From: Anaerolineales bacterium | Lineage (GTDB): Bacteria; Chloroflexota; Anaerolineae; Anaerolineales; Villigracilaceae | Assembly: GCA_014860745.1 (NCBI GenBank) | Contig: JACZJC010000010.1 | Span: 1-64,000, forward strand | Length of the DNA: 64,000 nucleotides | Direction of reading: 5' to 3' | In this document: positions 1 through 64,000 of the stretch, one piece after another | Layout of the letters: every line of letters starts with the position of its first letter | How positions within the stretch are numbered: position 1 is the stretch's first letter | The notes under the pieces: generated by a model | What the model saw: only the letters and a program-made list of their open reading frames with translations | Databases searched by the model: none | Told to the model about the DNA's origin: nothing | Translations under genes and position numbers: made by a program

Positions 1-56
1 TATTTAGGGTTTGAAAGCTGAAATTTCACTTATAGCGATAAATACATGAAAAATCA

Positions 57-86
57 AAAAGCCAGCCCCGCAGCGGACTGGCTTTT
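57..86 (+). terminator. Intrinsic terminator of an upstream gene
   Basis: A nine-base inverted repeat (AAAAGCCAG, then CTGGCTTTT) encloses a GC-rich loop and ends in a run of T. No gene is visible before it, so it probably ends a transcript that starts outside the window. Confidence 0.6.
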
Positions 87-105
87 CATTTACGCTCTCA
101 CCAGG

Positions 106-137
106 TTGACAAGACAGTTAGTTTTGCGAGTTATAAT
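106..137 (+). promoter_or_regulatory. Candidate promoter of the DUF433-hicBA unit
   Basis: A perfect TTGACA (106-111) and a perfect TATAAT (132-137) are separated by 20 bases. That is longer than the usual 17. Spacers of 19-20 are typical of activator-dependent (MerR-like) promoters, so this one may be weak without a regulator. A GGAG ribosome binding site follows at about 151-154, before the first ATG. Confidence 0.5.
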
Positions 138-161
138 TGCAGCATACTCAGGAGCTAGACT

Positions 162-410
162 ATGATTACCCATATTGCTTATGACAATGAAATCCTCAGC
201 GGTAAACCTCATATTGCTGGTACGCGTCTTAGCATCGAGTTCATTCTTGAACTCTTTGCCAGTGGCGCGACAAAGGAAGATGTGATCAAGTCTTATCCGC
301 AATTGACTACCGAAGCCGTTGAAGAGGTTTTGAAGTATGCCGAGAAATTTTCAGAAACCGCTGAACGAGTTTTGAGCAAAAATACTGACCTTTACAAACG
401 ATTGTCTTGA
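162..410 (+). CDS. DUF433 family protein, antitoxin-like
   Basis: This 82-residue protein carries the DUF433 signature: G14-K-P-x-I-x-G-T-R22 near the N-terminus, and Y45-P-x-L followed by a helix ending in KYA. DUF433 proteins are small winged-helix-like DNA-binding proteins, usually encoded beside a DUF5615 PIN-like toxin and treated as its antitoxin. No DUF5615 gene follows here. Instead hicB and hicA lie downstream on the same strand, 18 bases away. An AGGAG-type ribosome binding site supports the start. Family assignment is firm; the antitoxin role is inferred from family context, and its usual partner is missing. Confidence 0.8.
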   Translation: MITHIAYDNEILSGKPHIAGTRLSIEFILELFASGATKEDVIKSYPQLTTEAVEEVLKYAEKFSETAERVLSKNTDLYKRLS

Positions 411-428
411 GATTTATGGAGATAAAAA

Positions 429-626
429 ATGAAATACAAAATCCGACTTGAAGAAACAGATGAAGGGTTTGCCGTCTGGGTACCTGGCTTACCAGGGTGC
501 TGGTCACAGGGACAAACGGAAGAAGAGGCACTTGAAAATATCAAGGACGCCATCAAGACCTATCTTGAAACAATTGAAATCTTGAATCAAAATAAAGAAA
601 CTCGAATGGTTGAGGTTCCCATTTAA
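429..626 (+). CDS. hicB: HicB-type antitoxin, short form
   Basis: A 65-residue protein with the HicB core: strand-rich start, then P19-G-L-P-G-C followed by G-x-T-x-E-E-A-L35 and a helix. HicB is the antitoxin that blocks the mRNA interferase HicA. Many HicB proteins carry an extra C-terminal DNA-binding domain. This one lacks it, so autoregulation may depend on another protein, possibly the DUF433 product just upstream. It precedes hicA by two bases, the reverse of the classical hicA-hicB order. GGAG (419-422) provides the ribosome binding site. Confidence 0.85.
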   Translation: MKYKIRLEETDEGFAVWVPGLPGCWSQGQTEEEALENIKDAIKTYLETIEILNQNKETRMVEVPI

Positions 627-628
627 TC

Positions 629-841
629 ATGCCCAAATTGGCGGGAATTCAACACCAGCGAGCTGTGAAAGCCTTTGAGAAAGCAGGATTTCGCGTCATC
701 CGCGAAGGGAAACATATCTCCATGGCGAAAGATGACCGAATTATCATTATCCCGCGTAACAATCCGATCAATGCATTTACGATGGCGGGAATTATCAAGG
801 ACGCGGGATTGACCATCGAAGAATTCAAGAAGTTGTTATAA
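629..841 (+). CDS. hicA: HicA-type mRNA interferase toxin
   Basis: A 70-residue protein with the small double-stranded-RNA-binding-like HicA fold. It has the G-x-H motif with the expected catalytic His29 (context GKHISM), a central strand, and a C-terminal section (residues about 47-70) of the type N-P-I-x-x-x-T-x-x-x-I-I-K-D-A-G-L with a following helix. HicA toxins cleave mRNA and stop translation until HicB neutralises them. Translation is probably coupled to hicB: only two bases separate the genes, and a weak GAGG lies inside the end of hicB. Length and motif are normal for an intact toxin. Confidence 0.85.
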   Translation: MPKLAGIQHQRAVKAFEKAGFRVIREGKHISMAKDDRIIIIPRNNPINAFTMAGIIKDAGLTIEEFKKLL

Positions 842-872
842 ACGTGCCGGCAGATAAACGCCCCCTCAAAGT

Positions 873-895
873 CTTCCCTTCGACAAGCTCAGGAC
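873..895 (-). repeat. CCTGAGC-n-TCGAAGGGAAG short repeat, copy 1
   Basis: Read on the minus strand it is GTCCTGAGC, TTG, then TCGAAGGGAAG. A near-identical unit lies in frame inside nuoL at 26151-26172, so it is a dispersed element able to sit in coding DNA. Confidence 0.6.
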
Positions 896-983
896 ACCGC
901 CTCTGCCATATCATGCCCGTAGGGTACGCCCGCGCGGATACCCTGTCGGGGCACTCCGCCGTGACGCTGTTCGCGGACTCTTG

Positions 984-1026
984 GTGGTTGAGTAGCCCCG
1001 TGCTCTTCGGGGCGTATCGAAACCAC
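984..1026. repeat. Palindromic intergenic hairpin repeat
   Basis: Outer arms GTGGTT and AACCAC enclose inner arms GCCCCG and CGGGGC, giving a long interrupted hairpin. The outline (GTGGTTGAGTAG, stem, CGTATCGAAACCAC) resembles dispersed intergenic palindromes known from several high-GC bacteria. No other full copy is in the window. Confidence 0.55.
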
Positions 1027-1195
1027 ACCCGCCTGACCCAAGACGGCGTGAACGCATAGTTTGATAAAGCCAAACTCCCCTAGGACAAGATTGGGAATTG
1101 CAAATTCGCAAGAGTATACGGTGGTAATATGTTGGGTTGTTTGTATTGATGAAACAAAGGTAAAATAAGAAAAAGTTGATGGTCATTGCATAAAT

Positions 1196-2056
1196 ATGTA
1201 TCTAAAAACCAACTTGAAATTAAGGCTAGATCATATATTCGCCAATAGTGCAAAGGGCATTGTTGCTTATGGGATTATGCCCTCAGCCCTTGTATTCTTA
1301 GGAGTACTAAAAATCGAAAAACTACAGTTGCCAGGGGCATATGGCTGGTTAGAAATAGCATCTCTTATTTTTATCGTGAGCATTCCATTTTGTATACTTT
1401 GTTATATTCTTGGTAGAAGACTGGAAAGATATTATTTGTTCAAGGATTATTTATGGGCCAGATCGTTTATCGTGACATTTGAAATACTAATTGGAGTTAC
1501 TGCGGTGGGTTTAGCTAGCGGATTTTTAACAGGTAATTTAATAATTACTAACAAACTCACCACTTGGATATCTCCTCTGTTGCATTCTCTAATAGGTGGG
1601 ATTGCGACGTTATCTTTAAGCTCAACTCTATTTGCAACACTCCTTACTGAAAACACTAATTTGCCTGGACTGCCATCAAAAGAATATGCCGATCTTCTCG
1701 CAGAAATTAAATTCTTAATAGCTTCGTTGCAAGAAGGGAAATCGGCTTTGGTATGGAAAAAGAAACCATTATTAGATAAGACCAAAACCGTATATGTTCA
1801 AGAGATTCTTATCAAACTAAAAGCTAAATTCGATATTTTGCAAAAATTAATTGAGGACAACCGAATTTCTGGCGATTTTTTTATCACAGTCGATAAAGAT
1901 ATCGAAAATATTCTGAAAGCTCTTGGCGAGATAGAAAATGGTGCTGGGTGGGAAAAGTATTTTTCCGACACCAACGATTTCAAAAGGGATAGTAATGAGA
2001 TGTTGATTATGGTTTCTGTTTCCCGCTTTCTTAACGCTAGGTGGAGTAAAAGATGA
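1196..2056 (+). CDS. Four-helix membrane protein of the CHAT-STAND operon, unknown function
   Basis: I do not recognise this 286-residue protein. It has four clear hydrophobic segments (about residues 22-42, 51-73, 89-112 and 125-150) and then a charged, mainly helical cytoplasmic-type tail to residue 286. The first loop after helix 2 is basic (GRRLERYY), suggesting a cytoplasmic side. The stop codon overlaps the next start by four bases (ATGA), so it is co-translated with the following gene, and the CHAT-STAND protein lies third. In conflict operons a small membrane protein often serves as the membrane-damaging effector or anchor; that role is inference here. Base composition is A+T-rich like its two partners. 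Confidence 0.7.
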   Translation: MYLKTNLKLRLDHIFANSAKGIVAYGIMPSALVFLGVLKIEKLQLPGAYGWLEIASLIFIVSIPFCILCYILGRRLERYYLFKDYLWARSFIVTFEILIGVTAVGLASGFLTGNLIITNKLTTWISPLLHSLIGGIATLSLSSTLFATLLTENTNLPGLPSKEYADLLAEIKFLIASLQEGKSALVWKKKPLLDKTKTVYVQEILIKLKAKFDILQKLIEDNRISGDFFITVDKDIENILKALGEIENGAGWEKYFSDTNDFKRDSNEMLIMVSVSRFLNARWSKR

Positions 2057-2739
2057 ACAACAAAATTAATTTAGTTGTATTAGCTATTACCAAGGATCAA
2101 ATACCGCGCCTCTCTGAGTTTAGTCAAAGCTTCGTACTGACATCGGGAGGAACATTAGGAGCCCCTAAATACGGAGATCATAGTCATGAATGGTCCCCGT
2201 TTGGCGATGATACTGGAACTATAGGAAGTATTATAAGCAGTTTAGCACCTAAGTTGGCTTCTGAAAATTTGGAAGTTCAATTACAAAGCACAGATTTTTT
2301 GAAGAATTCCAATGACGAATCGTTCCTTATTAAGTTCCTAGATGAACCTTGCGTTTACATAATTGATTGTCTTGCATTGGAAATACCTGAGATTGCTAAT
2401 TTGGCGGTTGAAATTGATCGCACGTATTTCCTAGCTAGTTGTATTACTCCTGTTTCTGGTGATTTTGGTTTGGAGTTGCGTGACCATTATATAACCCTCA
2501 GGAACAGTTATTTAAAACGGTTGCGATTTCAATATGAAGAATGCGAAAGTCCCTTGGTACGATTGGATGTAACTACAAAAATACAATTAGAGAGAGAATT
2601 GCTTGAAGTTATACGAAATGTAAATCAACTAAAGTTGATAAAAACGGTAAAAGGCAAGCCTCAAATGACGGTGTTTTTCTTTGTATGGTTTACAGAGCGA
2701 TTTGGTTCGGAAAAAAGCACCTTCCCCACTTTGTATTGA
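2053..2739 (+). CDS. Orphan soluble protein of the CHAT-STAND operon
   Basis: An unrecognised 228-residue soluble protein without signal peptide or membrane helix. Residues about 85-135 alternate hydrophobic strands and helices (a CVYIIDCLALEI strand followed by a polar stretch), which resembles a Rossmann-like core, but I cannot name a family. Residues 185-215 are a charged helix. It overlaps the membrane protein gene by four bases, and its stop is 17 bases before the start of the CHAT-STAND gene, so all three form one operon. It could be an effector, an adaptor, or a substrate cleaved by the CHAT domain; the sequence alone does not decide. Confidence 0.65.
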   Translation: MNNKINLVVLAITKDQIPRLSEFSQSFVLTSGGTLGAPKYGDHSHEWSPFGDDTGTIGSIISSLAPKLASENLEVQLQSTDFLKNSNDESFLIKFLDEPCVYIIDCLALEIPEIANLAVEIDRTYFLASCITPVSGDFGLELRDHYITLRNSYLKRLRFQYEECESPLVRLDVTTKIQLERELLEVIRNVNQLKLIKTVKGKPQMTVFFFVWFTERFGSEKSTFPTLY

Positions 2740-2756
2740 TAAATGAGAGTCAAACT

Positions 2757-5700
2757 ATGATAGTTACTTTTTATTCTTACAAGGGGGGGGTTGGGCGATC
2801 TATGGCTTTAGCCAATATTGCTGTTTCTTTAGCCAAAGAGGGGAAAAAGGTGTTGATCGTTGATTGGGACTTAGAAGCACCAGGTTTATCCAAGTTTTTT
2901 AACAATACTGCTGAAACCCAAAAAGGGTTGATTGATATTTTTTATGATTATCAGACGGCTGCAACTGGCAAGGATGAAAAGTTCATAAAAAAGGCCTTCC
3001 CGCGATTAGACAATTACATATCCCAAGTTAAGGGTTACAAGAACATAAAGATTATTGGGCCTGGTCTCGATGATGGCAAATACAATATACGGGTAAATGA
3101 GTTTGATTGGGAAGATTTTTATTCCAGATGGAATGGCGGGGCATTCATTAAACTACTTAGGCAAGAATTTCAAGATGCCGCCGATTTTGTTCTAATTGAC
3201 AGCCGAACTGGAATTACAGACATTGGTGGAATATGCACTCTGCATTTGCCAGATGCAGTGTTGTTATTCTCGGGAATGAACGAACAAAATCTTCAAGGCG
3301 TTGCAAAAATAGCAACAAGGATTAAAAATGCGGGGGATAGCAAAGAGATTATTAGAGACATTTCTTTGCTTCCTGTTCTGTCTCGCGTTGAGATGTCTCT
3401 CGATCCTAAAATATTGGATGAGTGGTTTAGTAAATCGGTGGATCTCTTTAAATTATTCTTACCTGATTCGATGTTGAAAAGCGCAAATTATTATTTCGAG
3501 AAATCTCTGCTTAAATACATTCCCGCCCTTGCATTTGGAGAAGAAATAATCACAACAAAAAAGGCGACAGCCATAAATGAATTGGCACAAGCTTATGAAT
3601 ATATAAGCAGTCGCCTTATTGAACTTGAGGGCAAACCGAAGCAAACCTACAAAACGTCATTAGGAGAAATTGTAATCCATTTTCAAAAAGTATCTAAGAA
3701 TCTTCCCGAGGATGCTCCTGTGCCCATCAGCATCCATTTTGGCGAACAAGCTACAAGGACGTATGATTTTGTCAATCCTCTAACCGAAAAGGATTTGGGA
3801 GAGATTCGCTGGTATCTTGAGAAGTATCCGCTTTGGCCAGTTGGCCCGGATCGCGAGCGTGCTCATGAAATAGAAGGTAAATTATCAAAATGGGGCAGAA
3901 ACCTTTTTGATGCTATATTTTCGAACCAAGATGCTATCGGGCTTTTAGATGAATTCAATGCATTGCATTCAGGCGGGAGAGTTTTGACCATTGATACAAC
4001 AGAATCTCGCGTTTTGAGATTGCCGTGGGAACTACTGCGTGATGATAGCGGGTATCTGTTTAGCAAGAAACCACCAATTAGTATACGTCGTCGCATGCAT
4101 AGAGCGATTGGTAAACCAATCCAATCTTTTGATTTACCCGTAAGAGTTCTAATGGTAACCTGCCGCCCTGATGGGGTTGAGTTTATTGACCCACGATCCA
4201 TTGCTGAACCGTTGCTGGATGCGCTGGATGATATTCCCGAAAAAGTTGAGGTTGAATTTCTGCGTCCACCTACGCTTGTTGCTTTGGATAAACGCCTTCG
4301 CGATCCTGACTTACCTAGGGTGCATATTGTGCACTTTGAGGGTTACGGTATTTATGACAAAGGCATGGGCTTGGGCTTTTTGCTATTTGAAGACGAGGAT
4401 CACCAGAAACATGCTGTAGATGCAGAACAGCTAGGGACCTTACTTAATGAAAGCGGAATTCCATTAATGGTTGTCAATGCTTGCCAGAGTGCTCAACCTG
4501 ATGAGCTTAATCCGTTCGCGAATGTGGCTTCACGATTAATAGAATCAGGTCTAGGGGGGGTAGTGGTAATGAATTACAGTATGTTGGTTGAAACAGCCAA
4601 ACATTTCACCCGATATTTTTATGGTGAACTAGCACGTGGAAGTACTGTTGCAGCAGCAATGGATGCTGTACGTCGTGGGTTGTTCACCAATCCCAAGCGT
4701 ATTTCATCGCAAGATAAACGCGAGATTATCCACTTACAAGATTGGTTCCTACCCGTACTTTATCAACAAGCAGATGAGATAACCCCCTTTAAAGCAACAA
4801 AAGGTTCTGTTTCTCCATTAATTACTGCTAAGATCACATCCCGCGTTAATAGAGGGCTAGAAGGTGGTTTTCCGCCAGCTCCCCTTCATGGATTCCATGG
4901 GCGTGCTCGTGAATTACTAAATTTAGAGCGCGCCTTTGCTACAAAACGAATCGTTGTTTTGCATGGTTTTGGAGGACAGGGCAAGACTGCTTTAGCTACT
5001 CAAGCCGCGGAGTGGTTTACTCGTACTGGATTATTTGAGCAGGTGGCTTTTGTGCCGTTTGAAAATGGTGCGGGGTTGGAAAGCACCGTAAATGAGATCG
5101 GCAGGATTCTCTTCCAAAATAGCCTAAATAATAACATTCTTGAAAAAGTTGATGCCATTACCAATTATATGTTAGATAAACCTACGCTTTTAGTTTGGGA
5201 TAATTTTGAGAGCATATTACCAGGTGGCAATTCACCGCTTAAACCTCAAGATTTACGTGAGCTATTGGATGCTGGGGACAGATGGACTGCGCGCGGAGAC
5301 TCACGCCTACTGATTACCACCCGAAATACAAATATTCCTCATTTTGCATTTGAAACGGGAAAAGATTGCTTGCGAATTGAGCTTGATGGCCTCGTACTTA
5401 GCGATGCTTTTGATTTAGCTGGTGCAATTATTGAAGACAACAACATTTCTCGTCCACAAAGAGACTCTTTAGAGAGTTTGCTTCGCTTTCTAAGAGGGCA
5501 TCCACTTTCATTACAATTGGCATTACCGCAATTAGTTCGTTATAACGCCGAACAATTGGTTGAACAATTCCAAGGAATCCTGCCGCAAATTAAAATAGGC
5601 AAGGGCACAGATCGAAACGAATCGCTAGAAGTAAGTTTACGCTTCTCGCTTGAACGCCTCGGTGAAGATGCCAGCCGATGGCTGGCGCGACTAGCCATAT

Positions 5701-7427
5701 TTGAAGGCGGAGCTTTAGAGCCCATTTTGCTTGCTGTGACCGAAATCCCATCAGAGACGTGGAATACTCTCAAACAGCAACTTGCCGCTACTGCTTTAAT
5801 TCGTTTAGAGGATATTCCTGGCGTGGCAGTACCATATATACATTTTCACCCTACTCTTACCCCCTATCTTCGTACTCAGATGGAACCAGACCAATTTATA
5901 CAGGAACGTTATTGGCAAGTCTACTACCAATTTTCCAATCAACTTTACAACGATGATACTCAACATCCGATAGAAGTACGTGCTATTGCAATTCGTGAAT
6001 TGCCGAATCTGAGATATGCCCTACGATTGTGTGTAGCTACAGGAACACTGGATGCTGCTGCTGATTTCGGTAATAGTATTAATCGCTTCTTAGATATCTT
6101 TGGTCGTTTCCGTGAACAAAATGAGCTATTAGCAGAAATAGAGAAAGCAGTTGGCCAACGTAAGACAGATGAAAATCAGCCGCTTACCAGAGCTGAGTAT
6201 TTGATGGGAAACCAGCGTGGAGTCCAGTTACTACAATCAGGTCGCTCAGTTGAGGCAGAAAAAATATTCAGGCAGCTTTTGAATCGATTAGAATCAAGCA
6301 CTGAAAATGATGCCTCTTTTGATCGTGTAATCCTACTTGGCTATTTAGGTCGTTCTCTTCGCGCTCAGGGAAGGTTAAGTGAGGCGGCGAGAGTATATAT
6401 TGATGCGATTGATGCCACTAATAAGGCTGTGGAGTTAAAGGATAAACCATCCCAAGCTAGCGTCTTGCACGCAGATTTTGCTGATGTATTGACAGACCTG
6501 GGTGATTATTTGCAAGCAAGACGCGAATATGAACTTTCTCTCCAAATTGCTCGTGGCAATGGAGATGAGCGAAGCGTTGCAGTTCTTTTTGGTCAGCTGG
6601 GTACGCTTTCCCTGCTCCAAGGAGACTTAAAGGATGCTCGTCAGCGGCATCAAGAGGCACTGAATATTTCTCGTAGTATTGGTGAAAGTCGACTTGAAGC
6701 GGTCGCTTGTCACCAATTAGGTCGGGTTGCTCAAGAAGAAGAAAAGTGGGATGAGGCTGAAAATTGGTATAAGGAAAGTATTTCGATTTCCGAAAAAATA
6801 GGGGATCTAGACTACGTTGTATCTGCTTCTAATCAATTAGCTCGTGTTGCCGAAAATGCTGGCAGGCTTCAGGACGCTGAGCGCTGGTATAAACAGGCTA
6901 TCAATTTAGGAGAAAAATTAGGTGACCACAGAAGCCAAGTAATTTATTATCGAAATCTGGCGAACTTAAATGTAACCCAAAAAAGATTTGATCAAGCCGA
7001 AACATATGCTCGTCGAGCTGTTGAAATTGAGGAAACGCTTGGTATAACTTCTCAATCTTGGAAGACATTCTCTTTACTGGCCGAAATTGCCGAAAAACGC
7101 GGGAACGGCGATGAAGCGCGTGATTGGAGAAAAAAAGAACAGATGGCTCGTCAATCACAAACCGAGGTTTCGGAACAGGAGGGTATAACCTTTCCTCAAT
7201 TGCTTGAAATGGTTGAGCGCGCTGCCGGAGGCGATAAAGAATTAGGAGCACAGTTGTTTCCAGCGATGCAAAAGATGGCATCAGATTCTAGCGCTCCACC
7301 CGAAATACAAGCAATTGGCAAAGTATTAGCAATTGTTTTGGCGGGTGATCGTAATCCTAGTTTGAATGGCTTACCAGATGAACTTGCATCAGCTATTCGC
7401 GGGATGTTAGGGCGGTTGAAACAATAA
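2757..7427 (+). CDS. KGGVGR ATPase - CHAT - STAND NTPase - TPR conflict-system protein
   Basis: This 1556-residue protein has four parts. Residues 1-300 are a ParA/MinD-like ATPase with the variant P-loop K9-G-G-V-G-R-S and an acidic D148 strand. Residues about 340-670 are a CHAT caspase-like domain with the Cys motif N-A-C576-Q-S; at the usual His position the sequence reads H526-F-E-G-Y530-G, so the expected catalytic His is Tyr. Residues about 694-1080 are a STAND/NB-ARC NTPase with P-loop G737-F-G-G-Q-G-K743-T, Walker B D815 and an ITTR sensor. Residues about 1140-1450 are TPRs, with a helical C-terminal cap. I chose the ATG at 2757 because the ATPase fold begins there; a longer frame from 2685 runs through the end of the preceding gene. 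Such architectures are known from bacterial immune-like systems: TPRs sense, STAND oligomerises, CHAT cuts. The whole operon is A+T-richer than the rest of the window. Confidence 0.85.
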   Translation: MIVTFYSYKGGVGRSMALANIAVSLAKEGKKVLIVDWDLEAPGLSKFFNNTAETQKGLIDIFYDYQTAATGKDEKFIKKAFPRLDNYISQVKGYKNIKIIGPGLDDGKYNIRVNEFDWEDFYSRWNGGAFIKLLRQEFQDAADFVLIDSRTGITDIGGICTLHLPDAVLLFSGMNEQNLQGVAKIATRIKNAGDSKEIIRDISLLPVLSRVEMSLDPKILDEWFSKSVDLFKLFLPDSMLKSANYYFEKSLLKYIPALAFGEEIITTKKATAINELAQAYEYISSRLIELEGKPKQTYKTSLGEIVIHFQKVSKNLPEDAPVPISIHFGEQATRTYDFVNPLTEKDLGEIRWYLEKYPLWPVGPDRERAHEIEGKLSKWGRNLFDAIFSNQDAIGLLDEFNALHSGGRVLTIDTTESRVLRLPWELLRDDSGYLFSKKPPISIRRRMHRAIGKPIQSFDLPVRVLMVTCRPDGVEFIDPRSIAEPLLDALDDIPEKVEVEFLRPPTLVALDKRLRDPDLPRVHIVHFEGYGIYDKGMGLGFLLFEDEDHQKHAVDAEQLGTLLNESGIPLMVVNACQSAQPDELNPFANVASRLIESGLGGVVVMNYSMLVETAKHFTRYFYGELARGSTVAAAMDAVRRGLFTNPKRISSQDKREIIHLQDWFLPVLYQQADEITPFKATKGSVSPLITAKITSRVNRGLEGGFPPAPLHGFHGRARELLNLERAFATKRIVVLHGFGGQGKTALATQAAEWFTRTGLFEQVAFVPFENGAGLESTVNEIGRILFQNSLNNNILEKVDAITNYMLDKPTLLVWDNFESILPGGNSPLKPQDLRELLDAGDRWTARGDSRLLITTRNTNIPHFAFETGKDCLRIELDGLVLSDAFDLAGAIIEDNNISRPQRDSLESLLRFLRGHPLSLQLALPQLVRYNAEQLVEQFQGILPQIKIGKGTDRNESLEVSLRFSLERLGEDASRWLARLAIFEGGALEPILLAVTEIPSETWNTLKQQLAATALIRLEDIPGVAVPYIHFHPTLTPYLRTQMEPDQFIQERYWQVYYQFSNQLYNDDTQHPIEVRAIAIRELPNLRYALRLCVATGTLDAAADFGNSINRFLDIFGRFREQNELLAEIEKAVGQRKTDENQPLTRAEYLMGNQRGVQLLQSGRSVEAEKIFRQLLNRLESSTENDASFDRVILLGYLGRSLRAQGRLSEAARVYIDAIDATNKAVELKDKPSQASVLHADFADVLTDLGDYLQARREYELSLQIARGNGDERSVAVLFGQLGTLSLLQGDLKDARQRHQEALNISRSIGESRLEAVACHQLGRVAQEEEKWDEAENWYKESISISEKIGDLDYVVSASNQLARVAENAGRLQDAERWYKQAINLGEKLGDHRSQVIYYRNLANLNVTQKRFDQAETYARRAVEIEETLGITSQSWKTFSLLAEIAEKRGNGDEARDWRKKEQMARQSQTEVSEQEGITFPQLLEMVERAAGGDKELGAQLFPAMQKMASDSSAPPEIQAIGKVLAIVLAGDRNPSLNGLPDELASAIRGMLGRLKQ

Positions 7428-7617
7428 GCGTACAATTGATTTGGGATAACGGAACCAACCTCCTCCATTGTTCACATCGCTTGTGCCCCCTCAAAGCGGG
7501 AAATATGAATCGGGTACGGTATAATCTTATCGCTTGGGTTTCGTTAAGTCCCTCTAAAAGCAGTCGGGACTACTCGACCACTAATCCAAAGTCTGAAATC
7601 TAAAATCGAAAATAACT
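7428..7617. other. Gap after the CHAT-STAND operon
   Basis: No gene is seen. A TATAAT occurs at 7520-7525 without a good -35 box. Around 7587-7613 the DNA resembles the leader of glyQS (a CTAAAAT/ATCGAAAT word pattern), so the duplicated segment described next probably starts here rather than at its ATG. Confidence 0.4.
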
Positions 7618-7757
7618 ATGCCTTCCTCCTTCCAATCCATCATCCTCAAACTCCAATCCTTCTGGTCTGACCACGGATGCCTGATCACCCAGCCCTACTA
7701 CAAACCAGGTCGGCGCAGGGACGATGAACGCCGCCACTTTCCTGCGTGTACTTGGGA
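7618..7757 (+). pseudogene. Truncated, frameshifted copy of the glyQ 5' end
   Basis: The ATG at 7618 opens a reading frame matching the first 26 or so codons of the intact gene at 7924: [22 protein letters not shown] are shared. After the PYY codons a one-base insertion shifts the frame; the DNA stays similar (GGCGCAGGGACGATGAAC and TTCCTGCG are both found) up to about 7757, then homology ends. It corresponds to the first 45 or so codons of glyQ. Many silent and replacement differences show an old duplication, not an assembly error. It cannot encode a working synthetase. Confidence 0.8.
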
Positions 7758-7773
7758 ATGCTGTTGAAGGAAT

Positions 7774-7884
7774 ATTCGTTCCTCCTTCGTTCCTCAAGAA
7801 CGAATGGCATTCCACTTCTTGTCTGCGTGTAGCTGCAGTTCCTGAGTATTCGAATTGTTCCTCGATTGTTCCTCAAAAACAATT
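7774..7884. repeat. Twin 32-base palindrome-like elements before glyQS
   Basis: Elements at 7774-7805 and 7853-7884 align end to end, with TTCCTC and GTTCCTCAA in register. Each begins and ends with complementary words (ATTCGTT with AACGAAT; AATTGTT with AACAATT). The pair lies between the glyQ remnant and the functional gene, so the two could form alternative hairpins in the glyQS leader. No T-box consensus is seen. Confidence 0.5.
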
Positions 7885-7923
7885 CGGTTTCTAAAATTTG
7901 CAATCGAAATCCGATAACCCAAC

Positions 7924-10900
7924 ATGACCTCTCACTCTTCTTTCCAGGAAATCATCCTCAAACTACAAGACTTCTGGGCATCGCACGGATGTCTCATCAC
8001 ACAGCCTTACTATACCCAGGTGGGCGCAGGGACGATGAACCCTGCCACCTTCCTGCGCGTGCTCGGACCCGAGCCGTGGAACGTGGCGTACGTCGAGCCG
8101 TCTGTCCGCCCGGATGATGGGCGCTACGGCGAGAACCCCAATCGCTTCCAACTGCACACCCAATTTCAGGTCATACTTAAGCCAGATCCAACGAACCCGC
8201 AGGAACTCTACCTCGAGTCGCTCAAAGCCCTCGGCATCGACCCGCGCCAGCACGACATCCGCTTCGTGGAAGATAACTGGGAACAGCCCGCCATCTCCGC
8301 GTGGGGCTTGGGTTGGGAGGTCTGGCTCGACGGGCAGGAGATCACGCAGTTCACCTACTTCCAACAGATGGGCGGCGTGGCGCTCGACCCCGTCTCGGTC
8401 GAGATCACCTACGGGCTTGAACGCATCCTCATCGCGCTCAACAACGCCAACGCCATCTGGAATGAAGAGTATGGTGCGGGTGTAACGTATGGTGAAATTC
8501 GCAGACAAGAAGAGTTCGAACACTCCAAATATTATTTCGAGACCGCCGACGTCGAACGCGTCCGCGCCATGTACGACCTCTTCTCCGCCGAAGCCGACGC
8601 CTGTCTCGCGGGTGGTCTCATCGTCCCTGCGCACGACTACGTCCTCAAATGCTCGCACTGCTTCAATATTTTAGATACCCGCGGCGCAATCAGTGTTGCC
8701 GAACGTCAGGCATTTTTTAGACGCATCCGCGAATTGGCAAAGGGCGTGGCGGTGGCGTATGGCGAACAGCGCAAGGGACTTGAATATCCACTGCTCAAGA
8801 CCGAGGACAAAGGACCGAAGACCAAGATTGCGCCCAAAGCTCCGTCCTCCGTCCTCCATCCTTCGTCATTCTTGCTTGAAATCGGCGTCGAAGAACTCCC
8901 CGCCAATGATGTGGATGTTGCTCACGCGTATCTCGTAACCCGTATCCCGACTCTCCTCTCCGAACTTCATCTCACCCACGGCGACATTCGCATCTTCACA
9001 ACCCCGCGCAGGATCGTTGTTTCTATCGACTCTCTCTCCCCGAATCAGCCAGACCGCGAAGACCTCGTCAAAGGTCCCCCCGCTGATAAAGCTTTTGACA
9101 AAGACGGCAAGCCCACGCAAGCTGGTTTGGGATTCGCCAAGAAAAACAATCTCGATCCTGCCACGCTCGAAGCCCGCGAGATTGACGGTGGAAAATATGT
9201 TGCCGCGGTCGTCAAACAAAAGGGACGCCCAACCCCCGAAGTCCTCGTGGATGCGTTACCCAAATTAGTCGAAAGCATCAAGTTCGAGAAGTCCATGCGC
9301 TGGAATGAATCAGCCGTTGCCTTCTCGCGTCCCATTCGCTGGTACGTTGCTCTGCTCGGTGACATGGTCATCCCGTTTGAATATGCAGGCGTGGCATCTG
9401 GAAATATTTCCCGTGGCTTACGCCCCTACGGCTCGCCCGACATCACCATCCCATCCGCTGATAAATATTTTGATGTGATCCGCGCAGCAGGCATTCTGCT
9501 CGATAAAGAAGAACGCAAAGCCTCCATCGTGGAGCAGGTCAATCAAGCCGCAGCTCTCATCGGCGGCGAAGCCATCATCGAAGAAGGCTTGCTCAACGAA
9601 GTCACAAACTTAATCGAAATGCCCACCGCCGTCATGGGCGGCTTCAATGAAGAATTCCTTTCATTGCCAAGAGATGTTCTGATCTCGGTGATGAAGAAAC
9701 ACCAGAGATATTTCCCCGTCCAAAGCGTAGGGGCGGATCTTGCGTCCGCCCAAAATTCGGGGCAAGCAGGATCGGGGCAAAATACTGGATCGGGGCAAGC
9801 CCGATCCCTACTGGCGCATTTTATCGCCATCCGCAACGGCGACGACATCGGCGTGGACACCGTCCGCGAGGGGAATGAACACGTCCTCGGCGCGCGTTTT
9901 GCGGATGCGAACTTCTTCGTCCGCGAAGATGTGAAGAATCCGCTTGAATATTATCGTTCACAACTTTCCGGGCTCACCTTCCACATTAAACTCGGCTCGA
10001 TGATGGACAAGTCTACCCGCATTGAGAATCTTATCAACGAATTAATTCCCATATTGGGACTCGAAAAAGACGAAGCAATTTATGCCCGCCGCGCCGCACA
10101 TTTGATGAAAGCCGACCTCATGACACAGATGGTCACGGAGATGACTTCCCTGCAAGGCATCATCGGCGGAGAATATGCTCTTCGTTCTGGTGAACATAAA
10201 GATGTCGCTGCTGCGATCAGCGAACAATATCAGACCGTTCCGCAATCGAAGATCGGTCTTGTTGTTGCCCTTGCTGACAGACTCGATTCGTTGGTTGGAC
10301 TCTTTGCCGCGGGACTTGCCCCCACCGGCGCGAAGGATCCCTTCGGTCTGCGCCGCGCGGCGATTGGCGTGGTCCAACCGTTGATCGAGCATGATGTTGA
10401 CTTTGATCTCGCTGAAGCCATGAAGAAATCCGCCAAGGCCCAGCCCATTGATGTCAAAGACGATGTGCAAAAACAAATTTTGGAATTCATCTCGGGCCGC
10501 TTGAACGTTGTCTTGAAAGACAGCGGATTCAAACATGATGTCGTCGAAGCGGTGCTTGCGGCGCAATCAAACAACCCTGCGGGAACTGTCCGTGCGGTGA
10601 AGCAACTGTCCGCCTGGGTGGGACGCGAAGACTGGTCATCCATTTTGGACGGTTTCGCCCGCTGTGTCCGTATTCTGCGTTCACAGACCGAGGACGGAAG
10701 ACCGCAGACCGAGGTTGATGAAAAGTTTTTGATTGAAACAGAGGAGAAGGAACTTTACAAAGCAATTCAAAACTCCGTCCCCCGTCCTCCGTCCTCCGTC
10801 GATGAATTTTTAGAGATCGTCACCAAACTCATCCCATCCATCACCGCCTTCTTCGAAAAAGTGCTGGTGATGGCTGAGGATAAAGCTGTAAAAGAAAACC

Positions 10901-10974
10901 GGCTTGGCCTGTTGCAAAGGATATCCAGCCTTGCGAACGGTATTGCAGATTTAAGTAAACTCGAAGGGTTTTAG
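7924..10974 (+). CDS. glyQS: Glycine-tRNA ligase, fused alpha and beta subunits
   Basis: This 1016-residue protein charges tRNA-Gly with glycine. Residues 1 to about 290 are the class II catalytic alpha subunit ([21 protein letters not shown] motifs). After a short linker comes the complete beta subunit, starting with [11 protein letters not shown] at about residue 317 and ending in the tRNA-binding helical region. Most bacteria encode the two as separate genes; natural fusions are known in Chlamydia and others. Three stretches of repeat DNA sit in frame: in the linker (8798-8867), between the conserved HQRYFPV and HFIAIRNG segments (9730-9807), and near the C-terminus (10684-10800). A broken copy of the gene start lies just upstream. 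The protein has no internal stop, so it should be functional. Confidence 0.95.
8798..8867. repeat. In-frame inverted repeat in the glyQ-glyS linker
   Basis: Arm one (8798-8823) contains AGACCGAGGAC and GGACCGAAGACC. Arm two (8841-8867) contains CCGTCCTCCGTCCTCC, its approximate complement. It encodes the TEDKGP...APSSV linker. The same element recurs at 10684-10800, 10978-11008 and 11501-11516. Confidence 0.6.
9730..9807. repeat. In-frame palindromic repeat insertion in the glyS part
   Basis: Two palindromes, GGGCGGATC...GTCCGCCC (9731-9751) and GGATCGGGGC...GCCCGATCC (9787-9807), flank a partial extra copy of GGATCGGGGCAA (9769-9780). Together they add about 26 Gly/Ser/Gln/Ala-rich residues between two blocks that are nearly adjacent in ordinary GlyS proteins. 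This looks like an intergenic repeat captured in frame. Confidence 0.65.
10684..10800. repeat. Second in-frame AGACCGAGGACGG inverted repeat in glyS
   Basis: Arm one (10684-10713) reads AGACCGAGGACGGAAGACCG and onward. Arm two (10773-10800) is CCGTCC-rich and approximately complementary. They flank about 20 codons of charged coding sequence near the C-terminus. Confidence 0.55.
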
Positions 10975-10998
10975 GGGAAGACGAAGGACGGAGGACGA

Positions 10999-11026
10999 AA
11001 GACCGAGGTGGAAAACTCGGTCTTTT
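10999..11026 (+). terminator. Intrinsic terminator after glyQS
   Basis: AAGACCGAG and CTCGGTCTT form a nine-base stem followed by six T. The 5' arm is part of the same repeat family that is inserted in glyQS, so the repeat has been used as a terminator. Confidence 0.75.
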
Positions 11027-11086
11027 TTATCGTCTATAATTGGCATTATCTTTCTTCGCCCTCTTGTCTCTATTCAAGGAGATACC

Positions 11087-11494
11087 ATGCCATTCAAGTT
11101 TGAAAAATTGGAAGTTTATCAATTGGCGTTGGCATACATTGATGAAATTTACGACCTCTCATCGCAACTGCCAAAAAGCGAAGAGTACAACCTGAAATCT
11201 CAAATTGTCCGCGCGGCAACATCTGTGGCTTTAAATATCGCCGAGGGTTCGACCGGACAAAGTGATGCGGAACAAAACCGCTTTTTAGGAATGGCAGTTC
11301 GTTCTGTTTTGGAGACAGTGGCATGCCTGCATATTATTCGACGCAGAAAATTCATTACAGATAATGTGCTGCTCGATAGGGCTGAAGAAGATGCCCGTAT
11401 CCTGGCGTCGAAGTTACACGCTTTTCGTAATTCACTGAAACCCACTCGCCAAGTCAAAGAATCAGAATCGCCTTACAATATAGACGAAATCTAG
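11087..11494 (+). CDS. Four-helix bundle protein (23S rRNA intervening-sequence protein family)
   Basis: A 135-residue all-helical protein starting FKFEKLEVYQLAL. It shows the family marks: a Y-x-L-A helix, K-S-Q-I-V-R-A-A-x-S-V-x-x-N-I-A-E-G at residues 42-59, and a central R-F-L-x-x-A-x-x-S-x-x-E-T helix. The family was first found in open frames inside intervening sequences of 23S rRNA, but most members stand alone like this one; the molecular role is unknown. An AAGGAGATACC ribosome binding site gives a confident start, and a TATAAT lies at 11035-11040 after the glyQS terminator. Confidence 0.8.
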   Translation: MPFKFEKLEVYQLALAYIDEIYDLSSQLPKSEEYNLKSQIVRAATSVALNIAEGSTGQSDAEQNRFLGMAVRSVLETVACLHIIRRRKFITDNVLLDRAEEDARILASKLHAFRNSLKPTRQVKESESPYNIDEI

Positions 11495-11536
11495 CTGTCA
11501 TCCTCCATCCTTCGTCTTTTGTCCTCTGTCCAAATT

Positions 11537-13429
11537 ATGTCCACCATCGACGAAATCAAATCCCGTATCGACATTGTCGACCTCGTCTCCGAGGCCGGGG
11601 TGAAACTGCGCCATGCGGGCAAGAACTACACCGGCTTCTGTCCCTTTCACGATAACAAGCACACACCCGCATTCGTGGTCTGGCCCGAGTCTGGCACGTG
11701 GCGCTGCTTCGGTCAATGCAATGAGGGCGGCGACATCTTCAAGTTCGTGATGAAGCGCGAGGGACTTGATTTCAAGGACGCCCTGCAAAAACTTGCCTTG
11801 CGCGCAGGCGTGGAGTTAAAGGAATACCAGCGCGAAACGCCGGAGATAAAAGAAGCCTACGACCATCTTCGCAAATTGCTCGAGGATGCCGTTGTTTTTT
11901 ACCGCAGCCAGCTTTTCACCAACAAAGAGATGCTTGCCTACCTGCGTGAAAAACGCGGACTGACCGACGCCTCCATTGAGACCTTTGGGCTGGGATATGC
12001 TCCGAGCGGCTACGACAACGCCTTGAAATATTTCACCCAACGCGGCTACTCGGAACAGGATTTGCTGGATGCGGGCCTGCTCACCGAACGCGAAGACGGC
12101 AAACGTTACGACAAATTCCGCAACCGCATCATGATTCCCATCCGTGATGAAAACGGACGAATGGCAGGCTTCGGTGCGCGCATCGTGGACCCGAACGACG
12201 TTCCGAAATTTTTGAATTCACCCGAAACCCCCATTTTTTCAAAAGGACGAATACTCTACGGCCTCGACCGCGCCCGCAAACCCATCCGTGCCGCTGACCA
12301 GGCGGTGATCGTGGAAGGCTATCTCGATGTCATCGCGCTGCATCAGGCGGGCTACGAGAACGTCGTCTCACCGATGGGTACGGCGTTGACGGAAGACCAA
12401 TTGCGGCTGTTGAAAAGATCCACCCGAAGAATTGTTTTAGCTCTTGACCCCGACGTAGCTGGGCAGAAAGCTGTCCTGCGCGGACTTGATGCCGCAAGGT
12501 CCGCGATGGATCGCGAAGGGGAATTGGGCTTCGATGCCCGCGGCTTGCTAAAGAATGAAGCGCGTTTGCAGGCCGATTTGCGCGTGGCCGCCATGCCCGA
12601 CGACCTCGACCCCGATGAGATCGTGGCACGCGATAAGGAGGAATGGAAGAAACTTATCGAGAACGCCAAGCCCATCGTCACGCATGTGATGGATTCACTG
12701 GCGGCGGGCCAAAACTTGAGCGATGCCAAGGTGAAGAGTCAAATTGCGGCGCAGGTGCTTCCTTTAATCGAAGACCTGCCCAACCCGCTGGAACGGGATA
12801 CCTATCGCCAGGCATTGTCGCGAATGTTGAAGGTGGATGAACGCTCCTTGATGAGCACCCAGGCTCCGGGTCCGGTGGTGAGGCGCAGGCCGCGGGAGAC
12901 GGGTCAACCCCAAAAGGTGGAATCTTCTACATCAGTGGTCAATCCCCGCTTGAGGATCGAATCCTATTGTTTGGGCATTTTGTTCCGCAGGCCGGAGTTC
13001 CTCTACCGATTGGATCGAAGGTTGGAAGAATTCGGGCTCAGCCCGCTGGCGGTGGAGGACTTCGAGTATACTGACCATCAGTTGCTATTCGGCATTATCC
13101 GTTTGGCTGTACAGCAGGATGAAAAGGAACACCAGAATTTTTTGATGAGCCAATTGCCCGATGCGGTGGATGCGCTTGCGAAAGAACTGCTCGCGCAGTC
13201 AGACCCGCTCGACTCAGTGGAGGACCGCCTGCTCGATGAATTGGTCCTGCGTTTCCTCGACCTGCGCCGCACGCATGCCATGCTCAATGTCAATCAGCTC
13301 CGTTTCCTGCAGGAGGAAGAGCAGCAGCAAGGCGGCTCGAATATAAAAATGTATCAGGAACAGGCCATTCAATTCACCCGCCTGCTCCATAGTTTAGACC
13401 AGGCGAAGCGAAAGTTATCGAAGCGGTAG
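11537..13429 (+). CDS. dnaG: DNA primase
   Basis: DnaG makes the RNA primers for chromosomal replication. In order: N-terminal zinc-binding domain with C35-x2-H38 and C57-x3-C61, the catalytic core with TOPRIM motifs (VIVEGYLDV near residue 258, ALDPDVAG near 301), and a C-terminal helicase-interaction region. About 630 residues is the normal length. I start it at ATG 11537 (STIDEIKSRIDIVD, the family start). An in-frame TTG at 11519 lies inside a dispersed repeat and is less likely. The second zinc pair has three residues between the cysteines (CFGQC) rather than the textbook two. The next gene is rpoD, as in the classical macromolecular synthesis operon, without rpsU. Confidence 0.95.
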   Translation: MSTIDEIKSRIDIVDLVSEAGVKLRHAGKNYTGFCPFHDNKHTPAFVVWPESGTWRCFGQCNEGGDIFKFVMKREGLDFKDALQKLALRAGVELKEYQRETPEIKEAYDHLRKLLEDAVVFYRSQLFTNKEMLAYLREKRGLTDASIETFGLGYAPSGYDNALKYFTQRGYSEQDLLDAGLLTEREDGKRYDKFRNRIMIPIRDENGRMAGFGARIVDPNDVPKFLNSPETPIFSKGRILYGLDRARKPIRAADQAVIVEGYLDVIALHQAGYENVVSPMGTALTEDQLRLLKRSTRRIVLALDPDVAGQKAVLRGLDAARSAMDREGELGFDARGLLKNEARLQADLRVAAMPDDLDPDEIVARDKEEWKKLIENAKPIVTHVMDSLAAGQNLSDAKVKSQIAAQVLPLIEDLPNPLERDTYRQALSRMLKVDERSLMSTQAPGPVVRRRPRETGQPQKVESSTSVVNPRLRIESYCLGILFRRPEFLYRLDRRLEEFGLSPLAVEDFEYTDHQLLFGIIRLAVQQDEKEHQNFLMSQLPDAVDALAKELLAQSDPLDSVEDRLLDELVLRFLDLRRTHAMLNVNQLRFLQEEEQQQGGSNIKMYQEQAIQFTRLLHSLDQAKRKLSKR

Positions 13430-13486
13430 TCGTGCAGTTTTAGTGGTTTGGGTGTTAGATTCACTGAACGATAGGGAAAAGGATCC

Positions 13487-15097
<1,611 letters not shown>

Positions 15098-15265
15098 CTG
15101 ACAACCGCCTTTACCCTTCCAAGGTGTTGCGCAACGGTGATCATCAGTTTTTTCAAGGGAAACTAATAATTCAGGTACAGAATCAACAGTCGGGGAGAGG
15201 GAGGCGTAATCGTTTTCATGACCCGAAAATCACACATCATGACAAATATCATCAATTTTGTGAAA

Positions 15266-15308
15266 AGAGACACTTTTACTAGTCTTCAAAAGTCTCTTAT
15301 GATATACT
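15266..15308 (+). promoter_or_regulatory. Promoter and dyad operator of the nuo operon
   Basis: TTTACT (15275-15280), a 17-base spacer and TATGAT (15298-15303) make a good sigma-70 promoter 48 bases before nuoA. A second -10-like TATACT overlaps at 15303-15308. An imperfect dyad, AGAGAC-ACTTTT (15266-15277) with AAAAGT-CTCT (15288-15297), covers the spacer and -35 box, as an operator would. A very similar block lies just before nuoL at 24908-24934. Confidence 0.65.
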
Positions 15309-15350
15309 ACGCCGAACGTGCCAGATTTCACGCATCAATGAGGTGAGCAC

Positions 15351-15707
15351 ATGCTGCTTGAATATATTGCCATCGCGGTGATGATCGCGGTAGCCACTGT
15401 GATTGCATTTATTGCAATCGGTTTGGGGGAATTGTTTGGACCGAAGAAAAAATCTGCGGCAAAAGACATGCCTTATGAATCCGGCATGGACCCATACGGT
15501 GAAGGGACGCGGCGTATGCCTGTCCGTTTCTATTTGATCGCTGTTTTATTCATCCTGTTCGATATCGAAGTGATATTCTTCCTGCCATGGGCCATCGCCT
15601 TCCGCAAGCTGGGTATTTTTGGCCTTGTGGAGATGATGGTTTTTATCGTTATCCTGCTTATCGGTTATGTGTATGCCTGGAAAAAAGGAGCGCTTGAATG
15701 GGAGTAG
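15351..15707 (+). CDS. nuoA: NADH-quinone oxidoreductase subunit A
   Basis: A 118-residue subunit of the complex I membrane arm with three hydrophobic helices. The conserved loop K-x-x-P-Y-E-S-G-x-D-P (about residues 38-48) and the acidic second helix [13 protein letters not shown] are typical; the loop near the quinone chamber is important for coupling. It is the first gene of the fourteen-gene operon and follows the promoter at 15275-15303. Its end overlaps nuoB by ten bases. Confidence 0.96.
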
Positions 15708-16186
15708 AGCAAAAACTTGGAAATATGGGCGTGGTAACCACCACGTTGGAAGGCATGGTCAATTGGTCGCGGACGAATGCGATGTGGCCGATGTTGTTTG
15801 GCCTGGCTTGCTGTGCCATCGAGATGATGTCGGCGCAGGCAGCGCATTATGATATGAGCCGATTTGGAATGGAATTGATGCGCGCCAGCCCGCGCCAATC
15901 CGATTTGATGATCGTGGCGGGGCGCGTCTCGAAGAAGATGGGGCCAGTGCTGCGCCGTTTGTACGATCAGATGCCAGAGCCGAAGTGGGTGATTGCCATG
16001 GGCGATTGCGCCTCCTGCGGCGGTGTGTTTAATAACTATGCCATTTATCAGGGTGTGGATGAAGTTGTACCGGTGGATGTGTACGTGGCAGGTTGTCCGC
16101 CGCGCCCGGAAGCGTTGATCCATGGCGTGCTGACGGTGTATGAAAAGGTGAAGGGCCAGAAGTTCAAAGACCTGGCAGTCAAGTAA
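15698..16186 (+). CDS. nuoB: NADH-quinone oxidoreductase subunit B
   Basis: A 162-residue peripheral-arm subunit that carries cluster N2, the last iron-sulfur centre before quinone. The four ligands are present with family spacing: C38-C39, C104 and C133 (contexts [25 protein letters not shown]). The start overlaps the end of nuoA, so translation is coupled. A perfect 12-base hairpin follows the stop codon before nuoC. Confidence 0.97.
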
Positions 16187-16195
16187 ATAATTCAT

Positions 16196-16230
16196 AAGAC
16201 CTGACAGGTTGAATAAAACTGTCAGGTCTT
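16196..16230. repeat. Perfect 12-base hairpin between nuoB and nuoC
   Basis: AAGACCTGACAG (16196-16207) and CTGTCAGGTCTT (16219-16230) enclose an 11-base loop. There is no T run, so it is probably not a terminator. It may stabilise or separate mRNA segments, or be a dispersed palindrome. It ends directly at the nuoC ribosome binding site. Confidence 0.65.
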
Positions 16231-16246
16231 AAGGAATATGTTGATT

Positions 16247-16759
16247 ATGGATAAAAAACTCGAACCAATCGTAAAGGCAGTACAGAATAAATTCGGTGCG
16301 ACTTTCGAAGAGTTTCGCGGGGAAGCGCATTTGTTCGTGAAACCCGAGCAGATCGTGGATGCGTTGACTCTTTTGCGCGACGAACAGAATTTTGAATTAC
16401 TCTCGGCGTTGACTGCGGTGGATTATTTCCCCCAGGAGGCGCCGCGTTTTCATGTGGTCTATCAGCTCACTTCCCTTGCGAAGAATCTGTCGGTACAGTT
16501 GCGAGTCCCTGTAAATGGGAGCAGCCCCAAAGTCCCGACTGCGGCGGGAGTGTTCGCTTCCGCAAACTGGCGCGAGCGCGAGCTTCTCGATATGTTCGGC
16601 ATCGAGTTCGATGGTCACCCCGACCCGCGCCGCCTTTTGATGCCCGATGAAACGGAAGGACACCCGCTCCGCAAGGATTTTCCGCTTGGCTATGAAGAAC
16701 CGCAGTTCACTTTTAATTTTGATGATATCGACCTGCGCAAGCCGTATGCAAAGGAATAA
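16247..16759 (+). CDS. nuoC: NADH-quinone oxidoreductase subunit C
   Basis: The 30-kDa-type subunit of the peripheral arm, about 170 residues, separate from NuoD rather than fused. The conserved C-terminal part is clear: R-E-L-L-D-M-F-G-I-x-F-x-G-H-P-D-P-R-R-L-L-M followed by L-R-K-D-F-P-L. I prefer ATG 16247, because AAGGA (16231-16235) is well spaced for it. An in-frame ATG at 16238 would add three residues but sits almost on the ribosome binding site. NuoD starts two bases after the stop. Confidence 0.94.
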   Translation: MDKKLEPIVKAVQNKFGATFEEFRGEAHLFVKPEQIVDALTLLRDEQNFELLSALTAVDYFPQEAPRFHVVYQLTSLAKNLSVQLRVPVNGSSPKVPTAAGVFASANWRERELLDMFGIEFDGHPDPRRLLMPDETEGHPLRKDFPLGYEEPQFTFNFDDIDLRKPYAKE

Positions 16760-16761
16760 TT

Positions 16762-17991
16762 ATGGCACAGCTTGAAGAAGTCAGTATTGAGCAATTCAAA
16801 CATCTCGTTTCCGAGCGCGCGCTGACCGGCGAGACGATGCTGTTGAACATGGGGCCGCAGCATCCGTCCACGCATGGCGTGCTGCGTTTGCTTTTGGAAC
16901 TGGACGGCGAGATCGTCGTCAACTGCATTCCCGATGTCGGCTTTTTGCACACGGGTATCGAGAAGAATATGGAGGCCAAGACGTACCAGAAGGCCGAAGT
17001 GATGACCGACCGCCTCGATTACATGAACCCGATGGGCAATAACCTTGCGTATGTGATGGCAGTGGAAAAGTTGGTTGATGTGGATGTGCCAGTCCGTGCG
17101 CAGGCGCTGCGTGTGATCCTGGTTGAGTTGCAGCGCATCGCTTCGCATCTCGTCTGGCTCGGCACGTCGGGACTCGACCTCGCGGCCATGTCCATGTTCC
17201 TGTATTGTTTCCGCGAGCGCGAACAGATCCTCGATATTTTCGAACTGGTCTCCGGCCAACGCATGATGACAACCTACATCCGCCCTGGCGGTGTGTGGCG
17301 CGATGTGCCGGTGGAATTTGAGCAAGCCGTACGGGATTTCATCAAGATCTTCCCGAAGCGCATCGATGAATATGAATCCTTATTGACGAAGAACCCGCTC
17401 TTCATCGACCGCATGGTGGATATCGGCTACCTGAGCAAAGAGACGGCTCTTTCCTACGGGGTAACGGGTCCTGTCCTTCGGGCATCCGGCGTCGACTGGG
17501 ATTTGCGCAAAGCCCGGCCTTATTCCGGCTATGACCAATACGAATTCAATGTGCCCACCCGCACCGAAGGCGATACGTATGCGCGCTATCTCGTCCGTAT
17601 TCAGGAAATGCGCGAATCGTTGAAGATCGTGGAACAGGCGATGAACAAACTGCCGATGGGTCCGGTGCGTTCGGACAACCGCAAGTTCGTGCCCCCGCCG
17701 CGTTCGGAGATCGGTGTGAGCATGGAGGCGCTCATTCATCACTTCAAGTTGTGGACGGAAGGCTTCCCCGCGCCGAAGGCATCCATTTATAGCGCCGTTG
17801 AATCACCGCGCGGCGAGCTGGGTGTCTTCCTGGAAGGAGACGGCGGACCCAAACCTTTGCGCGTTCACATGCGCACCCCATCGTTCGACAACCTGGCTGT
17901 ACTTACACAGATCGTCAAAGGGCATTTGGTGGCGGATTTGGTCGCCATCCTTGCCTCCATCGACATCGTCCTCGGAGATATTGACAGATGA
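16762..17991 (+). CDS. nuoD: NADH-quinone oxidoreductase subunit D
   Basis: The 49-kDa subunit (409 residues), which forms the quinone site with NuoB and is related to the large subunit of NiFe hydrogenases. Visible marks: MGPQHPSTHGVLR near residue 31 with the quinone-site HPSTHG, GFLHTGIEK, the DRLDYMNPMGNN segment, and the C-terminal D-x-x-x-x-x-G-x-I-D-R end. The stop overlaps nuoE by four bases. Confidence 0.97.
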   Translation: MAQLEEVSIEQFKHLVSERALTGETMLLNMGPQHPSTHGVLRLLLELDGEIVVNCIPDVGFLHTGIEKNMEAKTYQKAEVMTDRLDYMNPMGNNLAYVMAVEKLVDVDVPVRAQALRVILVELQRIASHLVWLGTSGLDLAAMSMFLYCFREREQILDIFELVSGQRMMTTYIRPGGVWRDVPVEFEQAVRDFIKIFPKRIDEYESLLTKNPLFIDRMVDIGYLSKETALSYGVTGPVLRASGVDWDLRKARPYSGYDQYEFNVPTRTEGDTYARYLVRIQEMRESLKIVEQAMNKLPMGPVRSDNRKFVPPPRSEIGVSMEALIHHFKLWTEGFPAPKASIYSAVESPRGELGVFLEGDGGPKPLRVHMRTPSFDNLAVLTQIVKGHLVADLVAILASIDIVLGDIDR

Positions 17992-18494
17992 GCCTTGAGA
18001 ACACCCATCCGAAGGAAGTAAAACAGATCCTTTCCAAATATCCGCCGGAGCATAAACGCTCGGCGGTGATGCCGCTCCTGTACCTTGCCCAGCGTGAAGA
18101 AGGATTTATCACCAAATCTGCCATGCAGGATATCGCGCAGATGCTGGAGATCACCGAGACCGAGGTCGCTTCGATCGTCGGTTTTTACACCTTGTATCAT
18201 GACCAAAAAGCCGGCAAATATCGAATGCAAGTCTGCACCGACCTGCCCTGCGCCCTGCGCGGAGCGGATGAATTCCTCGACAATCTGTGCAGCAACCTTG
18301 GGATCAAGGTTGGTGAAACGACAGCGGATGGTCTCGTTACCCTTGAATCCGTGATGTGCCTCGCCGCCTGTGACAAGGCTCCCATGTTCCAAACCCAGGG
18401 ACCGGATGGCATCAAATATCACGAGCTGATGACAGTAGACCGCACCATGGAATTGATCGAAGCGCTCAAGCAGGCGGATCGGGAGGAAAAGTAA
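17988..18494 (+). CDS. nuoE: NADH-quinone oxidoreductase subunit E
   Basis: The 24-kDa-type subunit (168 residues), a thioredoxin-like protein with a two-iron cluster (N1a). Ligands are C83, C88, C124 and C128 (VCTDLPC and MCLAAC), the normal C-x4-C and C-x3-C spacing. It works in the NADH-oxidising module with NuoF and NuoG. It overlaps nuoD by four bases and nuoF by one base, so all three are translationally coupled. Confidence 0.96.
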   Translation: MSLENTHPKEVKQILSKYPPEHKRSAVMPLLYLAQREEGFITKSAMQDIAQMLEITETEVASIVGFYTLYHDQKAGKYRMQVCTDLPCALRGADEFLDNLCSNLGIKVGETTADGLVTLESVMCLAACDKAPMFQTQGPDGIKYHELMTVDRTMELIEALKQADREEK

Positions 18495-19741
18495 TGGCTT
18501 ACGTCCTTTTACGCCATCGGGATATTCCAAATTTCGACAGGCTTGATGTCTATAAGAAGAACGGTGGTTTTGCCGCCTGGAAAAAGGCCGTCACGAAGAT
18601 GGAACCCGCTGAAGTGACCAATATCGTCAAGGATTCCGGTCTGCGTGGGCGCGGCGGCGCGGGATTTCCAACGGGCATGAAGTGGTCCTTCATTGATAAA
18701 AACAACTGGCCGCATTATGTGGTTGCCAACGCGGATGAATCCGAACCCGGCACCTTCAAAGACCGTGAGATCATGGAAAGCAATCCCTTCCAGTTTTTGG
18801 AGGGAGTGGCACTCGGCAGTTACGCTGTCGGCGCGAACGTGGCTTATGTATATCTGCGCGGAGAGTTCTGGCAATTGGCCGCCTTCCTCGATCAGAAGAT
18901 CGCGGATATGGAAAAGGCTGGTTATCTCGGTGATAATCTTTTTGGCACGGAATACTCATTAAAGATTTATACCCACCTCGGCGCGGGCGCATACATCTGT
19001 GGCGAAGAGACGGCCTTGCTTGAATCCCTCGAGGGCAAGCGCGGGCAACCTCGCGTCCGCCCGCCGTTCCCGCCTGCGTATGGGCTTTATGGCAAACCGA
19101 CCATCATCAACAACGTCGAGACTTTTGCCAACGTGCCGATGATCCTTGCCAACGGCGCGGATTGGTACAAATCCCTGGGCACGATGGACAGCGCCGGCGT
19201 GAAGGTCTTTTCGCTCTCCGGCCGCGTGCGCAAGCCCGGCAATTACGAACTTCCGTTTGGAACCACCTTCCGCCAGTTGATCTACGAACATGCGGGCGGT
19301 GTGCAGGAGGGTCGACCTGTCAAAGCCATCATGCCTGCGGGCGCGTCCTCTTCATTGATCGTGGTGGATGACAAGGTACTGGATACGCCGATGGATTATG
19401 CCACCGTCCGCACGCTCGGCGCGGACCTTGGTTCTGCTTCTGTCATTGTGCTGGATGACACCGTGGATATTGACTGGGTCATCAATAAGACCATTCATTT
19501 CTTCAAACATGAATCCTGCGGAAAATGTACACCCTGCCGTGAGGGAAACTACTGGATGAAACATCTCACCAGCCGCATTCATTCCGGCACAGGCTCAAAA
19601 GACGATGTGGACCTGCTCTTGAATGTTGCCAAACAAATGCAGAACAAATGCCTGTGCGCGTTGGGCGAATTTTCCACGATGGCGGTGGTGACGGGTATCG
19701 AACGGTTCCCGCAGGATTTCAAGAAAGCGGTAAAGGCGTAA
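18494..19741 (+). CDS. nuoF: NADH-quinone oxidoreductase subunit F
   Basis: The 51-kDa NADH- and FMN-binding subunit (415 residues). NADH/FMN segments are seen as GLRGRGGAGFPTG (about residues 50-62), NADESEPGTFKDR and GAGAYICGEETALLESLEG. The N3 four-iron cluster ligands are C342, C345, C348 and a fourth Cys at 386 or 388 (KCLCALGEF). Its presence with nuoE and nuoG shows this is a true NADH-dependent complex I, unlike the shorter ferredoxin-type versions of some bacteria. Confidence 0.97.
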   Translation: MAYVLLRHRDIPNFDRLDVYKKNGGFAAWKKAVTKMEPAEVTNIVKDSGLRGRGGAGFPTGMKWSFIDKNNWPHYVVANADESEPGTFKDREIMESNPFQFLEGVALGSYAVGANVAYVYLRGEFWQLAAFLDQKIADMEKAGYLGDNLFGTEYSLKIYTHLGAGAYICGEETALLESLEGKRGQPRVRPPFPPAYGLYGKPTIINNVETFANVPMILANGADWYKSLGTMDSAGVKVFSLSGRVRKPGNYELPFGTTFRQLIYEHAGGVQEGRPVKAIMPAGASSSLIVVDDKVLDTPMDYATVRTLGADLGSASVIVLDDTVDIDWVINKTIHFFKHESCGKCTPCREGNYWMKHLTSRIHSGTGSKDDVDLLLNVAKQMQNKCLCALGEFSTMAVVTGIERFPQDFKKAVKA

Positions 19742-19804
19742 GAAGATATTCGATACTGGATGTTCGAAACTCGAATACCAGGTATCGTTTCTCGCGGAGA
19801 CTTA

Positions 19805-22270
19805 ATGAGTAAACAAGTCACACTAACAATAAACGACAGACAGGTAACCGTACCCGATGGCACGCTGGTTGCGGATGCGGCCAAGATGGCGGGCATCGAT
19901 ATTCCCGTTTTTTGTCATCACCCCAAGCTGGAGCCTGTCGGCATGTGCCGCATGTGCCTGGTCGAGATCGGCCGTCCCATGCTGGACCGTACCAGCGGCC
20001 AGGTGGTGATGGAAAACGGTCAGCCCAAAATCCAGTTCATGCCCAAACTGGAAACCGCCTGTACCAACCGTGTTTCAGAAGGCATGGTGGTGATGACCGT
20101 TTCGGACAAGGCGAAGGACGGCCAGAAGGGCACTGTTGAATTTTTGCTCACCTCGCATCCGCTCGATTGCCCGGTCTGTGATAAGGGCGGCGAGTGCCCA
20201 TTGCAAAACCTGACCATGCAGTTCGGTCCGGGAAAGAGCCGCTTCATCTATGACGAGAAATTGCATCTCGAAAAGCAGGTCCCGCTGGGTGAGTTGATCT
20301 GGCTTGACCGTGAGCGCTGTATCCAATGCGCGCGCTGCATCCGCTTTCAGGATGAAGTGGCCGGCGAGGCTGTGCTCGGCTTCGATGACCGCGGCCGCAA
20401 TACCCAGATCGTCTCATTATCGGACCCCGGGTTTGATTCTGTTTTCTCCGGCAATACCACCGACATCTGCCCCGTTGGCGCGTTGACCACTGCCGACTTC
20501 CGCTTTGGCGCGCGGCCCTGGGAGTTGGATGCGGAGGCTTCCATTTGTACGCAATGTCCGGTGGGGTGCAACACCACGCTTAATACACGCCGTGAAGCAA
20601 GAACCAATGGCGATATTGTAGTGAAGCGCGTGATGCCGCGCCAGAATGAAGAAGTGAACGAGATCTGGCTTTGCGACAAGGGACGTTTTGCGCATCATTA
20701 CACTGAAAGCAGAAAAAGACTCACGCGGCCATTGACTCGCAAGGAAGGCAAACTTGGGCGCGCCTCGTGGGATGCTGCCACCAAATTGGCGGCAGAAAAC
20801 TTCGTTTCGGCCAAAAAGAATTTTGTGGTTCTGGCTTCGGGTCGTCTGGCGAACGAGGATCTGTTCAACCTTAAGTCTTTGGCGGACCATGCAGGCGGCT
20901 CGGCCGTTTTGTATTCCGATATGGGCGGCGGCGAATTGACCCAGTTGGTGGGTGTGGGTGCCGGCACGAATATCGGCAAAATGGGGGCGGGCGATGCGAT
21001 TCTTGTGGTTGCTTCCGATTTATATGAAGAGGCTCCCATCTGGTGGCTGCGGGTGAAGCAGGCCGCAGACCGCGGCGCGACCCTGATCGTGGCAAACCCG
21101 CGCGAGACCAAGCTGGATAGATTTGCAAAGTACACCATCCGTTATGCGTATGGCGATGAAGGAAAGACGATCAACGATTTCAGCAGGAAGAGCAAAATCG
21201 CGGATGAATTTGCGAAGGCGAAGAATGCGATTATTTTTTACGGCAGCGAAGGACTGGGCTTGAACGGTTCGTCCACGCTGGCTTCGGCGTGCGCCACTCT
21301 CCTGAAGGAAACGGATCATGTTGGCAGGCCGAATAACGGCTTGATCGGTGTCTGGCAGCGGGCCAATGACCAGGGCGCCTGGGAGGTTGGTTTCCGCCCT
21401 GTGCCGGATTTGGAGAAGGCGCTAAAAGGAAAAGCGGTTTACATCGCGGGCGCGGATCCGGTCGGGGATGACCCGAATTTGGCGAAAGCGCTTAAGGGTG
21501 CAAAGTTTGTTGCAGTGCAGGATATTCTTGAAACCGCCACGACTGAAATTGCGGATGTGGTCTTCCCGGCGCAGGCGTTTACCGAGCGCGAAGGCACATA
21601 TATATCCGGTGAACGCCGCGTCCAGCGCTTTTATGCGGCGGTTCCGCCCAAAGGTGACTCGAAACCCGATTTTTCGATCACTTCGCAGGTTGCCAAACAG
21701 ATGGGCGTTATTCTGGAAGGTTCGTCGGCTTCGGTGGTTTTCGATATTCTTGCAAACTCCATCGATGGCATGGCGGAATTAAGTTATGCAAAACTCGCCG
21801 AGGTGCGTGGTCAATGGCCGATCGTGGGGCGCGGCGACTTGTATTACGGCGGGACGACATATGAGAATACGCAGGGATTGGGCGTGCAACTCCTCCCGAT
21901 GGCTCAAGCCGGGGGAGCGGTGCGCATTCCAAAGGTCAGGAAAGAGGCGGCTCTTCGTCCCAAGGAGAAGGAATTGATCGCAGTTCCAGTCAACAAGTTA
22001 TATGACCGTGGTGTGACGATCCATCCCGCGCAATTGCTGAATGACCGGGTGGGCGAGGCGATGGTGTCTTTGCACCCGGCCACAGCGAAGAAGATGGGGT
22101 TGACGGCGGGCGGGCGGATCAAGATCAGTTTCGACGGTGTGAGCGGCGAGGCGTTGCTGAAGACGGACGATACGATTTCAACTGGTGTGGCGTTGGTGCC
22201 GCGCAGCATGGGTCTTGCGATCCGCGAACCTGTGACGGCGCGCGTGCTGAGCGCGGGGAAGGTGAAATAA
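19805..22270 (+). CDS. nuoG: NADH-quinone oxidoreductase subunit G
   Basis: The 75-kDa iron-sulfur subunit, 821 residues from ATG 19805 (SKQVTLTIND, the ferredoxin-like start). An upstream in-frame ATG at 19760 lies in repeat-like DNA and gives a non-homologous extension. Domains: two-iron ferredoxin domain (cysteines in FCHHPKLEPVGMCRMC and ETACTNR), the His/Cys motif HPLDCPVCDKGGECPL, C-x2-C-x2-C ferredoxin-type ligands (CIQCARC) with CPVG, and a molybdopterin-oxidoreductase-like C-terminal part. The CTQCPVGC and later C of LCDKGRF would bind the extra N7-type cluster, which only some bacteria have. Confidence 0.95.
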   Translation: MSKQVTLTINDRQVTVPDGTLVADAAKMAGIDIPVFCHHPKLEPVGMCRMCLVEIGRPMLDRTSGQVVMENGQPKIQFMPKLETACTNRVSEGMVVMTVSDKAKDGQKGTVEFLLTSHPLDCPVCDKGGECPLQNLTMQFGPGKSRFIYDEKLHLEKQVPLGELIWLDRERCIQCARCIRFQDEVAGEAVLGFDDRGRNTQIVSLSDPGFDSVFSGNTTDICPVGALTTADFRFGARPWELDAEASICTQCPVGCNTTLNTRREARTNGDIVVKRVMPRQNEEVNEIWLCDKGRFAHHYTESRKRLTRPLTRKEGKLGRASWDAATKLAAENFVSAKKNFVVLASGRLANEDLFNLKSLADHAGGSAVLYSDMGGGELTQLVGVGAGTNIGKMGAGDAILVVASDLYEEAPIWWLRVKQAADRGATLIVANPRETKLDRFAKYTIRYAYGDEGKTINDFSRKSKIADEFAKAKNAIIFYGSEGLGLNGSSTLASACATLLKETDHVGRPNNGLIGVWQRANDQGAWEVGFRPVPDLEKALKGKAVYIAGADPVGDDPNLAKALKGAKFVAVQDILETATTEIADVVFPAQAFTEREGTYISGERRVQRFYAAVPPKGDSKPDFSITSQVAKQMGVILEGSSASVVFDILANSIDGMAELSYAKLAEVRGQWPIVGRGDLYYGGTTYENTQGLGVQLLPMAQAGGAVRIPKVRKEAALRPKEKELIAVPVNKLYDRGVTIHPAQLLNDRVGEAMVSLHPATAKKMGLTAGGRIKISFDGVSGEALLKTDDTISTGVALVPRSMGLAIREPVTARVLSAGKVK

Positions 22271-22271
22271 T

Positions 22272-23441
22272 ATGGATTGGGTTATCTGGCTTGAATGGGT
22301 TTTGAAAGGCTTGATCCTGTGCCTGCTCCTGTTGACGGGCTTTGCCTATCTGACTTTATATGAACGCCGCGCGTTGGCGCGTATTCAGATCCGCGTAGGC
22401 CCAAACCGCGCCGGCCCCCAGGGCCTGCTTCAACCCATCGCGGATGCCGTGAAGCTCATCTTCAAGGAGGAGCTCACACCAGCAAAGGTATACAAACCGA
22501 TCTTCCTCCTTGCGCCGGTGCTGACGGTGGTGCCTTCGTTGATCATTGCGGCTGTGATTCCGCTGGGAACATCGTTCATGTTGTTTGGACGTGAGATCAA
22601 CCTCTATGTTGCCGATTTGAACGTGGGTGTCCTGTACCTGGCTTCCATAGCTTCCATCGCAGTGTATGGCATTGTGCTGGCGGGCTGGTCGAGCAATAAT
22701 AAATATGCCATGCTGGGCGGCATTCGCTCCTCGGCGCAAATGATCTCGTATGAACTTTCGCTCGGTTTGTGTTTTGTGATCGCCATCCTTCTCGGCAATT
22801 CGATGAACTTGAATGAGATCGTCGATGCACAGAGGGGAATGTGGTTTGCGGTCATTCAACCTGCGGGCGCGCTGGTCTTCATGATCGTGACCCTTGCGGA
22901 AGTAAACCGCGCTCCCTTCGACATGCCCGAGGCCGAGCAGGAATTGACCGCCGGTTATCACGCGGAATATTCGGGCATGAAATTCGCCCTGTTCTTCATG
23001 GCGGAATACCAGAAAATGATCGTGATCTGCATGATCGCGGTGACGCTGTTCTTTGGCGGGTATCGCGAGTTCTGGTTCCTGAAAGATACCTTCTTCAGCG
23101 TGGACGCAGTTTGGAAAATTGGTTCGTGGCAGTCTCAGGCATGGTTCCTGGGTCCGATCTACCTCTTGTTGAAGGTTGTTGTTTTGCTGTTCTTTATGAT
23201 CTGGATCCGCGCCACCTGGCCGCGCATCCGGTATGACCGGTTGATGGCTTTCGGCTGGAAGGTGCTTTTACCGTTATCGCTGCTGCTCGCCTTCATCACC
23301 GCCACGGGTATCCTGCTTGCGCAGGAGTTGAATAATCAGTTGTTCTTCTGGAGCATTCCGGTCCTTTCCATTATCAGTACATTGGTGGCAGTGGCATTCA
23401 TTTATCGTGACTTGAGGAGAAAATCCCATGGGCGTTTTTGA
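22272..23441 (+). CDS. nuoH: NADH-quinone oxidoreductase subunit H
   Basis: A membrane subunit (389 residues, about eight or nine helices) that joins the quinone pocket to the proton-pumping arm. Conserved segments: [19 protein letters not shown] near residue 32, KEELTP, and the acidic loop [20 protein letters not shown] with the charged residues important for coupling. It begins one base after the nuoG stop and overlaps nuoI by 14 bases. Confidence 0.96.
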
Positions 23442-23949
23442 TCCCATAATCGAGCTTTCAAAAGGATTGGGCGAGACGCTTCGTTCCTTCCTTTTCGAGA
23501 AGACCGTCACCTATCAATATCCCGAAGAGAAGCGGCCTGTCCGTCCGCGCTTCCGCGGGCGGCATGTGTTGAAGCGCTACGAGAACGGCCTCGAAAAATG
23601 TATTGGATGTTCGCTGTGTGCGGCGGCCTGCCCTGCGGATGCGATCTTCGTGGAGGCTTCTGAAAACACGGATGAAAAACGCTTCTCGCCCGGCGAGCGG
23701 TATGCCTCCACCTACGAGATCAACATGCTGCGCTGCATCTACTGCGGCTTCTGCGAAGAAGCCTGCCCGACCGAGGCCATTGTGCTGGGCGACAATTACG
23801 AGCTTTCCTTCACCGACCGCAGGCAAGCCATCTATCCCAAAGAGATGCTCCTCGAACCCGTTCCTACTGTGGACATGATCACCCCGCGCAAAGTGGAGCC
23901 CGGCGGATTCAATCGTTCCGTGCCCGAGATGAAAGACCCATCCGATTAA
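23428..23949 (+). CDS. nuoI: NADH-quinone oxidoreductase subunit I
   Basis: A 173-residue ferredoxin-like subunit with two four-iron clusters (N6a, N6b). Both C-x2-C-x2-C-x3-C-P motifs are intact: [12 protein letters not shown] and [12 protein letters not shown]. The remainder ([14 protein letters not shown] before, ELSFTDR after) is typical. It starts within the end of nuoH. A palindromic repeat separates it from nuoJ. Confidence 0.96.
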
Positions 23950-23956
23950 CGATTTC

Positions 23957-24043
23957 GTCATTGCGAGCCGCGCTCTTCGGGCGAAGCAATCCCCTCTTTC
24001 TTGGAGATTGCTTCGTCGGGAAAATCACCCTCCTCGCAACGAC
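23957..24043. repeat. GTCATTGCGAG palindromic repeat between nuoI and nuoJ, copy 1
   Basis: It opens with GTCATTGCGAG and closes with CTCGCAACGAC. Inside are a second inverted pair, GCGAAGCAATCCCC and GGAGATTGCTTCG. The element is of a type known to be dispersed in many bacterial genomes. Other copies are at 28661-28750 and, partly, 31105-31140. Here it fills the gap up to the nuoJ ribosome binding site (AGGA, 24044-24047). Confidence 0.75.
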
Positions 24044-24055
24044 AGGATAATGCCT

Positions 24056-24583
24056 ATGAATTCTGATTTGATCGTTTTCCTCGTCCTTTCCCTCGTTGCC
24101 ATTGCGACAGCGCTGGGCATGGTGTTCAGCCGCAATGCGGTGTATTCGGCCCTGTACCTGGTGCTGAATCTTGTCACGGTGGCGGTGTTCTATCTTTTGC
24201 TCGGCGCGCCGTTCATTGCCATGTCGCAGATCACTGTGTATGCGGGCGCGATCATGGTGTTGTTTCTATTCGTCATCATGCTTTTGGGAGCGGAGAGCCT
24301 TGTCCCTTCGAAGGCATTGCCCTGGCAGAAGCCTCTGGCAATCGCGCTTGCACTTGTCCTCGTGGTGGAAGCGGTCTACCTGATCATTTCCCGCGCCCAA
24401 CCCGGGCTGGCCATCACAGCGCCGGATGCCTCGGTCAATACGATGGAAAACCTCCGCGCCATGGCCATGGAATTATTTAATGCATACCTGCTCCCATTCG
24501 AGATCACCTCTATTTTGCTGCTGGTCGCGATGGTGGGCGCAATCGTTCTGACAAAACAGGAAAAGGTAGGGAAGGGATCATGA
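24056..24583 (+). CDS. nuoJ: NADH-quinone oxidoreductase subunit J
   Basis: A membrane subunit of 175 residues with five hydrophobic helices. The typical second and third helices are present (SAYLVLN-like [19 protein letters not shown] and [20 protein letters not shown]). I use ATG 24056, spaced eight bases from AGGA. An ATG two codons earlier and a longer frame from 24008 run into the repeat and give no family-like residues. It overlaps nuoK by four bases. Confidence 0.93.
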
Positions 24584-24888
24584 ACTCAGTACCTGTAGAT
24601 TATTACGTTCTCCTCTCCGCCGTTTTATTTGCGATCGGGGCCATGGGCGTGCTCATCCGCCGCAACCCTTTGATCATTTTTATGTCCATTGAGTTGATGC
24701 TGAATGCTGCCAACCTTGTCTTTGTGGCCTATGCCAGTGTCTTCAAATCTTTCAGCGGTCAGATCTTCGTGTTCTTCGTTATCGCTGTGGCCGCCGCGGA
24801 AGTGGCCGTGGGCCTCGCGTTGATCGTGCAGATCTTCAAAGCCAAGAAGAACATCAATATCGATGAATTGAATTCCTTGAAGGGATAA
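24580..24888 (+). CDS. nuoK: NADH-quinone oxidoreductase subunit K
   Basis: A 102-residue, three-helix membrane subunit related to MrpC antiporter proteins. The conserved G-x-x-G-x-L-I-R-R-N-P, the glutamate in [12 protein letters not shown], and the second glutamate in [11 protein letters not shown] are the intramembrane acids of the proton path. Start overlaps the nuoJ stop (ATGA). Confidence 0.95.
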
Positions 24889-24907
24889 TGAAAGAGATTT
24901 GATAAAT

Positions 24908-24934
24908 AGAGACTAGCCACTAGTCTTCAATCTC
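24908..24934. promoter_or_regulatory. Dyad element before nuoL resembling the nuoA operator
   Basis: AGAGACTAG-CCA-CTAGTCTTCAATCTCT contains the perfect palindrome AGACTAG/CTAGTCT. It shares the 12-mer ACTAGTCTTCAA and the flanking AGAGAC and TCTCT words with the nuoA promoter region (15266-15297). No clear -10 box follows, so it may be a shared operator, an RNA element or a repeat. Confidence 0.45.
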
Positions 24935-24945
24935 TGGAGAATGTT

Positions 24946-27117
24946 ATGCACTTAAGCGATACAGTTAATACAGGGTTTTTCTTTCTCGCCCCTTGGCTGG
25001 TCTTTGCGCCGGTCATGGGCCTGCTGATCAATGCTGTTTTCGGAAGGCAGTTCAGCGAAAAAGCGGCGGGCACGGTGGCGAGTCTTGCATCTGGAACAGC
25101 CTTCGTCGTTTCCGTCCTGCTGGCATATTCACTCTCGCTCCATCATGGCGAAGCGGTGCGCTGGCGGCTAGCAGAATGGATTCATATCGGCACACTTAAC
25201 CTCGACTGGACCTTCCGTATCGACTCGCTCTCGACCACGATGATGCTCGTCGTCTCAGGCGTGGGGACTCTCATCCACATCTATGCGATCGGGTACATGC
25301 ATGAGGATGTCCGCTTCAAACATCAGGAGGGACGCTTCACCCGCTTCTTCATTTTCCTCAACCTGTTCATTGCAGCGATGATGATTCTCGTCTCGGGCGA
25401 CTCCTACATGATGCTCTTCGTGGGCTGGGAAGGCGTGGGTCTGTGTTCCTTCCTGCTGATCGGCTTCTGGTTCGAGATGGACACGCTTGCCCGACCATCA
25501 TGGGCCAATTCGGATGCGGCCAAGAAAGCCTTCATTACCAACCGCGTCGGTGACTTTGGTTTCCTCATCGCTGGGTTTTTGATGTTCTGGTATCTCGGCT
25601 CTTTCCAGTTCGATGAAGTCTTCAAGGCTGCGCCCGCGATTGCAGAATCCGCTCCATGGGTGATCGTTGCGATTACCTTGTTCATGCTGGTAGGCGTTGC
25701 TGGTAAATCGGCTCAGATTCCGCTTTACATCTGGCTGCCAGACGCGATGGCAGGTCCGACACCGGTCTCGGCGTTGATCCATGCCGCGACGATGGTGACC
25801 GCGGGCGTGTATCTTGTCTCCCGCTCCGCTCCGCTTTATTCGCTTGTTCCTCAAGCTCAATATATCGTTGCAATGGTCGGCGCAGGGACGGCGCTCTTCG
25901 CAGCAACGATCGCCGTCGGTCAATATGATATTAAGAAAGTCCTTGCCTACTCCACCATTTCACAGCTCGGCTTCATGGTTGCCGCCGTTGGGATGGGCGC
26001 ATATGTGGCGGGAATGTTCCACCTTGTCACACATGCCTTCTTCAAGGCCTTGCTCTTCCTTTCCGCTGGCTCGATCATTCTTGGTCTGGAGCGCGGGCAT
26101 CATGCACATGCTCATCATGATGAAAAGCCGAAGATAAAAGGAAAGCCTGCCCTGAGCAAGGTCGAAGGGAAGAAAGAAGAAAGCGGACATGAGCAGGGAG
26201 AGGATCATGGCGAGGTCTTCGACCCCGGCGACATGCGCAACATGGGCGGGCTCCGCAAGACCATGCCTGTTACGTTCTGGTTATACATGATTGGCACACT
26301 GGCGCTTGCGGGAATCTTCCCCTTTGCGGGCTTTTGGTCGAAGGATGAAATTCTTCTGGATGCAAGCCTGCACTTCACCAGTGTCTACTGGCAGTTAACC
26401 ATTGCCGCATTCTTCACCGCCTTCTACATGGGACGCCAGGTTTGGATGGTTTTCTTTGGCGAAGCCAGAACCGATGCCGCCAAACATGCCGTGGAAAGCC
26501 CAAAGGTGATGACCGTGCCGCTTATGGTGCTGGCAGCTTTATCGGTAGTCGGAGGCGCATTGAATCTTCCGTTCGAGGGCTTCCACAATCTCGGTCACTG
26601 GCTGGGATATACCCTCGGTGAAGTTGAAGGTCTCCCGCTGGATTTGACAGTCGCTGGCATTTCCACAGCTTTGGCTTTGCTCGCCATTTTGATTTCGTGG
26701 CTGATCTATGGACGTACTCCATTGAAAGCGCATCAACCCGACCCGTTGAAGAAGCCGCTGGGTTTCATCTTTACGGGCATGGAAAACAAATGGTTCGTGG
26801 ATGAAGGCTATTTCGCCGTCATCATCAATCCGTTCAAGAAGATCTCTCAATTCCTCGCGGATGTGATCGACTGGCGCTTCTGGCATGACTTTGTACATGA
26901 TACGGTGATCGCTGGAACATACAACTGGATAAGCGAGATCGCGCTGGACCGCTACGCCGACCAAAAAGGCATCGATGCATTTGCAAACTGGCTCGGCACC
27001 GCCACACAATGGATTTCCGCAAATATGCGAAAAGTTCAAAATGGATTTGTGCGTTCGTACGCGCTCTCTGTTTTGCTGGGCGTGGTTTTGATTTTGGGAT
27101 ATTTGATTTTGAAATAA
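24946..27117 (+). CDS. nuoL: NADH-quinone oxidoreductase subunit L
   Basis: The distal antiporter-like pump subunit (723 residues, about 16 helices with the long lateral helix near the C-terminus). Marks: LVVSGVGTLIHIYAIGYM, GWEGVGLCSFLLIGFW with the pump glutamate, and LPDAMAGPTPVSALIHAATMVTAGVY. After the SAGSIILGLERG segment there is an unusual His/Lys/Glu-rich insert of roughly 45 residues before DMRNMGGL. Part of it (PALSKVEGK) is encoded by a dispersed short repeat (26151-26172). Confidence 0.96.
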   Translation: MHLSDTVNTGFFFLAPWLVFAPVMGLLINAVFGRQFSEKAAGTVASLASGTAFVVSVLLAYSLSLHHGEAVRWRLAEWIHIGTLNLDWTFRIDSLSTTMMLVVSGVGTLIHIYAIGYMHEDVRFKHQEGRFTRFFIFLNLFIAAMMILVSGDSYMMLFVGWEGVGLCSFLLIGFWFEMDTLARPSWANSDAAKKAFITNRVGDFGFLIAGFLMFWYLGSFQFDEVFKAAPAIAESAPWVIVAITLFMLVGVAGKSAQIPLYIWLPDAMAGPTPVSALIHAATMVTAGVYLVSRSAPLYSLVPQAQYIVAMVGAGTALFAATIAVGQYDIKKVLAYSTISQLGFMVAAVGMGAYVAGMFHLVTHAFFKALLFLSAGSIILGLERGHHAHAHHDEKPKIKGKPALSKVEGKKEESGHEQGEDHGEVFDPGDMRNMGGLRKTMPVTFWLYMIGTLALAGIFPFAGFWSKDEILLDASLHFTSVYWQLTIAAFFTAFYMGRQVWMVFFGEARTDAAKHAVESPKVMTVPLMVLAALSVVGGALNLPFEGFHNLGHWLGYTLGEVEGLPLDLTVAGISTALALLAILISWLIYGRTPLKAHQPDPLKKPLGFIFTGMENKWFVDEGYFAVIINPFKKISQFLADVIDWRFWHDFVHDTVIAGTYNWISEIALDRYADQKGIDAFANWLGTATQWISANMRKVQNGFVRSYALSVLLGVVLILGYLILK
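26151..26172 (+). repeat. CCTGAGC-n-TCGAAGGGAAG short repeat, copy 2, inside nuoL
   Basis: It matches the minus strand of 873-895 except for the central three or four bases. It is translated in frame in a loop of NuoL as part of PALSKVEGK. Confidence 0.65.
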
Positions 27118-27140
27118 CTCGTAGAAACCGAGGATAGAAC

Positions 27141-28652
27141 ATGGAATTTCTTTTGCAACCTCTTACAATCCTGACCTTCTTCCCGCTTGTGGGCGTGCTC
27201 GTGATTCTCTTCATGAATTCCGAGATGAAGAACGCCATCCGCTGGGTCGCGCTGGCCACCTCGTTGATCACCTTCGGCGTTTCATTGTGGGTGCTTTCGA
27301 TGTTCACCGTATCGAACCCCGACCTGCAGCTGGAAGCCAAATATCCGTGGATTTCGGTGGCTGGCTGGAACATCTATTACTATCTCGCCGTGGACGGGCT
27401 GAGCATTTTGCTTGTGCTGCTTACGGCCTTTCTCACGCCAATCTCCATCCTCTCCACATGGACTGCGGTGGACGACCGGGTGAAGGATTTCATGATCTTC
27501 TTCCTGCTTTTGGAAGTGGGCATGACCGGCGTGTTCCTCGCGCAGGACCTCTTCCTGTTCTACATCTTCTGGGAATTCACCCTCGTCCCGATGTATTTCC
27601 TCATCGGCTTGTGGGGCGGACCGCGCCGCGTGTATGCTGCGATCAAGTTCTTCCTTTATACGATGGCGGGTTCCATTTTGATGCTGATCGCGATCCTGTT
27701 CCTCGGCATCAAAACTGAGACGTTCAATCTGCCCACCATGCTGGTGCGCCTGCCTGATTTGTATGCCACAAGCATCAATCCGCAGACTCAAATGCTGCTC
27801 TTCATCGCCTTTGCTGCGGCCTTTGCCATCAAAGTCCCTATGTGGCCGTTGCATTCATGGCTGCCCGATGCCCACGTGGAAGCGCCTACCGCTGGTTCCG
27901 TGATCCTGGCTGGCGTTTTGCTGAAGATGGGTACCTACGGCTTCCTGCGTTTTAATATTGCGCTCTTCCCGGATGCCACTGTGGCCGCCGCTCCATGGAT
28001 CGCACTTCTCGCGACCATCGGTATCATTTATGGCGCGGCCGTCTCGTATGCCCAGGCCGATGTGAAGAAACTGGTTGCTTATTCTTCCGTAAGCCACCTC
28101 GGCTTTGTGATGCTCGGTTTGTTCGCCCTCAATCCACAGGGTGTGGCTGGCGCGATTTTGCAGATGGTCAACCACGGCCTGAGCACGGGTGCGTTGTTCC
28201 TTCTCATCGGCATGATCTACGAACAGACCCACACTCGCGAGATCAAAGTCTACGGTGGATTGTGGAAAATCACTCCGATCTTTGGCACCATCATGCTGAT
28301 TGCTTCGCTCTCCTCGATGGGCCTGCCCGGTCTCAACGGCTTCGTGGGTGAGTTCACCATTCTGCTGGGCGCATTCGGCTCGAAGGCCATTGGTAATCCG
28401 TGGTATGCGGGTATTTCCGCCATCGGCGTCATCATGGCGGCTGTCTACATCCTCTATATGTTCCAGAAAATGTTCCTTGGACCCGCAGGCGAGGTAACGC
28501 ATCACCACGAACTCAAAGACCTCAACTGGCGCGAGATTGCCACCGTTGTCCCCCTGGTCATCTTCATGTTCTGGATCGGCCTCTACCCCAAGCCATTCTT
28601 CGATATCCTCGCTCCCGCGGTGGAGAAACTTTTGTCTGCTTTACCTTTGTAG
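27141..28652 (+). CDS. nuoM: NADH-quinone oxidoreductase subunit M
   Basis: The middle antiporter-like pump subunit (503 residues, about 14 helices). Seen: YFLAVDGLS-type YYLAVDGLSILLVLL, FYIFWEFTLVPMYFLIGLWGG with the pump glutamate, and WPLHSWLPDAHVEAPTAGSVILAGVLLKMG. It follows nuoL by 23 bases. Repeat DNA lies between it and nuoN. Confidence 0.96.
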   Translation: MEFLLQPLTILTFFPLVGVLVILFMNSEMKNAIRWVALATSLITFGVSLWVLSMFTVSNPDLQLEAKYPWISVAGWNIYYYLAVDGLSILLVLLTAFLTPISILSTWTAVDDRVKDFMIFFLLLEVGMTGVFLAQDLFLFYIFWEFTLVPMYFLIGLWGGPRRVYAAIKFFLYTMAGSILMLIAILFLGIKTETFNLPTMLVRLPDLYATSINPQTQMLLFIAFAAAFAIKVPMWPLHSWLPDAHVEAPTAGSVILAGVLLKMGTYGFLRFNIALFPDATVAAAPWIALLATIGIIYGAAVSYAQADVKKLVAYSSVSHLGFVMLGLFALNPQGVAGAILQMVNHGLSTGALFLLIGMIYEQTHTREIKVYGGLWKITPIFGTIMLIASLSSMGLPGLNGFVGEFTILLGAFGSKAIGNPWYAGISAIGVIMAAVYILYMFQKMFLGPAGEVTHHHELKDLNWREIATVVPLVIFMFWIGLYPKPFFDILAPAVEKLLSALPL

Positions 28653-28660
28653 CATTTGAT

Positions 28661-28750
28661 GTCATTGCGAGGAGGGCTTCAGCCCGACGAAGCAATCCCC
28701 GTTTCATTGGCGGAGATTGCTTCGAACGGAAAAGCGCCGCTCTTGCAATA
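28661..28750. repeat. GTCATTGCGAG palindromic repeat between nuoM and nuoN, copy 2
   Basis: It starts GTCATTGCGAGGAGGGCTTC and shows the same inner pair as copy 1 (GACGAAGCAATCCCC and GGAGATTGCTTCGAACGG). It ends with CTTGCAATAC, a decayed form of the closing arm. Transcription must read through it for nuoN expression. Confidence 0.75.
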
Positions 28751-28767
28751 CATAAAACGGAGCGTTC

Positions 28768-30210
28768 ATGACGCAACCTCAACTGACCGACTTTTACACA
28801 ATTCTCCCATTCACCATCCTTGTTGTGTGGGCATGTTTGCTATTGCTCGTGGATCTCTACATCCCAAAAGGGCGCAAAAGCATTACCGCTTTTCTTGCCG
28901 CCTTTGGCCTGGCCGGGACAATGGGTTTCGCCATCACTCAGACGGGTTTATCCAGCACCGGCTTTAACAACATGGTTTTTCTGGACGGTTTCTCCACCTA
29001 TGCCAACATGCTGTTACTCATCAGCGGCCTGCTTGGCATTGCCGTCGCGCACGGATACAACAAGCGCATGGGCATCGAACGCGGCGAATACTACACCCTT
29101 CTGCTCTTAAGCGTCAGCGGCATGATGCTCATGGCACAAGCTGCCGACCTCATCATCGTCTTCCTCGCGCTCGAATTGCTCTCCATCCCGTTGTATGTTC
29201 TTGCCGCATTCACCCGCAAATTGGAATCGGAGGAAGCGGGCGTCAAATACTTTTTGCTCGGAGCATTCGCTACTGGGTTTGTCGTCTACGGAACAGCTCT
29301 CGTCTTTGGTGCGACTGGAACCACCTCCCTGACGGGTATCTTCCTCGCCGCTTCAAGCGGAACCTCCGGCCTGCTCCTGACCATTGGCGCTGCTCTCATC
29401 CTTGTCGGTTTCGGCTTCAAGGTTGCGGCGGTTCCCTTCCATATGTGGACTCCGGACGTGTATCAGGGTGCGCCTACCTCGGTGACAGCGTTCATGTCCT
29501 CGGGCGCGAAGATCGCGGGCTTTGTCGCCTTGCTGCGTGTCTTTGCCACCGCCTTCCCTTCCATCTCTGCTGATTTGACCGGCATACTTTGGGCCATGTC
29601 TGCCATCACAATGATCGTCGGTAACTTCGTCGCCATATCCCAGACCAATATCAAACGCATGCTGGCCTACTCGTCCATTGCGCATGCGGGCTATATCCTC
29701 ATGGCCTTTGTGCCATACGGCAACAAAGATGTTTTGCCTGTTTCGATTGCCGCAGGTTTGTTCTACCTGCTGACCTATGTGCTGACGAATTTCGGGGCGT
29801 GGGCTGTGGTTATTTCCCTCGAAAAAGCCGAAGGCAAGGGACTCGAACTCAGCGATTACGCCGGCCTTTCCCGGAAATATCCCGCCCTGGCCGCTGCCAT
29901 GACTGTCTTCATGCTCTCATTCATTGGCTTCCCGCCTACTCTTGGCATGGTTGGCAAGTTCTACCTCTTTCGCGCCGTCATCGCCGGCGGATTCAACAGC
30001 CTGGCAGTCATCGGTGTAGTGACATCGCTTATCTCTGCATATTACTATTTGCGGGTTGTCGTCAACATGTATATGCGTGATGGCGATCCCGTCGCCGAGC
30101 GCGAACCCGGTTTGGCGTTCACCACTTCAATCACAGCCATTGCTACGGTCGTATTGAGCTTCATCCCGCAGTGGTTATTCCTGCTCGCAAGCACGGCGCT
30201 GTTGAGATAG
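28768..30210 (+). CDS. nuoN: NADH-quinone oxidoreductase subunit N
   Basis: The third antiporter-like pump subunit (480 residues, about 14 helices), last gene of the operon. Typical segments: LIIVFLALELLSIPLYVLAAF, ESEEAGVKYFLLGAFATGF and PFHMWTPDVYQGAPTSVTAF, with the lysine/glutamate pump residues. A GGAG (28757-28760) ribosome binding site is close to the ATG. No terminator is visible after the stop; the tRNA promoter begins seven bases downstream. Confidence 0.96.
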   Translation: MTQPQLTDFYTILPFTILVVWACLLLLVDLYIPKGRKSITAFLAAFGLAGTMGFAITQTGLSSTGFNNMVFLDGFSTYANMLLLISGLLGIAVAHGYNKRMGIERGEYYTLLLLSVSGMMLMAQAADLIIVFLALELLSIPLYVLAAFTRKLESEEAGVKYFLLGAFATGFVVYGTALVFGATGTTSLTGIFLAASSGTSGLLLTIGAALILVGFGFKVAAVPFHMWTPDVYQGAPTSVTAFMSSGAKIAGFVALLRVFATAFPSISADLTGILWAMSAITMIVGNFVAISQTNIKRMLAYSSIAHAGYILMAFVPYGNKDVLPVSIAAGLFYLLTYVLTNFGAWAVVISLEKAEGKGLELSDYAGLSRKYPALAAAMTVFMLSFIGFPPTLGMVGKFYLFRAVIAGGFNSLAVIGVVTSLISAYYYLRVVVNMYMRDGDPVAEREPGLAFTTSITAIATVVLSFIPQWLFLLASTALLR

Positions 30211-30216
30211 ATTTTG

Positions 30217-30244
30217 TTGACAGTCTTTTTCTTTGCGGTATAAT
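30217..30244 (+). promoter_or_regulatory. Consensus sigma-70 promoter of tRNA-Lys
   Basis: Perfect TTGACA (30217-30222), 16-base spacer, perfect TATAAT (30239-30244). Transcription should start near 30251, about 16 bases before the mature tRNA. Confidence 0.85.
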
Positions 30245-30266
30245 CCCGTCCGCGAGTTTAAAGAAC

Positions 30267-30338
30267 GGCTCCGTAGCTCAATGGCAGAGCAGTTGCCTCT
30301 TAAGCAATTGGTTGAGGGTTCGAATCCCCCCGGAGTCA
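30267..30338 (+). tRNA. tRNA-Lys, anticodon CUU
   Basis: A 72-base cloverleaf. Acceptor stem GGCTCCG pairs with CGGAGTC (one G-U); D stem GCTC/GAGC; anticodon stem GTTGC/GCAAT with loop CTCTTAA giving anticodon CUU, which reads AAG; T loop TTCGAAT. The T stem has one A-C mismatch. CCA is not encoded after the discriminator A. Confidence 0.93.
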
Positions 30339-30344
30339 CAAAAT

Positions 30345-30370
30345 AACATCCCGATATCGGGATGTTTTTT
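30345..30370. terminator. Terminator after tRNA-Lys
   Basis: The perfect palindrome AACATCCCGATATCGGGATGTT is followed by T on the plus strand. It lies between the tRNA and a convergent minus-strand gene, so it may serve both. Confidence 0.75.
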
Positions 30371-30388
30371 GTTATAAAACCATTGGAT

Positions 30389-31096
30389 TTAGTTTGCAAG
30401 TTTTTCCAACACCCATACGATCAGCGGCGCGATGGCCAGCGCAAGCAGAAAATTTCCCACGCGAATTTTTTTGAGCTCCAGCAAATTGCTGATTGCAACG
30501 CCCATCAGGATCACCCCGCCCGTGGCAGTCATTTCTGCCATCATCGGGTCGGTGACAATGGCATTGAGCTGCCCGGCCAGCAGGCTGATGCCGCCCTGGT
30601 AAATCAGAATGACGACCGATGAGAAAAGTACCCCGATCCCCAGAGTGGATGCGAAAGCGACCGACGCAAATCCGTCCAGGGTGGATTTCACAGCCAGCAG
30701 GTTGTAATCGCCCGTCAAGCCATCCTGAATGGAACCAAGGATTGCCAGAGGCCCGATGCAGTATAAAAGCGAAGAGACCATGAATCCCCGCACAAAGCGG
30801 GAACTTGCACCTGTTTCCGTATCCTGTGAGAAGCGCTTTTCAAGGGTCTCCCCAAGTGCTTGCAGCCAATCTTCGATGCCGATCCATTCCCCAAGCAATG
30901 CGCCGATGATCAACGCCCCCAGCACGATCAGCGGATTTCCGCTTTTGAGGAACATTTGCAGGCCCATTGCAGCGGTGAAAAGCCCCATGCCTGCAATAAC
31001 GGTGGTCTTATACCGTTCGGGGATACGTGAACCAAAAATTAAACCAATTGTCCCGCCGATCAGAATGGCGGCAACATTAATAATAGTACCTGTCAT
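30389..31096 (-). CDS. DUF554 family membrane protein
   Basis: A 235-residue protein with six or seven hydrophobic helices and the DUF554 pattern: G-T-I-I-N-V-A-A-I-L-I-G-G-x-I-G at the start, L-x-G-x-x-I-G-x-x-L-G-E-W-I-x-I-E-D near residue 60, and F-V-x-G-F-x-x-S-S-L-L-Y-C-I-G-P-L-A-I-L-G-S-I-Q-D-G-L near 105-130. The family (YdfK/YqgA-like) is presumed to be a transporter; its substrate is unknown. The gene is alone on its strand between the tRNA and a decayed repeat. Confidence 0.88.
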   Translation of the reverse strand: MTGTIINVAAILIGGTIGLIFGSRIPERYKTTVIAGMGLFTAAMGLQMFLKSGNPLIVLGALIIGALLGEWIGIEDWLQALGETLEKRFSQDTETGASSRFVRGFMVSSLLYCIGPLAILGSIQDGLTGDYNLLAVKSTLDGFASVAFASTLGIGVLFSSVVILIYQGGISLLAGQLNAIVTDPMMAEMTATGGVILMGVAISNLLELKKIRVGNFLLALAIAPLIVWVLEKLAN

Positions 31097-31104
31097 GTGT
31101 TTAT

Positions 31105-31140
31105 GTCATTGCAAAGGCGGTGTGCCCGAAGCAATCTCCG
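31105..31140. repeat. Decayed GTCATTGC repeat, partial copy 3
   Basis: GTCATTGCAAAGGCGG followed by CGAAGCAATCTCCG matches the first half of the copies at 23957 and 28661; the second half is missing. Confidence 0.55.
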
Positions 31141-31156
31141 TTTTATGTGGAATACC

Positions 31157-31699
31157 CTACGGCTTCGCAAGTGAAGTCTTCTTCCCCGCGTTTTGGTTTT
31201 CAAGAATTTCAAGCACAAAACACAAAGATGACAACCGGTTCAAGTAGCGCTGCAGATCGGGGTTGACGATTTCCTCTTCGTCGAAGAGACTCACCACGCG
31301 CCTTTCCGCGCGGCGGATGACGGCGCGCGCCAGCGATAGCGCCGCCCCACCGAGCGTATCGCCGGGCAGGATGAATTCCTTCGGCATCTCGATCATCGCG
31401 CTGATCTCATTCGTCTGCTGTTCGAGCCATTCAACACGGGATGCATCGATGAAATGGAAACGCGCGGCATTCTCCGGCGTGGCCGCCGCCTCCGCCATCA
31501 GCTTGTATAAATCTCGCTGGGTTTCGAGCAGGATTGGGGGAGTCTGATGCGCGGCACATTGCGCGCGGGCGAGACCCAACGCGGCGGAGGCTTCATCCAG
31601 GGCGCCGATCGCCTCCATGCGGATGTGATATTTGGGGACGCGGCCTTCGCCGAGCAGGCCGGTTGTGCCGTCGTCGCCTTTTGCAGTGTAAAAAGTCAT
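31157..31699 (-). CDS. Corrinoid adenosyltransferase, PduO/CobO-like ATP:cob(I)alamin type
   Basis: A 180-residue trimeric-type enzyme that transfers adenosyl from ATP to cob(I)alamin, making coenzyme B12. Marks: T-x-x-G-D-D-G-T-T-G-L-L-G-E-G-R-V-x-K (residues 5-23), L-D-E-A-S-A-A-L-G near 35, the R-R-A-E-R-R segment, and N-x-x-L-x-R-Y-L-N-R-L-S-S near 145. The ATG has TATAAT on the minus strand (31711-31706) so close that transcription would start at the A of ATG; the mRNA is probably leaderless. Divergent from the next gene. Confidence 0.92.
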   Translation of the reverse strand: MTFYTAKGDDGTTGLLGEGRVPKYHIRMEAIGALDEASAALGLARAQCAAHQTPPILLETQRDLYKLMAEAAATPENAARFHFIDASRVEWLEQQTNEISAMIEMPKEFILPGDTLGGAALSLARAVIRRAERRVVSLFDEEEIVNPDLQRYLNRLSSLCFVLEILENQNAGKKTSLAKP

Positions 31700-31705
31700 G
31701 CGCGC

Positions 31706-31739
31706 ATTATAACCACTTTACGATGGCCTCGCTTATAAT
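31706..31739. promoter_or_regulatory. Divergent -10 boxes for two leaderless genes
   Basis: On the minus strand TATAAT spans 31711-31706, with the ATG at 31699. On the plus strand TATAAT spans 31734-31739, with ATG codons at 31743 and 31746. In each case the predicted start of transcription, seven bases after the -10 box, falls on or next to the start codon. Neither has a consensus -35 box. Confidence 0.55.
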
Positions 31740-31745
31740 TTAATG

Positions 31746-32366
31746 ATGCTTGTCCCGTATCATGAAGAAATGACCCGCGAGATATTAAACCCGCACTTCA
31801 GCCCGCGCGCGCTGGAAATTGTCATCGCCGCCAACCTGAAACAGGATTCATGGAGCGGGTTGATCGGCCACGACGGTTTCCATTACGACAACGATCTTGA
31901 AAAAGGAAACCGCTACATCATCGAACAGCGCGGATATGTGATTGCCACACTGATGTCTCGCGGAATTCTCTCCGCGTGGATCGCATTTGGGAGATTGACT
32001 CACACCGCGCAGGATTTCTACTCTCACACGAATTACATTTCGATGTGGCTGGCTCAATACGAAAGCGCGCCTCCTCCCCCGCCCGAGGTTGATCCGGTTC
32101 AAAAAAATATTCTCCGCAGCCCTGACCTGCATGCTGGAAAAATCTACCTCCCGCTGGACGCGCTGTATTTCATCCCAGCCCTGCGGAAATTATCGCTGAA
32201 ACTTTTGCCGCGCGATTCACACGGACACATGAACCTCGACTCTCCGCAGCAGGGACCGAACTTCGCCTATGCCCGCGCCGCCGCCGCCAAACGCACGCTA
32301 TATGAATTCGAGCTGTTGCAGAAATTACTCTCCCCCGAAATGTTCGCTCGTTTTGTAGATAAATAA
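31746..32366 (+). CDS. HET-C / zinc-dependent phospholipase C-like protein
   Basis: A 206-residue mostly helical protein rich in possible metal ligands: H-E-E-M-T-R-E-I near the start, G-H-D-G-F-H-Y-D-N, A-F-G-R-L-T-H-T-A-Q-D-F-Y-S-H-T-N-Y-I (about residues 81-99) and R-D-S-H-G-H-M-N-L-D. The L-x-H-T-x-Q-D-x-x-S-H-x-N core is the mark of the zinc phospholipase C / HET-C superfamily. There is no signal peptide, so it may act in the cytoplasm; its substrate is unknown. The predicted transcription start is at the second of two adjacent ATG codons (31746), which I therefore use; 31743 is the alternative. Confidence 0.7.
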   Translation: MLVPYHEEMTREILNPHFSPRALEIVIAANLKQDSWSGLIGHDGFHYDNDLEKGNRYIIEQRGYVIATLMSRGILSAWIAFGRLTHTAQDFYSHTNYISMWLAQYESAPPPPPEVDPVQKNILRSPDLHAGKIYLPLDALYFIPALRKLSLKLLPRDSHGHMNLDSPQQGPNFAYARAAAAKRTLYEFELLQKLLSPEMFARFVDK

Positions 32367-32395
32367 CCAGGAAATTTTCAACCGACGATAAAAGG

Positions 32396-32401
32396 TATAA
32401 T
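32396..32401 (+). promoter_or_regulatory. TATAAT box directly before yqeY
   Basis: TATAAT ends seven bases before the ATG at 32409. No ribosome binding site fits between, so a leaderless transcript is expected. Confidence 0.5.
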
Positions 32402-32408
32402 CAAAATC

Positions 32409-32855
32409 ATGGATACAAAAACACAACTTAACGAATCAGTCAAAGAAGCCATGAAAAGCGGGGACGAAGTCCGCAAGCGCACCCTGCGCATGGTGCTGGC
32501 CGCCGTCAAACAGGTGGAAGTGGATAAGCAGGCTCCGCTCGATGATCTTGCGGTCGTGGCGTTAATTCAAAAGGAGATCAAGAACCGCCGCGAAGCCATC
32601 GAAGAGGCGAAGAAGGCTGACCGCCCCGACTTGATCGCAGAGAACGAGGTTGAGATCAAGGTATTGGAGGTTTTCCTGCCGAAAGCCATGCCTGCCGAAG
32701 AACTGCGTGCCCTCGTTCAGGCCGCCATTGCAGAGACGGGCGCCTCCGCGCCGAGTGATATGGGCAAGGTGATGAAGATCGTCATGCCCCAGGTGGCCGG
32801 GCGCGCGTCTAACGACATGATCAGCTCGGCCGTTAAAGAATTGCTCTCCAAATAA
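32409..32855 (+). CDS. yqeY: GatB/YqeY domain protein
   Basis: A 148-residue helical protein matching YqeY over its full length: L-N-E-x-x-K-E-A-M-K-S-G-D at the start, R-T-L-R-M-V-L-A-A-V-K, Q-K-E-I-K-N-R-R-E-A-I-E near residue 55, and S-D-M-G-K-V-M-K near 120. It resembles the C-terminal tRNA-binding domain of GatB; its exact role is unsettled. It is followed by an intrinsic terminator. Confidence 0.92.
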   Translation: MDTKTQLNESVKEAMKSGDEVRKRTLRMVLAAVKQVEVDKQAPLDDLAVVALIQKEIKNRREAIEEAKKADRPDLIAENEVEIKVLEVFLPKAMPAEELRALVQAAIAETGASAPSDMGKVMKIVMPQVAGRASNDMISSAVKELLSK

Positions 32856-32860
32856 TTTTT

Positions 32861-32913
32861 ACCGCGAAGAGCGGGTATGTTGACCATGCCTGTTCCCTTC
32901 GCGGTACTTTTTT
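32861..32913 (+). terminator. Terminator after yqeY
   Basis: ACCGCGAAG (32861-32869) pairs with CTTCGCGGT (32897-32905), followed by a T-rich run that touches the ATG of the next gene. Confidence 0.65.
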
Positions 32914-35022
32914 ATGTCAACTCGTAATCTCGTTTCAACCCGCATTCGCATCCTCCAGGCTGGTCTGATCGTCGCGGTCAGCCTGGTCTCTTTTGCCACG
33001 TTGACCTTGCCGATCAGCCTGCGCACCACCAGCCCGTCGTTGACGGTGGGAGATGTGGCGCAGATCACCCTGCAAGCCCCGCGGGACATCGAATATGTCA
33101 GCGACATCCGCACGGAAGAAGCGCGCAAGGCAGCTGAGGGCGCAGTCCAACCCGTCTACAGCCAGCCGGACCCTGCCATTGCCCGCCAGCAGATCGAGCG
33201 TTTGCGCACCGCCATGCAATACATTACATCCGTCCGCGCCAACCCCGAATTCACAACGGATGAAAGGAAATCCACCCTCGTCACCCTGAGCGATGTGCGT
33301 TTGCAGCTCGAGACGATTGATTACGTGCTCAGCATTTCCGATTCACGCTGGGAAATTGTGCAGGAGGAAGCCGTGCGCGTTTTGGAACTTTCGATGCGCC
33401 GCGCGATCTACGAAGACCGGGTGGAATCCACGCAGGCGGGCATTTCTTCCTCTGTCAGCCTTACCTTGAACGAACAGCAGGCTTCACTCGTCACAGAATT
33501 GGTGAAAGCCTTCATCGTTCCAAACAGTTTCTTCAGCGAGGAGTTGACCACCGCCGCCAAACAGTCCGCACGCGATGCCGTCAAGCCAGTGGTGCAGACC
33601 TACAAAGCCGGCGAGACCATCGTTCCGGCCGGCGAGATCATCACCCCGGCAGATGTGGAAGCCTTTCAACGGATGGGAATGATCCGTCCCGGACAGCGCT
33701 GGGAGGATATGCTTGGCGCGTCCGCCATAATTTTGATCTCGGCCGCTCTTGTGCCGCTTTATTTTTACCGCCGAAAACGACTGGTTGTGATGACCGACCC
33801 GCGCAGCCTGCTCGTGATCGCTTTGGTGTTCGTCGTGTTTTTAATTGGTGCGCGCCTCTTCACCGACCGCACTCTCGCTCCATACGGCTATCCTGTGCAG
33901 GCCGCAGGCTTGCTGCTTGCCACCCTGTTTGGGTTGGAAGTGGGGCTTGTCATTTCAATTCCGCTTTGTTTGCTGGCTGCCTACGGCCTTTCGAACACCT
34001 TTGACCTGGCTCCCTTTTATCTGCTTACCTCCCTGATCGGCCTGCTTGCACTTGGCTCTGCCCGTCGTTTTTGGGGATTCCTGCGCGCGGGATTTGCCAT
34101 CATGCTTTCAGGCGTCGCCGTTCTTATAGCATACCGGCTGCCGTTTTTCCCGCCGGACTGGCTGGGCATCGTTCAATTTTTAGGCATCGTGGTGTTTTCA
34201 GGTTTCGCAGCGGCGAGCATCACCCTTCTGCTTCAATATCTTTTCGCGCAAATGCTCGGCCTCACTACGGCCCTGCAATTGCTTGATATCTCCCGCCCGG
34301 ATTCGCCGCTTTTGCAATTTTTCCTTCGCAGCGCGCCCGGTACCTATCAGCACAGTTTGCAAGTGGCCAATCTTGCCGAACAGGCCGCCGAAAAGATCGG
34401 CGCAGATCCTTTGCTCACGCGGGTTGGCGCGCAATTCCATGATATCGGCAAAGCGCTCAACCCCACCTTCTTCATCGAGAATCAGATTCCCGGCAGCGTC
34501 AATACCCATCAGGATGCCAACCCCGAAGAGGTGGCCGCCACCATCATCCGCCATGTGACCGATGGAATCCAACTTGCCAAAAAACACCGTCTCCCGCAGC
34601 GCTTGCACGACTTTATCCTCGAGCATCACGGCACACTTATCACCCGCTATCAATACAACCAGGCCATGGAGGCTGTGGCGGACGATGTAACAAAAGTAGA
34701 CATCGAAAAATTCCGCTATCCTGGCCCGCGGCCCGCCTCGCGTGAATCCGCTTTGTTGATGCTTGCGGATGCCACTGAAGCCCGCGCCCGCGCCGAACGC
34801 CCCGCCACCGATGACGACCTGCGCAAGCTGGTGCAAAGTGTGATCGAAACCGTGCAAAAATTCAACCAGCTTGACGACACCCTATTAACCCTGCGCGACC
34901 TCAACCTCATCACAGAATCCTTTGTCACCACGCTGCGCGGAATCTATCATCCACGCATCCAATACCCGAATGCCAAAGTAGCGGATCAGGATTCGACCCT
35001 CCTTGCCCCAAGAAAAGAATAA
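32914..35022 (+). CDS. PgpH-type HD-domain membrane phosphohydrolase (7TMR-HD)
   Basis: A 702-residue protein of the family that in Listeria hydrolyses cyclic di-AMP. Residues about 15-35 form a first helix, residues 40-265 an outside 7TMR-HDED domain, residues 270-455 about seven helices, and residues 465-640 the HD domain. Metal ligands are seen at H480 (GTYQHSL), H509-D510 (QFHDIGK), and later in IIRHVTDG and LEHHG. It overlaps ybeY by one base, giving the common order HD protein, ybeY, dgkA. The ATG directly follows a terminator T run with no ribosome binding site, so its own promoter is not obvious. Confidence 0.9.
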   Translation: MSTRNLVSTRIRILQAGLIVAVSLVSFATLTLPISLRTTSPSLTVGDVAQITLQAPRDIEYVSDIRTEEARKAAEGAVQPVYSQPDPAIARQQIERLRTAMQYITSVRANPEFTTDERKSTLVTLSDVRLQLETIDYVLSISDSRWEIVQEEAVRVLELSMRRAIYEDRVESTQAGISSSVSLTLNEQQASLVTELVKAFIVPNSFFSEELTTAAKQSARDAVKPVVQTYKAGETIVPAGEIITPADVEAFQRMGMIRPGQRWEDMLGASAIILISAALVPLYFYRRKRLVVMTDPRSLLVIALVFVVFLIGARLFTDRTLAPYGYPVQAAGLLLATLFGLEVGLVISIPLCLLAAYGLSNTFDLAPFYLLTSLIGLLALGSARRFWGFLRAGFAIMLSGVAVLIAYRLPFFPPDWLGIVQFLGIVVFSGFAAASITLLLQYLFAQMLGLTTALQLLDISRPDSPLLQFFLRSAPGTYQHSLQVANLAEQAAEKIGADPLLTRVGAQFHDIGKALNPTFFIENQIPGSVNTHQDANPEEVAATIIRHVTDGIQLAKKHRLPQRLHDFILEHHGTLITRYQYNQAMEAVADDVTKVDIEKFRYPGPRPASRESALLMLADATEARARAERPATDDDLRKLVQSVIETVQKFNQLDDTLLTLRDLNLITESFVTTLRGIYHPRIQYPNAKVADQDSTLLAPRKE

Positions 35023-35471
35023 TGATCTACATCGATAACCAACAGGATTTTTTAGAATCAACCCTGCTCGAACGGGCCGCCCGCTTCACATTGGACCTCC
35101 AGCCTGATTCCGCCGACGCAGACATTACCATCGTCCTTACCGATGACCAGCAATTGCATGAACTGAATCGCGATTATCTCGGCGTGGATGCCCCCACTGA
35201 CGTGCTCTCCTTCCCCGCCTCCGAATCGGACCCTGAAACTGGCGCGACGTACCTGGGAGATATCCTCATCTCGATTCCCCGCGCGGCGCAACAGGCGCAG
35301 GCGGCGGGTCACCCGCTGGAGGCGGAAGTGCAATTACTCGTTGTTCATGGCGTTTTGCATTTGCTTGGGCACGACCATGCCGAGGCGGAGGAAAAAGCCC
35401 GCATGTGGGCTGGGCAGGAAAAGGTTTTGGAAAGACTCGGCCTGGGTCACATCAAAATTCAAGATTCCTAA
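35022..35471 (+). CDS. ybeY: Endoribonuclease YbeY
   Basis: A 149-residue zinc-dependent RNase used in 16S rRNA maturation and ribosome quality control. The zinc motif H109-G-x-L-H113-L-x-G-x-D-H119 is intact, and T-D-V-L-S-F-P precedes it near residue 62. Both ends overlap neighbours by one base, showing tight coupling with the HD protein and dgkA. Confidence 0.95.
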   Translation: MIYIDNQQDFLESTLLERAARFTLDLQPDSADADITIVLTDDQQLHELNRDYLGVDAPTDVLSFPASESDPETGATYLGDILISIPRAAQQAQAAGHPLEAEVQLLVVHGVLHLLGHDHAEAEEKARMWAGQEKVLERLGLGHIKIQDS

Positions 35472-35860
35472 TGAAATTATTTTTTATATCCCGCATCGAA
35501 TCGTTTCGCCACGCCATTCATGGATGGCATTACGTTCTGCGGACCCAGCGCAACATGTGGATTCACAGTTCCATTGCCGCGGTTGTTTTTATCGTCGGTC
35601 TTTGGTTGAATATTCCGCCGCGTGACTGGGCGGTGATCATCCTCACCGCCGCGCTGGTGTTCAGCGCCGAATTTCTCAACACATCCATTGAAGTGACGGT
35701 TGACCTTGCCAGCCCGGATACCCATCCGCTTGCCAAGATCGGCAAGGACGTTGGCGCCGCCGCTGTGTTGGTCGCTGCCCTCGCCGCCATCCTGATTGGC
35801 CTATTACTCCTAGGCCCCCCCCTCTTGCAAAAACTCACCACCCTGTTCACTGTTCGCTGA
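35471..35860 (+). CDS. dgkA: Diacylglycerol/undecaprenol kinase family protein
   Basis: A 129-residue, three-helix membrane kinase of the DgkA family, which in Gram-positive-type bacteria phosphorylates undecaprenol for cell-wall lipid recycling. Seen: R-I-E-S-F-R-H-A-I-H-G (residues 8-18), the first helix, F-S-A-E-F-L-N-T-S-I-E with the catalytic glutamate, and K-I-G-K-D-V-G-A-A-A-V-L-V-A. Start at 35471 overlaps the ybeY stop by one base; a longer frame upstream is only the shifted end of ybeY. Confidence 0.92.
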   Translation: MKLFFISRIESFRHAIHGWHYVLRTQRNMWIHSSIAAVVFIVGLWLNIPPRDWAVIILTAALVFSAEFLNTSIEVTVDLASPDTHPLAKIGKDVGAAAVLVAALAAILIGLLLLGPPLLQKLTTLFTVR

Positions 35861-35915
35861 TCACTTTTTACTTATTACTTCTCACTCATTACTCGTAACT
35901 TACACAGGAGCCCCC

Positions 35916-36776
35916 ATGTCTTTATCCTTCAAATTCGGTACGGTAGGTTCCCCCACAGGCACGCCCAAAAAACCGGGCGGTTCGGTGGGTGCGATTGAAT
36001 TCAGCAAATCCATTGGTTTGGATGCGCTGGAGCTTGGCTGGGTTCAGTCTGTTCGGGTGACCGAAGCAACCTGCGCGCTCATCAAAGCGGCAAGTGAAGC
36101 CCATACTGTTTCGTTGAGTGTGCATGCGCCGTACTTTATCAACTTGAACGCCACAGCCGAAGAATGGCCCAAGTCTCGCAAGCGTTTGATGGACGCCGCT
36201 CATTACGGCTATCTCGCGGGCGCAACAGACATCATCTTTCACCCCGGCTCTTATTTTGGCAACGACCCTGCCGAAGTGTTGAAGGTTGCCATCCCGCGCT
36301 TGAAAGGCTGCGTGGATGAATTAAAGAAAAATGGCGACATGGTCACCATCCGCCCGGAGACAATGGGCAAATCTGCCATGCTCGGTTCCATCGAAGATGC
36401 CCTTGCCATGAGCGCCGCCATGGACATGGTCCAACCCTGCATTGACTTTGCCCACATGCACGCCCGTCCCGGCGACGGTTCGATGAACACCTACGAAGAA
36501 TGGTCAAAACTTTTGGGAAATTATAAAAAGGTGCTGGGAGCAAAATCGTTAAAGAATTTACACGTGCATCTCTCAGGTATCGAGTACGGCGAGAAAGGCG
36601 AGAAGAAACATCTCACCCTCGCCGATGCGGACCTGGACTTGAAAGCTCTCTTCAAAGCCCTCAACGACTTTGGCTGTGCAGGCCGCATCTTGTGTGAAAG
36701 CCCCATCATGGAAGAAGATGCCTTGAATATGAAGAAGGCCTGGATGAAAGTCAGCGGGGAGAAAGAGAACTTATAG
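35916..36776 (+). CDS. Endonuclease IV-like TIM-barrel protein
   Basis: A 286-residue AP endonuclease 2 family protein. Metal ligands of the three-zinc site appear in order: H-A-P-Y (with F-I-N-L), F-H-P-G-S-Y, R-P-E-T-M-G, C-I-D-F-A-H-M-H-A-R, L-H-V-H-L-S-G, and a final C-E-S-P. This fits a true deoxyribonuclease IV, which cuts DNA at abasic sites, although the family also includes sugar isomerases. AGGAG is well placed before the ATG. Word-like repeat DNA (ACTTATTACTTCTCACTC and similar) fills the gap from dgkA. Confidence 0.85.
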   Translation: MSLSFKFGTVGSPTGTPKKPGGSVGAIEFSKSIGLDALELGWVQSVRVTEATCALIKAASEAHTVSLSVHAPYFINLNATAEEWPKSRKRLMDAAHYGYLAGATDIIFHPGSYFGNDPAEVLKVAIPRLKGCVDELKKNGDMVTIRPETMGKSAMLGSIEDALAMSAAMDMVQPCIDFAHMHARPGDGSMNTYEEWSKLLGNYKKVLGAKSLKNLHVHLSGIEYGEKGEKKHLTLADADLDLKALFKALNDFGCAGRILCESPIMEEDALNMKKAWMKVSGEKENL

Positions 36777-36823
36777 CCTGGCAACCAGCCCAAAGTCTGC
36801 GGGGAGAAGCGGGAAAAGTTAAA

Positions 36824-36882
36824 CAAAAAAGAGACACATCTCCACCGAGTTTTTTGTCTCCGTGTTTTGCGTCTCTTTTTAA
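36824..36882. terminator. Bidirectional terminator between convergent genes
   Basis: AAAAAGAGAC and GTCTCTTTTT pair across a loop that contains a second, smaller repeat of the same words. Runs of A on one side and T on the other allow function in both directions. Confidence 0.65.
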
Positions 36883-36895
36883 GTTCATCGAAAAC

Positions 36896-37552
36896 TCAGG
36901 AAATATATTCTCTCAAACTATGTTCCACCGCATACGCCGCCGCTTCTGCGCGATTGTTCACGCTTAGCTTGGAAAGGATGCTTGAAACATAATTACGGAC
37001 CGTGCCTTCGCCGAGGAACAGGCTCTTGGCGATCTCGCGGTTGGTCTTGCCTTCCGAGACGAGCAGCAGCACATGCTTTTCCTGCTGGCTCAAATGGGCG
37101 AAAGCCGAAGCCTCCTCCTCTTTGACCGCGCGGCGCACTTCCTGAAATACGCGCTGGGTCACAGCCGGGTCGAGCAGCGCCTCACCGCGCCCAACGGATT
37201 CGATGGCCTTCACCAAATCCTCACTGCCGATCTGCTTGAGGATGTACCCCGAAGCTCCCGCGCGGATCGCCGAGAAGAGCATTTCATCTTCCGCATAGGA
37301 AGTGAGCATGATTACTTTTGTGTTTGGGAATTGCGCCACGATCTGCTCGCAGGCTTCGATTCCCGATGTGCCGGGCAGCCGAATATCCATCACCACAACA
37401 TCAGGTTTCAAGGCGGCGGTTTGTTCCAGCGCCTCGCGGGCCGAACCCGCTTCTCCAACCACATCAAACTGTGGGTGGCGGTCAAGGAGGGATTTCAAGC
37501 CGAGCCGTACCACCTCGTGATCGTCTACCAGGATAATTCGTTGCTTTTTCAT
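36896..37552 (-). CDS. NarL/FixJ-type response regulator
   Basis: A 218-residue two-component regulator. The receiver domain (1-120) has D10-D11 and the phosphoacceptor D56 (VMDIRLP), with the conserved T and K later (MLTSYAE, ILKQI). The LuxR-type helix-turn-helix (about 150-212) reads L-S[21 protein letters not shown]. No partner kinase gene is adjacent. On the minus strand TAAAAT (37564-37559) puts the predicted transcription start at the A of ATG, another likely leaderless gene. Confidence 0.93.
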
Positions 37553-37597
37553 GGGCCTATTTTACCTCAGGAATATGCAAAAAACGGGCAAAATTCA

Positions 37598-38065
37598 CTA
37601 TTTTTTCGCATTTTTCAGAGTTTGCAGGTGTTCCTCGATATGCGCCAGATTGCGCTCCGCCCATAACTGCAATGTCAACTCGCCGCCCAAAGTCTCGTGG
37701 CGACTCTGGCGTGACCAGGCCGCGCGAGGCATGGCTCGCAGGGTTTTGCACAGGTCATTAATGCTCGCCGCAAAATCGCCCAGGATCTTCGCCAGCGGTT
37801 CATCCTTGCTGTAATTGCCCGCCATCCACGCATCCGCATCGAAACTTTTGAATTCCGGATTCTCCTCCTCCAACGTCCGCTGGATGCGCCTGCCGTACAC
37901 CATTTTATCCACATCCCGCGTGTGCGAAGCGATCTGGTGCACTGTCCACCCGCCTTCCATTTTTGTGAACGGGTCATCGAACAACTCGCAGGCCGCGCGG
38001 AATTCGTGTGCCGCCTCTGCCACTCTCGCGATTAATTTCTCCCGATATTCAAGTAATTCCTTCAA
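37598..38065 (-). CDS. DinB family protein
   Basis: A 155-residue four-helix protein of the DinB/YfiT superfamily. The family's metal-binding histidines are visible: G-W-T-V-H-Q-I-A-S-H-T-R-D near residue 40 and A-E-R-N-L-A-H-I-E-E-H near 138. Members act as thiol transferases or hydrolases, often with bacillithiol or mycothiol; the substrate here is unknown. It overlaps the upstream SDR gene by four bases, so the two are co-translated. Confidence 0.85.
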   Translation of the reverse strand: MKELLEYREKLIARVAEAAHEFRAACELFDDPFTKMEGGWTVHQIASHTRDVDKMVYGRRIQRTLEEENPEFKSFDADAWMAGNYSKDEPLAKILGDFAASINDLCKTLRAMPRAAWSRQSRHETLGGELTLQLWAERNLAHIEEHLQTLKNAKK

Positions 38066-38682
38066 TTTGCCTCCAGTAAATCGAATATGATTTTGACTAC
38101 ATCCGCGGAATTTTCCACTGCAAACACCCGCACGCCATGTGGACTTAATTCCCTGTCCGCCTGGATGGATAATTCCCTCAGCCCCGCTTTGCTCGCGAAA
38201 TAAGCCCCCGCTTCTTTTCCTCCGCCCTCGCCTGCTCCTGATACGAGATTCAGAATCACCCCGTTACTTTTCTTCCCCTCCGGGGATGATGCTTCCATCA
38301 CCCGCCCCACAGACTGGATCATCAAAAATGCGCCAGTCAAATTCACATCCAACGTACGATGCCAATCCCATTCATCCATCTTCAGCAGGGGGCCATGCGG
38401 TTCCACTGCCGCATGATTGACGAGGATGTCGATCCTGCCGAAATCATCCTCCACATCCTTCACTACAGATTGAGCCCCCACCTTTTTGGCGATATCTTCG
38501 ATATACGCTTTGGCCTTTCCGCCCCGCGCAATGATTCCATTAACAACCTCCTCCACATTGATGGGGGAGATGTCATTCGCGGCCACGAAAGCCCCGCGGT
38601 CTGCAAATGCTTCCGCAAGTTTTCGCCCCGCCCCCTTCCCCGCGCCTGTGATCAAAACAACTTTATCTTTCAATGTGTTCAT
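38062..38682 (-). CDS. Short-chain dehydrogenase/reductase
   Basis: A 206-residue Rossmann-fold oxidoreductase. The cofactor motif T-G-A-G-K-G-A-G is at residues 12-19, N-H-A-A near 85, the catalytic Ser in L-V-S-G-A-G, and Y-F-A-S-K supplies catalytic Tyr and Lys. The start at 38682 has GGAGAAAG upstream; a longer frame extends into repeat-like DNA and is not family-like. Substrate unknown. Operon with the DinB gene. Confidence 0.9.
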   Translation of the reverse strand: MNTLKDKVVLITGAGKGAGRKLAEAFADRGAFVAANDISPINVEEVVNGIIARGGKAKAYIEDIAKKVGAQSVVKDVEDDFGRIDILVNHAAVEPHGPLLKMDEWDWHRTLDVNLTGAFLMIQSVGRVMEASSPEGKKSNGVILNLVSGAGEGGGKEAGAYFASKAGLRELSIQADRELSPHGVRVFAVENSADVVKIIFDLLEAN

Positions 38683-38731
38683 CTTTCTCCTACAGCCTGA
38701 TACCTGACACCTGACACTTGAAACCTGGCAC

Positions 38732-39427
38732 TCACTCACACACCGGAATCGTATCCGGATTCACATTCGCATTCAACGGCAAACCAAAATAAGGCGATGG
38801 GTCATAGGTATTTTCGATTTCCAGTTCGTTCTTGAATTTCCCAAAACCGTCATCCTCCACAACGGAAACATGCAGGTGGATGCCGGCAGGGTTATTTGGG
38901 TCACCGGAGTAATTTCCCTGATAGCCAAGCAGTGTGCCGGCTTCCACAAAGACTTCTTTCGTGCCCCGGGGAAACTCAGCCGAAACGAAGGAATTCCCAT
39001 TTCTATCCGCCATGTGAGTATAGTACACCCAGATTTGGCGCGAAGGTTCCAGCGGATCTTCCGGCACGCGGATGATGACTGTGGAAATCCAATCCGCTTC
39101 ACGGGTGAGATAACCGGGATAGGCGGCTACGATGGGGGTCACGCCGACCTCCGTCCCTGCGAAAATGTCTATTCCGGCGTGGCGGTGACCGGGGCGGAAA
39201 GAATCGTCCCAGATAAAGCCGATCAAGCCGTTGGTGGGGAAAATGAATGGGGCGTCGCCGCACTTCGTTCCCACAGTCATCATCAATTCCGGCCGGGAAG
39301 ATGGGTTGCGGAACCAATCAATGACTTGTGCGGTGCGGACAGAGCGTCTTCCAAAATTAAAGTACAGGGCGATCCCCATAATAGCAATCGCTGCAGGGAT
39401 TGCGAGAAAAACAAGTTTTTTAGACAT
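38732..39427 (-). CDS. M23 family peptidase, membrane-anchored
   Basis: A 231-residue protein with an N-terminal hydrophobic segment (about 4-22), then a lysostaphin-type M23 domain: H-A-G-I-D-I-F with the first zinc ligands near residue 90 and H-L-H-V-S-V near 192. M23 enzymes cut peptidoglycan cross-bridges. The start ATG at 39427 lies seven bases after a minus-strand TATAAT (39439-39434), so the mRNA is probably leaderless; an ATG eight codons earlier would lie upstream of that transcription start. Confidence 0.85.
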   Translation of the reverse strand: MSKKLVFLAIPAAIAIMGIALYFNFGRRSVRTAQVIDWFRNPSSRPELMMTVGTKCGDAPFIFPTNGLIGFIWDDSFRPGHRHAGIDIFAGTEVGVTPIVAAYPGYLTREADWISTVIIRVPEDPLEPSRQIWVYYTHMADRNGNSFVSAEFPRGTKEVFVEAGTLLGYQGNYSGDPNNPAGIHLHVSVVEDDGFGKFKNELEIENTYDPSPYFGLPLNANVNPDTIPVCE

Positions 39428-39496
39428 CCACGCATTATACTCATTTTGCAATTAACATAAATTTTGTCAGATTTGGTTGTCTTGTTTGTCATACAC

Positions 39497-39525
39497 TTGA
39501 ATTCCCAATTAAAACGATGTACTAT
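39497..39525 (+). promoter_or_regulatory. Promoter of riboswitch unit 1
   Basis: TTGAAT (39497-39502), 17-base spacer, TACTAT (39520-39525). Transcription would start near 39532, about 50 bases before the aptamer. Confidence 0.5.
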
Positions 39526-39584
39526 TAATTCAACTTTTAGTGTTATTGCGCTTTGCTTGAGAGGTACGGAATGAATTCACCTCG

Positions 39585-39658
39585 AAACGGCAAACTCATC
39601 GCGAGGTGGGGGCGCAAAGTCATGGATCTGATATGTTTCAGACCGCCAGACTGCCGAA
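39585..39658 (+). ncRNA. c-di-GMP-I (GEMM-I) riboswitch 1, before the subtilase
   Basis: The aptamer shows the conserved GEMM-I blocks: GGCAAAC, a P2 hairpin with GCGA loop, G-CGCAAAG-TCATGG, and a P3 hairpin closing with AGACCGCCAGAC. CGGCA (39588-39592) and TGCCG (39652-39656) form helix P1. GEMM-I aptamers bind the second messenger cyclic di-GMP. The P1 3' strand is also part of the terminator 5' arm that follows. Confidence 0.88.
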
Positions 39659-39687
39659 GGAAAACCCCCTTCTGCAGTCTTTTTTTG
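39648..39687 (+). terminator. Expression-platform terminator of riboswitch 1
   Basis: AGACTGCCGAAGG (39648-39660) pairs with CCTTCTGCAGTCT (39668-39680) with one mismatch, then seven T. It overlaps aptamer helix P1, so P1 and terminator cannot form together. Confidence 0.82.
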
Positions 39688-39782
39688 AAAATGACGGATA
39701 TTTCTACGGAGGTGACAGGACTCAAAGATTGCTCACTCTTTCAGTAAAGCCTTTCATAATCTAATTCATAGGAGATCAAATA

Positions 39783-41159
39783 ATGAAACATAAATCGCTT
39801 TCTGTTTTGATGATAGTGTTCCTGGTATTGAGCAGTATATTTATTTCAGGCGCAAAGGGGAATAACAAGATCGGCATCAATGTAGTGCTGAATACAGATG
39901 TTACCAATGCTATTCTTGCCGATCTTGGCACGCGCGGTACTGTTCGCGATGTGGTTTACGAAATTGACGCCCTGACCATGCAGATTCGTTCGGCTAATCT
40001 GAGAGCCATTCAGGCGTTACCCTATGTTGCATCCGCCAGCCCGGATGCTGAACGCAATGGCGCTCCCGTGGATACGGTTTCTGTAACCGATTTCATGGAT
40101 GGTCTCAGCACTTGGGATCAGGATGCCATCAATGTGACAGATTTTGGTTTCAATAATCGCCAGGTTGAATATGATGGTACCGGTGTGTATGTCGCCGTAC
40201 TCGATACCGGCCTGCTCGATTCCTGGAGACAGTATTTCCCCGAGGAGCGCATCGCTGAAGAATATGGGATCGCCTTCGGCGGCGGTGGCGGTGAAGTTGG
40301 TTCTGTCTCATCTCAGCCAAACAAATGGGAGCACGACCAGAATTCACACGGCACGCATGTGACTAGTACCATCCTCGGCTACAGCTTGCGCGGCACTCCA
40401 GTTAACGGTGTTGCCCCGATGGCGACCATTATCCCGGTTAAAGTCTTGAACCAAAATGGCTCAGGCTGGTCATCCGTTGTGGCGCGTGGTATTGTTTATG
40501 TGGCTGACTTGAAAGACAGCGGCGAGTTGGGAGACTCACCAGTTGTGATCAATATGAGTTTGGGTGGCCCAGTCCAGGAGCCAGTTGAAAAGGCCGCCGT
40601 GGATTACGCCATCGAAAAAGGTGTCATCATTGTTGCTTCGGCTGGTAATTCGGGTGATGCTGGCATGGGGTACCCCGGTGCGTATGCTCCGGTCATTTCT
40701 GTGGCCGCTTCCGGTTGGATTGGTGAGTGGCCCGCCGGCAACAGAAGTTGGTGGTGGAATACGAATGTGGCTGAACCAACCAACCCCGCAGACTTCTACA
40801 TCACTGATTTCTCCAGCCGTGAACTGACTGGTCAAGATCTGGATGTGGCGGCTCCTGGTTCGTGGGTGGTAGGTCCATATCAACTTCAAAGCGGAAAGAC
40901 CTCCTACTACTTCCTTGGCGGAACAAGCATGGCAAGCCCGCATGTGGCAGGTATTGCGGCTCTGATGATGCAGAAGAATGCCGCATTGACTCAGGCGGAA
41001 GTTGAGGGTTATCTCGAAATTTCAGCCATTCGGCTTGCACCCGGATGCCGTACCGTACTTGGCCCAAGCGGATCTTCTGAAACTTTCTGCTGGTATGCGG
41101 ATGCAACTGGCGCAGGATTGGCTACTGCTGATGCTGCTTTGGCTGCAACTCCTCCGTAA
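39783..41159 (+). CDS. Secreted subtilisin-like serine protease (S8)
   Basis: A 458-residue exported protease. Signal peptide at residues 1-24, then an I9-type propeptide (about 28-95), then the catalytic domain with triad D141 (VLDTG), H189 (SHGTHV) and S382 (GTSMASPHVAG). No C-terminal anchor is seen, so it is probably released. AGGAGATCAAATA provides the ribosome binding site. Expression is controlled by the c-di-GMP riboswitch 125 bases upstream, and a strong hairpin ends the unit. Confidence 0.92.
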   Translation: MKHKSLSVLMIVFLVLSSIFISGAKGNNKIGINVVLNTDVTNAILADLGTRGTVRDVVYEIDALTMQIRSANLRAIQALPYVASASPDAERNGAPVDTVSVTDFMDGLSTWDQDAINVTDFGFNNRQVEYDGTGVYVAVLDTGLLDSWRQYFPEERIAEEYGIAFGGGGGEVGSVSSQPNKWEHDQNSHGTHVTSTILGYSLRGTPVNGVAPMATIIPVKVLNQNGSGWSSVVARGIVYVADLKDSGELGDSPVVINMSLGGPVQEPVEKAAVDYAIEKGVIIVASAGNSGDAGMGYPGAYAPVISVAASGWIGEWPAGNRSWWWNTNVAEPTNPADFYITDFSSRELTGQDLDVAAPGSWVVGPYQLQSGKTSYYFLGGTSMASPHVAGIAALMMQKNAALTQAEVEGYLEISAIRLAPGCRTVLGPSGSSETFCWYADATGAGLATADAALAATPP

Positions 41160-41190
41160 GGCTGCCTTTGCCTCACATCTGATTTACGTT

Positions 41191-41224
41191 TTCCGCCGCA
41201 GGAAACTCCTGCGGCGGAATTATT
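41191..41224 (+). terminator. Hairpin terminator after the subtilase gene
   Basis: TTCCGCCGCAGGA and TCCTGCGGCGGAA form a perfect 13-base stem. The following run is A/T-rich rather than pure T. Confidence 0.6.
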
Positions 41225-41284
41225 CTTGTGAGTTTTTTGACATTCACGTACTATTTGCACTCTGCAAAATTCGGAAATTACGCC

Positions 41285-41313
41285 TTGCATAATTCCCTGA
41301 AATTTGTGATAAT
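41285..41313 (+). promoter_or_regulatory. Promoter of riboswitch unit 2
   Basis: TTGCAT (41285-41290), 17-base spacer, GATAAT (41308-41313); start expected near 41320, about 20 bases before the aptamer. Confidence 0.5.
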
Positions 41314-41340
41314 TATCAGGAGATTTCAATAACATAGCTC

Positions 41341-41417
41341 AAAAAGGCAAACTCATCGCGAGGTGGGGACGCAAAGTCATGGGTCTGTGACGATGACAGA
41401 CCGCCAGACCGCTGAAG
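41341..41417 (+). ncRNA. c-di-GMP-I (GEMM-I) riboswitch 2, before the trypsin-like protease
   Basis: It has the same blocks as copy 1 and is nearly identical through AGGCAAACTCATCGCGAGG and the following GGGGACGCAAAGTCATGGG core. P3 is TCTGT...ACAGA. P1 is short and uses a G-U pair. The 3' end overlaps the terminator. Confidence 0.88.
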
Positions 41418-41441
41418 GCAGATTCGCTTCGGCGGTTTTTT
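41409..41441 (+). terminator. Expression-platform terminator of riboswitch 2
   Basis: CCGCTGAAG (41409-41417) and CTTCGGCGG (41427-41435), paired with one G-U, are followed by six T. The 5' arm includes the P1 3' strand. Confidence 0.82.
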
Positions 41442-41566
41442 GTTAACCGCTAGATTCGGGAGGTTTCCGTCACCAATAAAGAGCGCTGTTTCCATGATAC
41501 GGATTGAGATTGTTTGCTGTTCGAATAGTACGACAAATTTTCATTCTCAAAACAAAGGAGTTCGAA

Positions 41567-42364
41567 ATGAAAAAGGTTACTATTTCAGTTTTGTTTGCGC
41601 TCGTTCTGGTATTGAGTACGGTTGGCATTGCCAGCGCAGTTACAGATGGCACTCCCGATGGCAATGGTCACCCTTATGTCGGGTTGATGGTGGCTCAGGA
41701 TGCCGATGGCAATCCCTTATGGCGTTGCAGCGGTACGTTAATCTCTTCGAAAATTTTTCTTACAGCCGGACACTGCACGGAATCCCCGGCAGTGCATGTT
41801 GAAATCTGGTTTGATACAGATGTGGAATCAGGGATTCCCGCGAACGGCTATCCATTCGACGGCAATGTAGGCGGGACGCCCTATACTCACCCTCAATATG
41901 ATCCCAATGCGTTCTACCTTTATGACTTGGGTGTTGTCGTGCTTGACAAAAAATTCAGAATGAAAAAGTATGGTGCTTTGCCACAATTGGATTCATTGGA
42001 CAGCCTTAGCCCAAGCGCCGATACAACCTTTACAGCGGTGGGATACGGTTTACAGGAAAGTTTCCCCGATGCCGCTTCATGGCAGGAAAATAATGTAAGG
42101 GTGCGCATGGTTGCCTATCCACACCTGATCCAGATCAACGGTGGCATTGTTGGCGATTCGTCTCTTTTATTGTCGAACAATGCGAATACAGGCGGGACGT
42201 GCTTTGGCGACTCTGGAGGCCCAAATTTTGTCGGTGATTCCAACATCGTGGGCGGTGTCACTTCCTTCGGCCTGAATAGCACCTGCGGTGGCACCGGCGG
42301 CGTGTATCGTGTGGACAGAGCAGACGACCTGGAATGGCTTGCCACATTCGGTGTAACTCCTTAA
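41567..42364 (+). CDS. Secreted trypsin-like serine protease (S1)
   Basis: A 265-residue chymotrypsin-fold protease. Signal peptide of about 24 residues ends in ASA; its sequence closely resembles that of the third riboswitch-controlled protein. The triad is complete: H69 (TAGHC), D120 (YDLGVVVL) and S216 (GDSGGP), with cysteines placed for the usual disulfides. AAAGGAGTTCGAA precedes the chosen ATG; a longer frame upstream is not signal-like. Under control of riboswitch 2. Confidence 0.93.
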   Translation: MKKVTISVLFALVLVLSTVGIASAVTDGTPDGNGHPYVGLMVAQDADGNPLWRCSGTLISSKIFLTAGHCTESPAVHVEIWFDTDVESGIPANGYPFDGNVGGTPYTHPQYDPNAFYLYDLGVVVLDKKFRMKKYGALPQLDSLDSLSPSADTTFTAVGYGLQESFPDAASWQENNVRVRMVAYPHLIQINGGIVGDSSLLLSNNANTGGTCFGDSGGPNFVGDSNIVGGVTSFGLNSTCGGTGGVYRVDRADDLEWLATFGVTP

Positions 42365-42395
42365 GGCTTGCTGTTTGATCGTATCAAAGTATTTC

Positions 42396-42429
42396 AAAAT
42401 CTCCCGCAGAGAAATCTGCGGGAGATTTT
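42396..42429 (+). terminator. Terminator after the trypsin-like gene
   Basis: AAAATCTCCCGCAGA and TCTGCGGGAGATTTT form a perfect 15-base stem with a four-base loop. Confidence 0.78.
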
Positions 42430-42520
42430 CTTATAAAAAATCTACCCGGCGTTATTCATTTTCTTACACACCCGATTTATTATTGCGGCATTGACATCAA
42501 CCAAAAGGAGAAACACAAAT

Positions 42521-42904
42521 ATGACCCTTTATATCCAACCCTATCCATTTCGCCGCATGGCTCGCCACTGGGCCGAACAGCCCCAGGTCCGTTCGCTGGG
42601 CGTCAACATCCGTGAAGAAGAGGATGCTTATATCCTTTCGGCGCTGGTGCCCGGACTGAAAGCCGAAGACCTGAACATTCAGGTACTCGAAAATGTCGTC
42701 AGCATCGAGGGCGAATACCGAGCGGATGAGGCCGAATACCTATTGAGCGAACTCCCCAGCGGATCATTCCGCCGCTCCCTGCGCCTGCCCGCTGAAGTGG
42801 ATGCAGATAAGGTGGAGGCGAAGATCGCCGACGGTATTTTGACCCTGACCCTGCCCAAGGCAGAGTCCGCCCGACCGAAGAAGATCAAGATTGCAGTTCA
42901 TTAA
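42521..42904 (+). CDS. Small heat-shock protein, Hsp20/alpha-crystallin family
   Basis: A 127-residue chaperone that holds unfolding proteins. The alpha-crystallin domain (about 25-120) shows A-L-V-P-G-L-K-A-E-D-L-N-I, E-Y, G-S-F-R-R-S-L-R-L-P and the A-D-G-I-L-T-L-T-L-P end. GGAG with good spacing supports ATG 42521; the frame from 42491 adds ten non-family residues. It has its own terminator and sits between riboswitch units 2 and 3 without a riboswitch of its own. Confidence 0.92.
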   Translation: MTLYIQPYPFRRMARHWAEQPQVRSLGVNIREEEDAYILSALVPGLKAEDLNIQVLENVVSIEGEYRADEAEYLLSELPSGSFRRSLRLPAEVDADKVEAKIADGILTLTLPKAESARPKKIKIAVH

Positions 42905-42909
42905 TTGTG

Positions 42910-42957
42910 ATGGAATCAAAAAAGAGGCGCTATTAACGCGTCTCTTTTTGATTCCAT
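42910..42957. terminator. Long bidirectional terminator after hsp20
   Basis: ATGGAATCAAAAA...GAG and CTC...TTTTTGATTCCAT form a stem of about 20 pairs with a small internal loop. Confidence 0.75.
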
Positions 42958-43019
42958 ATACCCGCCTGTGAATACAGAATATTTTCCAGTTGAAAATGGA
43001 TAAATCGGATAAAAATAGG

Positions 43020-43048
43020 TTGATTAATATCCCATTCTATTATATTAT
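43020..43048 (+). promoter_or_regulatory. Promoter of riboswitch unit 3
   Basis: TTGATT (43020-43025), 17-base spacer, TATTAT (43043-43048). Start expected near 43055, about 25 bases before the aptamer. Confidence 0.5.
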
Positions 43049-43077
43049 TGGCTTCAAAATTGCAATCTCTTAATCCC

Positions 43078-43152
43078 GAAAAGGCAAACCCACCGTGAGA
43101 TGGAGGCGCAAAGTCATGGGTCTGTAAATCTTACAGACCGCCAGACTGCTGA
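43078..43152 (+). ncRNA. c-di-GMP-I (GEMM-I) riboswitch 3, before the PA-domain protein
   Basis: GGCAAACCCACCGTGAGATGG, GGCGCAAAGTCATGGG, and P3 TCTGTAA...TTACAGA with ACCGCCAGAC match the GEMM-I consensus. P2 carries a GTGA loop with compensating changes (CACC, GATGG), which supports a conserved fold rather than a recent copy. Confidence 0.88.
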
Positions 43153-43178
43153 AGGTCGTATTACTTTGGCAGTTTTTT
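43145..43178 (+). terminator. Expression-platform terminator of riboswitch 3
   Basis: ACTGCTGAAG (43145-43154) and CTTTGGCAGT (43164-43173) form ten pairs including two G-U, then a T run. It overlaps the aptamer 3' end as in copies 1 and 2. Confidence 0.8.
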
Positions 43179-43299
43179 ATTTAACTGCCAGGAGGTGCGC
43201 TTCGAAAATACTTCACTCCTTCGATTGTTTTATCGCGCGATCAGTTGACATTTCAGATGGTACGACCAATTTTCATTCAGAGGACCAAAGGAGATTGAA

Positions 43300-45150
43300 A
43301 TGAAGAAAGTATCTATCGCAATATTGCTTACGTTGGCTTTGGTATTAAGCACCATTGGCGTTGCTACCGCCCATCAGGATGGCCCCTCCGGAGCTCATTT
43401 ATTTGGCACTGGCGCCTGGGGAAACATCGAGCTTTTGAGCGTGGCGGAAGTGACTCAAACGGCCGGCTTGGTCGCAGATGTAGCCGTCAACCCGGCCGGT
43501 ACATACGCGTTCCTGGCAAATTGGGGCGAAGCAAAGTGCGCGCTTAACTCAGAGGCAGGCGGACAGAATAACCCGGACGCTGGCGCCTGGATCGTCGATA
43601 TCCGCGATTTGACCAACCCAACGACCGTGGGCTTTATTCCATCCAGCCAGGACAGCCGACCCGGTGAAGGTATGCAAGTTGTGCATATCACCACCCAGTT
43701 CTTTAATGGTGACCTGCTTGTGATGAATAACGAGCAATGCGGAAAGAATGGTAAGGGTGGCGTCTCGCTCTATGATGTGACTAACCCACTTAAGCCGTAT
43801 AAGGTCTCGGAGCATTTCGGTGATCGCGGCGGGGTTTCAGCCGGCGATTCGAACGATATTCACAGCGCTTTCGCCTGGGACACAGGCCCCAATGCTTATG
43901 TGGTGATGACAGATAACTTCGAGGGGACTGATGTGGATATCCTCGACATCACGAAACCAAATCGTCCGCGGCTGATTGCAGAGTTGGATTTGAATACTGC
44001 CTTTGGCGGCGCGGTCGTGCAATCCTCGCCGTCAAACTTGACCGAAGTGTTTTTACACGATATGGTCGTAAAGAACATCGGCGGGAACTGGGTTATGTTG
44101 TTGTCTTATTGGGACGGCGGGTACGTTCAGCTCAACGTCAATAACCCAGCCAACCCGACCCTGATCGGCGACACCGATTACGCCGCCATCGATCCGCAGT
44201 TGCTCGAGTCTACTGGCGCAAGTCTTGCGCCGGAAGGCAACGGCCATCAGAACGAGTTTACCTTGGACAACAAGTTCTTTATCGGTACCGACGAGGATTT
44301 CGCTCCCTACCAGATGGTGGCTACCAACACAACGGATGCCGTCGTATTTGAAGCCACCCAGGGAAGTGATACTCCCCAGATAGACACTGTCACCTCCCTC
44401 GTTGGCCAGACCGTGTTCGTGGGTCGTGCCTGTAACGGAGACCCGGCTGTATCGCCCGCTGGAAGTGCAAAGATTGCACTTGTGGAACGCGGACTCTGCA
44501 CGTTCACAGAAAAACTTGCAAATGTTGAAGCGGCTGGCGGCTATGATGGCGTGGTCGTGTTCAACCGTGAAGGCGCTGATGCATGCAGCGCCCTGCTTAC
44601 CATGTCAGTGGAAGGAAGCATCCCAGCCATTTTCGTCAACCGGCCAACTGGGTATGCTTTGATGAACGATGGCACATACAACGAAGCTGCCTGTCTCGCA
44701 GGCGCATCGCAGGCGCCCTTTGCCCTCGGAACTCTGGGCGATTCAACTAGCGTGACAGCCGAGTTTAACGGTTGGGGTTACGTTCACCTTTTCAGCAATA
44801 CGTTGGTGGGCGGTAAATTCGCCGATCTCGATACATTTGCCATCCCCGAAGCGATGAACCCGTCATTTGCTTCAGGCTATGGAGACCTGAGTGTGCATGA
44901 GGTTGCGACCGACCCGCAGGACGCCGAGTTTGCCTACCTGTCGTACTATGCTGGAGGTCTGCGCTCGCTGGAAATTCAGTGCTCAAATCCTTTGGATGAG
45001 ACTACTTGCGAACTCGTCGAAGTTGGCGGCTACCTTGATGAAGAGGGCAACAACTTCTGGGGTGTCGAGACCTTTGTCCGCAATGGCCAGACGATCATCC
45101 TTGGAAGCGACCGCGACAGTGGATTGTGGATCTTCCGTCGCACACCGTAA
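43300..45150 (+). CDS. Secreted LVIVD-repeat-like protein with PA domain
   Basis: A 616-residue exported protein. Signal peptide (1-24, ending ATA) is very like that of the trypsin-like protein. The body has repeated segments of the type V-D-I-R-D-L-T-N-P and L-Y-D-V-T-N-P-L-K-P, characteristic of LVIVD / beta-propeller-like repeats. A protease-associated (PA) domain is inserted at about residues 365-465 (RACNGDPAVSP, KIALVERGLCTFTEK, IPAIFVNRPTG). No protease triad is seen, so it is more likely a binding or structural partner of extracellular enzymes. Riboswitch 3 controls it; a good AAAGGAG ribosome binding site precedes the ATG. Confidence 0.82.
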   Translation: MKKVSIAILLTLALVLSTIGVATAHQDGPSGAHLFGTGAWGNIELLSVAEVTQTAGLVADVAVNPAGTYAFLANWGEAKCALNSEAGGQNNPDAGAWIVDIRDLTNPTTVGFIPSSQDSRPGEGMQVVHITTQFFNGDLLVMNNEQCGKNGKGGVSLYDVTNPLKPYKVSEHFGDRGGVSAGDSNDIHSAFAWDTGPNAYVVMTDNFEGTDVDILDITKPNRPRLIAELDLNTAFGGAVVQSSPSNLTEVFLHDMVVKNIGGNWVMLLSYWDGGYVQLNVNNPANPTLIGDTDYAAIDPQLLESTGASLAPEGNGHQNEFTLDNKFFIGTDEDFAPYQMVATNTTDAVVFEATQGSDTPQIDTVTSLVGQTVFVGRACNGDPAVSPAGSAKIALVERGLCTFTEKLANVEAAGGYDGVVVFNREGADACSALLTMSVEGSIPAIFVNRPTGYALMNDGTYNEAACLAGASQAPFALGTLGDSTSVTAEFNGWGYVHLFSNTLVGGKFADLDTFAIPEAMNPSFASGYGDLSVHEVATDPQDAEFAYLSYYAGGLRSLEIQCSNPLDETTCELVEVGGYLDEEGNNFWGVETFVRNGQTIILGSDRDSGLWIFRRTP

Positions 45151-45258
45151 GGCGGAGCCATCGTAACTCCCGCTCCTTGGGAGGATCCGAAAATAATGTG
45201 GAGACCAGCAGGGTAACCTGCTGACTTCATTGTTATTCCTCCGTGCACTATACCTACA

Positions 45259-45296
45259 AAGCTCACCCCCGAAATTAATCTTTCGAGGGTGAGCTT
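45259..45296 (+). terminator. Terminator after the PA-domain gene
   Basis: AAGCTCACCC and GGGTGAGCTT flank an inner CGAAA/TTTCG pair, followed by a T-rich stretch. Confidence 0.75.
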
Positions 45297-45398
45297 CTTA
45301 TTAATAGCTCACCTTACGCACCGGACGCGATTCCCTAAGCGGAGTGAAGGGTTCCCCTCCCCTGAAATCATAGGTTCTTCTCCCATGAAATCAAGCAG

Positions 45399-45404
45399 TA
45401 TAAT
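45399..45404 (+). promoter_or_regulatory. -10 box of the BMP lipoprotein gene
   Basis: TATAAT with only a weak -35 (TTCTTC, 18 bases upstream). The remaining gap 45151-45398 holds the terminator above and no gene. Confidence 0.4.
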
Positions 45405-45434
45405 TCTGGAATTCTTTTCATCTGGAGTAACCTA

Positions 45435-46451
45435 GTGCGCGTTAAATATCCTTTCTTCGCAATCTTAATCCTTGCTATTTTAAGCGGCTGCGGCGGGACT
45501 CCCTCGGAGATCCCGGCCCCAACCGTTGTGCCGACTCATACCCCGCTGCCAACTGCAACGGTGATCCCAACGCCATCCACGCCGTTGGCAATTCTCGTCC
45601 TGCCCTCCGACCTCGATAAGGAATCATCGGACCTGTACCAGAAGACCGTTTACGACCTTGCCCAGCAATCCGGGTTTCGTTTCCAGGTCCGTAATGCGCT
45701 TACCCCGGAAGACCTCGCCGACCCGACTTTGAAAATCGCCATCGTTTTGCCGCCCGACCCCGGAGTTGCCTCATATATTTCCGCCGCGCCGGGCGTGCAG
45801 TTCCTCGCTGTGAACATCCCCAACCTCACAGCAGGCGGGAATCTAAGTGTGCTTGCCCCGGATACGCAAGTGGATGTGCCCGCCTTCATGGCCGGGTACA
45901 CCGCCGCCATGCTCACCGAGGAATATCATATCGGCATGTTGTATCCGCAAGGGGATGCGGACGCTGCCCGCGCCGCGGCCGCCTTCAACAACGGCATGCG
46001 CTATTATTGCGGCCTTTGCAATCGAATTTATTTTACAACGATCGATTACCCGACCTTTTTAGACATCCCCGCGAATGAAGACCCTTCAAAATATGGCGGC
46101 TATGCCAACCTGCTGATCAATGACCGCGATGTGGATGCCCTTTACATTTACCCATCGCTCGCAAGCGACGATTTGCTGACCTATATCGGCACGCAGGGCG
46201 TGCTTCTCTTTGGTACTTCCATGCCGGAACCCCGCCCCGGCGGATGGGTGATGACCATCAGCCCGGACTCGGTCAAGGCGATCCAGGTGGCCTGGCCGGG
46301 ATTGAGCGCCGGGCAGGGTGGAATTAACGTTCAATCCCCGCTCGGAATTGCAGACGTGGACCCCGGCCTTCTCCCCGCCGGGAAATTGGCCCTCGTCCAG
46401 GAAACGCTGGATAACCTGATCGCGGGTCGGATCCTCACACAGAATCCATAA
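45435..46451 (+). CDS. BMP-type substrate-binding lipoprotein
   Basis: A 338-residue exported lipoprotein starting at GTG with GGAG upstream. The lipobox L-S-G-C19 marks lipid attachment. A Pro/Thr-rich linker (residues 22-48) is followed by a periplasmic-binding fold of the Med/BMP (basic membrane protein) type, members of which bind nucleosides for ABC import. Seen: F-L-A-V-N near 118, Y-T-A-A-M-L-T-E near 155, and a final G-L-L-P-A-G. No ABC transporter genes are adjacent, so the import partner, if any, is elsewhere; a sensor role is possible. Confidence 0.75.
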   Translation: MRVKYPFFAILILAILSGCGGTPSEIPAPTVVPTHTPLPTATVIPTPSTPLAILVLPSDLDKESSDLYQKTVYDLAQQSGFRFQVRNALTPEDLADPTLKIAIVLPPDPGVASYISAAPGVQFLAVNIPNLTAGGNLSVLAPDTQVDVPAFMAGYTAAMLTEEYHIGMLYPQGDADAARAAAAFNNGMRYYCGLCNRIYFTTIDYPTFLDIPANEDPSKYGGYANLLINDRDVDALYIYPSLASDDLLTYIGTQGVLLFGTSMPEPRPGGWVMTISPDSVKAIQVAWPGLSAGQGGINVQSPLGIADVDPGLLPAGKLALVQETLDNLIAGRILTQNP

Positions 46452-46454
46452 ATT

Positions 46455-46487
46455 AAAAAATGACGGGCCAGTCGCCCGTCATTTTTT
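46455..46487. terminator. Bidirectional terminator
   Basis: AAAAAATGACGGGC and GCCCGTCATTTTTT form a perfect 14-base stem between two convergent genes; it overlaps the last codon of the minus-strand gene by a base or two. Confidence 0.85.
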
Positions 46488-46920
46488 ATACATACAGATT
46501 GGATGGCTGCTCCCGTATCGTCAAGTCCCGCCGCACCAGCCATGCCATGGCCTTGATCAGCAGGGCCAGCGGGCTGATGGGAGTGGATAGAAATTCATCC
46601 ACCCCGGCATGCAGGTATTCAAAGATTTCCGCTTCATCAGCTTTTGGGGCAAGCAGCAGAAGAGTTCCATTGGTTGTGGAGCGGAGTTCCCGGCAAAGCG
46701 TTATTCGTTCGTTGCGGGGCAGGTCAAGGTCTATGACGATCAGGGCGGGAGAGAGCAGGCGTGAGGTTTGCAGTGCCTCCCCGGCGCCCGTTTCACAAAC
46801 CACACGGCAGTTCTTTTGTTCAAAAAGAGCCTGCCATACGTTAACCATTTCCGCATCCTGTGAGACGATCAGGACGGTTTGTAATTCGTTGATTTTTGGG
46901 TTGGATTTCCATGCAACCAT
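46486..46920 (-). CDS. Stand-alone receiver-like protein
   Basis: A 144-residue single-domain response-regulator-like protein without output domain. Strands TVLIVS, ALIVIDLDLP (Asp phosphoacceptor near residue 65) and GTLLLLAPK match the receiver fold, but the usual paired N-terminal acids are replaced by S-Q-D, and the conserved lysine is not clear (STPISP). Phosphorylation may therefore be weak or absent. AAGGAAAG upstream gives the ribosome binding site. Possible shuttle or partner for a hybrid kinase elsewhere. Confidence 0.75.
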   Translation of the reverse strand: MVAWKSNPKINELQTVLIVSQDAEMVNVWQALFEQKNCRVVCETGAGEALQTSRLLSPALIVIDLDLPRNERITLCRELRSTTNGTLLLLAPKADEAEIFEYLHAGVDEFLSTPISPLALLIKAMAWLVRRDLTIREQPSNLYV

Positions 46921-47010
46921 ATCGGCTTTCCTTTTCCTAATGTTTTACTCTTGAGTGGTTGATTGTGCAAAGAAAGGGGGTGGCCCGCTGGTACTATTTC
47001 AAAAACAGCC

Positions 47011-47038
47011 TTGACGGAGTTTTGACTTGCGTGATAAA
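47011..47038 (+). promoter_or_regulatory. Candidate promoter before the short ORF
   Basis: TTGACG (47011-47016), 16-base spacer, GATAAA (47033-47038); moderate match. Confidence 0.4.
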
Positions 47039-47087
47039 CTCCCACCCGCTTGAATAAAGCAAATCTCAAGAAAGGAGGCGCACGCCC

Positions 47088-47171
47088 ATGATTATGAACA
47101 AGTATTCCATCGCACTTTCTCTCACCGGCAAAGCTGGTATTGATTCTCGTAGTGCGCCTGTACACCGTTAG
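47088..47171 (+). CDS. 27-residue ORF, possible leader peptide
   Basis: A short frame beginning MIMNKYSIAL and ending RSAPVHR. It is preceded by AAAGGAGG, the strongest Shine-Dalgarno sequence in this part of the window, ending about nine bases before the ATG. The stop codon lies 20 bases before the first of two tandem terminator-like hairpins, and a GNAT acetyltransferase gene follows. This is the layout of a translation-controlled attenuator. The peptide is not enriched in one amino acid, so the sensed condition is not obvious. It could also be a functional microprotein. Confidence 0.5.
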   Translation: MIMNKYSIALSLTGKAGIDSRSAPVHR

Positions 47172-47191
47172 ACTGGACTAGTTGTCTTTCG

Positions 47192-47270
47192 GCCACGGTG
47201 TCACTGCGACCCGTGGCTGTTTTATTTAATGAGCAAGGCGGCCATGGGTCAAGGACCTGTGGCCGTTTTT
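47192..47270 (+). terminator. Two tandem terminator hairpins before the GNAT genes
   Basis: Hairpin one: GCCACGG (47192-47198) with CCGTGGC (47211-47217), then TGTTTTATTT. Hairpin two: CGGCCA (47239-47244) with TGGCCG (47260-47265), inner GGTC/GACC, then five T. The two are similar to each other, and both lie between the short ORF and the first GNAT gene. Confidence 0.65.
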
Positions 47271-47339
47271 ATTTTGCAAGGAGGGGCGGCTCGCCCCTGC
47301 GAAAGGTATCCCCGCAAGAGCGGGAGGAGTTAGGAAACC

Positions 47340-47927
47340 ATGTTGAACATTCAAACCCAGTTGTTTGAAGCGACGGATGTTCGTTTCGGTCCCATCGACC
47401 ATGAAACGCATCCCGAGATCGAATCCAAATGGACGCATGACGCCGAATTCATGCGCCTGATGGAATTGCAACCCGCCCGCCCGCTATCCCCTGCGATGGT
47501 GAAGAAACAGTACGAATCCATCGAAAAGCAAATGGATGAAGACAAGAACCTGTATTATTTCACCATCCGCGCCCGCGAAGACGACCGGTTGATCGGCAAG
47601 GCGCTTGTGGAATGGATCGACTGGGCGAACGGCAACGGATTCATCCGCCTTGGAATCGGCGCGGCGGAGGACAGACGAAAAGGCTATGGCTCGCAAGCGT
47701 TGAGCATGCTTCTGTACTATTGCTTTCGCGAATTGAACCTGTACCGTGTCACCGCGGTTGTGCCAGCCTACAACGAAGGCGCGATCCGCCTCTTTCAAAA
47801 GTTTGGTTTCATGGAAGAGATCCGCAGGCGCAAGGCTATGCACCGCGACGGAGAGTTTTGGGATCTTGTCTCATTCAGCTTGTTGAATTCCGAATGGCAA
47901 GCGCAGCGAATGCAGGCGTCGGCGTAG
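47340..47927 (+). CDS. GNAT family N-acetyltransferase
   Basis: A 195-residue acetyltransferase. The acetyl-CoA-binding motif R-R-K-G-Y-G-S-Q-A-L is near residue 120, followed by N-L-Y-R-V-T-A-V-V-P-A-Y-N-E-G-A-I-R-L-F-Q-K-F-G-F, typical of RimJ/RimL-like enzymes. Acceptor unknown. It is the first of three GNAT genes on one strand and lies behind a possible attenuator. An AGGAGTTAGGAAACC region supplies the ribosome binding site. Confidence 0.85.
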   Translation: MLNIQTQLFEATDVRFGPIDHETHPEIESKWTHDAEFMRLMELQPARPLSPAMVKKQYESIEKQMDEDKNLYYFTIRAREDDRLIGKALVEWIDWANGNGFIRLGIGAAEDRRKGYGSQALSMLLYYCFRELNLYRVTAVVPAYNEGAIRLFQKFGFMEEIRRRKAMHRDGEFWDLVSFSLLNSEWQAQRMQASA

Positions 47928-47951
47928 AGTGAAGCAAAAGGAAAAAATGAA

Positions 47952-48968
47952 ATGACACGATCCAATACAAAACAACCATTTCTGGAATCAAATCCTTCGA
48001 TAATGCTTGGGGCAGATTTCCGCCTGCGTGCCACCCAATGGGCAGACCTCCACGCTGTGGCAAAACTCATCTACGATGTCTGTGAAGCGGACGGCGATGT
48101 GACCGTTGCCGCCACGCCCGAAGATTTGGAAAATGAATGGCGCAGTGAAAACTTCAACCCTGAAACCGATACCTGCGTCATCGAAACCAATGAAGGGCGG
48201 GTGGTCGGTTATGGCGAGCTTTTCAACGAAAAAGACCACGCCCACTTGAACGCGGATTTTTATGTGCATCCCGAATATAAAAGGCTGCGGCTTATCGATG
48301 TCCTGTTAAACCGCGCTGATGAGCGCGCCCGCGAAGAGGTGAAGCTTGCCCCGCCTGATTTGCGCGTTTTCATTCGCAGCACTATGGATGGAAAAGATGA
48401 GGAAGCCAAAAAAGCGCATGAAGACGCTGGCTTTGCATCCGTTCGCTTCAACTGGCGCATGGAAATTAATCTCAACGAAGCACCGCCTGCTCCCATCTGG
48501 CCGGCTGGAATTGAATTGCGCCCCTTCGATAAGGAAGCTCATGCCCGGCTTGTCTGGCAGGCGGATAATGAAGCTTTTCGCGACCATTGGGGCAGCCACG
48601 ACTCTACATTTGAGGAGTGGACTCACCGAAAATTCGACAAGTCCGATTTCGACTCCACGCTGTGGATGATTGCCTGGGACGGGAATGAAATTGCCGGGTT
48701 CTCACAGAATCGCTTTCGGATGGGCATCGGCTGGGTTGGCACGTTGGGGGTCCGCCGACCCTGGCGCAAAAAAGGCCTCGGCCTCGCCTTGCTGAGACAA
48801 TCGTTTGGAGAATTCTACAGACGCGGCATGAAAACCATCGGCCTCGGTGTGGATGCCTCCAATCCCACTGGTGCAACCCGCCTCTACCAAAGCGCGGGCA
48901 TGCTTGTCGCCAGCGAGTTCATCACCTATGAAAAAGAGCTGCGCGATGGAAGAAGTTTGGATGAATAG
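47952..48968 (+). CDS. Double GNAT-domain acetyltransferase, paralogue A
   Basis: A 338-residue protein with two GNAT domains in tandem. The first (about 18-175) is degenerate in the CoA loop; the second (about 180-325) has the clear motif L-G-V-R-R-P-W-R-K-K-G-L-G-L-A-L-L and G-V-D-A-S-N-P-T-G-A-T-R-L-Y-Q-S-A-G-M. The same layout and much of the sequence recur in the next gene, so the pair arose by tandem duplication. Mycothiol synthase also has two GNAT domains, but I see no specific evidence for that role. AAGGA lies eight bases before the ATG. Confidence 0.85.
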   Translation: MTRSNTKQPFLESNPSIMLGADFRLRATQWADLHAVAKLIYDVCEADGDVTVAATPEDLENEWRSENFNPETDTCVIETNEGRVVGYGELFNEKDHAHLNADFYVHPEYKRLRLIDVLLNRADERAREEVKLAPPDLRVFIRSTMDGKDEEAKKAHEDAGFASVRFNWRMEINLNEAPPAPIWPAGIELRPFDKEAHARLVWQADNEAFRDHWGSHDSTFEEWTHRKFDKSDFDSTLWMIAWDGNEIAGFSQNRFRMGIGWVGTLGVRRPWRKKGLGLALLRQSFGEFYRRGMKTIGLGVDASNPTGATRLYQSAGMLVASEFITYEKELRDGRSLDE

Positions 48969-48976
48969 AGGAAATT

Positions 48977-50011
48977 ATGAACACAATGCTTGAAAAAACA
49001 AAGATTGAATTACCCAAAGGATTCACCGTCCGCGGCGCAAAGCTGGAGGATGTGGAAGCCGCATTGAACCTGTTCAACGCCTGGTCACAGTCTGTGATCC
49101 ACCAGGATGAAATCACCGATGCGGACGCTATTCGCAATGAGTGGGTTTCGCCGGGCTTCGATCCTGCGCAGGATATTCGCCTCGTCTTTTCTCCGCAGGG
49201 AATGTTAACGGGTTACATTGAAGCGTGGACGACCGCCAAACCGCCGGTCCACCCGTGGCTCTGGGGAAGAGTCCACCCTGAATATGGCGGGCTGGGAATT
49301 GGCACCTGGCTGCTGCATTGGGCGGAGGAACGCGCCTGCAAAGTTTTGGATGATTTACCCGCCGACCTTCGTTTCGCACCTCGCACCGGCGTGCCCCGCC
49401 CGGCGATGGAATCGAAGAAACTTTTTGACGAATTGGGCTATCGGCAAATCCGTAGTTCCTACGAAATGCGGATCGAACTTGAAGAAGCGCCTCCAGCCCC
49501 GCTCTGGGCGGATGGCATCACCCTCAGAATCGCCAACCCTGAAAAAGATGCTCAGGCCATTTACAAAGCGGACAAGGAATCCTTCCGCGATCATTTTGGT
49601 TATATTGAAGAACCCTTTGAGGAAGGCTTTGCGCGTTTCCGGCACTTCCTCCTTGGGGAGGGTTCCGACCCAAGCCTGTGGTTCCTTGCCATGGATGGCG
49701 AGGAAATTGCAGGCATCTCCCTCTGCCGTCCGAATTCCTACGATGACCCCGACCTGGGCTGGGTGAATATTCTGGGAGTCCGCCGCCCGTGGCGAAAGCG
49801 CGGCATTGGGCTGGCGCTGCTTCAGTACAGTTTTGGCGAATTCTACAAACGCGGCAAGCGCAAGGTCGGTTTGGGCGTGGACGCGGAAAACCTGACGGGC
49901 GCTTTAAGGCTGTACGAGAAGGCCGGCATGCATGTGCACCTGGCATTTGACCTGTTTGAAAAGACGATTCGCTCAGGACGCGAAATCAGTGTAGAATCTC
50001 TCTCAGATTAA
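48977..50011 (+). CDS. Double GNAT-domain acetyltransferase, paralogue B
   Basis: A 344-residue sister of the preceding gene, eight bases downstream. Its second domain has L-G-V-R-R-P-W-R-K-R-G-I-G-L-A-L-L and G-V-D-A-E-N-L-T-G-A-L-R-L-Y-E-K-A-G-M; the first domain has G-L-G-I-G-T-W-L-L-H-W. The two proteins have diverged enough to suggest different acceptors. Function otherwise unknown. Confidence 0.85.
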   Translation: MNTMLEKTKIELPKGFTVRGAKLEDVEAALNLFNAWSQSVIHQDEITDADAIRNEWVSPGFDPAQDIRLVFSPQGMLTGYIEAWTTAKPPVHPWLWGRVHPEYGGLGIGTWLLHWAEERACKVLDDLPADLRFAPRTGVPRPAMESKKLFDELGYRQIRSSYEMRIELEEAPPAPLWADGITLRIANPEKDAQAIYKADKESFRDHFGYIEEPFEEGFARFRHFLLGEGSDPSLWFLAMDGEEIAGISLCRPNSYDDPDLGWVNILGVRRPWRKRGIGLALLQYSFGEFYKRGKRKVGLGVDAENLTGALRLYEKAGMHVHLAFDLFEKTIRSGREISVESLSD

Positions 50012-50040
50012 CCAGAGGTTTTCGGATTAAGGAGAGTTTT

Positions 50041-50472
50041 ATGAACCTGCGCTGCATCTATTGTCAAACCCCGTTCACCCTCAGCCGTGCTGAAATGCTC
50101 GGCGCGATCGTCCATATGAACGAGAAGAATCAGAACCATTACGACGCGCATTGTCCGCGCTGCCGCCGCGCCAATTCCATTTCCCGCCAGAGAATGGAAT
50201 TGTTCTACCCGAACTGGCAGGAGGCCGCCAAACAACAGGCTTCTGCGCCGGTTATTCCTGCCGCTTCACCGCCCGCCGATGCTATGACGAAGACTGAGCC
50301 AATTACAAAGGCAATGAGGGCAGAGGCGGGCAAGTCTGTTTCCAAAGCACCTGCAATGAAGCCGACTGCCAAAAAGCAGGTGGCTGCTGTTACGAAGAAA
50401 CCCGCCGCGAAGAAGACCTCTCCTGCAAAACCAGCAGCCAAGAAGGCTCCCGCCAAAGGCAGGAAGAAGTAA
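50041..50472 (+). CDS. Zinc-ribbon protein with histone-like Lys/Ala/Pro tail
   Basis: A 143-residue protein in two parts. Residues 1-58 contain paired cysteines C5-x2-C8 and C-P-R-C near 38-41, a zinc-ribbon likely to bind nucleic acid. Residues 60-143 are low-complexity and very basic, with repeated A-K-K, P-A-A-K-K and S-P-A-K-P units like eukaryotic H1 and bacterial Hc1/AlgP tails. I know no named family for the combination; a nucleoid-binding or RNA-binding role is inferred. TTAAGGAGAG precedes the ATG. Confidence 0.7.
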   Translation: MNLRCIYCQTPFTLSRAEMLGAIVHMNEKNQNHYDAHCPRCRRANSISRQRMELFYPNWQEAAKQQASAPVIPAASPPADAMTKTEPITKAMRAEAGKSVSKAPAMKPTAKKQVAAVTKKPAAKKTSPAKPAAKKAPAKGRKK

Positions 50473-50512
50473 CGCGGGCGCTACGATAGTTCCGTACGAC
50501 TGTTTTGAATTT

Positions 50513-50557
50513 AATGCAAAGCCGGGAAGACGACCTTCTTTACGGCTTTGCATTTTT
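50513..50557 (+). terminator. Terminator before the HAD gene
   Basis: AATGCAAAGCCG and CGGCTTTGCATT form a 12-base stem, with five T on the plus strand. Confidence 0.75.
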
Positions 50558-50568
50558 AAAGGAGGAGC

Positions 50569-51171
50569 ATGAAAATTGGCGCAATATTTTTCGATTTCGG
50601 GGGAGTTATTCAACGTACTGAATACCAGTCTCCGCGCCAGCATCTGGCGGAACGATTCGGCATGGACTATGACGATATCGACAAGCTCGTCTTTGCAAGT
50701 GAATCTGCGCGGCGTGCCTCCCTGGGTGAGATCACTGAAGATGCGCATTGGTCAAATGTGTTGACGCGGCTCAAACGTCCCACTGCAGAAATGCAAACCA
50801 TCAGGGATGAATTTTTCGGGGGGGATGTCATCGACATCGACCTGGTTCACTTCATCGGTTCGATGCGCGGGAAATTTCACACGGGCTTGATCTCGAATGC
50901 GTGGAGCGGAATGCGCGCCTTCCTTGAAAAGGAAAAGCTGATCGACCTCTTCGATACCGTCGTCATTTCAGCAGAGGTTGGGGTGATGAAGCCCGAAGCG
51001 AGGATCTATTCGATTGCCCTGGAGCAGGCCGGGGTGAAGGCGGAGGCGGCGGTGTTCGTGGATGATGTCCAGGCCAACGTCGATGCCTGTCAAGCGCTTG
51101 GCATGAAAGGTATCCTGTTTAATGACCCGTTGGGTGCAATGAATCAATTAAAGACCCTGTTGAAACTTTGA
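50569..51171 (+). CDS. HAD superfamily hydrolase, subfamily IA
   Basis: A 200-residue phosphatase-like protein. Motif I is F-F-D9-F-G-G-V-I with the nucleophile Asp and Gly in place of the second Asp; motif II is L-I-S-N-A; motif III K-P-E-A-R-I-Y; motif IV F-V-D-D-V-Q-A-N-V-D-A. The DFGG form is common in the epoxide-hydrolase-N/YihX-like branch. Substrate unknown. AAGGAGGAGC gives a strong ribosome binding site. Confidence 0.88.
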   Translation: MKIGAIFFDFGGVIQRTEYQSPRQHLAERFGMDYDDIDKLVFASESARRASLGEITEDAHWSNVLTRLKRPTAEMQTIRDEFFGGDVIDIDLVHFIGSMRGKFHTGLISNAWSGMRAFLEKEKLIDLFDTVVISAEVGVMKPEARIYSIALEQAGVKAEAAVFVDDVQANVDACQALGMKGILFNDPLGAMNQLKTLLKL

Positions 51172-51279
51172 GGAAAAAGCCGGGCAGACAATAAATGCCG
51201 GGAGCAGGATTTTACTGCATGGCCGCTGATTAATTTTTTACTGCAAACATAACCCAAACAGGAGTGTTAGGAGGATTAA

Positions 51280-51309
51280 TTGACGCATATTCAATTTTGC
51301 ATGTATAAT
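51280..51309 (+). promoter_or_regulatory. Promoter of the PATAN-GTPase cluster
   Basis: TTGACG (51280-51285), 18-base spacer, perfect TATAAT (51304-51309), 38 bases before the PATAN ATG. Confidence 0.7.
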
Positions 51310-51347
51310 TTTCCAATCCATCCCTTTTTAGGGTAAGTAGAGGAATC

Positions 51348-52154
51348 ATGGCCCTGCGTGGAAATTTGCGCGATTTTACAATTACACAACTGCTCAACCT
51401 GATCAACCTGGCCAGCAAGACTGGTACGTTGGTGGTGGATGGGTCGTCTGAACAGGCCTACATTTCGTTTCGAGATGGAAAGCTGGCTTATGCCCGCATT
51501 GGCAAGGAGGATGGAAGCCTGGCTGCCGTTCTTCATAAAGCGAACAAGATCAATACCAATCAATTCCGCGCCATTGCAGACCGTGCCGGGCAAATGACCG
51601 ACAAGGAACTGGGCCTGCTTCTTATCAATGCGGGGTATGTTTCGCAGGAGGACATCCTGCTGAATTTGCAGGGGTATTTTACCGATGTGGTCCGCAGATT
51701 GTTCACCTGGGTGGATGGCATTTTCCGCTTTGAGAATGAGATGCTTCCGCCGGACGACCGCATCAATGTGAAGCTCGATCTTGAGAACATCATTATCGAA
51801 GGTTCGCGCCAGCTGCGCGAGTTGGAGCAGTTGAAGGATGAGATTCCCAGCCTCGAAATGGCGCTCAAATTTACGGAACGCCCATTAACCAATGTGAATT
51901 TAAGCGTGGATGAGTGGAAGGTGGTCAAGTTCGTCGACCCGAAGAATACGATGCATCAGATCGCGAGTACGAACAAGCTGACCGAAATCGAGATCCGCAG
52001 AATTGTGTACGGACTTTTGCAGGCTGGTCTGGTCGAATTGGTCCGCCCGACCGGTATGCAGGTCACACCGAACCCGAAGATGTTCCCATCCCAGGACAAA
52101 GAAGAACAGAAATCATTGATCAACAAACTGATCGGCCGCATCCGCACGATGTGA
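51348..52154 (+). CDS. DUF4388 (PATAN) domain protein
   Basis: A 268-residue protein. Residues 1-100 are a PATAN domain (L-R-G-N-L-R-D-F-T-I-T-Q-L-L-N-L-I, then S-G-T-L-type strands with F-R-D-G-K-L-A-Y-A), known as a partner of CheY-like regulators. A second region resembles the same fold (about 100-160), and the C-terminal part (175-250) looks like a winged helix (T-E-I-E-I-R-R-I-V-Y-G-L-L-Q-A-G-L-V). In related bacteria PATAN proteins work with small GTPases and receivers, and exactly such genes follow here. Confidence 0.85.
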   Translation: MALRGNLRDFTITQLLNLINLASKTGTLVVDGSSEQAYISFRDGKLAYARIGKEDGSLAAVLHKANKINTNQFRAIADRAGQMTDKELGLLLINAGYVSQEDILLNLQGYFTDVVRRLFTWVDGIFRFENEMLPPDDRINVKLDLENIIIEGSRQLRELEQLKDEIPSLEMALKFTERPLTNVNLSVDEWKVVKFVDPKNTMHQIASTNKLTEIEIRRIVYGLLQAGLVELVRPTGMQVTPNPKMFPSQDKEEQKSLINKLIGRIRTM

Positions 52155-52182
52155 TGCAATCAAGGTCAGAAGGATAAGAACC

Positions 52183-52719
52183 ATGCAAACGGTCAAAATG
52201 GTAGTGACAGGCCCATTCAGCGCTGGCAAGACTCAGTTCATCCAGTCGGTTAGTGAAATTGACGTTGTCGCCACGGAACGCAGGATCTCTTCGGATGAAG
52301 AGCGCACGGTAAAATCAGCCACCACGGTGGCAATGGACTTCGGCCGCATCACAGTGGATGAAGACCTGGTCTTGTATCTATTCGGCACGCCTGGGCAGAA
52401 GCGTTTTGATTTTATGTGGGAGATCCTTTCCGAGGGCATGTTGGGCTTTATCGTCATGGTGGACAGCACCCGACCGGAGACCTTCCGCGAGGCGCGTTCG
52501 ATCCTCGAAACCTTCCGCGCGTATGCCCCCACGCCATTCGTGGTTGCCGCAAATAAACAGGATATGGAAGATTCCTGGGAGCTTGAAGATGTGCGCCATG
52601 CCCTGCGGCTCGATAAAAAAACCAAGCTTCTCCCCTGTGTTGCGACGGAGCGCGATACGGTAAAAAAGGTCCTGCTCGAGCTTCTATACAGCATCCTCAA
52701 TGAAATGGAATCGAAATAA
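52183..52719 (+). CDS. Small Ras-like GTPase (MglA/Arf-like)
   Basis: A 178-residue GTPase. P-loop G10-P-F-S-A-G-K16-T-Q; switch II F-G-T-P-G-Q-K-R-F; G4 motif N-K-Q-D. The Pro in the P-loop and T-P-G-Q instead of D-x-x-G are typical of the bacterial family that partners with roadblock or PATAN proteins in signalling and polarity. It begins 28 bases after the PATAN stop, with AGAAGGATAAGAACC as ribosome binding region. Confidence 0.9.
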   Translation: MQTVKMVVTGPFSAGKTQFIQSVSEIDVVATERRISSDEERTVKSATTVAMDFGRITVDEDLVLYLFGTPGQKRFDFMWEILSEGMLGFIVMVDSTRPETFREARSILETFRAYAPTPFVVAANKQDMEDSWELEDVRHALRLDKKTKLLPCVATERDTVKKVLLELLYSILNEMESK

Positions 52720-52739
52720 GGGGTGGGTAATAATTTGCT

Positions 52740-53537
52740 GTGTCATCGATTACGACCGATCAGGGAATAGTTCATTATGAAGTTTACGGGCGGGGGCGTC
52801 CCGTAATTCTTTTACACGGATGGCTTGGTTCGTGGGGGTTATGGCAGGAGACCATGGCGTATCTAGGTGCGTTTTACCGCACATACGCCCTGGATTTTTG
52901 GGGGTTCGGTGAATCCGGCAAGAAACGCGAAACGTATGCGGTCTCGGATTTTGTCAGCTTGGTAAATCAATTCATGGAACAATTGGGCATCGTCCATGCG
53001 CCATTGGTGGGGCACAGCATGGGCGGTACAGTGAGTCTTTCAGTTGCCATCCGCTATCCGGAGCGGGTCAGCAAAGTAGTGGTGGTTGGCTCGCCTATGG
53101 TGGGGTCATCTCTTGCACCGTTGTTGAAACTTGCGGGGATGCGCCCGATTGCGTTTATGCTATTTAATATGATGGGGGTCTTCCGCACCGGCATGCGCAT
53201 GTATTCCCCTTTCATTTGCAAAGACCCGCGCTTCCCGGAGATGATGGACCGTGACCTGTCTCGCACTACTGTTGAGTCTTTCCTGCTCTCCATCGCCTCG
53301 CTTCGCCGCACCGACCTGACACCCATGCTCTCACAGATCAAAGTCCCGGCAATGGGCATGTACGGTGATAAGGATGTCATCGTCCATCCCCAGCAATGGC
53401 AGCCGATGATCGCAGGGATACCCCATGCCATCATTGAGCGTTTCCCTGCGGCAGGTCACTTTCCCATGCTGGAAGAGCCGACGGTTTTCAGCCAGAAATT
53501 AAAAAACTTCCTCGACCAAGATTCCCCTACTTCATGA
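52740..53537 (+). CDS. Alpha/beta-fold hydrolase
   Basis: A 265-residue serine hydrolase starting at GTG. Oxyanion H-G-W near residue 26, nucleophile G-H-S93-M-G-G, acid D in G-D-K-D-V-I-V, base H in A-A-G-H-F-P-M. The overall pattern (L-D-F-W-G-F-G-E-S) is of the esterase/haloperoxidase type. Substrate unknown; the neighbourhood suggests a lipid or fatty acyl ester. Its stop overlaps the next start by four bases. Confidence 0.9.
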   Translation: MSSITTDQGIVHYEVYGRGRPVILLHGWLGSWGLWQETMAYLGAFYRTYALDFWGFGESGKKRETYAVSDFVSLVNQFMEQLGIVHAPLVGHSMGGTVSLSVAIRYPERVSKVVVVGSPMVGSSLAPLLKLAGMRPIAFMLFNMMGVFRTGMRMYSPFICKDPRFPEMMDRDLSRTTVESFLLSIASLRRTDLTPMLSQIKVPAMGMYGDKDVIVHPQQWQPMIAGIPHAIIERFPAAGHFPMLEEPTVFSQKLKNFLDQDSPTS

Positions 53538-54157
53538 GCAGCCAATCATTCTTTTATCCCCAGAAGATGGGGAGAATTATTTTTTTGGGCATGGAGGAGG
53601 TGATTGGCAGAAGCGGGGTGGACTCGATCCTTCAACTTGCTTCACTCGATTCATTGATTAAGGAGCGTCCAACTGCGCGCGCCGACAAAACTTTTCCGTT
53701 TGAAACGGTAAGCCTCCTGCAGAGTACGCTGGAGCAGAAATACGGTCCACGTGGAGGGCGTGGATTGGCCCTGCGGGCAGGACGGGCTTCCTTCAAGTAT
53801 GGTTTGAAGGAATACGGGTCTTTACTTGGTCTAACGGAGATGGCCTTCCGGTTGCTGCCGCTTTCCACCAAACTGCACACCGGCGCAAAAGCTTTTGCCG
53901 AGCTCTTCAACCGCCACACCGACCAGCGGGTGCGCGTGGAGGAGAGGGAAAATTCGATTTTATGGCACATTGAGCAATGTCCCCTGTGCTGGGAGAGAAA
54001 AGCCGAAGAGCCGGTTTGCCATTTGGCAGTGGGGCTGCTGCAGGAAGCCCTGTATTGGGTGAGCGGAGGCAAGGTCTTCGACGTGGAAGAAACCGCCTGC
54101 ATTGCCTGCGGCGACCCCTTTTGCACCATACAGATCAACACCGTTCCACTTTCATAG
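53534..54157 (+). CDS. V4R-domain protein
   Basis: A 207-residue protein. The C-terminal half (about 130-203) is a V4R (4-vinyl reductase) domain with cysteines E-Q-C-P-L-C, E-P-V-C-H, A-C-I-A-C-G-D-P-F-C, the usual small-molecule- and metal-binding pattern. The N-terminal half has a helix-rich pattern like bacteriochlorophyll reductase BchJ-type and related sensors. V4R domains bind hydrophobic ligands, and this one may sense or carry a product of its neighbours. Coupled to the hydrolase gene by a four-base overlap. Confidence 0.8.
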   Translation: MSSQSFFYPQKMGRIIFLGMEEVIGRSGVDSILQLASLDSLIKERPTARADKTFPFETVSLLQSTLEQKYGPRGGRGLALRAGRASFKYGLKEYGSLLGLTEMAFRLLPLSTKLHTGAKAFAELFNRHTDQRVRVEERENSILWHIEQCPLCWERKAEEPVCHLAVGLLQEALYWVSGGKVFDVEETACIACGDPFCTIQINTVPLS

Positions 54158-54220
54158 CGGGAAAGATATTAATAACAGTTTTGTTTTGTTCAACTGCGTG
54201 TTTTAACCGATACTTTGATT

Positions 54221-54226
54221 TATAAT
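54221..54226 (+). promoter_or_regulatory. TATAAT box before the beta-helix gene
   Basis: TATAAT ends eight bases before ATG 54235; with no ribosome binding site between, a nearly leaderless mRNA is expected. Confidence 0.45.
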
Positions 54227-54234
54227 CTCTGATT

Positions 54235-55512
54235 ATGCTGAAGATCATTCTCCATGCGCACAATCAGATACTGCCCTTTTGTGAAACTGCGCGTGAATTG
54301 CGGATCCAAAATACACCCCTCTGGCTGCACCAGCGGAATTTGCTCGCCCCCTATGTGACCCGCGAGATGGAGCTAAAGCAGGGGGAACGGTTACAGCCCG
54401 TCCGCGAACCGACCATCGTTTACCGAGACAACCTTTTTTTCGACGAATATTACATTAATACTTTCATGGAAGAGGCGGTCAGACGCAACCGCCCTGTCCG
54501 TGCTGCTTTCCGTGCCGACGATCCCGCCTTTCGCGAACATGCCCTGCCGCTTTCCACATCCTACACGCCTGCGGGGAGTTTGTATCTTGCAGATTTATGG
54601 TATTACCCGAACGGTCCCATGGCAGGTGTGGAACCGCTCATCATCGACATGCAGGCGCGTGAGATCGGTTACTATCATGTGCCTACCTATATGGCCGACC
54701 AAAGCGGCGACCTGGTCTTTCAGGTTCCATTGCGTGCCATGCTGGCCATCGACTCATGGGTGCATGTGTTTATTGCCGATATGGTTTTCAGCCAGTTCGC
54801 GCGCGGGGCGCGGTTTGAAAAACGCCTCAAGGAAGACGTGGGCTTCAAAGTGAAAATCCTTGCGAAAGCCGTTTACGAGGGGAGGCAGGTGCTGGAATGT
54901 TCCGAGCTTGTAAAAGTAGGCAAAGGCTGCATCATCGACCCGAGCGCGGTGATTCACGGGCCGACCATCATCGGCGATAACGTCACCATTAACGCCGGCA
55001 CGGTCATAGAGAATTGTGTCATCGGCAACAACGTTAACATTTCACAAGATGTGCAATTGATGCTTTCTGTGATCGGGGATGGGGCTTTTCTGCCCTTCCG
55101 TACGGCCATGTTCATGACCACCCTTATGGAAAACAGCATGGTGGCGCAAAATACCTGCCTGCAAATGTGCGTCATTGGAAGAAATACTTTCATCGGCGCA
55201 GGCTCCACCTTTACCGATTACAACCTCATCCCGGCTCCCATCCGCGCAAGGGATGGGAATGGAAAACTGAGCATCTCCAACCGCCCGGTTATCGGCGGCT
55301 GTGTGGGCCACAATTGCCGGATTGGTTCCGGTATGATCATTTACCCGGCCCGCACCATCGAGTCGGATGTGGTGCTGGCGGCTACCGGAGATCGGCGTGT
55401 CATCGACCACGACGTCACTTTTGACCAAAGCGACCACCACCATTTACGGCAGGCCCACCTGCATCAAACTCCCTATCACAGGAATTTGAAAGCCGAAGTG
55501 GAGTCGTGGTAA
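54235..55512 (+). CDS. Left-handed beta-helix (hexapeptide repeat) protein
   Basis: A 425-residue protein with an N-terminal domain (1-215) like sugar-nucleotidyltransferase relatives, though without an obvious nucleotide-binding G-x-G motif, and a C-terminal left-handed beta-helix (about 225-395). Hexapeptide turns are clear: I-I-D-P-S-A-V-I-H-G-P-T-I-I-G-D-N-V-T-I and later I-G-R-N-T-F-I-G-A-G. Such proteins are acyl- or nucleotidyltransferases. The exact reaction cannot be read. It is the start of a second transcription unit in the cluster. Confidence 0.75.
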   Translation: MLKIILHAHNQILPFCETARELRIQNTPLWLHQRNLLAPYVTREMELKQGERLQPVREPTIVYRDNLFFDEYYINTFMEEAVRRNRPVRAAFRADDPAFREHALPLSTSYTPAGSLYLADLWYYPNGPMAGVEPLIIDMQAREIGYYHVPTYMADQSGDLVFQVPLRAMLAIDSWVHVFIADMVFSQFARGARFEKRLKEDVGFKVKILAKAVYEGRQVLECSELVKVGKGCIIDPSAVIHGPTIIGDNVTINAGTVIENCVIGNNVNISQDVQLMLSVIGDGAFLPFRTAMFMTTLMENSMVAQNTCLQMCVIGRNTFIGAGSTFTDYNLIPAPIRARDGNGKLSISNRPVIGGCVGHNCRIGSGMIIYPARTIESDVVLAATGDRRVIDHDVTFDQSDHHHLRQAHLHQTPYHRNLKAEVESW

Positions 55513-55520
55513 GCGACGGT

Positions 55521-55543
55521 CAGGCATGGTTGAACCATGCCTG
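55521..55543. repeat. Palindrome between the beta-helix and reductase genes
   Basis: CAGGCATGGTT and AACCATGCCTG form a perfect 11-base stem. There is no T run, so termination is doubtful. Confidence 0.5.
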
Positions 55544-55560
55544 TTGAGTCCGGTTGAAAT

Positions 55561-56664
55561 ATGGATAGCTTCGCCTTCATCATCCACCCCATCGATCCCA
55601 AGCGCGATGTCAGCCGCAAGTTTCCGTTTTTGGGAAAGGTACTTTCAGAAAAACAGATCGACTTTTTCTCCACCTTCTTCCCCCCCGTTTATATTTCGGA
55701 GATCGAAGGGATTACATCAAAAGCCACGGGAAAAAACGTCAAAGGCTGGTTCATTGCCTGCCCGTTCACCCCGCGCCGCATGCTGCAGTTGCCCGAGCAT
55801 ACGGTCTATCGTAAAATTATTCAGACCGGGCGCATGGCGGAGAAACTCGGTGCGAATATCCTTGGCCTCGGGGCGTTCACATCCGTCATTGGCGATGCGG
55901 GTGTGACCATTGCCAAAGCGCTGGACATTCCCGTCACCACCGGCGACTCTTACACGGTGGCCATGGCCGTACAAGCCATTCGGGATGCGGCCAAAGTGAT
56001 GGACATTAACATGGCGGACGCGACCGTTGCCGTTGTAGGCGCCACCGGAGCCATTGGCCGCGTCTGTGCGGAGCTGTTGGCTGGGGAGGCCGCCCGGACT
56101 TTGCTCGTGGCCCGGGATGAGAAAAAACTCGAAGCCCTGAGAGACAGGCTCAAGGTCCACGCAAGAAGCGAGCTTGTCATCAGCACGAAAATGGACATAT
56201 TAAAGGATGCGCAATTGATTTTAACGGTCACCAGTTCGATCCACGATGTCATCCGCCCCGAACATTTGCAGCCGGGCAGTGTGATCTGTGATGTGGCGCG
56301 CCCCCGCGATGTTTCTGCAATGGTGGCGGCAGTGAGAGATGATATATTAGTGATTGACGGCGGCATGGTGGATGTGCCAGGCCCCGTGGATTTCCATTTT
56401 AATTTCGGTTTTCCGGAAGGAAAAGCCTACGCCTGCATGGCCGAGACGATTGCCCTGGCACTGGCTGGCCGCTTCGAAGATTACACGGTCGGCAGGGATA
56501 TTACGCTGGAGCGTGTGCAGGAGATTACCGCGATCTGTGAAACGCATGGTTTTCGTATGAGCGGTTTCCGTTCGTTTGAGCGCGAGGTAACCGGGAAACA
56601 GATTGAAACCGTCCGGCAGAACGCCCGCAAAGGAAAACGGTCGCGTTTACAGAGTGCCGCATAA
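55561..56664 (+). CDS. Acyl-ACP reductase-like protein
   Basis: A 367-residue protein resembling cyanobacterial long-chain acyl-ACP reductase (AAR), the fatty aldehyde-forming enzyme of alkane synthesis. Shared features: the G-L-G-A-F-T-S-V-I block near residue 100, T-T-G-D-S-Y-T-V-A-M, the NAD(P) site V-V-G-A-T-G-A-I-G near 159, and Y-A-C292-M-A-E, whose Cys lies where I expect the catalytic Cys of AAR. It may instead be an unnamed relative of shikimate-dehydrogenase-like reductases. No aldehyde decarbonylase gene is in the window. Confidence 0.7.
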   Translation: MDSFAFIIHPIDPKRDVSRKFPFLGKVLSEKQIDFFSTFFPPVYISEIEGITSKATGKNVKGWFIACPFTPRRMLQLPEHTVYRKIIQTGRMAEKLGANILGLGAFTSVIGDAGVTIAKALDIPVTTGDSYTVAMAVQAIRDAAKVMDINMADATVAVVGATGAIGRVCAELLAGEAARTLLVARDEKKLEALRDRLKVHARSELVISTKMDILKDAQLILTVTSSIHDVIRPEHLQPGSVICDVARPRDVSAMVAAVRDDILVIDGGMVDVPGPVDFHFNFGFPEGKAYACMAETIALALAGRFEDYTVGRDITLERVQEITAICETHGFRMSGFRSFEREVTGKQIETVRQNARKGKRSRLQSAA

Positions 56665-56748
56665 TAAATTGGACCCGAATTATGTTACCAACTCGAAATT
56701 TCAATAAAAAACCTGGAATAATTTTATGACAAGCGGCAGGAGGCTCAC

Positions 56749-57654
56749 ATGAGTAACGCTCGCCTTTTGGTAGTGGAAGACGACATCGATATCGCCAATA
56801 TGTTGAAGATCTATTTTACGGGTCTTCAATATGATGTGGACGTGGCGAATCGCGGAAAGGATGCCTTGGACAAAACCAAGCAGGTTCTGCCGCATTTGAT
56901 TGTGCTGGATATCATGCTGCCCGATATCGACGGGTATGAGGTCTGCCGCACCCTGCGAACCAGCACGCGCACCAGCCATATCCCGGTCATCTTCCTGACG
57001 CAAAAAGATGAACGCAGCGACAAACTGCAGGGTCTTGAATTAGGCGCGGACGATTACATCACCAAGCCTTTCGATATCGAAGAATTAAAATTGCGTGTGC
57101 AGGGAGCCATCCGCCGCTCGGAACGCGAAAGCCTCACTGATCCGCGCTCCGGGCTGCCCGCCGGTCGTTTGATCGAAGAACAGCTGCGCCGCATCATCCG
57201 CGAATCGGAATGGGCTTTGCTGGATGTGCGTATTAATAACTTTGAGGCCTTCAAAGATGTATACGGATTTGTAGCGGGCGATGATGTGATGCGCTTTGCT
57301 GCCATGCTGATCGGCGAGGTGGTGGATGAATTGGGCACGACCAGCGATTTTATCGGTCACGCGGGGGGCGATAACTTCATTATCATCACCACGAATGAAG
57401 CTGCCCCGAACATCCGCCAGAAATTGAAGGACCGCTTTGCCGCTGAAGTGCAGAGTCACTATAACTTTATCGACCGCCAGCAGGGTTTCATTCAGGCGCC
57501 CAAGGCGGAAGGGGGCGTGGAAAAGGTGGGTTTCATGACCTTCTCTGCGGGATTGGTTTCCCCGAGTCTGCATTCGTTTGCCGATATTCGTGAGATCACC
57601 GAACTCGCAGCGGAGGCTCGAAGACAGGACGCGGCGGCAGCCTCCACCGCGTAA
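56749..57654 (+). CDS. Response regulator with degenerate GGDEF domain
   Basis: A 301-residue protein. The receiver (1-120) is complete: E10-D-D, phosphoacceptor Asp in V-L-D-I-M-L-P-D near 53, and K in I-T-K-P-F. The C-terminal part (about 130-290) has the diguanylate cyclase fold, but the signature reads G-G-D-N-F instead of GGDEF and the loop is changed, so cyclase activity is doubtful; it could bind GTP or c-di-GMP, or only mediate contacts. AGGAGGCTCAC gives a strong ribosome binding site. It lies 14 bases before the giant GAF sensor gene. Confidence 0.88.
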   Translation: MSNARLLVVEDDIDIANMLKIYFTGLQYDVDVANRGKDALDKTKQVLPHLIVLDIMLPDIDGYEVCRTLRTSTRTSHIPVIFLTQKDERSDKLQGLELGADDYITKPFDIEELKLRVQGAIRRSERESLTDPRSGLPAGRLIEEQLRRIIRESEWALLDVRINNFEAFKDVYGFVAGDDVMRFAAMLIGEVVDELGTTSDFIGHAGGDNFIIITTNEAAPNIRQKLKDRFAAEVQSHYNFIDRQQGFIQAPKAEGGVEKVGFMTFSAGLVSPSLHSFADIREITELAAEARRQDAAAASTA

Positions 57655-57668
57655 GGCGAAATTTTTCC

Positions 57669-60600
57669 ATGTTGTCTGGGTTGGGAGTTAGCCTGTTTCT
57701 TGCTGGGCTGGTGGTGGTAGCGCTGGCCTGGGCGGTATTACGTTTTTTGCCGCGCTTCCAATCAGACTCACCGGCAACTGCCAACTCGTTCCATTTTCCC
57801 GAAACCTCCAATACAAGTGAAGCCACCATCATCCTCCAACCCGGCGGAAGGGTGGAATATATCAGCGACATGGCGCGTTCATATTTTGAACTGCGCGAGA
57901 ACGAACCCTGCGACCTCGAAAGCATTGCGCGGCGGGTGCGACCCACCGACGATTTTTTAGATTTGTGCGCAACTCCCGGACATAAACGCATTTCCATCGG
58001 CGGCAAGCTTGTGGATGTTGCTTCCTACGAAGTGCCGGGCCCCTACCCAATGATGCTGCTCTCTTTGCGCGGAAGGACTTCCCTTGCGGTCGACCAGAAC
58101 GCAGGCGCAACGGAGGAGATCCTGCAGGTGGCCGCGGAATTCAGCCAGGGAATTGCGGCCAGCCTGAGTCTTGAATCAACCATCCGTTCCATCCTGGATA
58201 ATGTCAGCCGTCTGATGCCTTCGGAAGTCCTGGAACTTAAATTATGGAATACTGAACGCCAGGCTTTGGTTCCCTACCGATTTCAACAGCCCAGTTCTGC
58301 CCGTGTTGTCACGGGTTCCCTCTCCCAATTCGGCAGCCTGACAAACCAACTGGTATCCCTTCGCAAGCCGATCTTGCTGACCGATACGCGCGCGCCATCC
58401 GAGTTCACCAAAAACAATGAACTGCTTTTGATCCATTCGTATTTGGGAATCCCGCTCATTGCGGGCGGCGAACTGGTTGGAACATTGGAGGCTGGCCAGA
58501 CCAGCGGCGGGGAATTTGGCCAGCATGACCTTGATCTTCTAGCCCTGGTCTCCGGCCAGGCGGCTGTTGCGATTCGGAACGCAAAATTATATGAAGAGGA
58601 ACAGAAACGCGGCTCGGAACTCGCCGGCCTAGCCAACCTAAATCAGGCCTTGGGATCCGCGCGCGACTTGGATGATATTTTTTCAAAATTGGTGGAAAGC
58701 GTGGCACCCCTGTTTCCAGCTGAGATCATCGGTTTCATGCTTTACGACGAAGAGAAACGCACGCTTGAGGGGAAGCAGCCCTTCCATGGATTGCCCCCGC
58801 ATTTTGTCCAGATCTATCGGACGGTTGTGCCCGCAGACAGCCCAGCGGAAAAGATCATCACAAGCCAGAAACCCATCATCACCCAGAGCACAGTCAACGA
58901 TGGGAATTGGCAGGCGCTCGGCCTTGCGGATGTAGCAACTGCGGCCAGCCTGCGCGATAACGCACTCATTCCGCTTCTTTCTTCGGGACGCATGCTCGGC
59001 TACTTTCAAGTTGGCCATCACACCCAGGGCAGTTCCGCTTTCACAGCGGAAGAACTTCGACTAATGAATATCGTGGCAAATCAGGCCGCAGCCATTATCG
59101 AAAATGTGCTCCTTGTGCAGCAGGCCCGCGCGCGCGCGCAGCGCGCAGATGCCTTGCGCCGAATCGCGAGTCTTTCCGGTTCCTCCGCCACACTGGAGGA
59201 AATCCTGAAATATTCAGTTCAGGAACTGGCGCATCTCCTCCAGGCGGATGCGGGCGCAATTTTCCTCCTCGACGAAACCCGCGGCGCACTCCGTCTGCGC
59301 CGCGAATCTACCTTCGGGGTTTCCGAGGAAACCAGCAACACCTTTATTCAAATCTTTTTGGATGACCCAAATTATCGTTTCACGGTTTCCGGCAGCCAGA
59401 AACCGTATTTCTCCGGCCGCCTGAGCATGGATCGAAGCATCCTTCCGGTATATCGCCCGCTGGCAACGGCATTAAATATGGAATCCGCCATTGTCGTCCC
59501 GCTGGTGGTGCGTGAACGGAGTATCGGCGAACTGATGCTGGGAAGCAAAAAGGCCGATTACTTTAACTCCTACGATCTCCAGGTTGTCTCCACAGCCGCA
59601 GACCAGCTTGCCTCGGCAGTAGAATTCGCCAGCCTGCTTGCCCAAACAGATGATTCCTTGCGCAGGCGGGTGGATCAGCTTTCCGCGCTGACGCGGATCA
59701 ACCGGGAACTCGGCGCCTCGCTGGATGTGAAACACCTGCTTCAAGTCATCCATGATGAAGGCCTGCATGCCATTCAGGCGGATTGTTCATCGGTCGTTCT
59801 GTTCGAAACAACCAGCGATGAGAATGCCCCGCAGGTTCAGTATTTTGTGGGCTGTGAAAGCATGCGGGAATTGAACGAGATCGAGCGCATGGTTGTCCGG
59901 AAAGGCGAACCACGTATTATCGAAGATTATTTGAAGGAAGGCATCCTTCCCGTTCATGATGGAGCACGCTCCGCGATCATTGTGCCAATCATGTACCAGG
60001 CGGGCACCGTTGGTTTGATAAGCCTTCATTCCGGTTTGGCGGGTTACTTCACCCCGGAAGTGATTGAGCTTGTGCAGACGCTGGCCGTGCAGGCAGGTAT
60101 CGCATTGGTCAATGCCCAGCGTTATCAGGCGGAGAAACAGCGCAGTGAATTAATGCGCCGCCGTGCAGATACGCTCGTGCGCCTCACAGATGTTAGCTAC
60201 ACCCTTGGGCACGACCAACCCCTCGACCAGGCGTTGCAGATCATCGCGCGAGGCATTCGCGACTCCACACCATTCCGTGTAGTGTTGATGAGCGTCGTCG
60301 AGCCGGATACCGGATTGATGCGCCGCCTGACTGCCGTGGGTATCCCGCAGGATACGTTGAATGAATTGCTTTCCCGAAAGCAGCCGCTTTCGAGCGTGCA
60401 GCAGCTCATTCGGCCGGAGTTCAAGATCAGCCGTTCCTACTTTATTCCAGTGGACAAGGCGCCCGTGATTCCTACAGACCTGCACATGGTAACGCTGGAT
60501 GTTTCAACTGCCGCAGGTGCTGCCAGCAATGCCTGGAATGCGGATGATTTTTTGCTTGTCCCGCTCGAAAATGCAGAAGGACAGATCGTGGGGCTGATCA

Positions 60601-63600
60601 GCCTCGATGACCCATCCAACGGTTTGCGACCCGATAAAGCGACCATTGAAGCGGTGGAGGTTTTCTCGGCCCAGGCAGCGTTGTTGATCAGCAATACTCT
60701 CCGCCAGAGCGAATTACGCACGAGAATCGATTCCTTGTCTTCCGGGCTTCAGCGTCAACAGAAGCTTCTCGATATTACTCAAAATGATCTGCCAGTTCTC
60801 CTGCACAAAGATCTCGAGCAGACCATCTCCATGCATAACCTGGACCGGCGCGCCCAGCGTGTGCGCGCGGGCCTGGCCATTACCGAATCCGTCAGCCGCC
60901 AGTTGGATACCTCCTCGGCTCTCTCTGCGCTTGGCCGCGAGACATTGACGCAGTTGGGCATGTCTGTGGCGCTCGTGGCCGAAAATACCGTCGAAGGCCC
61001 GCGCCTGCTGCATGTGCTGGGAAGTTTCCCGCGTTCCACAAATGTAGAGGCTCTTTTCGGTCAAAGGAATCCATTGCGTGCCAGCCTGCAAACGGGCAAG
61101 CCGATCCTCATATCTAATTTGGATGAAGATGATGAATGGCGCGATGCCTCCCTGCTAACCTCCCTGCGGGCGAAAGGCATTCTCTGCCTGCCTGTGCTGG
61201 TGGAAAATAAACCCGTGGCGGCCATGCTTGCCATTAGCCCGGAAACCATGCCCGATTTTACGGAAGAAGACCACCAGGTCTATTTGCAAATTTCCCAGCA
61301 GACCTCCCTCATCCTGCAAAATATTTCCCTGCTCACCCAAACGCGCAGAAGATTGGAAGAGGTGAATCTCCTGCTCGATTTCAGCCGCCAGTTGTCGGCT
61401 ATGGATCCGGAGGCGATCATCAAATCCCTGCTGGATAGCGCGCGGAGAGTCCTCCCGCATGCCCATGCCGGCGCTGTGCTGATCTGGAATCCAAAGACCG
61501 ATTTACTGACCCCGCGTGAGGCTTCCGGGTACGCTGATAATGCCAGCATGATGAATATCAACTACCGCATGGGAGAGGCCCTGCCCGGAAATGCGTTCAT
61601 GAGCAAACATCCGCGCCGCGTGGATGAGATCAACTTTGCGCGCGATTACAACCTGAGCACCGACAACCTCGCCTTGTACCGCCAGGCCACCGGCGGACGA
61701 TTGCCTGTTTCAAGTTTGCTGGTTCCCATTGTTTCCCTCGACCAGAATCTCGGCCTGCTTGTTTTGGATAATTTCAATACCACCTCCGCCTTCCGCGCGG
61801 AAGATGAAGCGCTTTTGCTCTCCCTTGCCCAGCAGATCGCGCTCTCTTTGGATAACTTGCGGCTCGTGCAGACCACCCAGGAACGCGCCGGGCAGTTGCA
61901 GGCTTTGAATGATGCCGCCGCTTCCCTGACCTCCAGCTTGCGCAGCGACCAATTGGTTAATTTACTACTCGACCAATTAAGCTCCATCCTCCCATTTGAC
62001 ACCGCCACGCTCTGGCTGCGTGATAAGGACCGCCTCATGGTCGCATCTGCGCGCGGATTCTCAGATGCCGAACAGCGGCTTGGCCTGACGGTTTCGGTTT
62101 CCGACAGCGCACTCTTCAAGGAAATGGCGCAGACCGGCCAGCCGATCCTCGTCAAGGATGTACGCGAAGATTCGCGCTTCCTGCCGGTGGAAGCCCCGCG
62201 CCTTTCCTGGCTCGGCATTCCTTTGATCTCCAAAGGCGAACTGGTTGGCGCGCTTGCGGTGGAAAAATGGCAGGCCAACTTTTACACCCGCGAACAAATG
62301 CAGGTCGGGCTTACCTTTGCAAGTCAGTCGGCAGTATCACTCGATAACGCCCGCCTTTACGAAGACAGCGTCAGCCGCGCAACGGAATTGGACCAGCGTT
62401 CCCAGCGCCTCACCACTCTTAACCGCTTCACATCCGCGTTGACCGGTTCTTTGGATACAGAACAGATTTTGAATTTGACGGCGGATGAATTGCTCAAGGG
62501 ATTGGGCGCGCGCCGCGTCTCTGTTGTGACCTTTGAGCGGGGCCGGGCGTACTGGAAGATTACCACCCCCCGGACGCGCATCAAACTTCCAAAGCCTTTG
62601 CCCGACTCGCCCATCTTTAGCCGCTTGCACGAATCCCTGGGAATTTTCAATACCGATGACGCCCGCAGCGAACCGGACCTTGCCGACCTGATGGAAATGC
62701 TGGGCGAGAATACGACCGCCCTCCTGATTCTGCCGCTCACAAGCGGCCAGTCGCTTACGGCGCTGATCTTTGCCCAAATGATGGGCGAGGCGCGTTTCGG
62801 CATCAATGAACTTGAGGTGGGGCGTACGATCACCAACCAGGCCACCATCGCGCTCGAAAATGCGCGTTTGTATCAATCATCCGTCCGCACGGCGGAACGG
62901 TTTGCCATTCTGAACGAATCGAGCTCGCTCATCAGCGCTAGCCTTGATCCAGATGAAATCTACATCTCTGTCCATAAGGAGGCGGAACGCCTTGTGCCGA
63001 TGGATTCTTTTGTCATCACTATTTATGATGAAGAAAAGAACGAGATCGATCCCGTTTATTTGTACGACCGTGGAAAGCGGCACCTCGGTGAGCGCGTTCC
63101 CTTCGGAAAGGGCATGAGCAGCGAAGTAATACAGACCGCGCGCCCCATCCTCATTTCCAATGTTGAACAGGTCAACAAAATGGATACCATCGTGATTGCG
63201 GAAGAGGCGGAGGAGATCCAATCCATTGTGGCCGTGCCCATGATCGTGGGCAACAAGGCGCGCGGCATGCTCTCAGCTCAAAGTTATAAGCCGGGCATTT
63301 ACACTGCGGAGGATATGCAGATCCTCGGCACACTTGCGAATCAGGCTATCGTCGCCATCCAAAACGGACGCTTGTTCGAAGAGACCCAGAACCTAGCCTC
63401 CACCCTTGAAAGACGCGTGGTCGAACGTACTGCCCAATTGCAGCGCGAACAGCAAAATACGGAAACCCTCCTGCGCATTCTTACAGAGGTCTCCTCCAGC
63501 CTGGACCTTGACCGTGCGCTCAACCGTACACTGTCATTGCTGAATGACGCCATTGGAGCGGAACAAGGTACCATTTTGCTCGTTCATGCTGAGGATAACC

Positions 63601-64000
63601 TTCTGCATTATCGCGCGGGGTATGGTTATCTCTCAGACCGCTCCAACCCCGGCGGGCGCGGATTTACATTGAAGATCGGCGAGGGTCTTGCGGGTTGGGT
63701 TGTGCAGCACCGCGAAGCAGTACTCGTCAACGACCTGCACCAGGACCCGCGCTGGGTAAGAAGCACCGTTGCCGGTCAAGACCACCGCAGCGCCATCACA
63801 GTCCCTATGCTGGTGGGCGAGGATGTCATCGGCGCTTTGATGGTCTTCCAGCGCGCGCCCAATTTCTTCAGCGCTGAAATGCTCAACCTGGTGAAAGCCA
63901 TTGCCAGCCAGGTGGCCGTGGCTATCAACAATGCCCATTTATATGAGCTCATCCGCGACCAGGCCGAACGCCTTGGCGTGATGCTTCGTAAAGAGCAGGA
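57669..64000 (+). CDS. Giant multi-GAF sensor protein, C-terminus beyond the window
   Basis: The frame opens at ATG 57669 and appears to stay open to the last base (over 2110 codons). One N-terminal membrane helix (about residues 5-25) is followed by a PAS-like domain (50-145), then about eleven GAF domains, roughly at 150-307, 324-477, 497-657, 670-820, 834-1014, 1064-1217, 1230-1400, 1410-1564, 1580-1734, 1744-1900 and 1934-2094. Domains begin with helices like L-x-x-I-L-x-x-x-S and end Q-A-A-V-A-I-x-N-A-x-L-Y. A coiled-coil linker R-R-V-V-E-R-T-A-Q-L-Q-R-E lies near 1912. The window ends in another linker, likely leading to a histidine kinase or other output domain. It is presumably paired with the receiver gene just upstream. 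Confidence 0.85.
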   Translation, partial: MLSGLGVSLFLAGLVVVALAWAVLRFLPRFQSDSPATANSFHFPETSNTSEATIILQPGGRVEYISDMARSYFELRENEPCDLESIARRVRPTDDFLDLCATPGHKRISIGGKLVDVASYEVPGPYPMMLLSLRGRTSLAVDQNAGATEEILQVAAEFSQGIAASLSLESTIRSILDNVSRLMPSEVLELKLWNTERQALVPYRFQQPSSARVVTGSLSQFGSLTNQLVSLRKPILLTDTRAPSEFTKNNELLLIHSYLGIPLIAGGELVGTLEAGQTSGGEFGQHDLDLLALVSGQAAVAIRNAKLYEEEQKRGSELAGLANLNQALGSARDLDDIFSKLVESVAPLFPAEIIGFMLYDEEKRTLEGKQPFHGLPPHFVQIYRTVVPADSPAEKIITSQKPIITQSTVNDGNWQALGLADVATAASLRDNALIPLLSSGRMLGYFQVGHHTQGSSAFTAEELRLMNIVANQAAAIIENVLLVQQARARAQRADALRRIASLSGSSATLEEILKYSVQELAHLLQADAGAIFLLDETRGALRLRRESTFGVSEETSNTFIQIFLDDPNYRFTVSGSQKPYFSGRLSMDRSILPVYRPLATALNMESAIVVPLVVRERSIGELMLGSKKADYFNSYDLQVVSTAADQLASAVEFASLLAQTDDSLRRRVDQLSALTRINRELGASLDVKHLLQVIHDEGLHAIQADCSSVVLFETTSDENAPQVQYFVGCESMRELNEIERMVVRKGEPRIIEDYLKEGILPVHDGARSAIIVPIMYQAGTVGLISLHSGLAGYFTPEVIELVQTLAVQAGIALVNAQRYQAEKQRSELMRRRADTLVRLTDVSYTLGHDQPLDQALQIIARGIRDSTPFRVVLMSVVEPDTGLMRRLTAVGIPQDTLNELLSRKQPLSSVQQLIRPEFKISRSYFIPVDKAPVIPTDLHMVTLDVSTAAGAASNAWNADDFLLVPLENAEGQIVGLISLDDPSNGLRPDKATIEAVEVFSAQAALLISNTLRQSELRTRIDSLSSGLQRQQKLLDITQNDLPVLLHKDLEQTISMHNLDRRAQRVRAGLAITESVSRQLDTSSALSALGRETLTQLGMSVALVAENTVEGPRLLHVLGSFPRSTNVEALFGQRNPLRASLQTGKPILISNLDEDDEWRDASLLTSLRAKGILCLPVLVENKPVAAMLAISPETMPDFTEEDHQVYLQISQQTSLILQNISLLTQTRRRLEEVNLLLDFSRQLSAMDPEAIIKSLLDSARRVLPHAHAGAVLIWNPKTDLLTPREASGYADNASMMNINYRMGEALPGNAFMSKHPRRVDEINFARDYNLSTDNLALYRQATGGRLPVSSLLVPIVSLDQNLGLLVLDNFNTTSAFRAEDEALLLSLAQQIALSLDNLRLVQTTQERAGQLQALNDAAASLTSSLRSDQLVNLLLDQLSSILPFDTATLWLRDKDRLMVASARGFSDAEQRLGLTVSVSDSALFKEMAQTGQPILVKDVREDSRFLPVEAPRLSWLGIPLISKGELVGALAVEKWQANFYTREQMQVGLTFASQSAVSLDNARLYEDSVSRATELDQRSQRLTTLNRFTSALTGSLDTEQILNLTADELLKGLGARRVSVVTFERGRAYWKITTPRTRIKLPKPLPDSPIFSRLHESLGIFNTDDARSEPDLADLMEMLGENTTALLILPLTSGQSLTALIFAQMMGEARFGINELEVGRTITNQATIALENARLYQSSVRTAERFAILNESSSLISASLDPDEIYISVHKEAERLVPMDSFVITIYDEEKNEIDPVYLYDRGKRHLGERVPFGKGMSSEVIQTARPILISNVEQVNKMDTIVIAEEAEEIQSIVAVPMIVGNKARGMLSAQSYKPGIYTAEDMQILGTLANQAIVAIQNGRLFEETQNLASTLERRVVERTAQLQREQQNTETLLRILTEVSSSLDLDRALNRTLSLLNDAIGAEQGTILLVHAEDNLLHYRAGYGYLSDRSNPGGRGFTLKIGEGLAGWVVQHREAVLVNDLHQDPRWVRSTVAGQDHRSAITVPMLVGEDVIGALMVFQRAPNFFSAEMLNLVKAIASQVAVAINNAHLYELIRDQAERLGVMLRKEQ

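Follow-up and report, generated by a model that had tools for sequence, protein, structure and literature searches.

Three putative c-di-GMP-responsive units ahead of exported-protein genes in an Anaerolineales genome and their peptidase-linked relatives

Genes, aptamers and terminators of the locus

The window, i.e., the whole analysed stretch of 64,000 nucleotides from an Anaerolineales bacterium (contig JACZJC010000010.1), carries on its plus strand three units in which an aptamer and a terminator precede a gene for a putatively exported protein. The gene of unit 1 (39783..41159) encodes an S8 subtilase of 458 aa with DTG, HGTHV and GTSMA motifs, that of unit 2 (41567..42364) an S1 trypsin-like protease of 265 aa with TAGHC and GDSGGP motifs, and that of unit 3 (43300..45150) a predicted exported beta-propeller of 616 aa with an inserted PA domain, recognised in domain searches; the signal peptides of all three were assigned by eye. 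In units 1 and 2 a Pfam match (Peptidase_S8 and Trypsin, respectively) coincides with the catalytic motifs, which we take to be diagnostic of these peptidases. Pfam gave a PA domain and no peptidase domain in the unit 3 protein, and matches of its PA region to M36 models lay far under the cut-off, so that its reading as a protease was dropped. The subtilase, trypsin-like and PA-domain cargo named in a preliminary description of this DNA is thus matched by the domains found. That the units lie in a row is correct as to strand and order, but an HSP20 gene (plus strand, 42521..42904; domain match), for which aptamer searches gave no aptamer of its own, intervenes between units 2 and 3.

The c-di-GMP-I aptamers are located on the plus strand at 39580..39659 (unit 1, short subtype, GCGA tetraloop, 92.8 bits with model R3), 41337..41417 (unit 2, GCGA) and 43074..43154 (unit 3, GUGA), the last two being likewise detected by Rfam and R3. 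In a cmscan search of Rfam they gave three plus-strand matches to the c-di-GMP-I clan (E 8.7e-12 to 2.2e-11), and the scores of units 1, 2 and 3 with RF01051 (59.4, 57.1 and 58.2 bits) all exceed its gathering cut-off of 35; the covariance search therefore confirms the GEMM-I aptamers claimed at these sites, and the three aptamers are real. Among 15 short-subtype aptamers pairing is present in 95.6% of cells, a value equalled by 0 of 500 shuffles. A tandem-riboswitch reading of the window was discarded, since every aptamer has its own terminator and its own gene.

The last 12 bases of each aptamer double as the 5' arm of an intrinsic terminator, as established by a terminator scan and reading of the sequence (plus strand; 39648..39686 in unit 1, with one stem mismatch and a U-tract to 39686; 41406..41441 in unit 2 and 43143..43179 in unit 3, both including the start of the T-rich tail). 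These three were absent from the list of a generic terminator scan. The terminator that had been claimed for each unit is therefore present and overlaps the aptamer end, while the promoter claimed for each was not established: the scan gave 6 promoter-like sites against 6.3 expected, one of them preceding unit 3, and the best promoter matches were 7, 8 and 9 of 12, those of units 1 and 2 being weak.

Short-subtype and long-type aptamers of the genus and family

Relatives of the three units were collected as a set of 81 short aptamers, of which 41 come from the genus (all 40 hits of at least 76.8 bits plus L156, with 70.9 bits and a GUGA loop; weaker hits were excluded) and 40 from the rest of the family (40 of the 41 hits of at least 76.9 bits outside the genus, the one left out, G125:C9, lying near a contig end). 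With the first gene defined as the longest ORF starting at most 450 nt from the aptamer, a peptidase-family product (S8, S1, M6/InhA-like or M28) follows 69/81 aptamers, i.e., 34/41 in the genus and 35/40 in the rest of the family, the classes being assigned by Pfam for some units and by blastp to those for the rest; one of them (L264) is based on a 51-residue match, four units (L251, L253, L260 and L265) are truncated where the stretch or contig ends, and L134 matches M6 yet has no HExxH. In the remaining 12/81, unit 3 included, the first gene is not recognised as encoding a peptidase. Peptidase cargo was found for 34/39 readable short units vs. 2/68 long-type loci (Fisher p=3e-20, a value that treats related units as independent, which these 81 units from related genomes are not). 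Two pairs of aptamers are identical (L141/L142 and L247/L248), and L133/L135 and L140/L147 appear near-alike by look. GGDEF matches numbered 23.

Read from the sequences, positions 20 and 47 are G and A, respectively, in each aptamer of the window, the numbering being, as we assume, that of Vc2. Among the short aptamers G20 occurs in 39/41 of the genus and 33/40 of the rest of the family, and A47 in 39/41 and 39/40, respectively; the exceptions at position 20 are 2/41 in the genus (one A, one unread) and 7/40 in the rest of the family (one A, one C, five unread). In sequence, the tetraloop is coupled to its putative receptor (GYGA with CU 58 and with CC 10, GNAA with CU 2 and with CC 10; p=6e-6), and a similar preference is known from crystal structures, as far as excerpts of that work describe it (PMC3494683). 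Could the aptamers nevertheless recognise another cyclic dinucleotide, or represent the GGC variant with altered ligand specificity? Their top Rfam label is RF03167 (c-di-GMP-I-GGC; 60.5, 59.1 and 59.3 bits for units 1, 2 and 3, all above the gathering cut-off of 59), the same genus holds A20 and C20 aptamers, and a class I aptamer with G20A binds 3',3'-cGAMP according to the available part of one report (PMC6274999). However, RF03167 leads RF01051 by just 1–2 bits, G20 and A47 are kept in all three units, and all three have A where the RF03167 consensus has G after CGC; the GGC reading was dropped on the last ground, as 'GGC' in the name probably stands for G in place of A47. An altered ligand is consequently regarded as improbable, and the aptamers look, from their sequence, like canonical c-di-GMP-I.

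Since the terminator's 5' arm lies inside the aptamer and reuses its end, the two structures should be mutually exclusive and ligand binding is predicted to turn the genes ON. The same layout was found in 74/81 short units (7/81 have no clear overlap), in 77/81 with a looser terminator scan, and in only 0–5/81 when the 60 nt behind the aptamer were shuffled in five rounds. An overlapping terminator was seen in 0/68 last-in-line long aptamers, 23/68 of which had no terminator found. The long-type sample consists of 104 aptamers in 68 loci (60 from the best rows of the search, hence non-random, five more from the genus and three of the own genome from the R3 set), with cargo classed mainly by blastp clusters. 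In the genus the genes behind long-type aptamers are sortase-like, small exported or ruvB, and an OFF layout is predicted for 16/17 of the small-exported class. An OFF-type layout behind long-type aptamers also precedes two genus subtilases (L191 and L206), so that peptidases are not always ON. L159, with SLH domains and an HExxH-like stretch, was kept out of the peptidase count. These OFF layouts, together with C. difficile class I switches, which in the accessible passages on them are mostly OFF, including that of the metalloprotease ZmpI (PMC6200980), might favour c-di-GMP repressing the proteases of the window as well; this is very improbable, indeed the least probable of the alternatives weighed here, given the position of the terminator arm within the aptamer in units 1–3 and in 74/81 short units.

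The leader behind the terminator

An SD-like GGAGG lies behind each terminator, identified by sequence reading and an SD count on the plus strand at 39708..39712 (75 nt 5' of the ATG of unit 1), 41459..41463 (108 nt, unit 2) and 43191..43195 (109 nt, unit 3). A strong site of this type with few start codons behind it was found in 63/81 short units vs. 1/104 long-type aptamers, and in control segments in 3/80 (downstream) and 6/78 (upstream). The mean match to AAAGGAGGTGATC is 8.7 nt at the SD-like sites vs. 5.8 nt at 650 other GGAGG of the same loci, which form the fairer control, because SD-like and RBS sets were picked by unlike patterns. The sites have the sequence features of a STAB-SD, being complementary to the anti-SD, devoid of a start codon and upstream of the true RBS, and a TIGR00649 homologue, which we take to be RNase J, is present. 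They probably dock the 30S subunit and thereby protect or boost the message. A ribosome binding site of a short leader peptide would also account for the strong SD match, and we hold it to be unlikely, since 3–13 nt behind the site ATG occurs in just 4/65 cases, for which reason the leader peptide was dropped, and ATG, GTG or TTG in 11/65.

Where does the leader of unit 3 come from? A stretch of some 300 bases reaching from the aptamer to within the signal peptide is 68.7% identical between units 2 and 3, and aligning the UTR behind the terminator together with the signal peptide gives z=16.1 vs. shuffles, in agreement with the earlier remark that two signal peptides are nearly alike. A local duplicate of unit 2 whose mature protein was then replaced would explain the common aptamer, UTR and signal peptide, and all five matches (E<=1e-5) of the unit 3 post-terminator stretch are trypsin units. 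But among 80 short units the unit 3 leader comes nearest to that of the trypsin gene in genome G050 (76% over 295 nt, E 7e-54, vs. 69%, E 1e-24, for unit 2), so that local duplication as the whole story was dropped; simple duplication is a minority possibility, albeit the strongest of the alternatives. The trypsin-type 5' module of unit 3 looks, on sequence similarity, as if it had been swapped in.

The proposal that the units multiplied by duplication with replacement of cargo accordingly suits the 5' module of unit 3, though not unit 2 as its nearest source. The findings on unit 1 point both ways: when its UTR behind the terminator and its signal peptide are compared, z is 8.0 against unit 2 and 0.6 against unit 3, but blastn of this stretch vs. 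units 2 and 3 gave no match at E<=1. The same switch accompanies unit 1 orthologues from other genera and families, which makes this gene-switch pairing old. However, control by c-di-GMP is not fixed to these genes, because aptamer matches are missing from a close subtilase orthologue in genome G055 (82%) and from the PA orthologue in G013; of 22 PA-protein loci, 9 were searched for aptamers, and these gave none.

Proposed mechanism and known systems

We propose that each unit would act alone as a transcriptional ON switch. As long as c-di-GMP is absent, the aptamer would give up its 3' strand to the intrinsic terminator and transcription would end ahead of the gene; with c-di-GMP the strand would be held by the aptamer, the terminator blocked and the mRNA of the exported protein made. 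Behind the terminator this mRNA would present a long site complementary to the anti-SD, mostly with no start codon behind it, about 70–115 nt before the true start, where a 30S subunit may dock, shielding or boosting the message in a STAB-SD-like manner. The leader with its signal peptide would be transferable between cargo genes, as suggested for unit 3. Taken jointly, ON switches, a 30S docking site, a movable leader and membership in a conserved c-di-GMP-ON peptidase set of this Chloroflexota order form an explanation that we consider likely; its aptamers, overlapping terminators, SD-like sites, cargo families and conservation are computed observations, and ligand, regulatory sign, secretion, docking and module transfer are what we infer from them.

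c-di-GMP is best known for attachment and motility. The suggestion that here it governs a secreted protein-degrading set agrees with the peptidase cargo of 69/81 units among relatives, but not with unit 3, which has no recognisable protease. A broader idea, which we rate at slightly less than an even chance, is that throughout the order c-di-GMP serves as a foraging signal that turns ON secreted peptidases from a transferable cassette (GYGA-subtype switch, 30S-docking site and signal peptide), opposite to c-di-GMP-I switches of the OFF type that, in the same clade, act on small exported proteins and, perhaps, on sortase genes. If so, c-di-GMP would start extracellular proteolysis while restraining a surface-assembly programme. 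The units would link c-di-GMP with the breakdown of proteins outside the cell by way of many distinct yet similar predicted RNA switches, and they offer a natural collection where a single aptamer class has predicted ON and OFF platforms and coupled loop-receptor swaps; moreover, the link between a strong ribosome-docking-like sequence and one riboswitch leader class is directly testable. Among the listed matches in open-licence literature (titles and abstract openings), no earlier report of protease-linked c-di-GMP riboswitches in Chloroflexota was found, nor, in open-licence literature, a paper on a c-di-GMP riboswitch with subtilisin.

Several known systems are comparable. With RF01051 (GEMM-I) the window units share the fold, the conserved core and a score above cut-off, whereas their subtype has a short P3 and, judging from sequence, a GYGA/CU:AG contact instead of the GAAA/UCUA receptor, and occurs mostly ahead of peptidase genes. 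The pilM ON riboswitch of Geobacter, in which, as partially described (PMC9262584), the terminator takes the ligand-binding strand and excludes the aptamer, has the same topology, but differs in its ligand (c-GAMP) and in the gene controlled. In cry3A a STAB-SD, in the portion of the account at hand, is an SD-like sequence far 5' of the start codon at which translation does not start (PMC4113751); here the site comes after the terminator of a riboswitch and is repeated across a set of genes, and stabilisation is only predicted. Control of a secreted protease by a c-di-GMP riboswitch is already known from C. difficile, where, in the sections seen of the source, the class I switch Cdi-1-12 before the ZmpI gene acts negatively on one protease (PMC6200980), i.e., with the opposite sign to the window and its relatives, for which ON control of several peptidase families is predicted.

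Aptamer class and the peptidase gene set

Rfam places an aptamer of the c-di-GMP-I clan on the forward strand ahead of each exported-protein gene, at 39580-39659 (unit 1), 41337-41417 (unit 2) and 43074-43154 (unit 3), which confirms the three aptamers of the preliminary description, a few bases off the positions proposed there. In that order RF03167 scores them at 60.5, 59.1 and 59.3 bits (cut-off 59), and RF01051 at 59.4, 57.1 and 58.2 bits (cut-off 35). Since in the Rfam alignment all three carry A after CGC, where the RF03167 (GGC) consensus is G, assignment to the GGC variant was rejected and the aptamers are treated as probably canonical c-di-GMP-I (the meaning of GGC in the model name is presumed, as is the Vc2 numbering that aptamer position numbers follow). 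Among 15 aptamers of the window subtype the proposed pairs are formed in 95.6% of cells, and none of 500 shuffles reached either this pairing fraction or the covariation score. The genome-wide count by covariance model gave nine RF01051 matches above cut-off. Besides the three of the window there are a tandem pair on contig C8, a tandem of three on C33 and one match on C75. The same genome holds 23 GGDEF matches above the Pfam cut-off, so that it is likely to synthesize c-di-GMP.

RF01051 matches are present in 51 of 57 genus genomes, and a covariance model of the short subtype (R3) sets apart a high-scoring group; 41 units of the genus and 40 from the rest of the family were gathered as short units. 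The GAAA loop, which 88 of 104 long-type aptamers combine with a UCUA-type receptor, is absent from all 81 short-subtype aptamers, where GYGA is paired with CU (58/68) and GNAA with CC (10/12; p=6e-6); four short aptamers nonetheless match the UCUA pattern. The same loop-receptor preferences appear in crystal structures, as described in parts of PMC3494683.

The first gene of the 41 genus units encodes a peptidase of the S8 (19), S1 (7), M6/InhA-like (7; five with an M6 domain, two with a MAM domain and HExxH motif) or M28 (1) family; the others are two nucleotidases/phosphodiesterases, unit 3, and one each without Pfam match, lipoprotein-like, transposase-like ORF and contig end. Outside the genus, where classes were assigned by blastp to genus proteins, plus Pfam for a few, the 40 family units comprise 17 S8, 5 S1, 10 M6-like and 3 M28 first genes, together with three proteins giving BNR-like matches, one that matches a metallopeptidase weakly and a unit where no clear gene follows. 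The protease-linked aptamers are real and more general than originally stated; a peptidase-family gene comes first in 69 of 81 short units. In a sample of the order, 75 of 400 genomes (28 of 130 genera) gave a match at E<=1e-18, and in all six loci read outside the family the first gene resembles S8 proteins of the units above; two of the six share 74-75% identity with the window subtilase. A sister genus likewise has a run of three separate short-type units (L234 and L235), with a subtilase, a BNR-like protein and a trypsin as cargo, and at L142:1506-2871 a transposase-like ORF, named by eye, lies immediately behind a short-type aptamer.

Products of the three units and the origin of unit 3

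Pfam identifies the unit 1 product as an S8 subtilase and that of unit 2 as an S1 trypsin; all signal peptides were called by eye. The PA domain attributed to unit 3 is its sole Pfam match, while the matches added by NCBIfam all stay under cut-off: M36 peptidases in the PA region and, weakly, choice-of-anchor B. The AlphaFold model (mean pLDDT 80.6) has as its top structural match a phosphotriesterase from Sphingobium (TM 0.58 by target), and also matches beta-propellers such as LGI1 EPTP (TM 0.70 by target, rmsd 6.1) or, with an rmsd of about 13, CIAO1 (TM 0.72-0.73). The protein is read as a predicted beta-propeller carrying a PA insertion; with the PA domain alone in Pfam, a propeller-like model and M36 matches below cut-off, its reading as a protease was rejected. 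The units are consecutive, as described, except that an HSP20 gene (Pfam) separates units 2 and 3; at L054, L055 and L056, too, an ORF that looks alike by eye stands behind the trypsin gene. Divergent from unit 1 lies an ORF without Pfam match (38732-39451, minus strand), possibly M23-like by its appearance, the DNA of which is matched beside the subtilase gene of a relative, G055. The subtilase orthologue in G055 keeps the same divergent neighbour but, by eye, only remnants of an aptamer.

Of the 57 genus genomes, 2 have an orthologue of the unit 3 protein; further orthologues, about 37-54% identical where the match covers most of the protein, come from records that mostly bear actinobacterial titles. 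The orthologue of G013, from the same genus, is 75% identical and has a different signal peptide; neither an aptamer match nor detectable leader homology to unit 3 was found there, and a AAAGGAGG site is present upstream all the same. Duplication with replacement of the cargo had been proposed for the units: the unit 3 leader is indeed trypsin-type, but the closest leader among 80 short units is that of a trypsin gene in another relative, G050. The data fit a transfer in which a trypsin-type leader and signal peptide would have come onto a horizontally acquired gene, with direction and donor as we infer them.

Terminator layouts of short and long-type leaders

Each unit had been credited with a promoter and a terminator. 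The terminators hold in all three: the 5′ arm begins within the 12 bases at the 3′ end of the aptamer, with a T-rich tail behind, and since the shared strand lets either aptamer or terminator form, the two would be mutually exclusive, as in a predicted ON-switch. Predicted ligand-free folds of the three leaders include the terminator hairpin (-40.0, -42.9 and -34.7 kcal/mol). The promoters were not established, units 1 and 2 giving weak best matches (7 and 8 of 12); a 9-of-12 match lies upstream of 26/81 short units vs about 11% of shuffled segments. The overlapping layout is found in 74 of 81 short units, and in 5, 1, 2, 3 and 0 of 81 when the 60 nt behind the aptamer were shuffled in five rounds. 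The pilM c-GAMP switch follows the same ON logic, with Cd1 of C. difficile as its OFF counterpart, according to portions of PMC9262584.

No overlapping terminator was found behind the 68 last-in-line long-type aptamers, 45 of which have a separate terminator and 23 none that was found. Seventeen long-type leaders form a class ahead of small exported proteins, for which a family search with the own-genome member gave no known family. The own-genome gene adjoins that of a signal peptidase I which scores above the TIGR02228 cut-off but matches the SipW model only weakly. For 16 of these 17 leaders an OFF layout is predicted because the 5′ arm of the separate terminator can pair with the GCCAGGC strand of the aptamer (100-shuffle p up to 0.02), and arm and strand show matching changes, e.g., GCCAAGCC:GGCTTGGC. 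The long-type subtilases L191 and L206 likewise have the OFF layout, thus the split does not strictly follow function. At the sortase-class leaders (family named by a search on the own-genome member) a hairpin lies around SD and ATG, which points to possible translational control.

Position 20 is A in the first and G in the second aptamer of 8 of 21 tandem pairs, some others having C; these eight (L170, L171, L172, L174, L175, L179, L214, L217) precede sortase-like genes, and mixed ligand specificity is possible at such pairs. Single A20 aptamers at L169, L180, L181 and L183 stand ahead of large secreted proteins, a separate blastp cluster in which, by eye, some stretches look Fn3-like or beta-helix-like. 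On C33 of the own genome (L016:7335-7596) triple tandem aptamers are followed by a terminator and by a gene that, judged by eye, is ruvB-like; aptamer-terminator coupling was looked for at this site and not found. Tandem aptamers recur in relatives ahead of similar genes or a response-regulator gene.

The SD-like element and known systems

Of the 81 short units, 63 have GGAGG 20-75 nt past the aptamer, vs 1 of 104 long-type aptamers, 3/80 control segments further downstream and 6/78 upstream. With the start codon chosen by rule, it stands 72-115 nt ahead of the start in 60 of the 63. Of 65 SD-like sites examined, 4 are followed by an ATG at a distance of 3-13 nt. The mean match to AAAGGAGGTGATC is 8.7 nt at this site, 5.8 nt at 650 other GGAGG of the same loci and 5.5 nt at the true RBS. 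The own genome has a homologue of TIGR00649 (RNase J). The class of riboswitch is known; what is new here is a distinct subtype, a conserved peptidase set and the added SD-like element, all functional steps being predictions. This element resembles the mRNA-protecting STAB-SD of cry3A, where, in the sections of PMC4113751 that deal with it, RNase J1 is blocked by the 30S subunit.
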